Shown here: positions 1 through 56,444 of the stretch, piece by piece
Layout: each line of letters opens with the position of its first letter
Position numbering within the stretch: the first letter of the stretch is position 1
Source of the DNA: Spirochaetales bacterium
GTDB taxonomy: Bacteria > Spirochaetota > Spirochaetia > Treponematales > UBA12059
NCBI GenBank assembly: GCA_016926955.1
Contig: JAFGNN010000017.1
Span: 1-56,444 of the forward strand
Direction: 5' to 3'
Length of the DNA: 56,444 bases
Translations under genes and position numbers: made by a program
The notes under the pieces: model-generated
What the model saw: only the letters and a program-made list of their open reading frames with translations
Databases searched by the model: none
Told to the model about the DNA's origin: nothing

Positions 1-21
1 GGCTGGCGCCCGGTGGCGGGA

Positions 22-43
22 CGGAACGCGCGAGCGCGTTCCG
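22..43. repeat. GC-rich perfect inverted repeat downstream of nifJ
   Basis: Arms CGGAACGCGC and GCGCGTTCCG are separated by two bases. It lies about 30 nt beyond the nifJ stop. There is no T-run on either side, so it may stop 3' decay or act as a weak or Rho-aided terminator; it is not a canonical intrinsic terminator. Confidence 0.4.
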
Positions 44-70
44 GCTCACGACCGACCTTCGCTCAAGGCC

Positions 71-3661
<3,591 letters not shown>

Positions 3662-3728
3662 CTGGGACCTCTCAAGTGGTGAGGATGTTGGGGAACGGTT
3701 ATGCGGTTCATACTATGACTAATGGAGA

Positions 3729-3737
3729 TTTATAGCA
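3729..3737 (-). promoter_or_regulatory. extended -10 promoter for nifJ
   Basis: On the minus strand the sequence TGCTATAAA is an extended -10 box. It would start transcription near 3722 and give a leader of about 60 nt with the GAGAGGT ribosome site. No convincing -35 is seen, which is usual for extended -10 promoters. Confidence 0.5.
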
Positions 3738-3739
3738 AG

Positions 3740-3945
3740 ACGGCGGAGGCGGGCCCGCGGGGGGCTCGCCGGCCAAGCCGGCGGAGGCGGGCTAAAGCCG
3801 CCTCCGCCCCTCCGGCTTCGACCGGACTCGCTTGCGCTCGCCGGTCAAGCCGGAGGGGCGGTAAACGGGAACACCGACCCTTCGGGCGGCGTTCCCGTTT
3901 ACCGTGGTGGGGGGCGCCGGCCCTTCGGGCGGCTTTCACGATTTC
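3740..3945. repeat. cluster of long nested palindromes (REP-like)
   Basis: Three strong hairpins follow one another. Positions 3780-3790 pair with 3798-3808 (11 bp, perfect). Positions 3807-3825 pair with 3841-3858 (about 18 bp with one bulged base). Positions 3859-3872 pair with 3891-3904 (14 bp, perfect, CGGTAAACGGGAAC). Short CCCTTCGGG hairpins lie inside and after. No ORF here looks coding. Together with the half-repeat at 4031-4078 this fills the 417-nt gap between nifJ and the nucleoside phosphorylase gene. Confidence 0.7.
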
Positions 3946-4030
3946 AAAATCGGAATGTCATGGCTGGAAAGAGTTGGCGATCATCCGACGGAACCAGGCG
4001 GTGATTTACCAATTCCTGATTCCCATTTTT

Positions 4031-4078
4031 CCTCCCTTTTCCCTCCCTTTTCCCTCCGTGCCTCCGTGGTTTCTTCCT
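4031..4078. repeat. right half of the dispersed ACCACGGAG-type element (copy A)
   Basis: Pyrimidine-rich CCTCCCTTTTCCCTCC runs into CTCCGTGCCTCCGTGGT and stops next to the stop codon of the phosphorylase gene. It matches the right arms of the copies at 25.6, 26.4 and 53.7 kb. No matching left arm is visible nearby. Confidence 0.6.
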
Positions 4079-4861
4079 CTACCAAGGCGCGGACAGGGCG
4101 GCGAGGGAGGCTTTGAAGAGGGCTTCGAGGCCGCCCCGGGTCTCTTCGGAGTGGAACTCGGGGTGCCAGGCGTCATCGGCGATGATGTCGCTCACGGTGA
4201 AGCAGCTGGCGATGCGCGCGCCGCGGTAGCGGGCCACCGCGAAGAGGGCGGCTGCCTCCATCTCCGCCACCGTGGCTCCGCGCGCGCGGAGCTCGGCCAG
4301 GTCGGCGGGCGTCTCTCGGTAGATGGCGTCCGTGGTCCACGAGACGCAGGGGCGCCACGGGAGGCCCGCCGCGTCGAAGGCGCGCTCCAGTGCGCGGGTA
4401 CCCCGCTCGCAGGGGAAGACCCTGTCTCCCGCCGGAATGTAATGGTGGGAAACGCCCTCGTCCCGGAACGCGCCCTCGCACACCACGATCGAGCCGATCT
4501 CGAGCCCCTCCACGAGGGCCCCGGCGGTTCCGATCGACATGAAGCGCCTGACCCCCCAGGCGGCCAGCTCCTCGAGCATGACGGCGGCCGCGGGGGCGCC
4601 GACACCGAAGCGTCCGACCAGGGCCACCTTCCGGTCCTGTTCGACCAGATACTGCAGATTGGAGCCGAAGTAATCGGGATGCGGTTCTACCGCGTGGTTC
4701 GCGCGCACGTAATCGAAGAGCGAGCGCTGGTAGCAGAGTATCGCGGCCTCGGGCGCGGGCGAGTCGCCGAGAAAGCCCGAGCGACGGGCGTAGTCGATGA
4801 AATCGAGGGGTGAGAATACCGCCCGGGACGCGTATTTGGCTTTTGAGAGTGGTATCGACAC
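4079..4861 (-). CDS. nucleoside phosphorylase (PNP/UDP family 1)
   Basis: A 260-residue cytoplasmic protein of the purine nucleoside/uridine phosphorylase family, which splits nucleosides with phosphate for base salvage. Family signs are [17 protein letters not shown] followed by SIGTAGAL (phosphate and ribose region), the WTTDAIYRE segment, and [11 protein letters not shown], whose Glu-Met-Glu binds ribose. The substrate cannot be fixed; the overall pattern is closest to uridine phosphorylase-like members. The start is GTG, chosen because AGGAGC lies about 7 nt upstream and no better ATG precedes the domain. The stop abuts a dispersed repeat half-copy. Confidence 0.88.
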
Positions 4862-4927
4862 GGATTTCGCTCCTGGTCGGACTCGCGTCGGCGCGGCCCT
4901 GACCCCGCGCGCCCCGTCCGTCCCTTC

Positions 4928-4936
4928 ATGCTATAC
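4928..4936 (+). promoter_or_regulatory. extended -10 promoter for the chemoreceptor gene
   Basis: TGCTATACT is an extended -10 box. The start of transcription is expected near 4943, giving a leader of about 40 nt that includes the GGAGGA ribosome site before the GTG at 4982. An in-frame ATG at 4928 lies inside this box and is therefore not the start. Confidence 0.6.
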
Positions 4937-4981
4937 TGCACAGGACGCCTCCGCAAGCGAACGGGCGTCGGAGGAACCCGC

Positions 4982-6898
4982 GTGAAGCATGCCAGGCTCG
5001 TGGCGGTGGGCGCCGTCGTCTTCCTGAACGTCTTTGCCGCCTACCTGATGCAGACCTTCATCGGCGTCTATTTCGAGCTGGACTTCGCCGGTACCTGGAG
5101 CCGGCTGGGAACCTTCCACGTCATCGTGGTGGCTCTGGTCTCGATCCTGGCAATCCTGATGTTCCTCCTGCTCGCGCCGCTGGCCAGGGCGGGCAAGGCG
5201 CTGGACGGGGGGCGGATCCCCGACGACGCGCTCCGCGAAAAGGCGCGCGGGGCGGTGGCGAAGGCCCCCTACCTCATCGTCGCCGTGGAATTCTTCGCCT
5301 ATCTGGCGGGACCCGTCGTCACCATCGCCATCGATTCGGCCACCGGGAGCCTGCGCTACGACATGGTGGAAATCGCCCTGGTCATCCTCTTCAATCTGGC
5401 CATCGGCTTCATGGTTTCCGTGCAGGCCATCCTGCAGGTCGAGGAATTCCTCCGGCCGCTCGTCGAGAGGCTCGGCTTCCGTGAGCTCGATCCGAAGGCT
5501 CGCAGGTCCACGGTCTCGGGACGCATCCTGCTCTCCGGCGCGGCCACCATGCTCCTCGTGGGCGTGGCGCTCTTCGTCGCGGCTTACGGGAGGCTCCGGC
5601 TCTTCGGCGAAATCGGCGCGGGCGACGAACGGGCCTACCTGCTGCGCTTCGCGCGGGAGGCGGGCTTGCTCCTGGTGGCCGGCCTGGTCTGGGGCATGGG
5701 GCAGTTCGTCACGATAGGCAAGAACATCGGGAAACGGATCCAGACGATCGGAAGTCGCGTGGAGGAACTGGCCTCTGGCGGGGGCGACCTCAGGCTGCGC
5801 GCCGACATCGTGCGGTCAGACGAGCTCGGAAAGCTTTCCGCGGATCTGAACCGCTTCCTCGACAGCCTCGAGCAACTCGTGGACGGCACGCGCTCTGTCG
5901 CCGGGGCGGTGGCCGGTTCTTCGTCGGCCCTGGCCGAGGGAGCCGAGAACGCCCGGCTCTCGGTAGAGGCCCTGGAGGCCAGCCTGGGCTCGGTGGACGA
6001 GTCGGTGGCGACCCAGACGGCCACCGTCGGCGAGGTTGAGGGTGACATCGCGCGCCTCATCGAGAGCGTCGACGCCGTCGCCGGGCAGGTCGGCACCCAG
6101 GCGGGCTACGTCGAGCAGAGCTCGGCCGCCATATCGGAGATGGCCGCGAACATCGCCTCGGTGGACCGGACCGCGGCCAAGGCTGACGACGTGGCCGGCC
6201 GCTTGCGGGGCTGGTCGGAGGAGGGCGGCCAGGCGCTCGCCGAGAGCCAGGGCGCCATCGGCGAGATCGAGCGTTCGTCCGTGGCGGTGCGCGAAATCAT
6301 CGGATCCATCTCGAAGATAGCGGCGCAGACCAACTTGCTGGCCATGAACGCGGCCATCGAGGCGGCTCACGCCGGCGAGGCCGGCGCCGGCTTCGCCGTT
6401 GTCGCCGGCGAGGTGCGCAACCTCGCGGAGAACGCCTCGCGCAGCGCCAAGGAGATCGTCGGCCTGATCAAGGAGATGAACGCCCGCATCGAGCGCGGCG
6501 CCGAGCTGTCCGACCGCGCCGCCGAGGCGTTCGGCAAGATCCGCGAGGGCGTCGGGCAGACGAGCGAGCTGGTCCGCACCATCGCTGCCAGCATGGCCGA
6601 GCAGCGAACCGGCGCGGAGGAGATACTCGCGAGCTCGTCGTCGCTCATCGAGGCGACCCAGGACATCAAGGAGCGCGCCGAGGCCCAGCGGGCGGGATCG
6701 AAGGACATCGAACGGGCCATGCTGCGCATGGTCGATTCCTCCAACCGGATTTTCGAGGCGGTCCGCGAGGAAGCGGGCGCCGCGGCCACCCTCTCCAAGG
6801 TGGTCAAGGTGGTAGGCGGGGAGGCGGCGAGGAACCGGGACCACGTAGCCGCCCTCGCGGACGCGGTGGCGCGTTTCCGTACCTCCCGGGACGGTTGA
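4982..6898 (+). CDS. methyl-accepting chemotaxis-type membrane receptor
   Basis: A 638-residue sensor. The N-terminal ~260 residues hold about six hydrophobic segments and no large periplasmic domain, so it probably senses within or close to the membrane. A HAMP-like linker near residues 250-310 follows ([20 protein letters not shown]). The long coiled-coil signalling domain has the conserved hairpin tip [20 protein letters not shown] near residues 445-470, which contacts CheA and CheW. GTG is chosen as start because GGAGGA lies 6 nt upstream and the hydrophobic segment begins at once. No che genes are nearby, so this is an orphan receptor. A motile spirochaete is implied. Confidence 0.93.
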
Positions 6899-6924
6899 AT
6901 CCGGCTCCGCCCCCGGTGCATACT
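6895..6924 (+). promoter_or_regulatory. sigma70-type promoter for the exported TPR protein
   Basis: TTGAAT, an 18-nt spacer and CATACT. The -35 overlaps the stop codon of the receptor gene, so the TPR gene probably has its own promoter with a ~60-nt leader. Confidence 0.45.
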
Positions 6925-6990
6925 CGCGCCGTGCCGCCGGCCGTCCGCCCGTGGCTTTCCCGTATCGCATGAGTGCCGGAGGTGCCAGCC

Positions 6991-7683
6991 ATGTTCCCGA
7001 TCCGCAACGCGCGCGCGCTGTTGACCGCCCTCGCCATAAGCCTCCTGCCGGCCTCGGCCGCGATCGCCCAGGCTGTCCCGGCGCCCGAGGACGCCAACCT
7101 CCTGGTCCAGCAGGGACGGGCGCTGGTCGACTCCGGGAAGCGGGCCGAGGGCAACGCGCTCTTCGAGCGAGCCATCGCCATATGCGACGCCGAGCTGGCG
7201 GAGAACCCCGCGCGCATGGATTCCTGGGTGGTCAAGGGCTGGGCGCTCTTCCGCCTCGGGCGCTACCGCGAGGCGGTAGCCGTGGGTGACGCCGGCCTCA
7301 AGGTGAAGTTCGATGCCCGGATCGTGGAGAACATGGGCGAGGCCTACTTCTTCCTCCGCGATTACGCGGCCTCGCTCAAGAACCTCCAGCGCTACATCGA
7401 CAATTCGGGCGAATACGCCGAACGCGTGTCCACGGCCTACTTCTACATGGGCGAGATCTACCAGGCGCAACGCAAATTCGAGCACGCCGACATCGCCTAC
7501 GCCATCGCCGTGCAGCGCGAGCCGAACATGGCCCGGTGGTGGTTCCGCTACGGCAACGCGGTGGAGGCGCTCGGCGAGAAGGAACGGGCCCGGGGCCTCT
7601 ACGAAAAGGCGCTGAAGCTCGCTCCGGCCTTCGCCGAGGCCAGGGACGCGATGGCCCGGCTCACCGCCCCAGCTGCGCCCTGA
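6991..7683 (+). CDS. exported TPR-repeat protein
   Basis: A 230-residue protein with a Sec signal peptide (LLTALAISLLPASAAIAQA, cleavage after about residue 27) and then tetratricopeptide-like helix pairs up to the end, for example ALFRLGRYREAVAVGDAGL and GNAVEALGEKERARGLYEKALKLAP. It is probably a periplasmic or surface scaffold; the partner is unknown. The ATG at 6991 is used because GGAGGT lies 7 nt upstream; the earlier GTG at 6973 is upstream of that ribosome site. Similar small exported TPR proteins are common in treponemes. Confidence 0.8.
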   Translation: MFPIRNARALLTALAISLLPASAAIAQAVPAPEDANLLVQQGRALVDSGKRAEGNALFERAIAICDAELAENPARMDSWVVKGWALFRLGRYREAVAVGDAGLKVKFDARIVENMGEAYFFLRDYAASLKNLQRYIDNSGEYAERVSTAYFYMGEIYQAQRKFEHADIAYAIAVQREPNMARWWFRYGNAVEALGEKERARGLYEKALKLAPAFAEARDAMARLTAPAAP

Positions 7684-7727
7684 TTCCGTCGGGGGCGCGC
7701 CGCCCGGACGATTCCGCTCCGCTCGAC

Positions 7728-7756
7728 TTGCGAAGCGACCGCCCGGGCACTAAAGT
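7728..7756 (+). promoter_or_regulatory. sigma70-type promoter for the STAS gene
   Basis: TTGCGA, exactly 17 nt, then TAAAGT. Transcription would begin near 7763, only about 5 nt before the ATG at 7768, and there is no ribosome site between. One of the near-leaderless cases in this window. Confidence 0.55.
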
Positions 7757-7767
7757 TGTGCCAGCTT

Positions 7768-8187
7768 ATGGCAATGCTCTTCACGCTCGAATTCCTGCCG
7801 CTCGGCCATGACCACTCCGACGAGGACGATTGCGCCTCTCACGCGGTCCGCGTGTCGGTGCGCGGAAGTCTCGATCTGGAAGACGCCTCCGAGGCCGGCC
7901 TCCTTCTCCGTACCCTGGCCGACGGAGGCGCGCGCCGGGTGGCCCTGAACCTCGAACAGCTCGACTACATCGACTCAACGGGCATCGGCGCCATCATCAG
8001 GGCGAAGAAGGACCTTTCGGCCCGCGGCGGCGACCTGGTGCTGCTCAACGTGCCCCCCAACATCAAGGACATCTTCGAGCTCGTGAACCTGAAAGGGTTC
8101 GTGCGGAGCTTCTACGACGACGACGAAGCCCTGCGCCACCTGGCCGCCTCGCTTCCGGGCTCCGACCCCTTTCCCGACAAGCCCTGA
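7768..8187 (+). CDS. anti-sigma-factor antagonist (STAS domain)
   Basis: A 139-residue cytoplasmic STAS-domain protein. The signature LDYIDSTGIGAII carries the serine (Ser70) that kinases phosphorylate and SpoIIE-type phosphatases dephosphorylate; the unphosphorylated form binds an anti-sigma factor or other partner. The domain is preceded by a short acidic, His-rich tail (GHDHSDEDD). Its cognate kinase is not in the window, but two SpoIIE phosphatases are (20 and 43 kb). The ATG at 7768 is favoured over the one at 7774, both lacking a clear Shine-Dalgarno; the -10 box is only 11 nt upstream. Confidence 0.9.
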   Translation: MAMLFTLEFLPLGHDHSDEDDCASHAVRVSVRGSLDLEDASEAGLLLRTLADGGARRVALNLEQLDYIDSTGIGAIIRAKKDLSARGGDLVLLNVPPNIKDIFELVNLKGFVRSFYDDDEALRHLAASLPGSDPFPDKP

Positions 8188-8218
8188 TCCGGCGGACGGC
8201 ATCCGCGGGGGCCGGCGC

Positions 8219-10186
8219 CTACAGGAGGCTCACCGGGTCCGGGTCGGCCTCCACGTAGACGCCGGGCGGCTCGCCGAGGCCCGAGAGCGCCGAGGAGCAG
8301 GCCGCGTGCAAGGCGCCCATCGACGGACCTTTCAGCACGACATGGCGACGGGCATTGCCGGCCATGAGCGCGATCGGGCATTCCGCCGGACCGAGCGCCT
8401 CAGCGTCCGGATCGAGGCGTTCCGCGGCAAGGCGCGCGAAGGTTTCCGCGGCCCTGTCCGCCTTTTCCGGCGACTTGGAACGGAACACCACGCGCACGAG
8501 CCGCGAGTAGGGCGGGAAGCCGAGTTCGCGCCGCGCCTCGAGCTCGAGGGCCTGGAACCCGGCGACGTCGGTCGCCGCCGCCAGGCGGATGACGGGGCTG
8601 CGCGGCTTGAAGGTCTGGACAACGACACGACCGTCAGGCGTGAAGCGGCCCGCGCGGCCCGCCACCTGCACGATGAGCGAGAAGGCGCGTTCCGCCGCGC
8701 GGAAGTCGGGCAGGTTGAGGCTCGTGTCTGCCAAGACCACGCCCACCACCTTCACGCCCGGAAAATTCAGGCCCTTCGCCACCATCTGCGTTCCGAGGAG
8801 GACGTCGATCCTTCCCGCGCGGAAATCTTCGAGCAGCTTCCTCGCCTCGCCCTTCCCGGTCGCGGAATCTGCGTCCAGGCGGCGGACCGTCAGGTCGGGG
8901 AAGGCGGCGGCCACTTCCTCCTCGAGTCGCTCGGTGCCGAAGCCGCCCCAGCCCACGTCAAGCGAACCGCAGGACGGGCAGGCGCGGGGGGGGGGCGCGC
9001 GGTAGCCGCAGTAGTGGCAGACCAGGGCGTCGCGGTCCTTGTGCCAGGTGAGCGGCACCGAGCAATGCCGGCACTTGAGCTCCTCGCCGCAGGTGCGGCA
9101 CGAGAAGCGATGGCTGAAGCCGCGGCGGTTCAGGAAGAGGATGCTCTGTCCTCCCGCGGCCTTGGCGCCCCGCACCAGGGCGGCGAGGCGACGCGAGACG
9201 GGGCCGGCCTCGTCCCGCATGTCCACGATTTCGACTTCGGGCGGCGCTCCGCCCGAGAGCCTGCCGCCAAGCTCGAGCTTCTCCATGCCGCCGTCGAGCA
9301 TGAGCTTCCAGGCCTCGACGCTCGGCGTCGCGGAGCCCATGACGAGGCGGGCGCCTTCCTCCGCGCAACGCATCATGGCCACCTGCCTCGCGTGGTAGCG
9401 GGGCGACGAGCCTGACTTGTAGGATCCTTCGTGCTCCTCGTCGACCACGACGAGCCCGAGCCTCGGCACGGGGGCGAAGACCGCGGAGCGGGCGCCCACA
9501 ACCACGTCCGCCTCGCCGCGCATGACGCGCCGCCATTCGGCGAGCCGCCTCGACGGGGTAAGCCCCGAATGGAGCACGGCGCAGCGTTCGCCGAAGCGCG
9601 TCCGAACCGCCTCGACGACCTGGTGGGTCAGCGCAATCTCGGGCACCAGGTAGATGACGCCGCGGCCCTCGGCGAGCGTGGCCTCGGCGGCCTGCAGGAA
9701 GACCTCGGTCTTGCCCGAGCCGGTGGCGCCGAAGAGATACTTCCTGCCCGATTTCTCGGAAAGGACTCGCTCGAGCGCCGCGCGCTGGGGGGCGGACAAC
9801 ACGAGCGAGTGGTCGCAGGGGGCGGTTTCCTCGAACGAGTCCGCGCCCGCGGAACTTTCCCGCCGGCCGCCCGGCGTGATGGCCGAGAGGGTTTCGCCGA
9901 GCGTGCAGAAGTACATGCGCGCCACGCGGGCGGCGAGGGCGATGGTGGCCTCTCCGGCCAGGGGTTCCGGATCGACGACCTTCGCGATCGGTTTGACGAG
10001 CGAGCTGTCGATGTCGCACGCGGAGAGCTCGCCGACGACCCAGCCTTCGATCACGCGGTTCCGGAACGGCGCCTCGACGCGGCAGCCGATACGGGCGCCG
10101 TCGGGCGCGGCCTTCGTCCCGATGTTGCGGTAGGTGAACAGGCGGTCGAGCGGGACGTCGAAGGCGACGCGGAGGAACTCGGTCAC
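8219..10186 (-). CDS. priA: primosomal protein N' (replication-restart helicase)
   Basis: A 655-residue superfamily 2 3'-5' DNA helicase that reloads the replisome at collapsed forks. The N-terminal DNA-binding region (RVAFDVPLDRLFTY) leads to Walker A GATGSGKTEVF near residue 150 and a DEEH box near 247. A cysteine-rich zinc region at about 360-412 follows (CRTCGEELKCRHC, CHYCGY, CPSCGS), then helicase motifs V-VI (VAGRAGR). The length is a little below that of E. coli. Start GTG at 10186 overlaps the stop of the glycosylase gene as GTGA, so it is translationally coupled and is the last gene of the cyclase-UDG-priA unit. Confidence 0.96.
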   Translation of the reverse strand: MTEFLRVAFDVPLDRLFTYRNIGTKAAPDGARIGCRVEAPFRNRVIEGWVVGELSACDIDSSLVKPIAKVVDPEPLAGEATIALAARVARMYFCTLGETLSAITPGGRRESSAGADSFEETAPCDHSLVLSAPQRAALERVLSEKSGRKYLFGATGSGKTEVFLQAAEATLAEGRGVIYLVPEIALTHQVVEAVRTRFGERCAVLHSGLTPSRRLAEWRRVMRGEADVVVGARSAVFAPVPRLGLVVVDEEHEGSYKSGSSPRYHARQVAMMRCAEEGARLVMGSATPSVEAWKLMLDGGMEKLELGGRLSGGAPPEVEIVDMRDEAGPVSRRLAALVRGAKAAGGQSILFLNRRGFSHRFSCRTCGEELKCRHCSVPLTWHKDRDALVCHYCGYRAPPPRACPSCGSLDVGWGGFGTERLEEEVAAAFPDLTVRRLDADSATGKGEARKLLEDFRAGRIDVLLGTQMVAKGLNFPGVKVVGVVLADTSLNLPDFRAAERAFSLIVQVAGRAGRFTPDGRVVVQTFKPRSPVIRLAAATDVAGFQALELEARRELGFPPYSRLVRVVFRSKSPEKADRAAETFARLAAERLDPDAEALGPAECPIALMAGNARRHVVLKGPSMGALHAACSSALSGLGEPPGVYVEADPDPVSLL

Positions 10187-10941
10187 GGCGCCCCGGGCGC
10201 CCAGCCGTCCGCCTGCATCCGCTCGCGGAGCTTCTTGAGGTCTTCCCAGGCGGGCCGCTTGTTGCGGTCGTCCCTGAGCAGAGCGCTCGGATGGAAGGTC
10301 GCGATCAGCGGTATGCCCTCGAATTCGAAGAAGCGGCCTCGCAGCTTCGAGATGCCCTCGCCGGTCTCGAGCAGGGTCTGCGCCGCTATCCGCCCCAGGC
10401 AGAGGATGTAGCGGGGCTTGAGCAAAGCGATCTGGCGCCTGAGGAAGGGCAGGCAGGGCGCACGTTCGTCGGGCAGAGGGTCGCGGTTGCCCGGCGGCCG
10501 GCACTTGACGACGTTGCCGATGAAGCAATTGCGAGTCCGGGAAAGACCGATGGCCTCGAGCATGCGGTCCAGCAGCTGGCCGGCGGCGCCCACGAAGGGT
10601 TCGCCGCTTGCATCCTCGTCGGCGCCCGGGCCTTCGCCGACCACGAGTACGAGGGGACGGGAAGCGCCGGCTCCGGGCACGGCGTTCCGGCGCGTCACGC
10701 GGAGGCGGCAGGCGCCGCAGGCGCGGATCTCCTCGGCGATCCGCTCGAGGCTGTCGCCTTCGGGCGAAACGAAGGCGGCCGGGCGTGGCGCGCCCGCCTT
10801 GGCGATGATCTCGGCTTCGGAGGGCGGCGGAGCGGCGTCCTCGAACACCGCTTCCGCGCGCGGCCGGACGCGGCCCGCTTCGAGCCAGTCCTGGATGAGC
10901 GATAGATCGTCGTGGAGTCGTTCTCGTTCGTCCCGGGTCAT
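10183..10941 (-). CDS. uracil-DNA glycosylase, family 4 (Fe-S type)
   Basis: A 252-residue enzyme that removes uracil from DNA in base-excision repair. Four cysteines in the family arrangement for a 4Fe-4S cluster are visible: C75 and C78 (CGAC), C147 (KCRPPGNRDP) and C163. The active-site motif GEGPGADED and the later FHPSALLRD motif are present. The first ~60 residues are a variable, Pro/Ala-rich tail. Some members are annotated as phage SPO1 DNA polymerase-related proteins. Start ATG overlaps the stop of the cyclase gene as ATGA, and the stop overlaps the priA start as GTGA, so all three genes are coupled. Confidence 0.94.
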   Translation of the reverse strand: MTRDERERLHDDLSLIQDWLEAGRVRPRAEAVFEDAAPPPSEAEIIAKAGAPRPAAFVSPEGDSLERIAEEIRACGACRLRVTRRNAVPGAGASRPLVLVVGEGPGADEDASGEPFVGAAGQLLDRMLEAIGLSRTRNCFIGNVVKCRPPGNRDPLPDERAPCLPFLRRQIALLKPRYILCLGRIAAQTLLETGEGISKLRGRFFEFEGIPLIATFHPSALLRDDRNKRPAWEDLKKLRERMQADGWAPGAP

Positions 10942-13900
10942 GCGGAGGGTTCCTCGGGCGCCCGGACCTCGGCCGTCGCTTCGGCGTCCAGGTCGCGCTG
11001 GACGGCCGCGAAGGACCGGGTCGAAAGGAAGGCGGCCACCAGCTCGGGATCGCGGATCCGGGCTTTTTCGTCCTCGAGCAGGCGGAACGCTACCGAGCGG
11101 TGGGCGGCGCTCGACGAAGGATCCAGCAGGCGCGAGGCGAGATGATAGTACAATATGGCGTCCTTGGCGGGCAAGAGCGTGCCGGACGTGAAGAGGTAGC
11201 TTGCTTCGAGCAGGAAGTAGCGGGCTTCGTCGGCGCGGTCGCGGGCCAGCTTCGACTCCGCCATTATGGTGAGGAGCGTGAAGGTCTGCCAGTAGGCGGA
11301 GTGGCGCAGGCCCGTCACCAGTCCCTCCCGCGCCGTCGACTCCGCCTTTCGCCGCTCGCCGGCGATCGCTCGGCATACGGCCAGGGTCCGGAGCGCGTCG
11401 ATGCGGTCAAAATCGTTGCGGACCCGGTCGGCGAAAAATTCGGCCTGACGGAAGCTTTCTTCGGCCTCGACGACGGATCCGGCGGCATGCAGGGCGAGCG
11501 CCAGCATGGCGTGGGCCTGGGAGGCCACCGAATCGGAGGGCGACCCGGCGGCGAGCAGTTCCCGCGCGACCGGGGTCATGGCCGTCCAGTCGCAGAGCTG
11601 CCAGAGCGCCTTGAGCTTGAGGTCCAGCGCGACCGCGCGACGGGCCGCCCGTTCGCCCTCCACTTCGGCCAGCGCGCGATCGATGAGCGCCAGCGCGGCC
11701 GCGTAGTCGCCCGAGAGCAGCAGGATTTCCGCGCGGGCGGTCGCGGACTCGAAGGCGTCGCCGCCCTCCACCGCGAGCGCCTGGGCCACCAGCCGGTTCG
11801 CCTCGCCGGCGTTGCCGCGAAGCATTTCGGCAAGGGCCGCGTGGCGCAGCACGTTCTGGACGCTCCGTTCCCGTCCGCCCGCGGCACGGTAGTAGCGGAG
11901 CGCCTTCTGGGCCGTGAATACCGCCTTCTGGAACTGGCACGAGATGGTGTTGTACGCGCAGATCTGGTGGTAGGCGAAGCCCATGCACGCGTCGTCCTTC
12001 CGCGCTATGGCGATCCGCATGATGCGCCTGAGCTCCTCTTCGGCCTCCTCGATCCGGCCCGTATTGAAGAGTATGGCGCTTTTGGTGATCAGGACACGGA
12101 CGGCAAGGTCGGCGTCCCGTCGCGCGAGGGCCCGGTGGAGCACGTCGAGGTGCTCGAGGTACTCGACGCGGTAATTACGGTCGGGGTCGGCCAGGATCAG
12201 GCCGGCCGCTTCGGGGAAACGTTCCGAGCGGCCGAGGTGCCCGAGCAGCCTGATGGCGTCGGGGCGTTCGCGCGAGAGCATGATGTCCGCCACCAGGCCA
12301 TGGAGGATCTTCTTGTTGTGGTTGAGGAGCGACGCGTAGAGGGCCTTCTTGAACGGGTCGAGACGGAAGCGGCAGCGACCGCCCTCCTCGACCAGCACGC
12401 CGTCAGCCGTGAAGCGCGCGAAGGCCTGGGCGACCATGTCCGGATCGCCTCCCGTGCGGCGCTCTATCACCTCGGCGCTCTCGCGGTCGAAGGAGTGCAT
12501 GAAGACGGACAGCTTGAGCAGAAGATCGCGCCACGCCTCCGGATACCGCTCGACGCGCGAAAGGAAGATGCTCTGGATGCCGGGCGGCAGGGCGGTGACG
12601 TCGCGGTGTTTGCGGCCCCAGGCCGCGTACTCACGAAGGAACAGCGGGTTTCCCATGCCGGCCTGCAACAGGCCGGGGATGAGCCGTTCGGGGCACTCGG
12701 GCCAGGCTTCCATAAGCAAGGCCCGGGAGTCGCCCTCGGCGAGGGGACCGATCCGGAGCGCGCGGAAGGCGGGGAACGAATCGCGCAGGCTCTGGGTCGA
12801 CTCGCGCGCGAGCAGGACGGCGAACGGTTTGACGCGCGCGTTGCGAATCCAGTACGCGAGGAATTCCGTCGAGAGCGGGTCGAGCGCGTGGGCGTCGTCG
12901 ATGACGGCCAGGGGCGGGAAGATGTCTCGGTCGTGCGGATCCAGCAGGGTCTGCAACAGGGCGAGCAAGGCCTGGCTGGCTTCCGGGTCGCGTTCGCGGG
13001 GACTGGCCTCGAAGCCTTCGGCGTCCGAGCGCTCCACGAGGCGGGTGAACGCCGATATCCAACGCGGTTCAATGCCCGCCTGGCGGCCGAGCGCGGCGGA
13101 CGTTTCCTCCGCGCCGGAATCCGGAGCCAGGCCGAGCCTGGCGAGCACCAGGTCCACGATGGCCGCGTAGGGTCGGGACCGGTAGCGGCGGGCGCGGACG
13201 GAGAGCACCGGGCTCGCGAAATCGGGGAAGGCCCGCAGCTTCGCGACGAAGCTGGCCATGAGCCTCGATTTGCCGATGCCCGCCTCGCCGGTCACGATGA
13301 AGCCCGCGCCTTCCTTCGGGTCGGTCCTGAGGTAGGCGCGCAGCAGCTCGTCGAGCTGTTCCCTCCTGCCGTGGAGCGGGCCGTCGTCGCGCGGGACGCC
13401 GTCCGCGAGGCCGATCACCGGCCACGCCTTCACCGTCTCGCTCTTGCCTTTCAGCCTGAGTTCGAGCGCTTCGCCGAACTGGAATTCGTCGCGGCACTTC
13501 TCGGCCACGGCGTCCGAAACCAGGATCGAATCCGGGCGGGCCGCCGCCTCGAGCCGCTGGGCGACGCTCATGGCGTGCCCGGTGACCACGTCGTGCTCGC
13601 CGCGGCGGCCCGTGGCGGCGAGCCCCGTATGGATGCCCGTGCGGAAGGAGAGCTCGACGCCCTTCGGGGCCAGCCGGTCGAGGCGGCCCAGGAAGTCGAG
13701 GGCGGCGTGGATGGCTCGGGCGGAGTCGTCCTCGTGGAGCTCCGTGACGCCGAATACGGCCACCAAGGCGTCGCCGATATATTTTTCGACCATGCCCCCG
13801 TGAGCGCGGATGCTCTCCTCGAAGGCGCCGAAGACGCGGCCCATCAAGGCGTCCATCTCCTCCGGATCCATGCGCTCAGAGAGCGTGGTGAATCCCTTCA

Positions 13901-13964
13901 TGTCGGAGAAGAGGATGGTGGCGACGACGCGTTCGCCGTCCTTGAGGTCGGCCGTGTTGGGCAT
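10938..13964 (-). CDS. class III adenylate/guanylate cyclase fused to ATPase and TPR domains
   Basis: A 1008-residue regulator. A class III nucleotide cyclase catalytic domain fills residues ~10-190, with metal-binding aspartates in LFSDMKGFTTLSERM and YIGDALVAVFG. An AAA/STAND ATPase with Walker A GEAGIGKSRLM near 223 and Walker B-like AVIDDAHALD follows, and then TPR-like helical repeats from ~600 to the end. This is the layout of soluble adenylyl cyclase and of cyclase-MalT-like regulators. cAMP versus cGMP cannot be told from sequence by eye. The ATG at 13964 is used; longer in-frame starts lie in the promoter. Its stop overlaps the UDG start, an odd pairing of a second-messenger enzyme with DNA repair genes. 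Confidence 0.88.
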   Translation of the reverse strand: MPNTADLKDGERVVATILFSDMKGFTTLSERMDPEEMDALMGRVFGAFEESIRAHGGMVEKYIGDALVAVFGVTELHEDDSARAIHAALDFLGRLDRLAPKGVELSFRTGIHTGLAATGRRGEHDVVTGHAMSVAQRLEAAARPDSILVSDAVAEKCRDEFQFGEALELRLKGKSETVKAWPVIGLADGVPRDDGPLHGRREQLDELLRAYLRTDPKEGAGFIVTGEAGIGKSRLMASFVAKLRAFPDFASPVLSVRARRYRSRPYAAIVDLVLARLGLAPDSGAEETSAALGRQAGIEPRWISAFTRLVERSDAEGFEASPRERDPEASQALLALLQTLLDPHDRDIFPPLAVIDDAHALDPLSTEFLAYWIRNARVKPFAVLLARESTQSLRDSFPAFRALRIGPLAEGDSRALLMEAWPECPERLIPGLLQAGMGNPLFLREYAAWGRKHRDVTALPPGIQSIFLSRVERYPEAWRDLLLKLSVFMHSFDRESAEVIERRTGGDPDMVAQAFARFTADGVLVEEGGRCRFRLDPFKKALYASLLNHNKKILHGLVADIMLSRERPDAIRLLGHLGRSERFPEAAGLILADPDRNYRVEYLEHLDVLHRALARRDADLAVRVLITKSAILFNTGRIEEAEEELRRIMRIAIARKDDACMGFAYHQICAYNTISCQFQKAVFTAQKALRYYRAAGGRERSVQNVLRHAALAEMLRGNAGEANRLVAQALAVEGGDAFESATARAEILLLSGDYAAALALIDRALAEVEGERAARRAVALDLKLKALWQLCDWTAMTPVARELLAAGSPSDSVASQAHAMLALALHAAGSVVEAEESFRQAEFFADRVRNDFDRIDALRTLAVCRAIAGERRKAESTAREGLVTGLRHSAYWQTFTLLTIMAESKLARDRADEARYFLLEASYLFTSGTLLPAKDAILYYHLASRLLDPSSSAAHRSVAFRLLEDEKARIRDPELVAAFLSTRSFAAVQRDLDAEATAEVRAPEEPSA

Positions 13965-13974
13965 TATGGACGGC

Positions 13975-14003
13975 AGTCTAGTCGATACCCGCGGGGCGGG
14001 CAA
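13975..14003 (-). promoter_or_regulatory. sigma70-type promoter for cyclase-UDG-priA
   Basis: Minus-strand TTGCCC, 17 nt, TAGACT. Only 10 nt separate the -10 from the ATG at 13964, so the mRNA would have a leader of about 4 nt and no ribosome site. Confidence 0.6.
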
Positions 14004-14031
14004 GCGGAGGCGCCCGGGCGGGGCCGAGGGG

Positions 14032-15333
14032 TCAGGGAATCAGGAAGACCTGGAGTATCTGGATGACGGGGAAGATGATGCACACCGCGATGAAAACGAT
14101 CTCGAGGACGAGAGTGCGGTGCTCTGCCAGATCGCCCTTGACGATCTCGTACACGTCCTGCAAGGCCTCGAGGCGGCGCTCGACGCTCCACTTCCAGCCC
14201 TCTGTCGAGAATATCCCGGCCAGGTGGTCGTAGATGCGGCTGTAGTAGAAGTCGCCGATGATCTTCGAGCTGTTCTCGAGGTTTTCCAGCGTGAACAGCG
14301 CGTCGAGCCGCAAGGCCTGGATGGCGGCGAAGCGGCCGGGCAGGTTGCGGAGCCTGCGGCGCTTCTTGCGGGTGTCCGTATAGAAGCTCCGCATGTCCTT
14401 CTCGGCCACGTCGATCCAGCCGTCGAGCATGAGGTCGAGCACGCGCAGTTCGAGCAGCTGGTAGTTCGCGTGTTCGACGATCACGAGGAGATCCTCGTAA
14501 TCGGCGGTCGGGTCGACGATGGCGCAGCGGTCGAGGTCGAAGACGGCGGCCTCGTCGGAGCGGTAGGCGAAGGGATTGGAGAGCGTGCGCCGCACCTCGT
14601 CGTCGTGGAGCGGGGTTCCCCAGGCATCCCCGGAGAGCAGGGTGGCCAGTTCCCGCGACCTCGAGGCGATGAACGCGTGGGGCGTCAAGCCGGTTTCGCC
14701 GAAGCAGAAGGCCGTATAGGATTCCCGTTCCGTCCGCTTGAGGCCGTAGTTCTCGAGCGAGACCGCGCTCCGTATGCGCGCCTGGGTCTGGATGAAGCGG
14801 GCTTCCGCGAAGTCGGAGATCGTGCGGAGGACGCCGCCGAGCGGGTAGAGGCAGTCCTCGGCGTGGTGCAGCTCCTCGAGCGTCGCCGAGAGGCGGAGGC
14901 GCACGATGATGGAGACGACACCTTCGTCGTACAGCTTGGCCTGGGACCACGCGCCGAGGAAAATGCCGGCCGGGGTGACGGCGCCGGCCTCGGCGGCCCC
15001 TCCGGCGTCCATGTCCATCCGGATCGAGGGCGGCAGCACCAGGGTTGGCGGAGCGTCGCGGCGCCTCAAGGGGTTCGGATCGAGGCAGACGTCGTCGCCG
15101 CAATCGAGCTTGGAAAAATCCATCGATCGGCCCACGTCGAAGAGCTCGAAGCGCACGAGCTCGACCGTGCGCCTCGCCTCGCCGGAGGCCGGGGCGGGGA
15201 GGATGCCCGGAGCTGGCTGGGCCTGGCGCGAGCCGCGCGGCCGCTTGGCGGCGACGCCAGAGCCGCGACGGACGCCCGGGCGAGCGAAGGTGGCCGACTT
15301 GGCGCCCTTCGTACCTCCGTCCCCGTCTTTCAT
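14032..15333 (-). CDS. RMD1/YagE (DUF155) family membrane protein
   Basis: A 433-residue protein of unknown biochemical role. The RMD1/DUF155 family includes yeast mitochondrial Rmd proteins and E. coli YagE. The family-like core starts near RFELFDVGRSMDF (about residue 62), and the C-terminal end shows the family arrangement ALQDVYEIVKGDLAEHRT followed by one hydrophobic anchor (EIVFIAVCIIFPVIQIL). The first ~55 residues are basic, low-complexity and variable. The ATG overlaps the stop of the PASTA gene as ATGA, so the two are co-translated. Recognition is from the C-terminal pattern and is less certain than for enzymes here. Confidence 0.65.
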   Translation of the reverse strand: MKDGDGGTKGAKSATFARPGVRRGSGVAAKRPRGSRQAQPAPGILPAPASGEARRTVELVRFELFDVGRSMDFSKLDCGDDVCLDPNPLRRRDAPPTLVLPPSIRMDMDAGGAAEAGAVTPAGIFLGAWSQAKLYDEGVVSIIVRLRLSATLEELHHAEDCLYPLGGVLRTISDFAEARFIQTQARIRSAVSLENYGLKRTERESYTAFCFGETGLTPHAFIASRSRELATLLSGDAWGTPLHDDEVRRTLSNPFAYRSDEAAVFDLDRCAIVDPTADYEDLLVIVEHANYQLLELRVLDLMLDGWIDVAEKDMRSFYTDTRKKRRRLRNLPGRFAAIQALRLDALFTLENLENSSKIIGDFYYSRIYDHLAGIFSTEGWKWSVERRLEALQDVYEIVKGDLAEHRTLVLEIVFIAVCIIFPVIQILQVFLIP

Positions 15334-16334
15334 GGCCGCGCCTCGACGCGGGCCACGTCCCGGCCGAGGACCTGCAGCACGAGCAGGCTGCCTTCCGGAA
15401 CGCTGTACGGAGCCTGGAAAAGCGTGCCGCGGTGCATCACCTGAACGATGGGGGTGCGCACGCCGTCGAGATCCACGTACGAGAGCGTTGCCTTTACGGG
15501 GTAGGGGTACTCGGGCAGCTCCCGGCTGAACAGGCCGCTGACCATGCCGTCCCGCGCGGCATAGGAGGTGGCCACGAGCTTGACCACGTCCGTCTCGGGA
15601 ATGGACGTTCCGGCGGCGGGCGATTGCGAGACGATCTGGCCGGATTTCTCTCCGGCGCGCGCGTCGCGAAGCTCGAAGCTGAAGGACACGCCTGATTTTT
15701 CTATCTGGAGGAAGGCGGCGTCAAGCTCGAGTCCCGAGAAGTCCGGCACCCTGAGCTTCTCGCGCTCGGGGCCTTTGGAAACCACGAAGACGAGCTCGGA
15801 GGGTCCCGCCACGGGCGTTCCCGGGGTCGGGGCCTGCTGGAGTATGGTTCCCGCGGGCTCGCGGGAGAACTCGTAGATCGGGGGTTCGCGGACGGTCATC
15901 AGCGGCCGGCCCGTCGAGAAGAGGTTCTGCAGCTCGAGCTTGACGTCCTCGAGGGTTCGGCCCGAGTAGTCGGCGACCGTGTCGATCACGGGTCCGCGAC
16001 TGATCGTTATGGCTATCCGGCGCCCCGCCTTGACGATGGCGCCCGCTTTCGGGGACTGCTCGAGAACGAGGCCCTTTTCCTTCGGATCCTCGGTGTAGCG
16101 CTGCGTGAGCCGCGGGTACAGCTCCTTTTCCTGGAGCGTGGTCAGGGCCGTCGCCAGATCCATGCCGCGAAGGTCGGGGACGAGGGTCTGCTCGGCGCCG
16201 CGCACCGTGAGGAAGAAGGCCGCCGCGAGGGCGATCATCAGCACGAGGACGAGGGCGACGATGCCGCCGGCGACATACTTGTAATACTCGGGATCGATGT
16301 CGCGCAGCTTGGTAAGGTGGAAGCGGATCTTCAT
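15330..16334 (-). CDS. membrane-anchored PASTA-domain protein without kinase domain
   Basis: A 334-residue single-pass protein: ~20 cytoplasmic residues, one membrane helix (VAGGIVALVLVLMIALAAAFFL), then three PASTA-like repeats outside (starting near LVPDLRGMDLATALTTLQ, VIDTVADYSGRTLEDV and LRVPDFSGLELDAAFLQI), each with the S-P-A/K-A-G type turn. PASTA domains bind peptidoglycan fragments or act as spacers in Ser/Thr kinases and penicillin-binding proteins; here there is no catalytic domain. Treponemes carry a similar stand-alone PASTA protein near fmt/def. It lies 172 nt downstream of fmt and is coupled to the RMD1 gene. Confidence 0.85.
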   Translation of the reverse strand: MKIRFHLTKLRDIDPEYYKYVAGGIVALVLVLMIALAAAFFLTVRGAEQTLVPDLRGMDLATALTTLQEKELYPRLTQRYTEDPKEKGLVLEQSPKAGAIVKAGRRIAITISRGPVIDTVADYSGRTLEDVKLELQNLFSTGRPLMTVREPPIYEFSREPAGTILQQAPTPGTPVAGPSELVFVVSKGPEREKLRVPDFSGLELDAAFLQIEKSGVSFSFELRDARAGEKSGQIVSQSPAAGTSIPETDVVKLVATSYAARDGMVSGLFSRELPEYPYPVKATLSYVDLDGVRTPIVQVMHRGTLFQAPYSVPEGSLLVLQVLGRDVARVEARP

Positions 16335-16381
16335 GGTTCGAGTTCCCCGTGCCAGTCGGTTTCGGGGTGGCTCTGGCAGGA

Positions 16382-16412
16382 TGTCGAAACAGCCATCGGG
16401 CCCGTTTCGACA
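16382..16412. repeat. 9-bp inverted repeat upstream of the PASTA gene
   Basis: TGTCGAAAC and GTTTCGACA flank a 13-nt loop, about 50 nt upstream of the PASTA start. It could be an operator for a dimeric regulator or an mRNA hairpin. No regulator is named by the sequence. Confidence 0.5.
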
Positions 16413-16425
16413 TTACCTTGACCTC

Positions 16426-16466
16426 CGCGATTCCACGGAAAAGCGCAAGCTTTTCGAGGAATCGCG
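16426..16466. terminator. stable hairpin between fmt and the PASTA gene
   Basis: An outer perfect 9-bp stem (CGCGATTCC with GGAATCGCG), a small internal loop and an inner 6-bp stem (AAAAGC with GCTTTT) closed by a four-base loop, GCAA on the plus strand. It lies 41 nt past the fmt stop. There is no T-run after it on the minus strand, so termination is only one possibility; attenuation or mRNA processing are others. Confidence 0.35.
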
Positions 16467-16506
16467 AACCGGGTTCTTGAAATGCCTCGAGTATTCCAAA
16501 AACCCG

Positions 16507-17448
16507 CTAGGCGCCGAGACGGCTCCCGATGAGGTCGCGCACGCCATTGGCGAATTCGCGGAAAGGCAAGGCCTTCCGGGCGCGCAGCTGGAGCCGTCGA
16601 AGCGAGAGCAACCCTCTTCCTGTTTGTACCATCAGACCTCGGCCGCTGTCCAGAGCGAACACGGAGCCCGGCTCGAGGCCGGAGTCCTCGTCGGGGTAGG
16701 GCCGGGACTCGAGCAGCGCGAGCCGCTCACCGCGGAGGAAGGTGAAGGCGCCTGGCCAGGGCTGGAAGGCTCTGACGCGCGCGTCTATCGCGAGCGCGTC
16801 GAGCTTCCAGTCCACGAGGCCGTCATCCTTTCCGAGCTCGCGGCAGTACGTCGCCTTCGAGGCGTCCTGCGGCTCGGGGACCGCGCTCCCGTCCTCGAGC
16901 GCGTCGAGCGCGCGCACGAGCAGCCCGGCGCCGAGCTCGGCGCAACGATCGGAAAGGCTGGCCGTCGTCTCGGTGCCGTCGAGCGCGATGCTCTCGCGCG
17001 CGACGATGTCGCCCGAGTCGAGCTCTGCGGCTATGCGCTGGACGCTCACGCCGGTCTCCGCGTCGCGAGCCAGGATGGCCGCGGGAATGGGCGTGGCGCC
17101 TCGCCAGCGGGGCAGGAGCGAGGGGTGCACGTTGAGCCCCCCCGCGGGGAACAGCGAGAGGAATTTCGGTCCGAAGATGCGCCCGTAGGCGAACGCGACC
17201 AGGATTTCCGCTCCGAGCGGGGCGACGAGCGCGCGCGACCCGGAACCGAGCCGGTCCGGCGTCAGCACAGGGACGCCGGGCAGGATTTCCGCGGCCAGAG
17301 CGCCCACCGCGGTAGGCTCGGGCGTTCCCGATCGTCCTTTGGCGGAGGGAGGGTTCGTGAGCACGCCGACGAGCTCGTGACGGGACGCGGCGAGCGCGCG
17401 CAAGAGAGGCACCGCTATCGCGGGACTGCCGGCGAACAGGACTTTCAC
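16507..17448 (-). CDS. fmt: methionyl-tRNA formyltransferase
   Basis: A 313-residue enzyme that formylates initiator Met-tRNA using 10-formyl-tetrahydrofolate. Catalytic Asn106, His108 and Asp144 lie in NVHPSLLPRWRG and ELDSGDI, and the C-terminal tRNA-binding OB-fold domain follows (FQPWPGAFTF). The N-terminal Rossmann start KVLFAGSPA is typical. GTG at 17448 is the start because the family N-terminus begins there; no strong ribosome site is seen, and coupling from def, which ends 11 nt upstream, is likely. Confidence 0.96.
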   Translation of the reverse strand: MKVLFAGSPAIAVPLLRALAASRHELVGVLTNPPSAKGRSGTPEPTAVGALAAEILPGVPVLTPDRLGSGSRALVAPLGAEILVAFAYGRIFGPKFLSLFPAGGLNVHPSLLPRWRGATPIPAAILARDAETGVSVQRIAAELDSGDIVARESIALDGTETTASLSDRCAELGAGLLVRALDALEDGSAVPEPQDASKATYCRELGKDDGLVDWKLDALAIDARVRAFQPWPGAFTFLRGERLALLESRPYPDEDSGLEPGSVFALDSGRGLMVQTGRGLLSLRRLQLRARKALPFREFANGVRDLIGSRLGA

Positions 17449-17459
17449 GGGACGGGGGC

Positions 17460-17948
17460 CTAGTAGCGCCGGCGCTTTTCGTACTGCGCCAGCACCTTGG
17501 CTTTCGAGGCCTCGGGCAGGCGGTCGACGAAGAGCACTCCGTTCAGGTGGTCGAGCTCGTGCAGGATGACCCGCGCGAGGAGCCCGTCGGCGTCGAGGGT
17601 GAAGGGACGGCCCCGCTCGTTCCAGGCCTGCACGGTAAGCTCCGCCGAGCGCTTGACGTCGGCGTATACCCCCGGGATGGAGAGGCAGCCCTCCTCGAGA
17701 GACACGACGCGCTCGCCCGTGCGAACCAGTTCGGGGTTCACGAAGACGCGCGGAACGTCGTCCTCGACCTGGACCACGAAGACCCGCTTGCCGACCGCGA
17801 CCTGCGGGGCAGCCAGGCCTATGCCGCGCCCGACGCGCATGGCGTCGAACATGCGTTCGATGAAGTCCTTGAGTCCCTGGTCGAAATCCTTGACGGGTTC
17901 GGCAGTGCGGGTCAGAACCTCGGCCCCGATGGTGACTATGTCGAGCAT
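17460..17948 (-). CDS. def: peptide deformylase
   Basis: A 162-residue metalloenzyme removing the N-formyl group from nascent proteins. All three motifs are intact: GIGLAAPQ (42-49), EEGCLSIPG with metal ligand Cys88, and HELDHLNG with ligands His130 and His134 and catalytic Glu131. Length is normal for the family. It is the first gene of def-fmt. GTGCC-free leader sequence upstream includes a TAATTT box that may be its -10. Confidence 0.97.
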   Translation of the reverse strand: MLDIVTIGAEVLTRTAEPVKDFDQGLKDFIERMFDAMRVGRGIGLAAPQVAVGKRVFVVQVEDDVPRVFVNPELVRTGERVVSLEEGCLSIPGVYADVKRSAELTVQAWNERGRPFTLDADGLLARVILHELDHLNGVLFVDRLPEASKAKVLAQYEKRRRY

Positions 17949-18085
17949 CTTTCACTCCAAAAGCGGGAGAACCACGTAGGCACGGAAGGAATGGGAAGGG
18001 TCGGGGGAGAAACCCGAATCCCGTCAATCTCCCGTGGTGTGGATATGGTTCGTTCCGAACAAATTACAGGCGTTGGAGGCGGTGG

Positions 18086-18529
18086 TCAAGGAGCGCGCAG
18101 GTCCGGGGGGAGTTCGAAGCGGTCGCCGACGGCAAGCCCGACCCGCGCGAACCAGCCTTGCGGCACTTCCAGCGCATGGCGGGCGGAGCGTGCCGATTCG
18201 ATGACCTCGAGGCTTTCCGGCCGCATGTCGCGGATCTCGCGGATGGTGCCGTCGGCGGCGAGGAAGGCGATGGACAGGGGAATCTTGGTGTTCTTCATCC
18301 AGAAGGCCATGCGTCGGTCGGAACCGTAGACGAAGAGCATGCCGCGTCCGTCCGGCAGTTCTTCGCGGAACATGAGCCCCTGCTGCTGCTCTTCGGGCGT
18401 GATCGCGAGCTCGGCTACGAGCTCGACGCTTCCTGAACGGAGCGTCACGGTACGGAGCGCGTCGTCCCCCTCGCAGGCGCCGAGGGAAAGGGCTGCAAAC
18501 AGGATCAAGGCGACGGTTGACGCTTTCAT
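18086..18529 (-). CDS. DUF192 family lipoprotein
   Basis: A 147-residue exported protein. The N-terminus (MKASTVALILFAALSLGACEG) has a lipobox LGAC at Cys19, so it is probably lipid-anchored. The rest is a DUF192 domain: TPEEQQQGLMFREELPDGRGMLFVY, the FWMKNTKIPLSIAFL core and a C-terminal HALEVPQGWFARVGLAVGD. The molecular role of DUF192 is unknown. The ATG follows GGGGAGGAA, about 3 nt upstream. A -10 TATACT at 18569-18574 gives a ~33-nt leader. Confidence 0.9.
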   Translation of the reverse strand: MKASTVALILFAALSLGACEGDDALRTVTLRSGSVELVAELAITPEEQQQGLMFREELPDGRGMLFVYGSDRRMAFWMKNTKIPLSIAFLAADGTIREIRDMRPESLEVIESARSARHALEVPQGWFARVGLAVGDRFELPPDLRAP

Positions 18530-18568
18530 GGTTCCTCCCCGAGCCCGACCGGGCGTCCGGCGGGCCAC

Positions 18569-18574
18569 AGTATA
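18569..18574 (-). promoter_or_regulatory. -10 box for the DUF192 gene
   Basis: Minus-strand TATACT in the context GCGCTATACTGTGG, with transcription expected near 18562. No clear -35. Confidence 0.4.
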
Positions 18575-18632
18575 GCGCGGGATCCCGCCCCGGCGGGAGC
18601 GCGGGATGCCACGGCGGGGCCACGATGATACG

Positions 18633-18658
18633 AAAAGCGCTCCCCGGGGGGGGAGCGC
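18633..18658 (-). terminator. intrinsic terminator of rpsU
   Basis: On the minus strand GCGCTCCCC pairs with GGGGAGCGC across a four-base loop and is followed by TTTT. It lies just after the rpsU stop and before the DUF192 promoter. Confidence 0.75.
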
Positions 18659-18685
18659 GTTCGTTCCGTTCAGGAAATGGAGGGA

Positions 18686-18901
18686 TCAGTAGCTCTTGCC
18701 CTGGCTCTTCCTTGACTTTTTGAGGAGCTTGCGGGCGAGGGCCTTTTCCTTGCGGTTCCGGATGGTCGAAGGCTTTTCATAGAATTCGCGCTTCTTCCAC
18801 TCGCGGATGATGCCCTCTTTCTCCACCAAACGCTTGAAGCGCTTGATGGCCTTTTCGAGGCTTTCGCTCTCGTCGACGATAATCTGGCTGATGGTTATCA
18901 C
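18686..18901 (-). CDS. rpsU: 30S ribosomal protein bS21
   Basis: A 68-71 residue basic protein of the small subunit near the anti-Shine-Dalgarno end of 16S rRNA. The family core [19 protein letters not shown] and [14 protein letters not shown] is clear. The start is unusual: there is no ATG, and the in-frame GTG (18901) lies inside the only good ribosome site, GGGGGTGAT. Alignment with E. coli bS21 (MPVIKV) places the first residue at an ATC codon, 18890-18892, 8 nt after the GGGGG. The true start is therefore either GTG at 18901 or, possibly, ATC at 18892. Confidence 0.93.
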
Positions 18902-18923
18902 CCCCTTTCGCGTCGAGGGCGGC

Positions 18924-18953
18924 AGTATATCCGCTCGTCGCCGGGAGAGTCAA
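18924..18953 (-). promoter_or_regulatory. sigma70-type promoter for rpsU
   Basis: Minus-strand TTGACT, 18 nt, TATACT; start of transcription near 18917. The leader before the GTG is only about 16 nt, so rpsU is its own transcription unit. Confidence 0.65.
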
Positions 18954-19040
18954 GCCGTCGGGATCGAGCGGTCCTCTCCCGTTTCCGCCTCGGCGAAGCC
19001 TGCCGCCCGCGCGCCTAAGTGCCATTTCCCGAGATGGATC

Positions 19041-19982
19041 CTAGGGCTTGCGGACCAGGGCTTCGGGGTCGCAGGCCGTGCCGTTGACGCGCAGTTCCCA
19101 GTGCAGGTGCGGCCCCGTGGAGAAGCCCGTGGACCCGACCGCGCCGAGTTCCTCGCCCTGCAGCATCGAGTCGCCCGTCGCGACGGCCAGCGAGTCCAGA
19201 TGCATGAACACGGAGTAGACTCCCGGCAAATGCTCCATGATTACCGTGTTGCCGGTCAGGACGCGGAACTCGGAAAGGACGACCTTCCCCGGACCGGGCG
19301 ATAGCACCGGCGTACCCGTCGGCGCCCCGAAATCGATGCCGTAGTGGGCGGATTCTCCCGCGGGTTTCCCGGACGGGGAAATGTAGCGGCGACGGTCGCC
19401 GAAGTACGCCGTGAAGCGGATGGCGGCGAGCGGCCAGGCGAAGGATGGACCGAGCAGCAGGTCGGGGGCGTGGACGCCAGCCGGGTCGAAATTGCCCAGC
19501 GCCGCCTGATAGCGGATGGACTGCTCCTCGCGTCGCGGGTCGGGGTCGTCGCGGGCGGCGCTCGCCGCGGCGGTGAACCGGACCGTGCTTGCCCGGAACG
19601 AGCGCGGAAGGACCTCGAGGACGCGGCTCGCCGCCACGAAGGCGTCCGGAAGCGACCGGAGCTCGAGACGGTACGCGCCGTGCGCGAGCGTGTCGGGCAG
19701 CCCGAGCGCGAAGCCGAAATTCCGTTCCATCCCCGGAAGGGAAAAGGACGGGGCCCGCGCGATGACGGCGCCGTCCGCGGCGATCAGGCGAAGTTCTCCA
19801 GAGAATCCTGGCTCGAGGACGAACCACGTTGCGAAGACCGGATCCCCGGGACGCGCGCTATTCGGAGCCAGTAACCAGGCGCCCTCGGCCCGCGGGTTGG
19901 CGGAAACCGGCGCCTGCCGGACGAGAAGCAAAAGGAGGGCGGTCGACAGGAGTCTTGCTCTGGTGCCTGTGGTTCGGAACAT
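19041..19982 (-). CDS. exported M23-family metallopeptidase
   Basis: A 313-residue envelope protein. A signal peptide (LLSTALLLLLVRQAPVSA) precedes a ~150-residue beta-rich domain and a C-terminal LytM/M23 zinc peptidase domain. Metal ligands are visible in HYGIDFGAPTG (His and Asp) and HLHWEL (second His of HxH), so the active site looks intact. M23 enzymes cut peptidoglycan cross-links, or act as division and septation factors when degenerate. The ATG is placed where the signal peptide starts; a TACATT box lies only 6 nt upstream and no ribosome site is present, suggesting a leaderless mRNA. Confidence 0.9.
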   Translation of the reverse strand: MFRTTGTRARLLSTALLLLLVRQAPVSANPRAEGAWLLAPNSARPGDPVFATWFVLEPGFSGELRLIAADGAVIARAPSFSLPGMERNFGFALGLPDTLAHGAYRLELRSLPDAFVAASRVLEVLPRSFRASTVRFTAAASAARDDPDPRREEQSIRYQAALGNFDPAGVHAPDLLLGPSFAWPLAAIRFTAYFGDRRRYISPSGKPAGESAHYGIDFGAPTGTPVLSPGPGKVVLSEFRVLTGNTVIMEHLPGVYSVFMHLDSLAVATGDSMLQGEELGAVGSTGFSTGPHLHWELRVNGTACDPEALVRKP

Positions 19983-19988
19983 GGGGCG

Positions 19989-20018
19989 AATGTAGCCCCG
20001 GCCGAAGCCCTTGGGCAA
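19989..20018 (-). promoter_or_regulatory. sigma70-type promoter for the M23 peptidase gene
   Basis: Minus-strand TTGCCC, 18 nt, TACATT, ending 6 nt before the ATG. It is divergent from, and overlaps the zone of, the phosphatase promoter. Confidence 0.5.
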
Positions 20019-20030
20019 GAAGCCCCGTTT

Positions 20031-20059
20031 TTGACGGCGGCACGGCCAGCGTCTAGACT
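20031..20059 (+). promoter_or_regulatory. sigma70-type promoter for the SpoIIE phosphatase gene
   Basis: TTGACG, exactly 17 nt, TAGACT. The ATG at 20067 is 7 nt after the -10, so the transcript is expected to start at or next to the start codon. Confidence 0.7.
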
Positions 20060-20066
20060 GGAAGGC

Positions 20067-21170
20067 ATGGTGGACGCGGGCAGGGAAACTCCGGAGACCG
20101 CGGCGGTCGAGGCCGCCAGCCGATCCGCGCCGAAACCCTTCGCTGCGGGCCTCCTCGCCGCCGCGGCCGGCTTGCTCATCGGCGTTCCCGTGGCGCTGTT
20201 CGCGGTTCTGGTGCCGGGCTTTCCGCGTTGGGCGATTCCGCTCGCCGCCGCGTCGGGCGCGGCAACGGCGGGATTCGTGGCCGCCCGTTCGGCCCGCCGC
20301 TTTGTCGAGCTTGTCCGCGAAGCCGGCGAGCGCGAGCTGAAGCTGGAAAAACGGGTCATCGCCCGCGCAGACGAGCTTTCCGCGGCCTATAACCAGCTGG
20401 CCGACAAGCATGAGTCCATGCGGAAGGAACTCCGGGTCGCCCGGGACATCCAGGGTTGCATAGTCGGGCGGCTTGACCACCTTCCCCCTCGCCCCGAGCT
20501 GGACGTCGCCGCCTGGTACCGCGCGATGGACAACGTCGGCGGCGACCTGTACGACGTCGTTCGCATCGGCCGCAACTCGTACGGATTCCTCATGGCCGAC
20601 GTCGCCGGACATGGCGTTCCTGCCGCCCTCGTCACGGCGCTGGTGAAGGTGGCGTTCGACGGCAAGGCCGCCTGGGGCATACGCCCGGAGGGCGTATGCG
20701 ATGCGGTCAACCGCACCCTGTGCCAGCTGGTCGGAGAGCAGGACCGCTTCGTTACGGCCTGGTACGGCATCCTCGACCTCGAGACGGGACTGCTCCGTTA
20801 CACGAACGCCGGTCATCACCCGCCCGTCCTGATCCGCAAGGACGGCACCATACTGAGGCCGGACACCGAATGCCAACCGCTGGGCATCATCGACGAGGCG
20901 CCATTCTACTCCGTGGAGCTGACCATGAGCCCCGGAGACCGCATGGTGCTGTTCACCGACGGCATCGTCGAGGCGCGGAATTATCTGAAGGAAGAATTCG
21001 GCTACGCCCGTTTCCTCGAAGCCATCGGACGGAATCCGGGCGCCCCGCCGGGGAGCGTCATCGACGGGATACTGGCTGATCTGAACGGATTCCTGATGGG
21101 CGCTCCGCCAGAGGACGATCGGGCGATACTGGCTTTCGAATTCCGGGGCTTCGCCCCGCGACCCGCCTGA
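20067..21170 (+). CDS. membrane-bound SpoIIE-type PP2C phosphatase
   Basis: A 367-residue Ser/Thr phosphatase. Two adjacent membrane helices (residues ~26-72) precede a coiled-coil linker (ELKLEKRVIARADELSAAYNQ) and a PP2C/SpoIIE domain (~120-365). Metal-binding acidic residues are present in GGDLYDVV, MADVAGHGVPAALV, FTDGIVEAR and PEDDRAIL. Such enzymes dephosphorylate STAS antagonists such as the one at 7.8 kb; pairing these two is inference. An alternative GTG start follows the ATG directly. No sensor domain is visible apart from the membrane segment. Confidence 0.9.
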   Translation: MVDAGRETPETAAVEAASRSAPKPFAAGLLAAAAGLLIGVPVALFAVLVPGFPRWAIPLAAASGAATAGFVAARSARRFVELVREAGERELKLEKRVIARADELSAAYNQLADKHESMRKELRVARDIQGCIVGRLDHLPPRPELDVAAWYRAMDNVGGDLYDVVRIGRNSYGFLMADVAGHGVPAALVTALVKVAFDGKAAWGIRPEGVCDAVNRTLCQLVGEQDRFVTAWYGILDLETGLLRYTNAGHHPPVLIRKDGTILRPDTECQPLGIIDEAPFYSVELTMSPGDRMVLFTDGIVEARNYLKEEFGYARFLEAIGRNPGAPPGSVIDGILADLNGFLMGAPPEDDRAILAFEFRGFAPRPA

Positions 21171-21231
21171 GCCGCCCCGGCCCTTGCCCGCGCGCCGCAC
21201 GCTCGGGCATTATCGCTTCCGGAGGCTGAAC

Positions 21232-21753
21232 ATGGACATGCCGCTCGTACTGCGCCGCCACGCGTCCGGCGCCCTCGTATACTCGATCTCCCCCTGGTAT
21301 CGCGCCGGCGCCGCGGCGATGCTCTGCCTCATCGTCGCCGCCATCGCGAGCGCGGGCGGAACCGGCGTCTTCGGCTGGATTTTCGTGGTCGGCGCCTTTG
21401 TCGCCGCTTTCTACGAGGAGCGCTGGACCTTCGACCCGGCGCGTGACCTCGTGGCCTGGCGCGTCGGCCTGCTGTTTCTCGCGCGCCGCCGCACCGTCGC
21501 CGTCTCCAAACTGCGCCGTTTCTCGCTCCGCGCCTACCGGCGTGGCGTGGAGGACCGGGCTCGCGGGGCGGAGCTCGCCGACGGGCCAGCGGGCTCGCGC
21601 GGGGGGCGAGGCCTCGAATGGCGCGTAATGGCTGAACTGGCCGACGGAACCGAGCTCGTCATTGACGCATCCCGGTCTCATGGCAAGAACCGGCTGGCCG
21701 CGGTCGCGGTGAAGCTGTCCGAGGCGCTCGGCAAGCCGTTCGGGGAAGATTGA
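21232..21753 (+). CDS. small membrane protein with a PH-like cytoplasmic domain (paralogue 1)
   Basis: A 173-residue protein of no assigned function. Two hydrophobic helices (AAAMLCLIVAAIASAGG and GVFGWIFVVGAFVAAF) are followed by a soluble domain beginning with RWTFDPARDLVAWRVGLLFLARRRTVAVSKLRRFSL. The same layout (two helices, then a block ending in a xLxxIxLS/F strand) occurs at 31876-32370, and it resembles bacterial PH-like (DUF304/bPH) proteins. The ATG at 21232 has GGAGG 6 nt upstream. It follows the phosphatase by 61 nt and may share its transcript. Confidence 0.7.
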   Translation: MDMPLVLRRHASGALVYSISPWYRAGAAAMLCLIVAAIASAGGTGVFGWIFVVGAFVAAFYEERWTFDPARDLVAWRVGLLFLARRRTVAVSKLRRFSLRAYRRGVEDRARGAELADGPAGSRGGRGLEWRVMAELADGTELVIDASRSHGKNRLAAVAVKLSEALGKPFGED

Positions 21754-21846
21754 CGGCGCGGTCGGATCCCGCGAGGACAAGGCAGGACGGACTCGGGCGC
21801 TTCCTGTTTCCCGGGTGCACACACCCATTCACTACAGGGGCGCAAG

Positions 21847-21978
21847 GTGTGTTAAAAGGAAACACGCACGTGTGTTAAAAGGAGCCGCGAGAGCGCCCTC
21901 GGCCTCTCGCCGGCTTCTTCCGCCACATCCGCTTCGCGCCGCATGCTTTTCATGCAAGTGCGACTGCATGTGCAAGTG
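21847..21978. promoter_or_regulatory. direct repeats upstream of the hsp20 promoter, possible activator sites
   Basis: GTGTGTTAAAAGGA occurs twice, at 21847-21860 and 21870-21883, 23 nt apart (about two helical turns). Further on, TGCAAGTG occurs at 21953-21960 and 21971-21978. This is the least GC-rich stretch of the region and lies about 90-225 nt before the sigma54 promoter, the usual place for enhancer-binding activator sites. No activator gene is in the window. The other bases of the 481-nt gap hold a degenerate repeat half-copy (22001-22055), the promoter and a structured leader. Confidence 0.45.
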
Positions 21979-22000
21979 TTGTTGTAACAGTTAATTACGC

Positions 22001-22055
22001 CCTCTCCTTCTCCTTCTTGGCTCTATGTCTCCATGCCTCTGCGGTTTTTTTTCCA
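22001..22055. repeat. degenerate half-copy of the dispersed element (copy B)
   Basis: Pyrimidine-rich CTCCTTCTCCTTCTTGG then TGTCTCCATGCCTCTGCGG resembles the right arms at 4.0, 25.7 and 53.9 kb with several changes. No left arm was seen. Confidence 0.45.
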
Positions 22056-22068
22056 CCACTTGGTGAAG

Positions 22069-22085
22069 TTGGCACGCGGTTTGCA
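22069..22085 (+). promoter_or_regulatory. sigma54 (RpoN) promoter of hsp20
   Basis: TTGGCACGCGGTTTGCA matches the -24/-12 consensus at every invariant base. GG at 22071-22072 and GC at 22083-22084 are separated by the required 10 nt. Transcription is expected near 22096. No competing sigma70 promoter or CIRCE element was seen. Confidence 0.85.
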
Positions 22086-22095
22086 ATATTGGTAG

Positions 22096-22234
22096 TGAGA
22101 GCGATGGAGCCCCCGTTCGGGGACCCGGCCGGTGGCCGGCGACCATCGCCTCCGGTCCGCGGCGCCAAGCCGGGACCGGCGAAATACCGTTCCTGCCATG
22201 GCGCGACGAGAGCGCCATAGAAATGGAGGAGACC
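22096..22234 (+). promoter_or_regulatory. highly structured 5' leader of hsp20
   Basis: Starting 5 nt after the predicted sigma54 start, GCGATGG (22101) pairs with CCATCGC (22143), enclosing two hairpins: CCCC/GGGG with a GTTC loop and CCGGCC/GGCCGG with a GGT loop, i.e. a three-way junction. Next come CCGGTCC/GGACCGG (22152 and 22173) and ATGGCGC/GCGCCAT (22198 and 22212). The ribosome site follows at once. A thermosensor is an attractive but unproven idea; the Shine-Dalgarno is not within the strongest stems. Confidence 0.6.
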
Positions 22235-22678
22235 ATGAACCGCAGCCTGATCGCCTACGAACCCGCCGTCGCCAGCGTTTTCGACGAGATGGAGAACCTG
22301 ATGAACGGCTTCTGGACCGGCGCCCGCGCCGGCCTTGCCCGCGGCGCTTCCCGCGTTCCGGCGGTGGACATCCGCGAGGAGAAGGAGCGCTACGTGCTCG
22401 AAGCCGAGCTTCCCGGCCTGACCGAGAAGGACGTCGAACTCAAGGTGGAGGACGGCATCCTGACCCTGCAGTCGAAGGTCGAGGAGAAGCGCGAGGAGCG
22501 CAAGGAAGGCTGGTTGCTCCGCGAGCGCTCCCGCGCCTCGTTCAGCCGGGCCTTCAGCCTGCCCCGCGATGTCGACGCCGAGAGCATCAAGGCGACGTTC
22601 CGCAACGGCCTGCTCGAGGTCGAGGTGCCAAAGAGCGCCGCGGCCCGCGAGAAGAAGATCGAGATCAAGGTCGCCTGA
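22235..22678 (+). CDS. hsp20: small heat-shock protein, Hsp20/alpha-crystallin family
   Basis: A 147-residue ATP-independent holdase chaperone. After a ~45-residue N-terminal arm comes the alpha-crystallin domain: VPAVDIREEKERYVLEAELP, the ERSRASFSRAFSLPRDVD segment and FRNGLLEVEVPK, where the usual A-x-x-x-N-G-[VL]-L signature is recognisable. It prevents aggregation of unfolding proteins as an oligomer in the cytoplasm. ATG at 22235 is used because GGAGGAG lies 3-4 nt upstream; the earlier in-frame ATG overlaps that site. It is monocistronic, with a sigma54 promoter and an intrinsic terminator. Confidence 0.95.
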   Translation: MNRSLIAYEPAVASVFDEMENLMNGFWTGARAGLARGASRVPAVDIREEKERYVLEAELPGLTEKDVELKVEDGILTLQSKVEEKREERKEGWLLRERSRASFSRAFSLPRDVDAESIKATFRNGLLEVEVPKSAAAREKKIEIKVA

Positions 22679-22689
22679 GTAGAGGGAAA

Positions 22690-22840
22690 TCGACGCCGAG
22701 GCGCCGTTGAGCAGCTAGCCAGGTCTGAAGCCTGAGAGAGTACGACACCGAGGCGCAGAGACGCAGAGGGGAACGGCAAGACCGCTCCCCTCTTTTTTAT
22801 CTTTCCAGTTCCTCGGCGTTCTCGGCGCCTCGGCGTTTTC
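22690..22840. repeat. divergent dispersed inverted-repeat element (copy C)
   Basis: Left arms GACGCCGAGGCGCCG (22692) and CACCGAGGCGCAGAGACGC (22746) face a right arm CTCGGCGTTCTCGGCGCC (22812-22829) plus CTCGGCG. It is a variant of the ACCACGGAG family with CGAGGCG units. A terminator sits at its centre. Confidence 0.5.
22767..22798 (+). terminator. intrinsic terminator after hsp20
   Basis: AGGGG and CGG pair with CCG and CCCCT around a five-base loop, followed by C and six T residues. It lies about 90 nt past the hsp20 stop. Confidence 0.75.
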
Positions 22841-22847
22841 TTCGCAT

Positions 22848-23951
22848 CTAGAGCAGGTCGGTGCGGCCGAGGGCTTTCCAGGCTTCGACGGCGTCCTTTA
22901 CGCGCTGGGTCTCGCCCTTGCGGGCCACCAGCACGGCGCCGTGCTTGACCACCACCACAAGGTCCTCGACGCCGCAGAGCGCCACGGGCAGGTCGGAGTA
23001 GACGAAGCAGCCGGTCGAGCCCGGTTCCACCACCTCGCCCGAGTGGCGTGAGAAGAGCGTGGCGAACTCGTCCCAGCTGCCCACGTCGTCCCAGCCGAAG
23101 GCCGCGGGCACGAGGGCGACGCGCGGGCATTTTTCGCTGACCGCGTAGTCGAGGCTGATGGCGGGCGTCGCGTCGTAGGCGGCCGCGAAGCCTTCCCAGG
23201 CTTCGAGCACGAAGGCGCCCGAACGCTCCGCGAAGCGCGGCTCCGCGGCGGCGAGCGGCGCGAAGGCCGCCGCCACCTCGGGGGCGCGGGTTTCGAGCTC
23301 CTCGCGCATGAGGTCGAAGCGCCAGCCGTACATGCCCGAATTCCAGTAGAAGTTGCCGGCCGCGAGGAAGGACTCGGCCGTGGCCCGGTCGGGCTTTTCG
23401 CGGAAACGCGCCACCCTGAAGCCGGACCCGAGCTGCTCCGAGGTCTCGAGGTAGCCGTAGCCCGTGGCCGGGCCGCGGGGCTTGATGCCGAAGCACACCA
23501 GGTTGCCGGCCTCCGCGAGGGCGGACGCGCGCGCGGCGTCCGCGACGAAGGTCTCCGCCGGCTCGATCAGGTGGTCGCTGGTGAGGAGCAGGGCCGAGCC
23601 GCCCGCTTCCGGGGTCGGCGCGCGCCCGGGCAGGCCGGGCTTTTCGAGCAGGGCCAGGGCCGCCGCGACCGCGGGCGCAGTGTTGCGCGCTCGCGGCTCC
23701 GGCAGCACGAGCACGCGCCCGCGGGCCTCCGGGCAGGCTTCCACCTCGGAGAGCAGGGCGTCGAGCTGGACGGCGCCGCACACCACGAGCACCGAGCCCG
23801 AGGGCCCGAGCGCGAGGGCGCGTTCGAGGGCCATGCGGAAGAAGGAGCGGCCGCCCTCGAGCGACATGAACTGCTTGGGACTCTTCGCCACGGAGGCGGG
23901 CCAGAGCCGGGTGCCGGCTCCGCCGGCCAGGATTACGATGTCGGTGAACAT
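22848..23951 (-). CDS. manC: mannose-1-phosphate guanylyltransferase
   Basis: A 367-residue cytoplasmic nucleotidyltransferase making GDP-mannose from GTP and mannose-1-phosphate for envelope glycans or exopolysaccharide. Motifs are VILAGGAGTRLWP (GTP binding), KSPKQF (lysine loop), GYGYLE, FREKPD (catalytic lysine) and WDDVGSW. It has only the transferase domain, without the C-terminal isomerase cupin of bifunctional forms. ATG at 23951 is the family start; a TAAAGT box lies 7 nt upstream and no ribosome site intervenes. It is divergent from ackA and monocistronic. Confidence 0.93.
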   Translation of the reverse strand: MFTDIVILAGGAGTRLWPASVAKSPKQFMSLEGGRSFFRMALERALALGPSGSVLVVCGAVQLDALLSEVEACPEARGRVLVLPEPRARNTAPAVAAALALLEKPGLPGRAPTPEAGGSALLLTSDHLIEPAETFVADAARASALAEAGNLVCFGIKPRGPATGYGYLETSEQLGSGFRVARFREKPDRATAESFLAAGNFYWNSGMYGWRFDLMREELETRAPEVAAAFAPLAAAEPRFAERSGAFVLEAWEGFAAAYDATPAISLDYAVSEKCPRVALVPAAFGWDDVGSWDEFATLFSRHSGEVVEPGSTGCFVYSDLPVALCGVEDLVVVVKHGAVLVARKGETQRVKDAVEAWKALGRTDLL

Positions 23952-23958
23952 GCCAACA

Positions 23959-23987
23959 ACTTTACGCGGACGGCGCGCGGGGGGCAA
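23959..23987 (-). promoter_or_regulatory. sigma70-type promoter for manC
   Basis: Minus-strand TTGCCC, exactly 17 nt, TAAAGT, and then 7 nt to the ATG. A probable leaderless transcript. Confidence 0.6.
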
Positions 23988-24113
23988 GCGCGAAAAGGGC
24001 GCCGCCTTCGATGAAGCCCCCGGGCGACCGCCGGAAGGACGCCGCCCCCAACCGTTGCGGCGGGCGGGTAGGGCGAGCCTGGAGGTGCCGACGCACGCGG
24101 CGCCCGAATTGGT

Positions 24114-24147
24114 TGACCGCGGTCACCGAACTCGGCGAAGGCGCCCG
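24114..24147. promoter_or_regulatory. palindromes upstream of the ackA promoter
   Basis: A perfect 12-nt palindrome TGACCGCGGTCA (24114-24125) is followed by AACTCGG...CCGAGTT arms. They lie just before the ackA -35 and could be operators; no regulator can be named. The rest of the 270-nt manC-ackA gap shows no gene. Confidence 0.4.
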
Positions 24148-24155
24148 AGTTGCCC

Positions 24156-24184
24156 TTTACCCTCGCGCGATACCCGGCTATAAA
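24156..24184 (+). promoter_or_regulatory. sigma70-type promoter for ackA
   Basis: TTTACC, 17 nt, TATAAA. A normal leader of about 30 nt with AAGGAGCG before the ATG follows, unlike the leaderless genes. Confidence 0.55.
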
Positions 24185-24221
24185 TGACGGTGACCCGCAT
24201 TATGGACGCAAGGAGCGGAAT

Positions 24222-25562
24222 ATGGACATATTGACCCTGAATTGCGGCAGCTCGTCGGTGAAGTACCAGGTGTACGACTGGGACGCGAAGGAAGTGCTGG
24301 CGAGCGGCATCGTCGAGCGCGTGACCCTCGGCGGTTCGGTGATAAGCCACAAGGCGAGGGGCAAGGCCGAGTACGTCAACGAGCACGAGTGCCCGACGCA
24401 CACCGTGGCCATCGAGCTGATCCTCGAGACCCTGCAGCACCCCGAGTACGGCGTCATCAAGAGCATGTCCGACATCAAGGCCGTCGGCCACCGCATGGTC
24501 CACGGCGGCTCGAAGTTCGCCCGCAGCGCGATCATCACGGACGAGTTCCTCGAGACCTTCAAGAGCCTGACCGACCTGGCGCCGCTCCACAACCCCGCCA
24601 ACCTGATGGGCGTCGAGGCCGCGCGCGCCGTGATGCCGGACGTGCCGCACTGCGCCGTCATGGACACGGCCTGGCACCAGACCATGCCCGAGACGAGCTA
24701 CACCTACGCGGTGCCGCACGAATGGCAGGACAGGCACATGGTGCGGCGCTACGGCTTCCACGGCACCAGCTTCCTGTACACCGCGAAGCGCGCCGCGGTG
24801 CTGCTCGGCCAGGACCCCTTCAAGACCAACCTGGTCATCGCGCACATCGGCAACGGCGCCTCGATCAACGCGGTCAAGGACGGCGTCAGCTTCGACACCT
24901 CGATGGGACTGACCCCCCTCGAGGGCCTCGTAATGGGCACGCGCTCCGGCGACATCGACGCGGGCATCGTGTTCCACATCATGCGCCAGACCGGCATGAG
25001 CGCGTCGGACGTCGAGAAGAAGCTCAACAAGGAGTCCGGCGTGCTCGGCGTGAGCGGCAAATGGGCGGACCGCCGCGACATCGAGGTGAACGCCGAGAAG
25101 GGCGACCACCGCGCGCAGGTGGCCATGGAGCTGGAAGGCTACCGCATCAAGAAGTACATCGGCGCCTACATGGCCGCGCTCGGCCGCGTCGACGCGCTCG
25201 TGTTCACCGCCGGCGTCGGCGAGATGGGACCGATGATCCGCGCGCTCGCCACCGCGGGGCTCGAGAACCTGGGCATCAAGGTGGACGCCGAGCGCAACGC
25301 CAAGGCCAAGTGCCGCAACGCGGAGCTCGAGATCTCGGCGCCGGACTCGAAGGTGAAGGTCTTCGTGATCCCCACCGACGAGGAGCTCGTGATGACCGAG
25401 GACGCCTGGGCCCTGGTGAACGGCAAGTACGACGTGCACACGAAGTACCGTTACAGCTTCCAGGAAGCGGGCTACGTCAACAAGCAGCGCGCCGAGGGCC
25501 TCAAAGCCGACCTGGCCAAGAAGCCCTACCTCGCCGACCTGGTGGCCTCCCCCGGAAAATAG
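24222..25562 (+). CDS. ackA: acetate kinase
   Basis: A 446-residue cytoplasmic enzyme that makes ATP from acetyl phosphate and ADP, forming acetate. Signatures are [14 protein letters not shown] at the N-terminus, [31 protein letters not shown] (phosphate loop) and [10 protein letters not shown]. It is a little longer than the usual ~400 residues owing to a C-terminal extension ([18 protein letters not shown]). Start ATG at 24222 has AAGGAGCG 6 nt upstream. Phosphotransacetylase is not adjacent. With NifJ it gives substrate-level ATP from pyruvate. Confidence 0.97.
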
Positions 25563-25575
25563 CTCCGACGTCGAA

Positions 25576-25700
25576 GAAAACCACGGAGACACGGAGTCGG
25601 GGAGACAAGAGGGAGGAAGATCAGGTAGTAGGGACAAGAATGCTCTTGATCCCTCATGAGTTCTCCCTCTTCCCTCCGTGCCTCCGTGCCTCCGTGGTTC
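25576..25700. repeat. complete dispersed inverted-repeat element (copy D)
   Basis: Left arm AACCACGGAGACACGGAG (25579-25596) and a purine-rich tract face right arm CTCCGTGCCTCCGTGCC TCCGTGGTT ending near 25699. The core has its own hairpin, AGGGA-CAAGA (25630) with TCTTG-TCCCT (25644). It starts 13 nt after the ackA stop and ends about 25 nt before the next promoter. Confidence 0.75.
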
Positions 25701-25726
25701 GATTCCTGGTCGGGTGGATTCGGGCC

Positions 25727-25732
25727 GATAAT
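25727..25732 (+). promoter_or_regulatory. -10 box of the exported protein gene
   Basis: GATAAT ends 5 nt before the ATG at 25738. A weak TTCCTG lies 18 nt upstream. A probable leaderless transcript. Confidence 0.4.
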
Positions 25733-25737
25733 GGGCT

Positions 25738-26406
25738 ATGCGGAAGTTCCACGCCTTAGTCTGCCTCCTGCTCGCGGCCTGCCTGGCGGCGGGTCTCGCG
25801 GCCCAGGGAGCGGTCACGCTGGCCGCGGAATTCAGGGCCGAGCTGGCGCCGGACCCGGCGGGCGGCGCCTCGCCGATAGGGCCGGAGGAAGCCGCGCGGC
25901 GTCTGCTCGAGGAAGCGCGCTGGAGCTTCGCCGGCATGATCCGCGGCTTCCGCTTCCGTTATGTGCCCGCTGACCTCACGCGCGGCGTCGCCGAGCTGAT
26001 CGAGCTCGAGAGCCTCGGGGGCATACCCTGGGGCGACCCGGCCCTGCGCGTGGTCGGAATGGTTTTCAATGAAGGCACCCTTCGCGCGCGCATCGAATTC
26101 GACTGCGAGGGATCGCGCGCGGCCGAGCTGGCGGCGTGGCGATCTGCTGACTTACTTGCGGCTGCGGGCATCGGGCGCGCGCGCGTGGCGGGCGGCGTGG
26201 AGCGGAGGCGCACCGCCGTCGAAGACGCCGTGGCGGAAGCCCTGCGCGCGCTGTTCCGTACCGTGGTACTCGAGAAGCCGCGCGAGATCTCCGGCGTGCT
26301 GGCCTTCGCCGAAGCGCCGCGCGTGGTGATAAGCTCGGGCGACTACGTGGCGACCGTCCGCCTCCGAGTCAAGGCGACTGAAATCCGCCCCTATCCCGCC
26401 TATTGA
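25738..26406 (+). CDS. exported protein of unknown function
   Basis: A 222-residue protein with a signal peptide (FHALVCLLLAACLAAGLAAQG). LAAC at residues 12-15 could be a lipobox, but the hydrophobic run continues after it, so cleavage at AAQ-G is equally possible. The mature part is mixed alpha/beta without a motif I recognise: residues RRLLEEARWSFAGMIRGF and a C-terminal beta-rich SGDYVATVRLRVKATEI. It lies alone between two dispersed repeats. No function is proposed. Confidence 0.7.
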   Translation: MRKFHALVCLLLAACLAAGLAAQGAVTLAAEFRAELAPDPAGGASPIGPEEAARRLLEEARWSFAGMIRGFRFRYVPADLTRGVAELIELESLGGIPWGDPALRVVGMVFNEGTLRARIEFDCEGSRAAELAAWRSADLLAAAGIGRARVAGGVERRRTAVEDAVAEALRALFRTVVLEKPREISGVLAFAEAPRVVISSGDYVATVRLRVKATEIRPYPAY

Positions 26407-26420
26407 GCTGAAACACGTAT

Positions 26421-26620
26421 GTAACCACGGATGAGGTCGCGCGCGATGAGCGCGCGCTGCAATCCTTTCCGCTCCGAAAGCGACGCGAAGCGGCGCAGTC
26501 GCGGAGGATTGGAGGGAGGAATAGGGAAGGGGAAACGAACGGGAAGAAGAATTCCGGTTATCCCGAACCCGTTCTCTTCTTCTCCCTCTTCTCTCCGTGC
26601 CTCAGTGCCTCCGTGGTATT
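26421..26620. repeat. dispersed inverted-repeat element with structured core (copy E)
   Basis: A shortened left arm GTAACCACGGATGAG and a full right arm CTCCGTGCCTCAGTGCC TCCGTGGT enclose two further hairpins: GCGCGCG/CGCGCGC near 26440, and AATCCT...CCGC pairing with GCGG...AGGATT over 26461-26513. It fills the 219-nt convergent gap and ends 6 nt from the acyltransferase stop. Confidence 0.65.
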
Positions 26621-26625
26621 CCCTG

Positions 26626-27510
26626 TTATGACAGAGTCTTCTCGACCTCGGTGTGGAGCTCGTCCAATCCCTTCATGATCTCGTCGACGATGGCCTGCTT
26701 GCGGTCGTGCCCGAAATGGACGACCTCCTTGACCTTTCCGCGGAATTCCGCCGGATCGATCATCGGACTGGCCTTGTAGACCACGCGGTCCTTGACGAGC
26801 AGGTCTTCCTCCATGGCTCCCTTTTCCGACAGGCGGAAAATGTTGCCGTTGATGGAGACGAGCATCATGTGGTCGAAGCTCTTGACGTAGCTGTCGATCT
26901 CGCGGACGCCCTTCTTGCTCGAGGGATCCCAGGGGCGGAAGCGCGTCCCCGAGGGGAAGACGAGCACGATGCGGCCGGCCTTCTTCTCCTCCGCGAGCAC
27001 CTTCATGGCGGCGCGGTTGATGCTCATGCCCTTCATCATCTCCGCCACCGCCTCGGCCGCCTGGCTCGGATGCTCCTTGATGGACTGGAGCGCCCGGCTC
27101 GGCACGATGACGATGCGGGTGTAGGCTTCCGCGAAGGCGAGGACTATGGGATGGGACTCGTTGAGCTTCACGCCCGCGATCGCCACCAGGCGCTCGGCGA
27201 CGCGCGCGCCCTCCGGCCCCCGCTTGCGGAGCAGGTAATGGAAGATTGGCAGGTCGAAATTCGAGTAGTGCTCCATGAGCAGCAGGCAGGACTCGCCGCG
27301 TTCGGCGGCTTCGGCCAGCTCGGCCAGGCGCTCGAAACCCCGGATTTCGGAGCCGGGCAACAGGTTTTCCTCGAGGATGCGGTCGATGAACGGCAGGATG
27401 TCGGCGTTGCCGTACTGCAGCACGTTCTCGTCCGTCACCTGAGTCTGCCCGCGCGATTTCTTGAGCATTTCCATGATCACGTCGCGGTATCGTACGCTCA
27501 ACGGCTCCAT
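26626..27510 (-). CDS. glycerolipid acyltransferase (LPLAT/GPAT-like)
   Basis: A 294-residue membrane-associated acyltransferase of phospholipid synthesis. The H-x4-D catalytic motif is MEHYSNFDLPIF, and the substrate-binding FPSGTR motif follows at the expected distance. The long helical N-terminus (YGNADILPFIDRILEENLLPG) and overall form recall the Chlamydia/plant-plastid type glycerol-3-phosphate acyltransferases more than PlsC, so glycerol-3-phosphate is the more likely acceptor; this is inference. Start ATG at 27510 has a perfect GGAGGT 5 nt upstream. It is monocistronic. Confidence 0.82.
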   Translation of the reverse strand: MEPLSVRYRDVIMEMLKKSRGQTQVTDENVLQYGNADILPFIDRILEENLLPGSEIRGFERLAELAEAAERGESCLLLMEHYSNFDLPIFHYLLRKRGPEGARVAERLVAIAGVKLNESHPIVLAFAEAYTRIVIVPSRALQSIKEHPSQAAEAVAEMMKGMSINRAAMKVLAEEKKAGRIVLVFPSGTRFRPWDPSSKKGVREIDSYVKSFDHMMLVSINGNIFRLSEKGAMEEDLLVKDRVVYKASPMIDPAEFRGKVKEVVHFGHDRKQAIVDEIMKGLDELHTEVEKTLS

Positions 27511-27534
27511 CGGCGACCTCCTGGACCGTGGGCG

Positions 27535-27564
27535 AGTATAGGCGCGCATCCTCCGGCGCGTCAA
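27535..27564 (-). promoter_or_regulatory. sigma70-type promoter for the acyltransferase gene
   Basis: Minus-strand TTGACG, 18 nt, TATACT; leader of about 18 nt carrying the GGAGGT site. Divergent from the ABC transporter promoter. Confidence 0.65.
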
Positions 27565-27609
27565 TCGAAGCGACCCGCCGTCGATTCGCCCCGCCCGTTC
27601 CGTGACACG

Positions 27610-27618
27610 TGCTATAAT
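27610..27618 (+). promoter_or_regulatory. extended -10 promoter of the peptide-transporter operon
   Basis: TGCTATAAT is a consensus extended -10. Transcription should start near 27625, about 28 nt before the GTG start of the first permease gene. Confidence 0.65.
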
Positions 27619-27652
27619 CCCGCGCGAAGTCAGCGGCCACCCGGGGGTTATC

Positions 27653-28594
27653 GTGCTGCATTACCTGGCCAGGCGGATCGTCTCCACGCTGCCGATCCTG
27701 CTGGGCGTCGCGCTCGTCTTTTTCCTGGTGTTCAACCTGGTGGGCGGCAGCGAGCGCTTCCTCTACAACATCCTGCCGCCGAAGGGCCGAACGCCGGAAA
27801 CGATCAACCAGTATCGCGAGGCCTACGGACTCGACCGCCCCGTCATCGTGCAGTTCCTGGACACGGTCGGCGACATGGTCACCTTCGATTTCGGGCGCTC
27901 CGAGAGCACGCGGCAGAAGGTGAGCTACCTGATCGCCCGCTACGTGCCGGCGAGCGCGGCGCTGGCGGTTCCCGCCTTCGCGGTCGAGATAGCGCTCGCC
28001 CTCGCCCTGGCCATGCTCTGCGCGCGGACCCGCGGCCGCTGGCCGGACCGTCTGGTGGGCGTGCTCTCGGTGGCGGGCATGAGCCTGCCCATGTTGGCCC
28101 TCGTGATCATCGGCCAGCGCTTCCTCGCCTTCGAGGCCGGGCTTTTTCCCATCTCGGGCTGGACGCGGGGCCTGGGTGCCGTGCGCTACCTGGCACTGCC
28201 CTGGCTGCTCTGGGTGACGGTCACGGTCGGCTACGACGTTCGCTTCTTCCGCACGGCCCTGGTCGAGGAACAGGGAAAGGAATATGTCAGGGCGGCCCTC
28301 GCAAAGGGGATGCCTCGGCGACTCGTGATGCGGCGCCACGTGCTCCGCAACGCCTTGGTGCCGATCCTGACCTACGTGGTCATCCAGGTGCCCTTCCTGC
28401 TCACGGGTTCCATGCTTCTGGAGCGCTTCTTCTCGATACCGGGCATCGGCGAGCTGCTGGTGCAGGCGATACTCTCCTACGACCTGCCGGTGATGAAGGC
28501 GACCGTGACCTTCTACACGCTCTTCTTCATCGGCTTTTCCGTGGTGACCGACCTCCTCTACGCGGCGGTGGACCCGCGGGTGAGGCTCGGATGA
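27653..28594 (+). CDS. peptide ABC transporter permease, DppB/OppB type
   Basis: A 313-residue inner-membrane permease, first gene of the operon. The N-terminus YLARRIVSTLPILLGVALVFFLV and PLAIARYVPASAALAVPAFAVEI-like region are typical, and the EAA-type loop that contacts the ATPase is YVRAALAKGMPRRLVMRRHVLRN. About six membrane helices. GTG at 27653 is chosen because GGGGG lies 6 nt upstream and the family N-terminus begins there. The stop overlaps the next start as ATGA. No substrate-binding protein is encoded nearby, so the substrate (peptide, nickel or other) is open. Confidence 0.92.
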   Translation: MLHYLARRIVSTLPILLGVALVFFLVFNLVGGSERFLYNILPPKGRTPETINQYREAYGLDRPVIVQFLDTVGDMVTFDFGRSESTRQKVSYLIARYVPASAALAVPAFAVEIALALALAMLCARTRGRWPDRLVGVLSVAGMSLPMLALVIIGQRFLAFEAGLFPISGWTRGLGAVRYLALPWLLWVTVTVGYDVRFFRTALVEEQGKEYVRAALAKGMPRRLVMRRHVLRNALVPILTYVVIQVPFLLTGSMLLERFFSIPGIGELLVQAILSYDLPVMKATVTFYTLFFIGFSVVTDLLYAAVDPRVRLG

Positions 28595-29559
28595 GCGGGG
28601 GAAACATGGGCGGCATGAGCGCCACGCGCCGGAAGACCGGCGACGGTACCGTGGAAAACCGACGCCGCGACCGCGGCACGAGTCCGTTCCGCCTCTCGAT
28701 GCGGCGCCTCGCGCGCGACCGCTCGGCCATGGTCGCGGCCGCCATCATCACGGCGTTCATCGCCACGGCCCTGGTGGCCGGTTCCGGGGCCTTCGGCATA
28801 AAGGCCGCCGCCACCGAGTTCGACGAGAACAGCCTGGACACGATGCGCTACCTGCCGGTCGGCACGGAAGGGCACATCCTCGGCACGGACGGCTTCGGCC
28901 GCGACGTGCTCGCGCGCTCGATCATGGGCATCCGCACGGCCCTCTACCTCGGCTACCTGGCCGGCCTCATGACGGTGCCGATCGCCCTCCTGTTCGGCGC
29001 CGTGGCCGGCTGGTACGGCGGCCTCGTCGACGACGCGGTCACCTGGCTGATGAGCGTCGTGGTCGCGGTGCCCGGCATCCTGCTGATCATGAGCCTGATC
29101 CAGATCGTGGGGAAGAGCTTCACCACCATGGCCTTCGCCTTCGCGGTGACCGGCTGGGTGGGACTCGCCCGCGTGGTGCGCGGAGCCTTCCTCCAGGCCC
29201 GCGAGAGCGAGTACGTGCTGGCCGCGCGGGCCCTCGGCGCCGGAGACGCCCGCATCGTGTTCCGGCACGTGCTGCCGAACGTCTTCCATTTCGTCACGGT
29301 GAACTTCGTCCTGCAGTTCGTCGGCGTGGTAAAGAGCGAGGTCTTCCTGGCCTTCGTGGGCCTGACCCTGGTCGGCGAGGCTACCTGGGGCTCGATGATC
29401 GATTCGGCGCGTTCGGAAGTTTCCTCGGGCCGTTGGCAAAACCTGATCGGCCCGACGCTTTTCATGGGGATATTCCTGATGGCCATGACCGTTTTCGGCG
29501 ACTCTCTCCGCGACGCCCTCGACCCGAAGCTCAAGAACTCAGAGGAGGTCCGCTCGTGA
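28591..29559 (+). CDS. peptide ABC transporter permease, DppC/OppC type
   Basis: A 322-residue inner-membrane permease partner. It has a ~45-residue basic cytoplasmic N-terminus, then LARDRSAMVAAAIITAFI, the DppC-type HILGTDGFGRDVLARSIMGIRTAL motif, five to six helices, and the EAA loop YVLAARALGAGDARIVFRHVLPN. Overlaps both neighbours by 4 bp (ATGA and GTGA), so subunits are probably made in fixed ratio. Confidence 0.94.
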   Translation: MSGGNMGGMSATRRKTGDGTVENRRRDRGTSPFRLSMRRLARDRSAMVAAAIITAFIATALVAGSGAFGIKAAATEFDENSLDTMRYLPVGTEGHILGTDGFGRDVLARSIMGIRTALYLGYLAGLMTVPIALLFGAVAGWYGGLVDDAVTWLMSVVVAVPGILLIMSLIQIVGKSFTTMAFAFAVTGWVGLARVVRGAFLQARESEYVLAARALGAGDARIVFRHVLPNVFHFVTVNFVLQFVGVVKSEVFLAFVGLTLVGEATWGSMIDSARSEVSSGRWQNLIGPTLFMGIFLMAMTVFGDSLRDALDPKLKNSEEVRS

Positions 29560-30680
29560 CCGGCGAACGTGATCCCGCGCGGCCGCCGGGAGGCGGAGCG
29601 CCGACGGGCGCCGTCCCGAGACCCGCCGCGCCCGCCGCGACGGGTGACGCGCGGCGCCCCCTGCCCGCGCGCCCCGCGGGACTGGCTGCCGCGCTCGCGG
29701 CCGAGGCGCCGGTGCTCGACGTGCGGAACCTCGCGGCCTGGTACTTCACCGACGAGGGCACGGTCAAGGCCGTCGACGGCGTCGGCTTCAAGATCGGCAA
29801 GGGCAAGACCCTCGGCCTCGTGGGCGAGTCGGGCTGCGGCAAGACCGCCACGGGGCTTGCCGTGCTCGGGCTTCTGCCGCCGCCCGGGCGCGTGGTCCGC
29901 GGCGAGGCGGTGCTCGGCCGGCGCGACCTTTTGCGCATGCCCGAGCAGGACCTCGCCGCCATGCGGGGCCGCGACGTTTCGATGATTTTCCAGGAGCCCA
30001 TGAGCGCGCTCGATCCGCTCATGACGACCGGCGCGCAGATCGCCGAGTGCCTGGAGATGCACACCGACCTCGACCGCCGCCAGCGCGCGGAGAAGGCGGT
30101 GGAACTCCTGGCCTCCGTGGGCGTGCCGGAACCGGCTCTCCGGGCAAAGGCCTGGCCCCACGAGCTCTCGGGCGGCATGCGCCAGCGGGTCGTCATCGCC
30201 ATGGCGCTGGCCTGCGACCCGAAGGTGGTCATCGCGGACGAACCGACCACGGCCCTCGACGTCACGGTACAGGCGCAGATCCTCGACCTGATCGAGGACA
30301 CGCAGGAACGCACCGGCATGGGCGTGGTCCTGGTGACCCACGACCTCGCGGCCGTCGCGCAGGCCGCCGACGAGGTGGCCGTCATGTACGCCGGCGTCCT
30401 CGTGGAGACCGGCCCCGTCAAGGATGTATTCTCGCGACCGGCGCATCCTTACACGAAGGCCCTGCTCGGTTCGATTCCCGTGGTCGGCCAGGCCGACAGG
30501 CAGCTGGTGACCATACCCGGACGCGTGCCGAACCTGGCCCGCCTGCCCTCAGGCTGCCGCTTCGCGGACCGTTGCCCGCTGGCCGAGGGGGCCTGCCGCG
30601 TGGCCGAACCTGATTTTATCGACGTGGGAGCCGGCCGCAAGGTCCGCTGCATCCTGGCTACGGGGAGGGCCGCGCGATGA
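29556..30680 (+). CDS. peptide ABC transporter ATPase, DppD/OppD type
   Basis: A 374-residue cytoplasmic ATPase. The domain has Walker A GESGCGKT, the Q-loop, ABC signature LSGGMRQRV, Walker [13 protein letters not shown] and the C-terminal oligopeptide-transporter cysteine region ([15 protein letters not shown]), which binds an Fe-S cluster in some homologues. Odd feature: about 50 Pro/Ala/Gly-rich residues ([20 protein letters not shown]) precede the domain. GTG start overlaps the DppC stop as GTGA, with GAGGAGG upstream. Confidence 0.94.
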
Positions 30681-31870
30681 ACGGCGACGGATTCCTGGTG
30701 GACGCGCGCGGGCTCGAGAAGCGGTTCGCAATCAAGGCAGGTTTCCCGCGGCGCACCGTGGCCGAGGTGCGGGCGGTCGACGGCGTTTCGTTCGAGGTCA
30801 GGCGGGGACGCACCTTCGGCCTCGTGGGCGAGTCCGGTTGCGGCAAGACGACGCTCGCGCGCACCATGGTGGGCCTCTACCGGCCGACCGCGGGTTCGCT
30901 CTTCTTCGACACTCCGGCGGACAAGGTCGAGCTCGTGCTCGAACTCAGGGCGAGAATCGCCGAGGCCGGAACGGCGCGCGGTCCCGCGGCGCGCGCGGAG
31001 CTGGCCGGTCTCGAAGAGCGCCTGGAGGTCCTCCGGCGGGAGTACGACGTCTATTCGCTGCCGAAGCGGAAGCTCGCCGCGAAGCGCCGGGAATTCCAGC
31101 TCGTGTTCCAGGATCCCTGGGGTTCGCTCGATCCGAGGATGACCGTGGGGCATATAGTAGGCGAGGGTCTCGTCGTTCACGGCATAGGCGGGAGCCGCGC
31201 CGAGCGCGCGGACCTGGTGCGCGAAACGCTCGCTTCGTGCGGGCTCGACCCCGACGCGATCGACCGCTATCCGCACGAATTCTCCGGAGGGCAGCGGCAG
31301 CGCATCGGCATAGCGCGTGCGCTCGCGCTGAGGCCGAAGCTGCTCGTGCTCGACGAGCCGGTCTCGGCCCTCGACGTGTCCATCCGCGTGCAGATCCTGG
31401 ACCTGCTCAAGGACATCAAGGACGCCTACGGCCTGACCTACGTCTTCATCGCCCATGACCTGGCCGTGGTGGAACGAGTCGCCGACGAGGTCGGCGTCAT
31501 GTATCTGGGCAAGATCGTGGAGCGCGCCGGCCGCGCGGACCTGTTCAGCCGTCGTTTCCATCCGTACACCCGCGCCCTCATCGACGCGGCGCCGGTGCCC
31601 GACCCGAACGTCGTCCGTCGCCGGGCGCCGGTTCGCGGCGAGCCGCCCTCGCCGATAGCGCCGCCCCCGGGTTGCCGTTTCCATCCCCGTTGTCCGGAGG
31701 CCGCGGAGCGTTGCCGAGTCGAGGAACCGCCGCTCGTGCAGGCCGCCCCGGGACACTACGTCGCGTGCTGGATGCGCCCGCCGCACCGCGCCGCGCCGGG
31801 GCCAGGCCCGGCGCTCCCCGGAGGCCGCCCGCCTTCCGCCGGCGCGACGGTCCGCGCGCCGGGAGCCTGA
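30677..31870 (+). CDS. peptide ABC transporter ATPase, DppF/OppF type, with an inserted helical segment
   Basis: A 397-residue ATPase partner with Walker [10 protein letters not shown], signature FSGGQRQRI, Walker [13 protein letters not shown] and C-terminal [15 protein letters not shown]. Between Walker A and the Q-loop ([10 protein letters not shown]) it has a ~60-residue charged helical insertion ([18 protein letters not shown] and [19 protein letters not shown]) not found in E. coli OppF. I believe spirochaete OppF proteins share this insert, but that is from memory. The last ~45 residues are Pro/Gly-rich. ATGA overlap with the DppD gene. Confidence 0.93.
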
Positions 31871-31875
31871 TCACC

Positions 31876-32370
31876 GTGGGTTTCTACGCCGTGCGGCTCT
31901 CGAAGGACGGGAACCGCCTGCTTCTCGGCATGGGGACGGGCTTGCGGATATCGCTCGCGGTCGCGTTCCTGCTGGCGCTCGCGAGCCTCGTTCTCGAGGG
32001 GCGCTGGCTCGGCCTCCCGGCCTCCGGGAAGCTCGGATCGGCCCTTGTGCTCGTTCTGCTCGGTGCCGCCGCCATCTATCGCGACGGGATCCTGCTCGAT
32101 CGGGCAGCCGCCAAGGTTTCGCTGATCCGTGGCCTCGGACCCCTGGCTTCGCGGAAGACCCGGCCCCTGGCCGATTTGGGCGCCATCGAGCTTTCCTGGC
32201 ACGGCGTCCGGAAGCCCGGCTTCGGCGACGAGCGCCGCGCGCTCGTGTCGCTGGAGCTCGGCGGGCGGCAGGTCCTCCTGGAACGCTCGATCCCCGAGCG
32301 CAAGGCGCGGGCGCTCGCCGCGGCGCTCGCGGCCTTCCTTCCGCCGCCCTTCAAAGTCCGCGAAACCTGA
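31876..32370 (+). CDS. small membrane protein with a PH-like domain (paralogue 2)
   Basis: A 164-residue protein of unknown function. Two hydrophobic helices (ISLAVAFLLALASLVL and GSALVLVLLGAAAIY) are followed by a soluble part, LDRAAAKVSLIRGLGPLASRKTRPLADLGAIELS, that has the same order and spacing as the protein at 21232. It starts 5 nt after the transporter operon, GTG with GGGAG upstream, and is likely its last co-transcribed gene. Nothing suggests a transport role. Confidence 0.7.
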   Translation: MGFYAVRLSKDGNRLLLGMGTGLRISLAVAFLLALASLVLEGRWLGLPASGKLGSALVLVLLGAAAIYRDGILLDRAAAKVSLIRGLGPLASRKTRPLADLGAIELSWHGVRKPGFGDERRALVSLELGGRQVLLERSIPERKARALAAALAAFLPPPFKVRET

Positions 32371-32412
32371 CGCGCCCGCGCGCGAACGGGACCCAATATG
32401 ACGAGGTGACGC

Positions 32413-33486
32413 ATGGTGTCCGGAAAGGCCTTCGGCGCGGCGCTGCTTTCAGTGGCGCTCGCCGCGTTCTCATGGAGTCAGGAGGCAGGCGCTTTCGAGA
32501 TCGGCGACGTCCCCCCGCTGGTCCGGTCCGCCGGGGACGCCTTCGCCTACTCTCCCCTGAAGCTCTTCGACGGCGATCCGGCGACCTGCATGGCGGTCCG
32601 CTGGCCGGACCTGCTCGCCAACGGCAAGCTCCTCTTTCGCATGCGATCCACCGAGCCGGGCGGCGTCGAACTGCGCGGCCTGAGCGTCGGGGGCGGCTTC
32701 TTCGATGCCAAGCTCTACGGCCGGAACGCGCGCGTCAAGAAGCTCACGGTGGTGCTGAAGACGATGCATACGGACGGGGGGGCGCGCTACGGGGAGCACA
32801 GGCAGAGCTTCGAGCTCGTCGACCGGATGCGGATCCAGACCTTCGCCCTTTCCGCCCCTGTCCGGGGCGTATATGAAATCGAAGTGTACGTGGACGAAAT
32901 CCATCCCGGCGCCGACTGGCAGGACGTGTGCGTCGCCGAGTTCACCCTCGTTTCGCCATCGGGTCCGGTCGACGTCCATCCGGCCGTTGGCGAAGCGACG
33001 CGCATTCTTTGGTACTGCGACGAGACTGGCAATCCGGTGCTCGGGCGCTTCCGGAGCGACCACGATTCCGGGGTGCTCCGCGTGATCTGGGAGGACGGCC
33101 GCATCGTCAGGGTCGACGCTTTCTCCGACGTGCCCGAGGGGCCGATCGCGCCCAAGCGCTTTACGTGGACCTATGTGCGATCCGAGTCGACGGTGAGGGT
33201 AGTAGGCGGGGACGGGCGCGTAATCGTGGAATACCGCTTCGACGCCGCCGGGACCCTGGTGCTCGAAACGCGCCTGGATACGCCGGACGTGAAGGGGAAG
33301 GTTCTGCGATACGCGCCCGCGGAAGCGGCGAGCGTAGAGACGCTCGTCGACGGGGACGTCCGCCTGCGGCTCGACTGGCAGGGCTTCGCCTCGGCGCTGG
33401 ACCGCTACGTCGACGGGACGCTGCATTCGTCGAGCCGCCGCGAATACTGGTATTACCTGCCGCCGGCAGACTTCGTGAAGCCCTGA
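32413..33486 (+). CDS. exported protein with discoidin-like (NADase-type) domain
   Basis: A 357-residue protein with a signal peptide (ALLSVALAAFSWSQEAGA). Residues ~45-185 form a galactose-binding/F5-8C-like beta domain with the typical loop YSPLKLFDGDPATCMAVRWP and a strand EIEVYVDEIHPGADWQDVCVAEF, a pattern seen in NADase-type glycan-binding domains. The remainder is beta-rich with repeated RFTWTYVRSESTVRV-like strands. It is probably a surface or periplasmic glycan-binding protein; the ligand is unknown. The ATG follows GAGGTGACGC. Confidence 0.72.
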   Translation: MVSGKAFGAALLSVALAAFSWSQEAGAFEIGDVPPLVRSAGDAFAYSPLKLFDGDPATCMAVRWPDLLANGKLLFRMRSTEPGGVELRGLSVGGGFFDAKLYGRNARVKKLTVVLKTMHTDGGARYGEHRQSFELVDRMRIQTFALSAPVRGVYEIEVYVDEIHPGADWQDVCVAEFTLVSPSGPVDVHPAVGEATRILWYCDETGNPVLGRFRSDHDSGVLRVIWEDGRIVRVDAFSDVPEGPIAPKRFTWTYVRSESTVRVVGGDGRVIVEYRFDAAGTLVLETRLDTPDVKGKVLRYAPAEAASVETLVDGDVRLRLDWQGFASALDRYVDGTLHSSSRREYWYYLPPADFVKP

Positions 33487-33621
33487 ACGACCCCGAGCGG
33501 CCGCCTGAACGGTCGCCCCCGAACGTCAGAGAGTGGGGTGTTCGTTCCTGTGTCAGGCCCCGCCCAACAGGGTCCAAATAACGCCCTTCGCCGCTTTCCC
33601 CGCTCTCCGGCCCCGGGGGCC

Positions 33622-34869
33622 CTACTCCGCGTAGGCCACCGGCCAAATCGGCAAGTCCACCGCCAGCCAGTCCGCAGGGTCCGCCATTTCCCTGTCTATC
33701 AGGCCGATGTCGACCTCGTCGGTCGTCTCGGCCACCAGCCAGTCGCGGCCGTTCCAGGGGAAGCGCGCGCCGGGGCCTTCGACGTCGAGTCCCGCGAGCG
33801 CGTGCGCGTGGACGGAGCTGACGAGCAGCACGCCTTCGATGTTCTCGTGCGCCAGGAGCAGGAGGACGAGGAGGGCGCGCGAATCGCAGTCCCCGCGCCC
33901 GTCCACCGCCGCGGCCAGCGGATTCACGAAGTCGGCTCCTTCCAGGTTCCGCTCGTAGGTGAAGCCCTGGGTCCAGCGCACCAGGGCCTCGGCGCGCGCC
34001 CTCGGGTCGAGGGCCGGACCGAGCTCGCGCGAGATCGCGAAGGCGAGCCTTTCGACGCGGCGGAAGGAATCGCGGGCTATCATGCGGTAGAAGCGGCGCC
34101 AGGCGGCGACCGCGAGCTCGCTTTCCGCCTCGGCATAGGCGGCGAGGACGCCGAATTCGCGGTCGACCACCGAGGCCGCGCAGGCGAGATCCTCGCTCTC
34201 GTACTCGATAGAGACCTTCGCGTCACCGATGATCAGTTCGGCGCGCTCCCTTGCCGAGCCGGTCCCGCGCTCGAACTGTGCAACCGGTCCCGGGGACAGG
34301 CGGGCTTCCGCGTCGATCGAGAATCCGTCGACGCACGAGAGCATGAACCCGACGAGCTGTTCGAAGTCTTCGGCGGCCGAGTAAGCGAGAAGGAGCAGGT
34401 CCTTGGGGGGGGGCGCGCCCGGCGCGGGACCGGCTCCCCGGACCGCACCCTTGACGCCGAACACGATGCCCGAAACGGGGACGGCTCCGGCGGCGAAATC
34501 CACGATCCCGAGGTAGGCGTCACGGCGTTGGTATTCGAAGAGCTCGACGTCGCCGTCCGCCTTGAGCATGCCCAGGACCCCGTCCCGGAAGGCGGCGGCC
34601 GTCGGGAAGCGGACGGGCTCGTACAGGGCGATCTGGAAGGTGATCCGGCCTGAAGGGTCCTCGAACGCGAAGCGCGTGGCCCCGTCGCCGTCGGTGAGCC
34701 GGAATCCTTCGGGCAGGTCGATGAAGAATCCGGAATCGGACCAAAGTTCCTCGGCGTGGCTTTCCGGCGCGAACGCGAGGAACACGAGGGCGCAGAGCAT
34801 CGCGGCTGGAAAAGCTCGCGATCCGGTCGATGCGCCGAGGCGCTTGCGGGGCGGGAGGTACGCGGTCAT
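33622..34869 (-). CDS. exported transglutaminase-like (papain-fold) protein
   Basis: A 415-residue protein with a basic N-terminus and signal peptide (AFPAAMLCALVFLAFAPESHA). The middle ~230 residues are of unknown fold; the C-terminal ~120 residues form a transglutaminase-like domain with the triad visible as Cys in GRGDCDSRALL, His in SSVHAHALAG and acidic residue in VAETTDEVDIG. Such exported domains may be peptidases or cross-linkers of envelope protein. ATG at 34869 is 7 nt from a TATCCT -10 with no ribosome site. The 135 nt before it on the other side (33487-33621) hold nothing recognisable. Confidence 0.75.
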   Translation of the reverse strand: MTAYLPPRKRLGASTGSRAFPAAMLCALVFLAFAPESHAEELWSDSGFFIDLPEGFRLTDGDGATRFAFEDPSGRITFQIALYEPVRFPTAAAFRDGVLGMLKADGDVELFEYQRRDAYLGIVDFAAGAVPVSGIVFGVKGAVRGAGPAPGAPPPKDLLLLAYSAAEDFEQLVGFMLSCVDGFSIDAEARLSPGPVAQFERGTGSARERAELIIGDAKVSIEYESEDLACAASVVDREFGVLAAYAEAESELAVAAWRRFYRMIARDSFRRVERLAFAISRELGPALDPRARAEALVRWTQGFTYERNLEGADFVNPLAAAVDGRGDCDSRALLVLLLLAHENIEGVLLVSSVHAHALAGLDVEGPGARFPWNGRDWLVAETTDEVDIGLIDREMADPADWLAVDLPIWPVAYAE

Positions 34870-34873
34870 GGAC

Positions 34874-35266
34874 TCAAGGATAGCGCGCCCGGCCGCGTTC
34901 CGGGCGCCGGGCGCCGCCATTATCGGGGCCGCGCAGCGCCGCGAGCCGTTCCCAGGCCGCCTGCATGGCCGATTCCCGCCAGGTTTCGTAGGCCGGTTCC
35001 GCGTCGAATCGTGCCAGGGTCCTGCGACCGGCCGCATCCGCCAGGCTCGCGATCCAGGTGCCGAGGATGTCAGTCTCGAGGGTCAGCTGTAGCGCGGGGG
35101 CGCCCGGGTCCTCGAAGACAAGCAGAACGTAGCGGTACCGCTCGTTGCGCAAGCGCTCCGGCGGGGCGGCGAGGATGGACCACGAGCATCCGGCGCTTTC
35201 GAAGCGCTCGACGGTGCGGAACGAAACCAGGAGCCGCCGCCAGAGGGGGTCCCGGATGCCTTCCAT
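34874..35266 (-). CDS. hypothetical protein
   Basis: A 130-residue protein I do not recognise. It looks soluble: RRLLVSFRTVERFESAGCSW, then beta-rich RNERYRYVLLVFEDPGAPALQLTLETDILG and a basic tail. A good ribosome site, GGGAGGC, precedes the ATG by about 4 nt. It ends 5 nt before the transglutaminase-like gene, whose promoter lies inside its last codons. Confidence 0.6.
   Translation of the reverse strand: MEGIRDPLWRRLLVSFRTVERFESAGCSWSILAAPPERLRNERYRYVLLVFEDPGAPALQLTLETDILGTWIASLADAAGRRTLARFDAEPAYETWRESAMQAAWERLAALRGPDNGGARRPERGRARYP
34877..34882 (-). promoter_or_regulatory. -10 box of the transglutaminase-like gene
   Basis: Minus-strand TATCCT with 7 nt to the ATG; no clear -35. It lies within the 3' end of the upstream ORF. 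Confidence 0.4.
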
Positions 35267-35329
35267 GCCTGCCTCCCGCTATCCTGTCATCGCCGGAGCG
35301 CCGTCTTCGGGCGTCCCCGGTTCCGTGAA

Positions 35330-35755
35330 TCACTGCAGGCGCGACGCCTGGCCGACGAGCGCGTCCGGGTCGACGAAGGTCTCGACAGCCCCTATGAGCT
35401 CCTCGCGGCGCCAGGGCTTCGAGATGATGGTACAGGCGCCGAGGGCGGAACGGACCCGCGCGATCGACTCCGGGTCGGCATGGCCGGTCACCATGATGGA
35501 GCTTATGCCGGGGTGCTTTTCGTGCACCTTGAGCAGGAATTCGTCGCCCTTCATGCCGGGCATCAACCAATCCGAGATGACCAGGATGACCTCGACGCCC
35601 TCGGCTACCAGCTCGTCGATGGCGGCGAGGGCTTCCTCCGCGTCGATCGAGGTCTCGTAGAGGAAGCGGTCCCGGAAATGGGATTTCAGTTCCTGCTTGA
35701 GGGCCATGAGGATGATCGCCTCGTCGTCGACACACAGGATGGCACGTTCGTTCAT
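35330..35755 (-). CDS. single-domain response regulator
   Basis: A 141-residue CheY-like receiver with no output domain. The acidic pocket is D10, D11, the phospho-acceptor is D62 (ISDWLMPGMKG), and the switch residues are T90 and K113 (ISKPW). After the domain come only ~20 residues. It probably relays phosphate to or from an unlinked histidine kinase. The ATG follows GGGGAGC by 4-5 nt. The sequence around D62 is typical of regulators linked to HD-GYP or kinase partners, but no partner is nearby. Confidence 0.93.
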   Translation of the reverse strand: MNERAILCVDDEAIILMALKQELKSHFRDRFLYETSIDAEEALAAIDELVAEGVEVILVISDWLMPGMKGDEFLLKVHEKHPGISSIMVTGHADPESIARVRSALGACTIISKPWRREELIGAVETFVDPDALVGQASRLQ

Positions 35756-35877
35756 CGATGCTCCCCGAGCTGGTGGTTGGAGCGCGGCGCGGGAGGCGTC
35801 CGCACGTCCTCAGGAAGACTCCTGGGTCCGCCTTCAAGTATCGGCGGCATTTGCCGAATTGTCGAGTCCGCCGCTTG

Positions 35878-35906
35878 TTGCCGCGAAAGGGCGGCGCGGC
35901 TATACT
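35878..35906 (+). promoter_or_regulatory. sigma70-type promoter upstream of corA
   Basis: TTGCCG, exactly 17 nt, TATACT. Transcription should begin near 35913, giving either a ~215-nt corA leader or a leaderless small ORF starting with the ATG at 35911. The rest of the 372-nt gap (35756-36127) shows no other feature. Confidence 0.6.
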
Positions 35907-35910
35907 GTGC

Positions 35911-36024
35911 ATGGCGGACCGCAGCCCGGTTCCGCGCTTTCCCCGTGGGGAAGGCATTACGCGACGAGGAGGATTCGGATGCCAGACTCCGACGGCCATA
36001 GTAGCCAGTCGCCGATTCCGCTGA
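35911..36024 (+). CDS. possible Arg/Pro-rich leader peptide ORF before corA
   Basis: A 37-codon ORF whose ATG is 4 nt after the TATACT box, so it would be translated without a leader. The peptide starts MADRSPVPRFPRGEG and ends VASRRFR; it is rich in Arg and Pro. Leader ORFs of this kind (MgtL, CorL) control magnesium transporter genes in enteric bacteria by changing Rho-dependent termination. Here the evidence is position and composition only, and a chance ORF remains quite possible. Confidence 0.3.
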   Translation: MADRSPVPRFPRGEGITRRGGFGCQTPTAIVASRRFR

Positions 36025-36127
36025 TACGAATGCCCCCGTCGCGATCCCTTCCCGCCTGAACCGCCCTTCCCGCCGGAATCGCGGTCGACCCGGATGGACG
36101 CGTTCCAGGGGGCGGGAGGCGAACGAA

Positions 36128-37129
36128 ATGATCACCATCCGCGGCGCGCGTGGCGCCGCCCTCGAAAACGACGCGGCCGGCCGGGGCTCGTGGAACGACG
36201 TCCGACGGGTGTCCCGCGCCGACCTCGACCGACTTGAGCGCGAGTACGGCATCCTGCCTGACCACCTCCAGGACATGCTCGACGCCGACGAGGAGTCGCG
36301 CATCGAGAAGGAGGACGAGTACACCCTGCTCGTCGTCCGCGTGCCCGTCTTCGAGCCGGGCGCCGAGGTGTCCTACTTCACCGTGCCGCTCGGCGTGTTC
36401 CTCTTTCCCGACCGCGTCGTCACGGTCTGCCAGGGGGACTGCGAGGTCCTTCGCGACCTGGCGGACGGCAAGGTGCGCGACCTCGACGTGGCCAACCGCA
36501 GCGCCTTCGTCCTGCACCTGCTCGGACGGGCCGCCCTCGTCTTTCTCCGTCACCTCAAGGACCTGAACCGGCGGACCACGGTGATCGAGCGCGAGCTCCA
36601 GCGCTCGGTCAAGAACCACGAGCTCATCCAGCTCCTTTCGATCCAGAAGTCCCTGGTTTACTTCACCACCAGCCTCAAGGCGAACGAGCTCCTGCTCGAG
36701 AAGCTGCAGAACGGACGCATCCTCCGCTTCCGCGAGGAGGAGTCGGAGCTGCTCGAGGACGTGCTTACCGACAACAAGCAGGCCATCTCCATGGCGGACA
36801 TCCATTCCGACATCATCACGGGCACGATGGACGCCTTCGCCAGCGTCATCTCGAACAACCTGAACATCGTGATGAAGCGCCTGACCGTCATCTCGATCTG
36901 CCTGATGCTGCCGACCTTCATCGTCAGCGCTTTCGGCATGAACATTCCCCTGCCCTGGCACGACGACCCGTACGCCCTCGTATACGTGGGCGGCGTCTCG
37001 CTCGGGCTCGGACTCGTCGGCGCCATCGTGCTGCGCGACCGCAAGCCCCGGCTCCGGCGCGCGCGCGTGGCGGCCCCGGTGGCCGGCATCGTGCACGGAG
37101 GCGTCGCGCCGGTACGGACTCGTTCCTGA
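36128..37129 (+). CDS. corA: CorA-type magnesium/divalent cation channel
   Basis: A 333-residue inner-membrane protein forming pentameric Mg2+ channels. The cytoplasmic N-terminal domain and long stalk helix (ELLLEKLQNGRILRFREEE) lead to TM1 (LTVISICLMLPTFIVSAFGM) with the selectivity motif GMN intact, an acidic loop (PWHDDP) and TM2. A ~30-residue basic Ala/Val tail follows. The ATG follows GGGAGGCG about 7 nt upstream. It has a long leader with a possible leader ORF. Confidence 0.93.
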   Translation: MITIRGARGAALENDAAGRGSWNDVRRVSRADLDRLEREYGILPDHLQDMLDADEESRIEKEDEYTLLVVRVPVFEPGAEVSYFTVPLGVFLFPDRVVTVCQGDCEVLRDLADGKVRDLDVANRSAFVLHLLGRAALVFLRHLKDLNRRTTVIERELQRSVKNHELIQLLSIQKSLVYFTTSLKANELLLEKLQNGRILRFREEESELLEDVLTDNKQAISMADIHSDIITGTMDAFASVISNNLNIVMKRLTVISICLMLPTFIVSAFGMNIPLPWHDDPYALVYVGGVSLGLGLVGAIVLRDRKPRLRRARVAAPVAGIVHGGVAPVRTRS

Positions 37130-37157
37130 GTTCCGGAAAATCGGGGAAGGGCGGGCC

Positions 37158-37186
37158 TTGCCCCTCGCGGCGGAGCCCGCTATCTT
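37158..37186 (+). promoter_or_regulatory. sigma70-type promoter for the pseudouridine synthase gene
   Basis: TTGCCC, exactly 17 nt, TATCTT, then 10 nt to the ATG at 37197. An in-frame TTG at 37158 is the -35 box, not a start codon. Confidence 0.65.
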
Positions 37187-37196
37187 TCAGGCCGCC

Positions 37197-37871
37197 ATGC
37201 TGAGCGTCCTGTACGTCGACGACGACGCGGTCGTCATCGACAAGCCCTCGGGCCTCGCCTTCCAGCCGGGCGAGGGCGTCACCCGGAGCCTCGTCGAGCT
37301 CGCCGAGCAGGAACTCGGCTTCAAGCCGTATCCGGTCCACCGCCTCGACAAGGACACCTCGGGCTGCGTGCTGCTGGCGCGGAGCCCGAGGGCGGCAGCC
37401 CGTTTCGCGCCGCTCTTCGAGGAGAAGGTCCGCGGCGTCCTCAAAGCCTACGGCGCGGTGGTCGGGGGCGTCATGGAGAAACCCTTTGGCGTCATCGAGG
37501 ACGACGTCCGGGTCCGCGGCGTCGCCAAGGGCGCGTTGACGCGCTGGCGCCTCGACGAGGCCCTCGGGGATTTCAGCCTGCTCGAGGTCGAGCTGGGCAC
37601 CGGGCGCATGCATCAGATCCGCATCCATCTGGCGTCGATCGGGCACCCGATCGTCGCGGACGACCGACACGGCGATTTCGCCGGCAACAAGGCCTGGGCC
37701 GCGGCCTACGGCGCGCGCCGGCTCATGCTCTGGGCCGCCCGCCTCGAGCTGCCGGTCGAACCGCCCATAAAGGTTTCCGCCCCTCCGCCCCCTCACGTCG
37801 CCGCTTTCCTGGAGCGGCTCCGCAACGGCACCGCGCCTCCAGCCGGCCCTGTGCCCGGAGAACCCGCGTGA
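37197..37871 (+). CDS. RluA-family pseudouridine synthase
   Basis: A 224-residue RNA-modifying enzyme that isomerises uridine in rRNA or tRNA. The catalytic motif VHRLDKDTSGCVLL contains the essential Asp, and the GRMHQIRIHLASIGHPIVADDRHG motif is intact. It lacks an N-terminal S4 domain, so it is a short, single-domain member; the target base cannot be told. The stop overlaps the next gene as GTGA. Confidence 0.93.
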   Translation: MLSVLYVDDDAVVIDKPSGLAFQPGEGVTRSLVELAEQELGFKPYPVHRLDKDTSGCVLLARSPRAAARFAPLFEEKVRGVLKAYGAVVGGVMEKPFGVIEDDVRVRGVAKGALTRWRLDEALGDFSLLEVELGTGRMHQIRIHLASIGHPIVADDRHGDFAGNKAWAAAYGARRLMLWAARLELPVEPPIKVSAPPPPHVAAFLERLRNGTAPPAGPVPGEPA

Positions 37872-38266
37872 GCGCGGACGGCTCCGACCCGCGCGCCGAA
37901 CCCTGGGCCATGGTCCACGGGGCCAGCTGGCTGGATTCGGACGGTACGGTCAGGATAGTGCGCGGCTTCCACGACGCGTGGATAGTTGCGCACCGAGACC
38001 TGGTAGGCGACGCCGCAAACGCCTGCGAGGTGGTCCTCCGCACGCGCTGGATCGGCGTCGCGGTCTTCTCCGAAGGCTACGTCGAACTGATGCTCACCCG
38101 CCGCGACGACGACGAGGTGCTCGAACGGGCGCGGACCTTCCTAGCGCGCAACGCGGGCAAATGGAGGAACGTCCTGGTCATGACCATGGACGAGGAAGGC
38201 TATGTCCGCGTCGGACCGGGCGACGAGGCGGACGCCGCCGCCTTCCGCGCCAAATTCGGAACCTGA
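37868..38266 (+). CDS. conserved hypothetical protein coupled to the pseudouridine synthase
   Basis: A 132-residue cytoplasmic protein I do not recognise. It reads as mixed alpha/beta: ASWLDSDGTVRIVRGFHDAWIVAHR, a central beta strand pair and a long helix RRDDDEVLERARTFLARNAG. No signal, membrane segment or catalytic motif is visible. Its GTG start overlaps the RluA-type stop by 4 nt, so it is co-translated and may act with it. Confidence 0.7.
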   Translation: MSADGSDPRAEPWAMVHGASWLDSDGTVRIVRGFHDAWIVAHRDLVGDAANACEVVLRTRWIGVAVFSEGYVELMLTRRDDDEVLERARTFLARNAGKWRNVLVMTMDEEGYVRVGPGDEADAAAFRAKFGT

Positions 38267-38334
38267 GACCGCCCGTGCCCGAACCACCGGGCCGGCGAGG
38301 CCCGGACCCCGGAGCCCCGTGCCCTCGGGGACTG

Positions 38335-39138
38335 TCATTCCTGCCTGCGCGCGGCTTCACGCCGGGGGCCGAGAATCTCGTCGAGCCTCCGGGCGTTGAC
38401 GACCGCTCGGCCCCGGGCGTGGTTGTTGAAGGCCGCGTAGACGACTTGCGCCTTCTGGGCCAGCCGTCCCAGCCGGGCTGCCGCGCCCTGCAGTTCCTCC
38501 TCGGAGTAGAGCCAGTCGTAACGGCTCGTCGCGTCGCCCTTCCACCACGCGTCCGCGTTCCGCCCGTGGAAGCGGAGGTATGAGAAATCCGCGGTGACCC
38601 GCTCCGCTTCGGGCGGCAACCCGTCCAGCTCCGGCCGGTCCACGAGCGCGAGCGCGAGCTTCCTCCGCTCGAGCTCATCGAACACGCGCTCCGTATACCA
38701 GTCGGCGTTGCGGAATTCCACGGCCAACGGTAAGGCCCCGAGCGCGTCGCAGAGCGAGGAGAGGTGGAGCCGGTTCGCCTTCTCGTGGCGGAAGCTGAAC
38801 GGCAGCTGCACCAACACGCAGGCGAGCCGTCCGTCGCGGGCAAGCGGCTCGAGCGCGCGGGCGAACGCGGCCGCGTCGTCCTTCCAGCCGGGGCCGATCT
38901 CGTGGGTCAGGGTGCGGTGTGTCTTGACGGCGAAGGAGAAGGGGCTCGGGGTGCGCGCGGCCATGGCCGCCATCGAGCGCGGGGTCGGCATGGCGTAATA
39001 CGTGAAGTCCAATTCGACAAACGGGAAGAAGAGACTATAGTAATGGAGGAACCCGCTCTTGGGGAGTTCCGGGGGATAGAGCGTTTCGCGCCAGTCCTCG
39101 TAGGAGTAGCCGCAGGTGCCGACCAGGATCTCGCCCAT
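38335..39138 (-). CDS. DUF72 family TIM-barrel protein
   Basis: A 267-residue cytoplasmic protein. The family start EILVGTCGYSYEDWRETLYPP, the YYSLFFPFVELDFTYYAMPT segment, FAVKTHRTLTHE and the ending VYAAFNNHARGRAVVNA are all typical. The role of DUF72 proteins is not established; they resemble xylose isomerase-like barrels. ATG at 39138 is chosen over the one 27 nt upstream, which lies before the CATACT -10 box; 7 nt separate that box from the ATG. Confidence 0.9.
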   Translation of the reverse strand: MGEILVGTCGYSYEDWRETLYPPELPKSGFLHYYSLFFPFVELDFTYYAMPTPRSMAAMAARTPSPFSFAVKTHRTLTHEIGPGWKDDAAAFARALEPLARDGRLACVLVQLPFSFRHEKANRLHLSSLCDALGALPLAVEFRNADWYTERVFDELERRKLALALVDRPELDGLPPEAERVTADFSYLRFHGRNADAWWKGDATSRYDWLYSEEELQGAAARLGRLAQKAQVVYAAFNNHARGRAVVNARRLDEILGPRREAARRQE

Positions 39139-39145
39139 GGGAACG

Positions 39146-39175
39146 AGTATGGGAATTTCCTGCACCGTGACGCAA
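39146..39175 (-). promoter_or_regulatory. sigma70-type promoter for the DUF72 gene
   Basis: Minus-strand TTGCGT, 18 nt, CATACT. The gap to the polyferredoxin gene (39176-39333) is AT-richer than its surroundings and holds the sigma54-type site at 39293. Confidence 0.5.
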
Positions 39176-39292
39176 GCGGCCCGGAAATATATTCATGACT
39201 TACTTTCTCATAAAAACCCGCCCACCGCGCGGATACGGGTGTTTTCCACGCTCCTGTTGCGTTCGATCCGGAAAAGGGCGATAGCCGTACCG

Positions 39293-39308
39293 TGGCACGA
39301 ATTCTGCT
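39293..39308 (+). promoter_or_regulatory. sigma54-type promoter of the polyferredoxin gene pair
   Basis: TGGCACGAATTCTGCT: GG at 39294-39295 and GC at 39306-39307 with 10 nt between; the -24 element is perfect and the -12 element has one change (CTGC for TTGC). Start expected near 39319, leaving a short leader with AAAGGAG. An overlapping extended -10, TGCTATATG (39306-39313), is the main alternative. Confidence 0.55.
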
Positions 39309-39333
39309 ATATGAACCCGGAAAGGAGTCATCG

Positions 39334-40239
39334 ATGGCGAAAGCAAAAGCGAAATCGAAGTCGATCCGTTTCGTGCGGCTCGGCGTCCAGATCCTGTTCT
39401 TCGTCCTGATAGCGGCCATCTCGGTCAACCATACCCTGGTCGAGAACGGGGGGGGCATCCGGTGGCTCTCGACGGCCAGCCTGCACGCGCTCTGTCCCTT
39501 CGGAGGCGTCGTGTCGATCTGGCAGGTCGCGACCCAGGCCACCTTCGTCAAGAAGATCCACGAGTCGAGCTTCATCCTGATGTGGATCGGCCTCGGCCTG
39601 GCGTTGCTCGTCGGACCCGCGTTCTGCGGCTGGGCCTGCCCGCTCGGCTCGGTGCAGGAATGGTTCGGCAAGCTCGGCCGCAAGCTCTTCGGCAAGAAGT
39701 ACAACGCTTTCGTCCCGCGCAGGCTCGACAAGCCGCTGCGCTACCTGCGGTACCTCGTGCTGGCCATGGTGGTCTGGAACACGGCGCGGCTCGGGACACT
39801 CGTGTTCGAGACCTATGATCCGTACTTCGCGCTCTTCAACCTGTGGTCGGCGGAGCTCGCCTGGCAGGCCGCCGCCATCCTCGCGGCGACCCTCGTCCTT
39901 TCGCTCTTCGTCGAACGGCCTTTCTGCAAGTACATGTGCCCATACGGCGCACTGCAGGGCGTGTTCAACCTGTTCAGGATCTTCAGGATCCGTCGCGTGG
40001 CCAAGACCTGCATCGACTGCAAGGCCTGCGACCGCGCCTGCCCGATGAACATCGAGGTGTCCACGTCCGGCGTCGTACGCGACCACCAGTGCATCACCTG
40101 CATGGAATGCACGAGCGAGCGCGCCTGCCCGGTCAAGGATACGGTGGACCTGGTACCGCCGGGACCGGCGAAGCCGAAGGCCGCCCTCGCGGCGTTCGTC
40201 GTCCCGCTCGCGGGGACGGACGGACAGGGGAGGAAGTGA
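39334..40239 (+). CDS. membrane polyferredoxin (NapH/NosR-C type)
   Basis: A 301-residue membrane Fe-S protein. About five membrane helices are broken by cysteine motifs typical of NapH/YccM/NosR: LHALCPFGGV, FCGWACPLGSVQEW and CKYMCPYGALQG. Two 4Fe-4S ferredoxin motifs follow on the cytoplasmic side, CIDCKACDRACPMN and CITCMECTSERACPV. Such proteins move electrons across or along the membrane to a periplasmic acceptor. ATG at 39334 is chosen because AAAGGAG is 9 nt upstream; an in-frame ATG further up lies in the promoter. The next gene starts 1 nt after the stop. Confidence 0.88.
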   Translation: MAKAKAKSKSIRFVRLGVQILFFVLIAAISVNHTLVENGGGIRWLSTASLHALCPFGGVVSIWQVATQATFVKKIHESSFILMWIGLGLALLVGPAFCGWACPLGSVQEWFGKLGRKLFGKKYNAFVPRRLDKPLRYLRYLVLAMVVWNTARLGTLVFETYDPYFALFNLWSAELAWQAAAILAATLVLSLFVERPFCKYMCPYGALQGVFNLFRIFRIRRVAKTCIDCKACDRACPMNIEVSTSGVVRDHQCITCMECTSERACPVKDTVDLVPPGPAKPKAALAAFVVPLAGTDGQGRK

Positions 40240-40240
40240 C

Positions 40241-41011
40241 ATGAAGATCCGGATCGTCCATCTTGCCATCGCCGTGCCCGCGGTTTTCGTCATCGGCATC
40301 GGCGCCTCGATGGCCTTCAACCTCTGGAATACCGAAAGCAGCAAGCAACCTGCGAAAATCACGAGCGGCGCGTTCGCGGGCAGCGCCGACCCGGCCGACA
40401 TCAGAGGCTCGTACAGTTTCGGCGACATCGAGAAGGCCTTCGGCATCCCCGTAGAAGTCCTCGCGCGGGCTTTCGGCGTCAGCGCCGAGGCAGCAGGAAC
40501 GGCCGGGCTCGCGGCCTACCAGGTCAAGAACTTCGAGGAAATCTACGCGGGACTCTCGGAGGACCTGGAGGTCGGCACGGACTCGGTGCGCTGGTTCACC
40601 GCACTGTACGCCGGCTTGCCCTACGAGCCCGAGGAGGAGGGAACGGGCTTGCCGAACACGGCCATCCCGGTGCTCCGCGAGGCCGGCGTCCCGTCGGAAC
40701 TCCTCGACGCGGCGCGCGCCGTGGTTGTGGAGCTGCCGGGACTCGAGAACCTGCCCGCCGCGGCCGGCGCGGGCGAGGCTGCCGGAACCGGAACCGGGTC
40801 AGGCGGCGAGGAGACGCGCACGATAGTCGGCAAGACCACCTTCGGCCAGGTCGAGGACTGGGGCGTGAGCCGCGCCAAGATGGCCGAGGCCATGGGCAGG
40901 GAACCGGGGCCTTCGAACGCGGTCATTCGCGACTGGGCCGGCGAGAACGGCGTCGAGTTCTCCGTGATCAAGGAAGCCCTCCAGCCCTTGGTCGACGCGG
41001 CGGCGCAGTAG
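40241..41011 (+). CDS. membrane-anchored protein with a duplicated small domain, partner of the polyferredoxin
   Basis: A 256-residue protein with one N-terminal membrane helix (LAIAVPAVFVIGIGASMAF) and an external domain. Two similar modules are visible: IRGSYSFGDIEKAFGIPVEV near residue 55 and IVGKTTFGQVEDWGVSRAKM near 190, sharing the pattern I-x-G-x-x-[ST]-F-G-x-[IV]-E. An Ala/Gly/Thr-rich linker separates them. Similar motifs occur, as I recall, beside other redox membrane proteins, where their role is unknown. It starts 1 nt after the polyferredoxin stop with GGGGAGG upstream, so the two act together. Confidence 0.65.
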   Translation: MKIRIVHLAIAVPAVFVIGIGASMAFNLWNTESSKQPAKITSGAFAGSADPADIRGSYSFGDIEKAFGIPVEVLARAFGVSAEAAGTAGLAAYQVKNFEEIYAGLSEDLEVGTDSVRWFTALYAGLPYEPEEEGTGLPNTAIPVLREAGVPSELLDAARAVVVELPGLENLPAAAGAGEAAGTGTGSGGEETRTIVGKTTFGQVEDWGVSRAKMAEAMGREPGPSNAVIRDWAGENGVEFSVIKEALQPLVDAAAQ

Positions 41012-41140
41012 GGAATCGGGCGGGTCGGCCCCCGTTCCGGCCGGGGCCGGCCCGCCCGCGCGCTTCTCACGGAAAACTGACACGATTCTCGCTTCATCCG
41101 AACGTTCTTCGCGCATGCTCCGGCCTCGAGGAGCGTGAAC

Positions 41141-42250
41141 ATGAAGATGAAGGAATTCCTCTCATCCCTTTCGACCCTGGCCGCCTCGGCGGACCGCGTC
41201 GTCCTTGACGGCGATTCGAAGCTCGTGTTCCTGAGCGACCTGCATCTCGGGGACGGATCACCGGGCGACGACGGAAGGCGCAATGCGCCGCTTCTCGAGG
41301 CGGCCCTCGGTTCGTGGTATGAGCCGAGCGGGTTCGAGCTCGTGCTGAACGGGGACGTCGAGGAACTGCACAAGTTTACGCTCGGGTCCATCATGGAGGC
41401 CCACCGCGGCCTCTACGAGCTGTTCGACCGCTTTGCCGCGCGCGGTGCGCTCCGGAAGATCGTCGGCAACCACGACCTCGGCTTGCTCGCCGAAAAGGGC
41501 TATCCCTACCGGCTGGAGCACGCGGTGCGCTACGAATGGAAAGGACGGCCCATCCTCGCGTACCACGGGCACCAGGCTTCGCGTTTCTTCGTCGACTACA
41601 ACTACCTGTCCGACTTCGTGGTCCGGTGGCTCGCGAACCCGCTGCGCATCAAGAACGCGGAGTTTCCGCTCACCTCGAAGCGGCGCTTCAAGACGGAGCG
41701 CAGGGTCTATCGCGCTTCGCGGCGGCTCGGACTGGTCAGCGTCATCGGCCACACGCACCGCCCGCTCTTCGAGTCGCTCACGAAGTATGACCGGCTCCGG
41801 CACATCCTCGAGGACCTGCTCAGGCGGTACACGATGGCGGAGGCCGACGAGCGGGCTGAGCTGTCACGGACCATCGACGACTGCGCGGCGGAATTCTCGC
41901 GGGTTTCGTCCACGAGGCGCGGCGCGGACGTCGGCCGGAGCCTTTACGCCGAAAGCGACGCGCTGCTTCCCTGCCTCTTCAATTCGGGGTGCGCGACCGG
42001 GCGTCACGGCGCGACCGCCCTCGAGATCGCCGCCGGCCGCATCGCCCTGGTCCATTGGACCCGGGCCGGGACGGAGCGACCGTATATCGCCGCGGAGGCT
42101 TCCGGGTTCGAGGATGTGCCTGGAACGCCGTATCGACGGTGGGTGTTGGCGGAGGAACCGCTCGATTACGTCTTTGCGAGGCTCGAGTTGCTGGGAAGAA
42201 GGAAGGAACGGAGCGAAGCGGAAACCGCCGGCGCCGAAGAGGGCGCTTGA
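41141..42250 (+). CDS. calcineurin-like metallophosphoesterase
   Basis: A 369-residue phosphoesterase. All metal-binding motifs are seen: FLSDLHLGDG, LNGDVEELH, IVGNHDLGLL, YHGH and IGHTHRPLF. The spacing resembles UDP-diacylglucosamine hydrolase-like and other two-metal esterases, but substrate is unknown. There are about 40 extra residues after the GHTH motif forming a helical hairpin (ILEDLLRRYTMAEADERAEL). ATG at 41141 is used, with GAGGAG 7 nt upstream; the GTG at 41135 is too close to that site. Confidence 0.88.
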   Translation: MKMKEFLSSLSTLAASADRVVLDGDSKLVFLSDLHLGDGSPGDDGRRNAPLLEAALGSWYEPSGFELVLNGDVEELHKFTLGSIMEAHRGLYELFDRFAARGALRKIVGNHDLGLLAEKGYPYRLEHAVRYEWKGRPILAYHGHQASRFFVDYNYLSDFVVRWLANPLRIKNAEFPLTSKRRFKTERRVYRASRRLGLVSVIGHTHRPLFESLTKYDRLRHILEDLLRRYTMAEADERAELSRTIDDCAAEFSRVSSTRRGADVGRSLYAESDALLPCLFNSGCATGRHGATALEIAAGRIALVHWTRAGTERPYIAAEASGFEDVPGTPYRRWVLAEEPLDYVFARLELLGRRKERSEAETAGAEEGA

Positions 42251-42275
42251 CCGTGATACACAAACATTATATAAA
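42247..42275 (+). promoter_or_regulatory. strong sigma70-type promoter for rpsD
   Basis: TTGACC, exactly 17 nt, TATAAA, the best match to the consensus in the window. The -35 overlaps the phosphoesterase stop. Leader of about 130 nt. Confidence 0.7.
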
Positions 42276-42364
42276 AGGTAAACTATAACGAAGCCGTGAA
42301 GGCTCCCTTCGCCCGCGTTTAGCCCGCCGGCCCCCGGAGCTCATTCCCCGCGCGCCTCGAAACG

Positions 42365-42395
42365 GCGATCTCCGGACAGATCCGGCGAAGATCGC
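42365..42395 (+). promoter_or_regulatory. leader hairpin before rpsD
   Basis: GCGATCT pairs with AGATCGC and encloses CCGGA/TCCGG. It ends 2 nt before the ATGAGGAGC ribosome site. It could be a uS4 autoregulatory element. Confidence 0.35.
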
Positions 42396-42411
42396 GAATG
42401 AGGAGCGTTCC

Positions 42412-43023
42412 ATGACCCTGCACGGAAGGCCGCGCGGCAAGATAGCCCGCGCCCTCGGCCTCAATGTTTTCGGCAACCCCAAGTACGATCGCCTGCTCGA
42501 GAGGAAACCCCACGGTCCCGGCCAGTCGCCCAAGGCGCGGCCGCGAAAACGGAGCGAGTACGCCGTCCAGCTCGCGGAAAAGCAGAAGCTCCGATACGGC
42601 TACGGTTTCGGCGAGAGGCAATTCAGGCGCTTCGTGGACGAGGCGCTCGCCGCGCCCGGGGTCACGGGCGAGAACCTGCTCGTCGCGCTGGAGTCGACGC
42701 TCGCGAACGCGGTATGGCGCTCGGGGTGGGCGGCCTCCCGGCTGGCGGCCAGGCAGCTCGTCGTCCACGGCCACGTGAGCGTCGATGGCCGCCGGGCTGA
42801 CCGCCCCTCGATGCGCGTGGCTCCCGGGGCGCTGCTCGAGCTCCGGGGTACGGCGGCACTCGCCTCGCAGGCCCGCGCCGCGATCGAACGGCATGGACCG
42901 GCGCCGGCCTGGCTCGAGCGCGGCGAGGACGGACTCAAGGTCCGCGTCGCAGCGCGCCCCGCGCCCGCCGACGCCGCCTTCCCGGGCTCCGTCCAGCTCG
43001 TCGTCGAGTACTACGCCCGCTAG
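42412..43023 (+). CDS. rpsD: 30S ribosomal protein uS4
   Basis: A 203-residue rRNA-binding protein of the small subunit. The family features are RPRGKIARALGLNVFGNPKYDRL, PRKRSEYAVQLAEKQKLRYGYG and the S4 domain ARQLVVHGHVSVDGRRADRPSMRV. The zinc-binding cysteines of the C+ form are absent. Several conserved positions differ (for example LANAVWRSGWAASRLAARQ where L-D-x-V-V-[YF]-R is usual), so it is a divergent member. It is alone, outside a rpoA operon, and has its own strong promoter. A paralogue elsewhere cannot be excluded. Confidence 0.93.
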   Translation: MTLHGRPRGKIARALGLNVFGNPKYDRLLERKPHGPGQSPKARPRKRSEYAVQLAEKQKLRYGYGFGERQFRRFVDEALAAPGVTGENLLVALESTLANAVWRSGWAASRLAARQLVVHGHVSVDGRRADRPSMRVAPGALLELRGTAALASQARAAIERHGPAPAWLERGEDGLKVRVAARPAPADAAFPGSVQLVVEYYAR

Positions 43024-43068
43024 CGCGACCGCGTTCCGCGGGTCGGGGATGAGGGGGTCCGGGGCGAG

Positions 43069-43126
43069 AAGGGGCGTTGCGATGGTTGTCGCGTCGCGGT
43101 GGTAATCGCGTCGCGACGCCCCTTTT
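43069..43126 (+). terminator. terminator-like long hairpin after rpsD
   Basis: AAGGGGCGT (43069) pairs with ACGCCCCTT (43116), with further TCGCG pairing inside, and ends in TTTT. Downstream of rpsD on the plus strand and beyond the giant phosphatase gene on the minus strand. The rest of 43024-43240 has no recognised feature. Confidence 0.6.
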
Positions 43127-43240
43127 CCCCCGGTCAGCTCCGCAATCGCAAGCGGCGCCTGGCGTAGAAGCGGCGTGCAAGTCCCACCCCCGATGGCCGG
43201 TCATGATAACGGCCTTTCGCCGCGCCGGTTTTCCCTCGGG

Positions 43241-46200
43241 CTACTTCTTCTCTATGCAGAGCACCGTAAGATCGTCGTACTGCCCGTCCTCGGAAAGCCC
43301 GTACCAGGCTACGTATTCCGGTTTGTCGGCGTCGGGGTTGGCCCGCTTGTCCCGCGCGTAGAGGCGGTACTGGTCGAAGTGCGCCTCGAGGAAGGCGTCG
43401 ATCTTCGCATCGACGAGGATGAAGTCGCCCTTCGGCGTCGCGGGGTCCGGCACGACGCGGAAGATCTTCTCGACCGAGGCGAGCGCCAGGACGAGGTCCT
43501 CGACGGAGCCTTCGCAGCCGGAGAAATCGAAGCTGAGCAACTCGCCGGGCACCGGGTTCTCGGCGCGCTCCAGGGTATAGCGGCCACGGGCCATGACCGC
43601 GGCCGAGACGTCGGCGACGCGGAACGGACCGTCCTCCGGAGAGAAGAATTCGATGCGCGGCTGGTCCTGGATCGAGGTCGTGCCGTCCGCGTTGCGCACC
43701 TCGACCTTCTCGAACAGCGGCTCGAATTTCTGTCCGCGGATGGCGCGCTGGGCTTCCTCGAGACCGTCGGTGTACAGCATGAGGGCGTCGTGCGGATTGA
43801 GGGTGAGCCGCGTCTGGGTGAAGGGGGTCTTCATCTCCACCATGAAGTTGGGGAAGCTTCCGGCCGCCGGCGCGTCGGGCAGTTCGCGCGTGATCATCTT
43901 ACCGGCGGCGCCGTCGAAGACGTGCAGGAATTTGTCGCCCGCGTGCGCCACCTCGACGACGCCGGATCGCGCGTCGACCACGCCCGTGACGAAGGCGGCG
44001 AAGCGGCCCTTGAAGCCGCGGCCTTCGACCAGGTCGTTGACGCGATAGCAGAGCTCCGCGAGCTTGATGCCGCGGGCCGGGGTCCAGCCGGCCCAGAAAT
44101 CGAGGAAGATGGTCGCCACCTCGACCATGATGAGGGCGGCAGGGACGCCCTTGCCGGCCACGTCGCACTTGATGAAGGCCCAGTGCCTCTCGTCGAGCTT
44201 CTCGAAGGTGAAGTAGTCGCCGGAGACGCCCTTGGCGCCTTCGTAGTAGCCGAAGGCTTCGAGGCCGGGCGCCGACTGCTTGAGCGTGGTCAGCTTGTTC
44301 CCCTGCGCGTTGCGCTCGAGGGGAATGAACATCTTCTGGGTTTCCTTGCCGACGGTCAGGTCCTTGGCGGCGGCGGCGGCCTTGACGAGGCCGTGGGTCA
44401 TGTCCTCCACCGTTCCCGCCAGTATCGAAAGCTCGTCCCGGCTCTTGATGCCGATGCGGAAGCCTTCGAGCTTCGACTTGTCTTCCGTGTCGCGTATCTC
44501 CTCGATTTTTTCCACCAGGCGGCGGATCGGGTTCACGATGATGTTCGAGAGGATGATGGCGCCGACGATGCCGATGCCGAGGGCGACCAGCGCCACGCCG
44601 CCTATGATGGCGAACAGGCCTTGCTGGGCGCGGCGGATGTCCGCCAGGATGATCTCGGTGCCGAGCTCGAGGCGAACCATGCCGCGGAAGAAGCGGCCGT
44701 CGTTGCCCTGCCGGAACAGGATGGGCTTCCAGAAGATGAAGGTGCGCGTCTCGCCCGATACGGCGGCCGGATCGAAGCGCGGGGTCGAGCCGACCGATGC
44801 TTCGGCGATGGCGCCGAGTTTTTCCGTGAGGGTCAGCTCGAGATCGCGTGCGGCCGCGCCGAGCTCGGCCACGCGCGCCTGGCTGGCGGCGTCGAGCCGC
44901 GCGGCGAGGGCGCGGGCCTCTGCCTGGAGGCTGGCGATGGATTCGGAGAGCGCGCCCACCTCGGCGGCGGCCGCCGCGTCGATGTCCTTCGCCGCCGCTT
45001 CCACGATGGAGGAAACCGGGTCTTCCAGGACGGAGACCCCCGCCGCGAGCTCGGCCGTGTCGATCTTGTCGAGGATGCCGGGATCGTTGCTGGCCCAGAC
45101 CGTGTCGGGCGAGGCGCTCGCGCCGGTTCCGTAGGCGGTGATGGTCACGTAGCGGGCCTCGTCGAGCGCGCGCGCCTGTTGCGGCAACTGACCGAGCTCG
45201 ATGAGATTGCGGCCGGGCAGGTTGGAGCGGGCGCCCTGGGCGACGCTTTCGAGGAGCACGCGTGCGCGCTGTTCGAGACCGCTCGCGAGGCTCGCGCGTT
45301 CGGTGGCGGTGACGAAGAAGGCGAGCGGGGCGGCCAGCAGGACGACGACCGAGAGCACAAGGAGAGAAATGGTCAAGGTGAACTTCACGCGGAGCCCCGG
45401 GCCTTGGGTCCGGAGCTTCCTTCGCGCTGCCGCGCGCGGTTCGGCGAGTTGCATGGGGCTTCCTTCCACGAGGGCGATGATCTCGCGGCGCAGCGCGCCG
45501 CCCTCGGCGACGACCCGGAGCGTCGCGCGCGAGGTCAGCACGATGCCTGCCAGGGCGAAGATGAACGCGGACAGCAGGGCCAGGTCGGGTATGGACAGGA
45601 CGAAGCGCTTCGGCTCGGGCTGGGCTTTCCAGGACGGCTTCCAGGTCGAGGCGAAGTCGCCGAATTTGATCGATCCGGCGGCGTCGAAGGCGACGCGCGG
45701 CGCGCTGAAGGCCCATCCGCGCACGGGATGGAGGACGCCGACGCGGTAGACGCCTTCGTCCAAATCGGCCGCTTCGACGCCTGAGATTACGCGGTCGGAG
45801 TCGACGCGCACGCCGCCAGTGCCGGGCAGGTATTCCCGATCCCAGGGCTCCCTGCCGTCGAGGTCGAGCACGACGCGCCTGACGGCGCCGTCCTCGAGGA
45901 AGCCGCGGCCGAGTATCCGCAGCGAAGCCTTTCCGAATGCGTCGCGCGTGGCCACGACGTCCGACACGACGGTGTACGGCTGGAATTTGTCCGCGCGGAG
46001 CAGGGTCCAGACCGTGTCGCCGACATTGCCGACCGCGTCGACCGCCGAAACCGCGAAGACATAGTATCCGTCTTCGACGTTGCGGAACGAGAGCGAGCGC
46101 GCCTCAGTCCTCGTGCCCAGGTCGGGCGTCGGCACTCCGGCCGCTTCGACGAGCGAACGCTCGTAGTCCGTGGCGGGGCCGAAGGCATAGAAGACCGACT

Positions 46201-48058
46201 CGGCCGGAGGGCGGGGCGGAGCTGCCTCCGACGGGGACGCGAGCTCGCCAGCCGTTTCGATTCCCGCGGCCGAGGCCGGGAGACGCCTGGGCGGCACTTT
46301 GTCCAGCGGGCCGATCCAGCGGAGGTTCCAGACGTATTCGCGCGTGTCCGGCTCGGGCGGCGGATCCCAGGAGAGCTCGAAGGTGTTGGAGAGGAGGAAA
46401 CCGTCCCCTCCGGCGTCAGGCGTCGCGATCAGGGGCACGGAAGGCGGCGTACGGTCCCGCACGAAACGTGTCCGCGCCGGTTCGGACCAATTGCCCGCGA
46501 AGTCGAGCGCGCGGATGGCGAAGTACCAGGCGCCGTCCGCCGTGGCCTCGAATCCCGACCGCGTTCCGGCCTCGATGGCCATGACGGTTTCCGGCGGAAG
46601 CGCCGACGGATCCTGCGACCAGCTCCAGGCGTAACCCTCGATGCCCGAGGGATCGGCCGGCGCGCTCCACCGCACCGAGACGGATTCGCGGCGCGAGGGG
46701 ACGCCGGAGGTGAAATCGACGCCCGACGGATTCGGGGGAAGCGCTCTGGTGTCGGGTTCAAGCACCACTACGCGCGGCGATTCGGACTCGGTTTGCCAGG
46801 TGGCCCAGAGACGGCCGCCGACCGCGGCGCCTCGCGCTATTGCGCCAGGATAGGCCCCCGAGATGTCGCGGTCGCGCCAATCCAGGCCGGAGCGCGATGC
46901 CAGGTGGACGCGGTTGTCTCCTCGGCGGTCGTCATACCAGATGACGGCGGCCTCGCCGCCGAGCTCGACCAGCCGCGGTTCGCCGACGGAGCCCTGGCCC
47001 AGCGTTACGCGCTCCGCGCTTCCTCCGAGGTATTCGCCTGAACCGTCGAGCTCGGCGTAATAGGCTTGTGTCTGCCCGCTTAGCGGCCGTCGTTCCCAGA
47101 CGAGCGAGAGCCTCCCGCCGATGGCGGCCAGGTGCGCGCGTTGATTGTCGAAGCTCGCCGGGTCGCGGCGGGCTTGCGGCACGGGTTCCTCGAAGTCGGT
47201 GATGCGGACCGCCCGCGACCAGCTGAGTCCGCCGTCCGCGCTCGTCTTCGTGAAGATCTGGAAGGTCGGTCGGTCGCCGGCAACCAACGATTGGAACGCA
47301 ACAACGTCGAGGCCCGAGCCTGGAACGGACGCGGCGCTGGGAAGGAAGGAGAGCAGGAGCCCGTCAGTCTGGTCGACGAAAGGCGTGAACTCGGTCCAGG
47401 TCACGCCGTCGTCGGAGCGCGCCATCACGAGGCGCAGGCTTTGGCTGACGATGTCGCGCGCGTCACCCTCCGGCACGCCGGCTTCCGCCGTCGTGCCGGG
47501 AAGCGCTACGTCGCCGTTCGCCTCCGCGCTCGAGCCGCCGGCCGTGGCGAACAGCAGCCAGCCCCCGTCGGCTCGGGCGAAGAGCCTCGGCGCCACGACA
47601 GGCCAGGCGGACCGGACGCTTGAGGGCGCGTCGAAACTGGTTCCGGAATCACTCGATCGCCAGACCGTCACCTCGTTCTCGAGGGCGGTGCCCGCGACCA
47701 CGACGGTGGTACCCGAGGCGGCGGCCGAGTAGAGGACGGGCTCCGTGCCGTTCCAGCGGAAAGGGCCGGCGAAGCGCGCGAGCGAGGCCGTGACGGCTCC
47801 CCCCCTGGCGTGGCGTTCGAGCGAGATCCACGCTTCCCCCCCGCTTTCCGTGGCGCGGGACTCCTGCCAGAGGATGAGCGCTTCGTCTCCCGACTCGAGT
47901 ACCGTGGGGAAGGAAGCTTGCCGCTGTACGAGCACGCGCGCGAGTTCCCAGTACTGGTCCGGCACGGCGGCCGAGCCCGAACCGGCCAGGGCGAGGAAAC
48001 AGGCTCCGGTGGCCAGGGCGGCGAGGATGCGTCGTGTCGAGTTTTTCCGGACGCTCAT
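43241..48058 (-). CDS. giant membrane SpoIIE phosphatase with Asp-box and FnIII-like sensor
   Basis: A 1605-residue envelope sensor. After the signal peptide (ILAALATGACFLALAGSGSAA) comes a large external part with three Asp-box (BNR/sialidase-like) motifs, SDSGTSF (~135), SDDGVTW (~215) and ADGGLSW (~277), then FnIII-like beta domains (~440-800). Membrane helices lie near 820-842, 889-914 and 1146-1176, the last leading to a HAMP segment (NPIRRLVEKIEEIRDTED). A helical periplasmic sensor lies between the last two. The PP2C/SpoIIE domain (~1226-1605) keeps VSGDYFTFE, CDVAGKGVPAAL, YTDGLEEAQ and YDDLTVLC. A ligand is unknown. It overlaps the TPR gene by 1 nt (TGATG). Confidence 0.9.
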   Translation of the reverse strand: MSVRKNSTRRILAALATGACFLALAGSGSAAVPDQYWELARVLVQRQASFPTVLESGDEALILWQESRATESGGEAWISLERHARGGAVTASLARFAGPFRWNGTEPVLYSAAASGTTVVVAGTALENEVTVWRSSDSGTSFDAPSSVRSAWPVVAPRLFARADGGWLLFATAGGSSAEANGDVALPGTTAEAGVPEGDARDIVSQSLRLVMARSDDGVTWTEFTPFVDQTDGLLLSFLPSAASVPGSGLDVVAFQSLVAGDRPTFQIFTKTSADGGLSWSRAVRITDFEEPVPQARRDPASFDNQRAHLAAIGGRLSLVWERRPLSGQTQAYYAELDGSGEYLGGSAERVTLGQGSVGEPRLVELGGEAAVIWYDDRRGDNRVHLASRSGLDWRDRDISGAYPGAIARGAAVGGRLWATWQTESESPRVVVLEPDTRALPPNPSGVDFTSGVPSRRESVSVRWSAPADPSGIEGYAWSWSQDPSALPPETVMAIEAGTRSGFEATADGAWYFAIRALDFAGNWSEPARTRFVRDRTPPSVPLIATPDAGGDGFLLSNTFELSWDPPPEPDTREYVWNLRWIGPLDKVPPRRLPASAAGIETAGELASPSEAAPPRPPAESVFYAFGPATDYERSLVEAAGVPTPDLGTRTEARSLSFRNVEDGYYVFAVSAVDAVGNVGDTVWTLLRADKFQPYTVVSDVVATRDAFGKASLRILGRGFLEDGAVRRVVLDLDGREPWDREYLPGTGGVRVDSDRVISGVEAADLDEGVYRVGVLHPVRGWAFSAPRVAFDAAGSIKFGDFASTWKPSWKAQPEPKRFVLSIPDLALLSAFIFALAGIVLTSRATLRVVAEGGALRREIIALVEGSPMQLAEPRAAARRKLRTQGPGLRVKFTLTISLLVLSVVVLLAAPLAFFVTATERASLASGLEQRARVLLESVAQGARSNLPGRNLIELGQLPQQARALDEARYVTITAYGTGASASPDTVWASNDPGILDKIDTAELAAGVSVLEDPVSSIVEAAAKDIDAAAAAEVGALSESIASLQAEARALAARLDAASQARVAELGAAARDLELTLTEKLGAIAEASVGSTPRFDPAAVSGETRTFIFWKPILFRQGNDGRFFRGMVRLELGTEIILADIRRAQQGLFAIIGGVALVALGIGIVGAIILSNIIVNPIRRLVEKIEEIRDTEDKSKLEGFRIGIKSRDELSILAGTVEDMTHGLVKAAAAAKDLTVGKETQKMFIPLERNAQGNKLTTLKQSAPGLEAFGYYEGAKGVSGDYFTFEKLDERHWAFIKCDVAGKGVPAALIMVEVATIFLDFWAGWTPARGIKLAELCYRVNDLVEGRGFKGRFAAFVTGVVDARSGVVEVAHAGDKFLHVFDGAAGKMITRELPDAPAAGSFPNFMVEMKTPFTQTRLTLNPHDALMLYTDGLEEAQRAIRGQKFEPLFEKVEVRNADGTTSIQDQPRIEFFSPEDGPFRVADVSAAVMARGRYTLERAENPVPGELLSFDFSGCEGSVEDLVLALASVEKIFRVVPDPATPKGDFILVDAKIDAFLEAHFDQYRLYARDKRANPDADKPEYVAWYGLSEDGQYDDLTVLCIEKK

Positions 48059-51000
48059 CAGTACCCCCGCGCCGAGAGGCGCGAGTCGAGGTCGATATAG
48101 CTCGGCACGCGGGCGGCCTGCGGGTAGGCCGCGACGAGACGCTCCAGCCTTCCGCGGGCCTCGATGAAGCTGCCCGAGGTGAACAGCGCGATGGCCTGCT
48201 CGAGAAGTTCGCCCCCGCCGGGCGGCAGGATCAGGGTGACGGTTCCGCCCGTGTAGGTGTTGAGGCGATCCTTGAGGGCGGTCGCCTCGTCGTTGAGGCG
48301 GGCAACCTCACCGAGCCGCGGGTCGTTCGAGGGGACCAGCTTGAGCGCGGCGTCGAGCTGGGCGACCGCGTTGTCGAACTGGGCCACCTGGCGGGAATCC
48401 CAGATGCGACGCGCCGAGGCCACGAGGGCGCGGGCGGACGCCACCGACGCGGGATCGGGCGGAGGCAGGCGGATGCCGAGCAGGATTTCGACGCGCTGTA
48501 TCTCTGCGGCGAGCCCCGCGTATCGCGGGTTGATGGCCTGGAGGTCGAGCAGGTCGGTATAGGCCGCCTGGAGGTCGCCCCGGGCCGCGATCTTGGCGCG
48601 CGCTTCGGTGAAAAGCTGCGCGAAGCGGGTATTTCCGGCGGGCGGGTCCACGAGCAGCAGGATGCGGAGTTCGAGGACCCGCGCGTCCTGGTTGAGCGGG
48701 AATACGACCTTGACTTCCTGGATTTTCTGCCGGGCCTGGTCGAATGCCTTGAGCGCGCCGACCCGGTCCCGTCTGTCGAGCAGGGCCGCGCCCTCGTCGA
48801 AGTAGCGCCGGGCGAGCGAGAGGAGCTGGCTCATCTCGGCGTAGAGCGGGGCCGTGACGGGGATGTCGCGCCCGGTTTTGATGGACAGGGCGGTCTGGAC
48901 GATGGTCAGCCAGCTCTCCACCTCGTCGTTCCTTCCCGACCGGGTGCGGTTCCAGGTGACGCGGGCTGAGAGCAGGGACTGTTCCGCGCGCTCGAACTCT
49001 CCGGCATAGTAGGCGTCGCGGGCGCGGGTGATCAATGCGCGCGTCTGCTCGACAACGCGCGCGTCCTCGGTGGCCACGATGTCCTTGCCCAGCCGATCGA
49101 GCGAGGCTTCGCTCGCCGCCTTGAGCGCCGCGTCGTTCTCGAAAGCGAGGCTGGCCCGATAGCGCGCCTCCGCCTGCTCGAGCCGTTCGCGGGCGCCGTC
49201 AAAGTCGTCGCGGGCCAGGGCGGTGCGCGCCTCCGCGACACGGCGGTCGCCTTCGGCTTTCGCCGAGCGCGCGCGCGCGATCAAGTCTCGCGTTGCGGCA
49301 AGCGCTTCGGCGACGCGCTCGAGGGCGGCCTGCGCAGTCCGGTCGAGGGCGCGGACCGCCTCGAGCTGGAGCGCGATTTCCGCGGCGCCTCCGATGAAAT
49401 CGGGTTCGCGAGCCCAACGATCCAGGTACTCGGCGGCCGCGGCGCGGAGCGCCCTGATGGCGGATTCCGCGTCGAGCAGGAGGGGCTCGGCCCTGGACGG
49501 ATAGCGCGCCAGGAATCCCGTAAGCTCCTCGGCGACCCCGTCCACGAAGGGTCTGGAATCATCGTAGCGCGCGACGGCAGCGGCCAGGCGGAGCTCGAAC
49601 TCGTCGCGCTCCCGTCGCGCCGCGTAGGCGGCGACGGAGGCGGCCATCGAGCGCAGCTCGTCGCGGGCGGCCAGGAGCCTCGCGTCGAGGGCGCCCTGCA
49701 CGAGCTCGGCTCCGGCCGAATCGAGACCGAGCGCGCTTCGCCGGACCAGGTCCTCCGCCCGGGCGAACGACGCGTCGAACTCGGCGTCGAAGGCTCCGAG
49801 TTCGTTCGCGATCGAGGAGCGGAAGGCGCCGTAGGCGGAGAGGGCCGCTGCGAGATCCGCGGAACCGTCGTCGGAGGCCGCCCAGGCGTCCGCCTCCCGG
49901 GCGACGGCCAGGGCCCTGGCTCGAGAATCGGCGGCGCGCGCGGCGGCGAGGGCGGAGTCCCTGCGATGCAGCGCCGCGAACCAATCCGGGGCCGCCACGG
50001 CGAGCGCAGCCGCCCCGAAGCCCGATTCGCCTGAGTCGATGTCGTTCGCGGCCACCGCCGACCATAGCCCCACCGCGTTCGCGGCGCGCCCGGCCAGCTC
50101 CGCGAGCGCGCGGTAGCGTACGGCAGCCTCAGAGGGGTCCAGCGCGGCCCAGGCCTCGTCGGCAGCGGCGCCGCCTGAATCCAGCGCGTCCATCGCGGCC
50201 GTCTGGAGTTCGCGCAGCGAGCGCGAGACCCGCGCGTCCAAGGCTCCGACCACGCCCTCCAGCCAGGTTGCCTCGGGCCGTCCCAGGGTGAGGCGCCAGG
50301 CGAAGGGCAGCCAGGAGTCGTCGGTCAGGTCCGGGCTCGATGCCTTGAGCAGGTCGAACTGCCGCCGGAGCGAACGCCCCGCGTCGGCCGCGTCGTCCCG
50401 GATCGAAGCCGCGAGGCGGACGGCCGATTCCGCCGCGGGCCAGGCCGTGTCGATCGCCGACGGGTCCGAGCGCGCGAATGCCCGGGACAGGGCCGCGAGC
50501 GCATCCTCGGTCCTCGAGCCCAGGGCGGCGGAGCGATCGATGGCCGCGTTCGCGGCGTCAACCCAGGACTGGACCGCGTTGACCGTCAGCGGGTCGTATC
50601 CGGCCTCGTAGAATTGCTCGCGGTACAGGCCGAAGGCCGAAGCGTAACGTCGGGCCGCGTCAACGAAGCGTCCGTCCTCGATGAGCGCGCGGCCTTCGGC
50701 CATGGCACGGTCGAAGAGGGCGCGGTTCTGCGTGAACAGAGCGGTGATCTCGATGTCCCGGAGCGTCGTCCTGATGATGGGGTTCGGCGAGCGCTCGATG
50801 CCCTTGAGCTCCTCGATGAGCGCCAGCTTTCGTTCCTGGTTCTCGGGGTCGTTGATGACGACGTCGACGACTTCCTCCGCAGTTTTCGCGTACTCGTAGC
50901 GCTTCTCCATGATGTGGCGGATGCGCGACTGGATGGCGTCGAAGTCGTCGGGACTCGCCCTGGCCAGGTCCGCGAGGATCGAAAGCGCTTCGTCGTAGCG

Positions 51001-51198
51001 CTGCTCCTCGATGAGGGCGTCAACCGTGTCGTAAGGGCCCTCGCGTTGGCCGAGACCGAAGGCGGGCACGGCCGGGAAGGCGAGGATGAGGGCGGCCAGC
51101 GCGACGACGGCGGATTTCGGGCGGACGCGCGACGGGACGGGAGCGGCGCGGAGCCCCTCCCTTCCCTCCACTCGAGTTCCGTCCGCATCCCTCGCCAT
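48058..51198 (-). CDS. large exported TPR/helical-repeat protein coupled to the sensor phosphatase
   Basis: A 1046-residue protein. A basic start and signal peptide (VVALAALILAFPAVPAFG) precede TPR-like pairs (LIEEQRYDEALSILADLARASPDDF) and then ~900 residues of Ala/Arg/Glu-rich helices with repeated patterns such as ARTALARDDFDGARERLEQAEARYR. The C-terminal part (SGSFIEARGRLERLVAAYP) is TPR again. It looks like a periplasmic scaffold or ruler. The stop and the next start overlap, so it is made with the giant sensor and may be its periplasmic partner. ATG at 51198 is used; the longer frame upstream is low-quality and lies before GGGGGAAG. Confidence 0.8.
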   Translation of the reverse strand: MARDADGTRVEGREGLRAAPVPSRVRPKSAVVALAALILAFPAVPAFGLGQREGPYDTVDALIEEQRYDEALSILADLARASPDDFDAIQSRIRHIMEKRYEYAKTAEEVVDVVINDPENQERKLALIEELKGIERSPNPIIRTTLRDIEITALFTQNRALFDRAMAEGRALIEDGRFVDAARRYASAFGLYREQFYEAGYDPLTVNAVQSWVDAANAAIDRSAALGSRTEDALAALSRAFARSDPSAIDTAWPAAESAVRLAASIRDDAADAGRSLRRQFDLLKASSPDLTDDSWLPFAWRLTLGRPEATWLEGVVGALDARVSRSLRELQTAAMDALDSGGAAADEAWAALDPSEAAVRYRALAELAGRAANAVGLWSAVAANDIDSGESGFGAAALAVAAPDWFAALHRRDSALAAARAADSRARALAVAREADAWAASDDGSADLAAALSAYGAFRSSIANELGAFDAEFDASFARAEDLVRRSALGLDSAGAELVQGALDARLLAARDELRSMAASVAAYAARRERDEFELRLAAAVARYDDSRPFVDGVAEELTGFLARYPSRAEPLLLDAESAIRALRAAAAEYLDRWAREPDFIGGAAEIALQLEAVRALDRTAQAALERVAEALAATRDLIARARSAKAEGDRRVAEARTALARDDFDGARERLEQAEARYRASLAFENDAALKAASEASLDRLGKDIVATEDARVVEQTRALITRARDAYYAGEFERAEQSLLSARVTWNRTRSGRNDEVESWLTIVQTALSIKTGRDIPVTAPLYAEMSQLLSLARRYFDEGAALLDRRDRVGALKAFDQARQKIQEVKVVFPLNQDARVLELRILLLVDPPAGNTRFAQLFTEARAKIAARGDLQAAYTDLLDLQAINPRYAGLAAEIQRVEILLGIRLPPPDPASVASARALVASARRIWDSRQVAQFDNAVAQLDAALKLVPSNDPRLGEVARLNDEATALKDRLNTYTGGTVTLILPPGGGELLEQAIALFTSGSFIEARGRLERLVAAYPQAARVPSYIDLDSRLSARGY

Positions 51199-51384
51199 GC
51201 TTCCCCCGGCTCCGATTCCCGGCGCCCGCACGGCGTCGGTGTTCGCGGCGCGTCGCCCTTCCGCGCGCGGAAGGCGCGGGTCCTCTGTTCGATTCTCGGC
51301 AAGATCGGCCCCGGGGTGGAGCCGCATCGGGGCCCTGAGCCTCCCGACGCCCCGCCCCGGATAGAAATGGCCGTTACATTACAG

Positions 51385-51390
51385 TATACT
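51385..51390 (+). promoter_or_regulatory. -10 box of the UPF0164 gene
   Basis: TATACT in CATTACAGTATACTCC ends 5 nt before the ATG at 51396, so the transcript may start at the start codon. No clear -35. Confidence 0.5.
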
Positions 51391-51395
51391 CCAGC

Positions 51396-52730
51396 ATGAA
51401 GATGAAGCGTGCAGCGACTCTCGCCCTGGCTTTGGCCCTCGCCGTCTCGGGCGCTGCGCCGCTCGTCGCCCAGACGAGTTTTCCCGACATCTACGGCCTG
51501 TTCTTCGACCTCTTCGCGGACGGCGTCGACCCGAACGAAGGCGGAACGGTCTTCCTCTCGAGCCTGGTGCCGATAGGGGGGCTCGGCGAGGCCATGGGCG
51601 GCGCCTACCTCGCCGTCGCCCGCGACAACTCCTTCATCGAGTACAATCCCGCGGGCAGCGCCGTCATCGACCGTACCGAGCTCGCCCTCTACCACAACAA
51701 CTGGATCGAGGACGCGAAGGTCGAGGCCGCGGTCTACGCCATGCGCTTCGGCGACCTCGGCCTGGCCGTATCGGGCAAATGGCTCTACCTGCCCTTCACC
51801 GAATACGACCAGTACGCGGACTCCGTCACCGGTTCCTACTACGCGGAAGCCATAGCCACCGCGAACGCTTCGATCCGGCTGTTTCCCGGCTATTATTTCT
51901 ACGGAGTGGCGGTCGGCCTGAATCTCAAGGCCGCCTACCGCTCCTTTCCGGACTACGACCTCGATGACGACGGGGTGCTCGAACCGGACGAGCTTTCGAC
52001 GGGCGAGGACCAGTCGGCCTTCGCCGTCATGGCCGACGCCGGCCTGCTCACCCGCTTCAACCTCCTGAAATTCTACGGATCGCGGTCCAAGAACGCCTCG
52101 TTCGGTTTGACCCTCCGCAATATCGGCCCGCCCGCCAAGGGCGAGGCGCTCCCGACAGTGGCGTCGGCCGGATTCGCGTGGTCGCCGCTCCGTCCCGTCA
52201 CCCTGTCTGCCGATGTCTCGCAACCGCTCAACCTGCTCGACCCGGCGTCGAGTGAACGCTGGTACTGGTCGGCGGGATTCCTCTCGCAGCTGACCGACTT
52301 CCTTGGTCTGCAGGGTGGCTTCCAGCTCAAGGGCGCGAACCCGCGGATATCGCTCGGCGCCGCGGTCCAGATCGAGCCCGTCACGCTGCTCGTGAACTAC
52401 ACCCTCGACCTGGCCACTACCTTCGGCCCCCTGAACCGGCTCTCGCTCGAGGCGCGCTTCGACCTGGGCGACCGGGGCCGCGCCGACCGCGCGCGAAGGG
52501 TCGAGGAGCTCTACCTGTCCGGGCTCGACGCCTACGCGGCGGGCGATTCCGAGCTGGCCGTCTCGTTCTGGCGCCAGGCCCTCGATCTCGACGCGTCCTT
52601 CGACCCCGCCCGCGAGAGCCTCGACGCGGCGGTCGCCCTGCTCGACCTGATCGACCTGCTCGAGGAGACACGCCGCCTCGACGTTCCCGCGCCCGAACCC
52701 CCCGCAAGCGAAACCGAAGGAACGCCATGA
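51396..52730 (+). CDS. UPF0164-family outer-membrane beta-barrel protein with C-terminal TPR
   Basis: A 444-residue outer-membrane protein of the spirochaete UPF0164 (FadL/PorV-like) family known from T. pallidum TP0856 and relatives. A signal peptide (LALALALAVSGAAPLVAQ) is followed by the family pattern GGLGEAMGGAYLAVARDNSFIEYNPAGSA and alternating amphipathic strands. The last ~80 residues form a TPR-like helix pair (ELYLSGLDAYAAGDSELAVSFWRQAL). FadL-like barrels carry hydrophobic compounds; substrate unknown. It diverges from the TPR-phosphatase operon, which suggests a shared envelope job. The next gene overlaps by 4 nt. Confidence 0.85.
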   Translation: MKMKRAATLALALALAVSGAAPLVAQTSFPDIYGLFFDLFADGVDPNEGGTVFLSSLVPIGGLGEAMGGAYLAVARDNSFIEYNPAGSAVIDRTELALYHNNWIEDAKVEAAVYAMRFGDLGLAVSGKWLYLPFTEYDQYADSVTGSYYAEAIATANASIRLFPGYYFYGVAVGLNLKAAYRSFPDYDLDDDGVLEPDELSTGEDQSAFAVMADAGLLTRFNLLKFYGSRSKNASFGLTLRNIGPPAKGEALPTVASAGFAWSPLRPVTLSADVSQPLNLLDPASSERWYWSAGFLSQLTDFLGLQGGFQLKGANPRISLGAAVQIEPVTLLVNYTLDLATTFGPLNRLSLEARFDLGDRGRADRARRVEELYLSGLDAYAAGDSELAVSFWRQALDLDASFDPARESLDAAVALLDLIDLLEETRRLDVPAPEPPASETEGTP

Positions 52731-53326
52731 ACGCCCTATCCGTGATATTCCACGGCTTGAACGCCGTCCTGACCATCTATGTATTCGTGTGCATAGTCCG
52801 GCTGATCTCCACCTGGTTGCCCGCCCCGCCGGGCGGCTCGTTCGTGACGCGCGCGGCGAGCGCCCTGGCGGATCCGTGGTTCGATCTTTTCCGCCGATCC
52901 GGCCGGCTCCGGGCGGGGAACCTGGACTTCTCCCCGATGGTGGCCATCGGCGTCCTCTACGTCATCGGAGGCGTGTTCAACCAGCTCGCGGTGCTCGGCC
53001 GCGTGCGGCTCGGTCTGGTGCTGGCCTCGATCGTCGGCGTGGCCTGGTCGGTCCTGGCTTTCTTCGCTTCGTTTTTCGCCGTGTTGATCCTCGCCCGAGG
53101 GCTCGCCTATGCGTTCCGCTGGAACAGCCTGCACCCGGCCTGGCGGGCCATCGACGCGCTCATCAACCCGGTCGTGTACCGCACGAACCGCCTCGTGTAC
53201 CGGAACCGCATCGTGAACTATCTCCAGGGCCTCGCCACGGCTTTCGTCATCCTGGCGCTGATCAGGGTGGCCGGAGGCTTCGGCGTAACGGCGCTGACAG
53301 GGCTTCTGGCCCGCATACCCTTCTGA
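52727..53326 (+). CDS. YggT family membrane protein
   Basis: A 199-residue inner-membrane protein with two YggT-like halves: RLISTWLPAPPGG with ALADPWFDLFRRSGRLRAGNLDFSPMVAIGVL, and later YAFRWNSLHPAWRAIDALINPVVYRTNRLVYR. About five helices. YggT proteins occur in many bacteria and in chloroplasts (where they aid membrane protein assembly or division). ATGA overlap with the barrel gene. Confidence 0.85.
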   Translation: MNALSVIFHGLNAVLTIYVFVCIVRLISTWLPAPPGGSFVTRAASALADPWFDLFRRSGRLRAGNLDFSPMVAIGVLYVIGGVFNQLAVLGRVRLGLVLASIVGVAWSVLAFFASFFAVLILARGLAYAFRWNSLHPAWRAIDALINPVVYRTNRLVYRNRIVNYLQGLATAFVILALIRVAGGFGVTALTGLLARIPF

Positions 53327-53395
53327 GCGGGCGGGGGCGGGGCTGCGATCCCGCTCCGCGCCCCAGGCCCCTGCGATGACGGGGAAAGGAACCTC

Positions 53396-53800
53396 ATGCT
53401 TACTTCGAAATTGCGCGCACGACTCGCGGGCATCGCCGCGACGCTCGACCCGGTTGTCATGCTCGGCCGCGGCGGCGCTTCCGATGGCGTCCGCGAGGCC
53501 CTCGCCGCCGCTCTCGACATCCACGAGCTCGTCAAGCTCCGCTTCGGCGACTTCCAGGGAGAGAAGAAGGAGCTCGCGCGGGAACTGGCCGCCTCCACCG
53601 GCTCCGAGCTCGTCCGCGTGATCGGCAACGTCGCGGTGTTCTGGAAGCGCAATCCCGACCCGGAAAAGCGCAAGGTCGCCCTCGACGACGAGCCCCTGGT
53701 TCCCGAGGGAAAACCACGGAGACACGGAGGCACGGAGGAAGAGAAGAAGAGGAGCGGGGGTTCCCGACCCGGACCGAGGAGGAAGCGCGGTTCGAAATAG
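53396..53800 (+). CDS. yhbY: YhbY family RNA-binding protein (CRM domain)
   Basis: A 134-residue protein whose first ~97 residues are a CRM domain: SKLRARLAGIAATLDPVVMLGRGG, the LDIHELVKLRFGD strand and IGNVAVFWKRN. CRM proteins bind ribosomal precursors. The tail after residue ~107 (KPRRHGGTEEEKKRSGG) is translated from the left arm of a dispersed repeat (from 53711), so an original end was replaced. The ATG follows AAGGAACC. Confidence 0.88.
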   Translation: MLTSKLRARLAGIAATLDPVVMLGRGGASDGVREALAAALDIHELVKLRFGDFQGEKKELARELAASTGSELVRVIGNVAVFWKRNPDPEKRKVALDDEPLVPEGKPRRHGGTEEEKKRSGGSRPGPRRKRGSK

Positions 53801-53890
53801 TCGGAGGGGACTGATGGAAGAGGGCGATTATTCCGCTTCCACGAATGCTTTCGTCCCGCTTCCGCCTCCTGTCTCCGTGTCTCCGTGGTT
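53709..53890. repeat. dispersed inverted-repeat element overlapping the yhbY end (copy F)
   Basis: Left arm AAACCACGGAGACACGGAGG and a repeat GCACGGAGGAAGAG face right arm CCTCCTGTCTCCGTGTCTCC with GTGGTT near 53890. The left arm is inside the yhbY reading frame, and the right arm ends 4 nt from the MATE stop. Confidence 0.75.
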
Positions 53891-53893
53891 CAA

Positions 53894-55237
53894 TTATCGG
53901 GGCGGGCGGCGGACGACGGCTTTGGTCTTCCAGCGGCCGGTGGAGTAGTACCAGGTGGAGAAGGCCGCTCCGACCGCCCAGCCGGCCGGCACGCTCAGCC
54001 AGATGCCGTCCGGTCCCAGGTATTTCGAGAGGATGACGGCCGCGGGGATGCGTACCACCCAGAGCGCGAGCAGGGTGTTGATCATCGGGATGAAGGCGTC
54101 TCCCGCCCCGCGCATGACGCCGTTGTTGATGAACATGGTCGAGAAGAGCGTATAGAAAAGCCCCACTATGAACAGGTAGCGGGCGCCGATGGCGGCCACC
54201 TCCGGATCGGCGGTGAACATGCTCATGAGGGGCGAGCCGAACAGCATGACCGCGGCGCCGACCGCGACGGAGATCGCGGCGCCGACGGCGACCGCCGAAA
54301 GGTGGCCGCGCTTGACCCGCTCGCTCTTGCCGGCGCCGAGGTTTTGCCCGGTGAAGGTGCTTATGGCCTGCGACAGGTTCATGGCCGGCATGGAAGCGAA
54401 GGCGTCGAGGCGGCTGGCGGCCGCGAATCCCGCCATCACGTCGGTGCCGAAGCCGTTGACCACGCGGGTCAGCGCCATCATGCCGGCCGCGACCATGGTC
54501 TGCTGGATGCCGCTCGGCAGTCCGATGCGCAGCGACTGGATGAAGATGCCCCGGTCGAAGCGCAGCGCCTTGATTTCGAGCCGCACGAATTCGTTCCGCC
54601 GGTCGAGCCAGGCCAGCGCGCCGAGGAATGAGAGGCCCTGGGCGATGACGGTGGCCCAGGCCGCTCCCGCGACGCCCCACCCGAAACCGACCACGAAGAC
54701 CAGGTCGAGAACGATATTGGCCAGGGTCGAGGCGATGAGGATCCAGAGCGGGGTCTTGGAATCGCCCAGGCCGCGGAGTATCGCCGATACCGCGTTGTAT
54801 CCGAACATGGGGAGCATTCCGGCGAAGATGATGCGGAGGTAGGTCGACGCCTCGCCGTAGGTGTCGGCGGGCACCTTGAGCAACCGCAGGATGGGATCCG
54901 CCGCGAAAAGTCCGATGACCGTCAGCGCCAGTCCCGCCCAGAAGAGTACGATGTAGCCGGTGTCGATGGCGCGCCTGACCGCCTCGCGGTCGCGGGCGCC
55001 GTAGAACTGCGCCACCAGTACCATCGTTCCCATGGTCACGCCCATGATGAGGGCGATCATCAGGAACATGACGGGAAAACTGGCGCCTACGGCCGCAAGG
55101 GCGGTCTTGCCGACGAAGCGACCGACGATTGCGCTGTCTGCCATCGAGTAGAGTTGCTGGAACACATTGCCCAGCAGCATGGGCAGGGCGAAAGCGATAA
55201 TCGATTTCGTTTCGTTGCCGGTCGTGAGGTCCCTCAT
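53894..55237 (-). CDS. MATE family efflux transporter
   Basis: A 447-residue inner-membrane pump with about 12 helices in two related halves. The first half begins IIAFALPMLLGNVFQQLYSMADSAIVGRFVG, the typical MATE N-terminus, and LRGLGDSKTPLWILIASTLANIVLDLVFV is the repeat-linking region. It exports cationic or lipophilic compounds with Na+ or H+; substrate is unknown. ATG has GGAAGGG upstream, and a TTGTCC-17-TATCTT promoter. Its stop touches repeat copy F. Confidence 0.93.
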   Translation of the reverse strand: MRDLTTGNETKSIIAFALPMLLGNVFQQLYSMADSAIVGRFVGKTALAAVGASFPVMFLMIALIMGVTMGTMVLVAQFYGARDREAVRRAIDTGYIVLFWAGLALTVIGLFAADPILRLLKVPADTYGEASTYLRIIFAGMLPMFGYNAVSAILRGLGDSKTPLWILIASTLANIVLDLVFVVGFGWGVAGAAWATVIAQGLSFLGALAWLDRRNEFVRLEIKALRFDRGIFIQSLRIGLPSGIQQTMVAAGMMALTRVVNGFGTDVMAGFAAASRLDAFASMPAMNLSQAISTFTGQNLGAGKSERVKRGHLSAVAVGAAISVAVGAAVMLFGSPLMSMFTADPEVAAIGARYLFIVGLFYTLFSTMFINNGVMRGAGDAFIPMINTLLALWVVRIPAAVILSKYLGPDGIWLSVPAGWAVGAAFSTWYYSTGRWKTKAVVRRPPR

Positions 55238-55304
55238 GGCCCTTCCTGGAAGCGGGATGCTGCGCTCGGTGCCAGGCTCGCGCCCGGCGTCGGATGCTCG
55301 CTAG

Positions 55305-55333
55305 AAGATAGGCCATCCGCCACCGGCGGACAA
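55305..55333 (-). promoter_or_regulatory. sigma70-type promoter for the MATE gene
   Basis: Minus-strand TTGTCC, exactly 17 nt, TATCTT; leader about 60 nt. Confidence 0.55.
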
Positions 55334-55375
55334 GCCGCCCGGCCCCGCGCCTTCCCGAATCGGATGCCGGCGGGC

Positions 55376-55381
55376 TATACT
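55376..55381 (+). promoter_or_regulatory. -10 box of the histidine phosphatase gene
   Basis: TATACT in CGGGCTATACTGCCG, 9 nt before the ATG at 55391; no clear -35. Near-leaderless. Confidence 0.45.
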
Positions 55382-55390
55382 GCCGCTCCG

Positions 55391-56110
55391 ATGGAACATG
55401 CTGGAAACCGGCCCGGAGCCGAGGGCGCGGCCCGCGTCGACGCGCGCTTTTTCGCGGGACTCGCCCGCGAGACGCGATTCTTCATCGCCCGGCACGGCCA
55501 GAGCGTCGGGAACGCGAAAGGCCTCATACAGGGCCTTACCGACTATCCGCTCGACGAATCCGGCCGCGAGCAGGCCGCCGCGCTCGGCGCCTGGCTCCGC
55601 GACCGCGGCATCGCATCCTGCGCGGCTTCGCCGCTCGCACGCGCGAGGGAGACGGCGGAAATCGCCGCGGAGCTCGCCGGCATTCCTCCGCCATCGTTCG
55701 ATCCGGTTTTCCGCGAGTTGGATACCGGCGCCTTCTCCGACCTGTCGATGGAGCAGATCCGCGCGCGGTACCCCGCCGAACATGCAGCCTTCGAGCGACT
55801 GAGCTGGGAGGGCGTTCCGGGAGCCGAGCGTGTGGCGGAACTGGCTTCGCGCGCGCGCCTGGCTTGGGAGCGTCTCAGGGCCGAGGCGAATTCTTCGGGC
55901 GGGAACGTCCTCTGCGTCAGCCATGGCGGCTTCATCCAGTGGCTCGTGCGCGTCACTTTCGGCCTCGAGGACAGCTGGATGCCGCTCATCCCCACCGGCA
56001 ACTGCGGGGTCTTCGAGCTGCTCGCCGTGCCGCTCGGCGACGGGGCTTTCGTGCAGTGGCACCGCATCAACCATCTGCCGACGCAGCCGAAATCGCCCGC
56101 GCTGTTCTGA
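55391..56110 (+). CDS. histidine phosphatase (phosphoglycerate mutase superfamily)
   Basis: A 239-residue cytoplasmic enzyme. The phosphohistidine loop FIARHGQSVGNA, the LDESGREQAAALG segment, ASPLARARETAEI, ELDTGAFSDLS and the second histidine VSHGGFIQWLV make the catalytic set complete. Substrate is not determined; homologues act on sugar phosphates, nucleotides, or cobalamin precursors. A ~25-residue tail precedes the domain. The leader is only a few nt. Confidence 0.9.
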   Translation: MEHAGNRPGAEGAARVDARFFAGLARETRFFIARHGQSVGNAKGLIQGLTDYPLDESGREQAAALGAWLRDRGIASCAASPLARARETAEIAAELAGIPPPSFDPVFRELDTGAFSDLSMEQIRARYPAEHAAFERLSWEGVPGAERVAELASRARLAWERLRAEANSSGGNVLCVSHGGFIQWLVRVTFGLEDSWMPLIPTGNCGVFELLAVPLGDGAFVQWHRINHLPTQPKSPALF

Positions 56111-56217
56111 CGGGAAAATCGAAAAACCGGCGAAGGGCGTTATCAAGGCCTGCCAGGGCGGGGCCTGACGCCTTCGAACATATCCCTTCCCGTACGGTCA
56201 GGGGCATGTTCGCCGGC

Positions 56218-56444
56218 GTCACCCGCCGTCCTGCTTGCTCCTGAAAGCGGCTGCGCCGGGTGTGCGCTATCACGCCGCACGCAACGAGGGTGAATCCGGA
56301 AGACGGCGGCTTCACGGGGGGCTCGGTTGATCGACAAAGCCGTTCCGCGGCCTCGTCGCCGCGACCGCGGCATCGGTCGCGAGTCACCCGCCGTCCTGCC
56401 GGACCTGCAATGCGCTGCGCCGGGTGTGCGCTATCACGCCGCAC
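56218..56444. repeat. two-copy interrupted direct repeat at the window edge
   Basis: GTCACCCGCCGTCCTGC occurs at 56218-56234 and 56383-56399. A 30-nt block occurs at 56251-56280 and 56415-56444 without change. The 15-16 nt between the two blocks differ in the copies, and the copies are 165 nt apart. The right block carries a GTGCG...CGCAC hairpin. The second copy ends exactly at the window end, so more copies may follow. No ORF in 56111-56444 looks coding. Confidence 0.7.

Follow-up and report, generated by a model that had tools for sequence, protein, structure and literature searches.

A conserved sigma54 promoter and upstream enhancer palindrome, with a 5′-terminal leader hairpin, at the small heat-shock gene of spirochaetes

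The small heat-shock gene hsp20 of a Spirochaetales bacterium lies behind a sigma54 promoter and an upstream enhancer palindrome, and its predicted mRNA begins with a stem-loop that carries compensatory base changes among relatives; promoter, enhancer motif, their conservation and the covariation of the leader were all observed computationally. We consider it reasonably probable that they belong to a single circuit, in which hsp20 would be subject to Rrp2-type, enhancer-driven sigma54 transcription and its mRNA would be stabilised by the 5′ stem-loop. In detail, sigma54 RNA polymerase would transcribe hsp20 from the promoter at 22069–22085 of the window (the whole stretch of DNA analysed, 56,444 bases, which is contig C29 of the assembly G000, 3.38 Mb and 98% complete), and transcription would be opened by an enhancer-binding protein on the palindrome at 21848–21864, putatively the orthologue of the response regulator Rrp2. 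The same enhancer would drive a sigma54-dependent RpoS/RpoD-like sigma factor, and since hsp20 and this sigma factor have the enhancer in common, one stress signal would raise both, that is, the chaperone directly and a wider gene set via the second sigma factor. The 5′-terminal stem-loop would protect the hsp20 message from 5′-end-dependent decay, by analogy with ompA. The identity of the activator, the inducing signal and the function of the RNA are what we infer here; the features are collected in Table 1.

Table 1. Features at the hsp20 locus, in window positions
Feature	Position	Strand	Basis
Enhancer palindrome (UAS) TGTGTTAAAAGGAAACA, 222 bp upstream of the promoter	21848–21864		11.8 bits, held-out matrix
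Degenerate second copy or half site TGTGTTAAAAGGAGCCG	21871–21887		Third-best in window, 1.9 bits; weak alone
sigma54 -24/-12 promoter TTGGCACGCGGTTTGCA	22069–22085	+	Exact match; kept in 15/15 family orthologues
Predicted transcription start	22096	+	Placed 12 nt after the -12 C; purines 22095 and 22097 equally possible
5′-terminal three-way junction	22097–22152	+	Fold; covariation over 14 family leaders
Outer stem of the junction	22097–22107/22143–22152	+	Fold, family covariation
Extra hairpin within the junction	22111–22122	+	Fold; insertion in window and sister
Conserved inner hairpin CCGGCC-GGU-GGCCGG	22125–22139	+	Fold, family covariation
Second hairpin, genus-specific	22153–22178	+	Fold; in the sister, stem unchanged, one loop change
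Third hairpin, pairing the ribosome site (22190–22198 with 22224–22231)	22190–22231	+	Fold; kept in sister only
Ribosome-binding site GGAGGAG	22225–22231	+	Read from the sequence; start codon from the alignment with relatives
hsp20, small heat-shock protein, 147 aa	22235–22678	+	Pfam HSP20, E 2.6e-25
Likely terminator, GAGGGGA...TCCCCTC then T6	22766–22798	+	Read by eye

The hsp20 gene and its sigma54 promoter

The Pfam match confirmed the chaperone gene that had been named from the sequence alone, and the protein is 97% identical to that of the closest sampled relative, the MAG 'Spirochaetes bacterium QR_Bin.15' (JADFDI010000001.1). Its start codon was set at ATG 22235 by alignment of the window start MNRSLIAYEP with the MKSVVTYNP start of relatives; ATG 22223, which overlaps the ribosome site, was rejected, as the alignment favours the later codon. 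The likely terminator downstream was absent from the output of a consensus scan; given this terminator, the hsp20 transcript is probably monocistronic. An inverted repeat resembling CTCTGCGTCTCTGCG was also seen 3′ of hsp20 (22746–22768 and 22821–22835), and a CTCTGCG sequence resembling it is found shortly before the promoter, at about 22037, and in the sister genome.

The promoter fits the sigma54 pattern TGGCAC-N5-TTGCA/T, with its GG (22071–22072) and GC (22083–22084) 10 nt apart, and TTGGCACGNNNNTTGC occurs once in the 56,444 bases, with 0.00 occurrences expected from 100 shuffles. No sigma70-like site was found in 21700–22850, and no CIRCE, hence no sign of the HrcA/CIRCE arrangement, at up to 3 mismatches in the 56-kb window. 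The sequence-only reading, which had described a perfect sigma54 site with 10-nt GG–GC spacing and neither a sigma70 site nor CIRCE, was thus correct on each of these points. RpoN itself is encoded in the same genome (PF00309 match at G000:C67, E 3.4e-14).

All 15 direct hsp20 orthologues of the family carry the sigma54 site, at 96–154 bp before the reference start and with scores of 10–12 of 12; the distant HSP20-like paralogues that these genomes also encode (L020, L026–L031) are without one. In a named scan of 80 hsp20 loci (65 spirochaete, 14 non-spirochaete, plus L037), a near-perfect sigma54 site was found upstream of hsp20 in 63 of the 65 spirochaete loci vs. 1 of the 14 non-spirochaete loci, the two spirochaete loci without it being L059 and that of Breznakiella homolactica (L086). 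These counts, together with those of the family, suggest that spirochaetes as a group, and not just this locus, have hsp20 under sigma54 control. The additional locus, L037 (JAKLDU010000140.1), is titled Deltaproteobacteria, but its hsp20 is of spirochaete type and has the leader hairpin of the family; it is probably a mislabelled bin or a case of transfer.

The enhancer palindrome, its targets and the candidate activator

Promoters of the sigma54 type depend on an upstream-bound activator. When the DNA upstream of 69 hsp20 loci was searched for dyads without bias, GTGT-N-ACAC dyads emerged, which were refined to the 17-bp palindrome TGTGTCANNNTGACACA. This palindrome scored above 8 bits in 65 of the 69 loci, as against 2.05 in shuffled sequence, and was centred 95–248 bp upstream of the sigma54 promoter. 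When the window was scored with a matrix built from other genomes only, the window and its sister being left out, the hsp20 copy was the top position in the whole 56 kb, the next one reaching 5.9 bits. It is a diverged copy that keeps 11 of 14 consensus positions, TGTGTCAAATAGGAACA occupies the equivalent position in the sister genome, and a weak second copy lies 23 bp further downstream. At the level of the motif, the window promoter therefore appears to have its upstream activator site. The palindrome is absent from the sequence-only reading and was revealed by comparison; the enhancer-driven sigma54 initiation proposed there is strongly supported by the spirochaete-wide conservation of the promoter and by the conserved enhancer site.

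Further sigma54-type promoters of G000 precede a peroxiredoxin gene, two RpoS/RpoD-like sigma factors, an exported protein and others. Among those scored, the enhancer was found only at hsp20 (11.8 bits) and at a 291-aa RpoD/RpoS-like sigma factor (15.7 bits), five others scoring -0.6 or less. In G000 and G060 alike, the 291-aa factor has both promoter and enhancer; in G060 the only perfect enhancer stands 138 bp before the sigma54 promoter of this gene, and a pair of kinase and sigma54 activator is encoded beside it. This predicted sigma54-to-sigma70-family cascade of G000 resembles the RpoN–RpoS cascade of Borrelia. The sigma54 site of the 291-aa factor is perfect and followed by a 13-nt leader (G000:C45:2005–2020, minus strand); the sister keeps the site (G005:C18:39752–39767), and its enhancer there is weak (6.8 bits). 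A second RpoS-like factor of 279 aa has a sigma54-type site without the enhancer (G000:C60:44718–44733, minus strand; G005:C16:283026–283041). At the peroxiredoxin gene the sigma54 site is perfect (G000:C6:40677–40692, minus strand), a NorR-like activator is encoded divergently, and the predicted mRNA likewise begins with a hairpin.

Of the eight sigma54 activators encoded in G000, P0001 (locus L117) alone is a reciprocal best hit in each of the six other genomes compared. P0001, the Rrp2 orthologue of G000, has receiver, AAA+ and HTH domains and lies behind its kinase in a murG-cvpA-holB-HK-RR operon (G000:C69:27903–29255), the context of HK2. The same operon was found in a Treponema pallidum-like genome and in a Borreliaceae-type genome (both labels inferred, the latter from its gene content, its 27.5% GC and its 917 kb chromosome), the regulator of the latter being 53% identical and its kinase–regulator pair being what we take to be HK2–Rrp2. 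The recognition helix IGRKTL is invariant in all 14 orthologues with a readable C-terminus. Operon synteny, the reciprocal best hits of P0001 and this invariant helix together indicate that the activator of hsp20 is likely the Rrp2 orthologue. With eight activators in the genome, another one might serve hsp20, for example the response regulator L120, which has reciprocal best hits in five of the six other genomes; however, it has none in G009, though the hsp20 of G009 has the enhancer. Enhancer copies at the operon of the P0001 orthologue also speak against such an alternative: G059 (Sphaerochaeta halotolerans, through L079) has four enhancer sites, two at hsp20 promoters and one at the head of this operon, and G061 similarly has the enhancer at its hsp20 promoters and at the head of murG-cvpA-holB-kinase-activator. 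We therefore regard a different activator as rather unlikely. The NorR-like (L121) and RtcR-like (L122) proteins were rejected because they are not conserved in Sphaerochaeta-type genomes.

Structure and possible function of the leader RNA

The window leader folds at -74.2 kcal/mol (z -2.39), and 1 of 200 shuffles was as stable. The sequence-only reading had filled the leader with three structures, a junction and two hairpins, from 5 nt after the predicted start up to the ribosome site; the three elements were recovered, but folding begins already 1–2 nt after the start, and the last hairpin contains the ribosome site instead of stopping there. The second and third hairpins are limited to the genus of the window. 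The first element has a family counterpart, an outer stem from +1 around a GGCC-GUR-GGCC hairpin, and comparison with relatives revealed it to be conserved with compensatory changes; the refuting outcome named in the sequence-only reading, a structure not conserved in relatives, was thus not seen for this element. Over 14 sequences, 85.7% of cells pair vs. 30–48% with the partner slid, and double changes were found in 9 of 14 pairs. The covariation score was 0.358 vs. 0.209 ± 0.026 in shuffles, which keep the column make-up and not the relatedness of the leaders, the structure having been named after these sequences were viewed; therefore, it counts as support and not as a strict test. Between sister and window, changes fell on 11 of 91 paired vs. 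15 of 48 unpaired positions (Fisher p 0.011).

Across the phylum, the 5′ ends of 57 leaders, which are related and not independent, folded more than shuffles, with a mean z of -2.17 vs. -0.16 for a coding control (p 7e-13). Beyond the family of the window, leaders still have a hairpin at the 5′ end, but its sequence and shape are not conserved. The hairpin model matched only the hsp20 leader in G000; a match in G022, with neither sigma54 site nor Hsp20 reading frame beside it, was judged false. When relatives were searched at the DNA level with the leader, the matches were limited to the leader of the sister, a short stretch in G004 and a different sigma54 promoter. In Rfam, the leader matched no family, thermometer families included.

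The stem at the extreme 5′ end is usually separated from the ribosome site by weakly structured sequence, and the conserved stem begins within a few nt of the predicted 5′ end. A base-paired 5′ end makes cleavage by RNase E far slower (PMC3997798). Most likely, on this analysis, the 5′ stem-loop stabilises the hsp20 mRNA. The ompA-type stem-loops (PMC3997798) are alike in the position of the stem, which lies at the 5′ end or adjoins it and, as in most relatives here, leaves the ribosome site outside; the window leader differs as a larger three-way junction, for which a stabilising role is proposed by analogy. Alternatively, the leader might be recognised by a protein, for instance by Hsp20 in a feedback like that of IbpA, which in E. 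coli represses its own translation via its leader (PMC10474464); the conserved core GGCC-GUR-GGCC in the inner hairpin of the family would agree with this. However, relatives beyond this family share no more than having a hairpin at the 5′ end, which is easier to reconcile with a stabiliser than with specific recognition, and the ribosome site usually lies outside the leader structure; we thus hold protein binding to be unlikely.

The temperature sensing suggested by the sequence-only reading would have the third hairpin hide the ribosome site when cool and open on heating. Thermometers are indeed frequent on small heat-shock genes (PMC10474464, PMC4166951), and as in ROSE, fourU and cyanobacterial hsp17 thermometers (PMC3669281, PMC4477652) the structured leader of the window has a paired ribosome site, with an unpaired fraction of 0.09–0.13 at 37 °C, a degree of closure matched by none of 30 shuffled leaders, and the sister species retains the hairpin. 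But this pairing was found in window and sister only: over 69 leaders, the unpaired fraction of the ribosome site was 0.415 vs. 0.413 with shuffled leaders, and many leaders of other families are unstructured beside it. Unlike those known thermometers, the leader lacks a family match, and its pairing is very stable, the hairpin being predicted in silico to stay closed to at least 65 °C (0.19 unpaired at 65 °C). As the pairing is not conserved and no melting is predicted below 65 °C, a thermometer is quite improbable. Of the double-gated system envisaged from the sequence alone, the enhancer gate stands; the second gate is not supported, the conserved leader hairpin being more likely a stabiliser.

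Relation to known systems and significance

The Rrp2–RpoN–RpoS pathway of Borrelia burgdorferi (PMC1976401, PMC4014564, PMC12472547) is similar in having an orthologous activator encoded in the same order of genes, in using sigma54 and in targeting a second sigma factor, while the circuit proposed here differs in including hsp20 and a clear enhancer site. Heat-shock genes are changed in Rrp2 mutants (PMC12472547). Counting against a link between Rrp2 and the palindrome, Rrp2 of B. burgdorferi was reported not to bind near rpoS and to activate independently of an enhancer (PMC1976401). In Borreliaceae-type genomes, the dyad was found upstream of hsp20 in 6 of 7 (10.9–14.5 bits where scored), as the best match in about 31 kb of their sequence, and a degenerate sigma54 site at hsp20 in 5 of 7. 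At the loci L292, L294, L295, L296, L297 and L298 the dyad is TGTGTATTTATTATACA or similar, which fits the spirochaete enhancer, and with the exception of L295 a degenerate sigma54 site TTTGGTAYG...TTTTTGCA accompanies it; in G132 the hsp20 promoter looks lost. As a lead only, these dyads and degenerate sites support the tentative idea that the palindrome is an ancestral target of the Rrp2 family, part of a chaperone and sigma-factor stress circuit that may later have been narrowed to rpoS in the Lyme-disease spirochaetes; we regard this as possible, with the balance somewhat against it.

Reading of a small heat-shock gene by sigma54 is also known for E. coli ibpB (cited in PMC4370416); in E. 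coli, ibpAB is also transcribed by sigma32, whereas no sigma70-type site was found at the hsp20 here, which has a phylum-conserved sigma54 site and enhancer. The sigma54 chaperone regulons predicted for Bacteroidota and Planctomycetota (PMC12316311) likewise have sigma54 sites at small heat-shock and other chaperone genes, but the available part of that study neither lists spirochaete hsp20 nor gives an enhancer for it. A literature search, in which few subscription papers were covered, returned no paper linking spirochaete hsp20 to sigma54 or Rrp2. As far as this search shows, the conserved promoter–enhancer unit of spirochaete hsp20, its sharing with a sigma factor, the probable Rrp2-family link and the conserved 5′ hairpin are new.

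These results would place the spirochaete small heat-shock gene in an enhancer-dependent sigma54 circuit, and not in a sigma32, HrcA or thermometer system, and they supply a concrete DNA site with two predicted direct targets, hsp20 and the sigma factor. Rrp2 is essential in Borrelia for reasons other than sigma54 activation. With no site near rpoS having been found, a defined ancestral site would make the question of the DNA targets of Rrp2 testable, and the conserved 5′ hairpin would represent a phylum-wide leader element with a measurable effect on the life of the mRNA.
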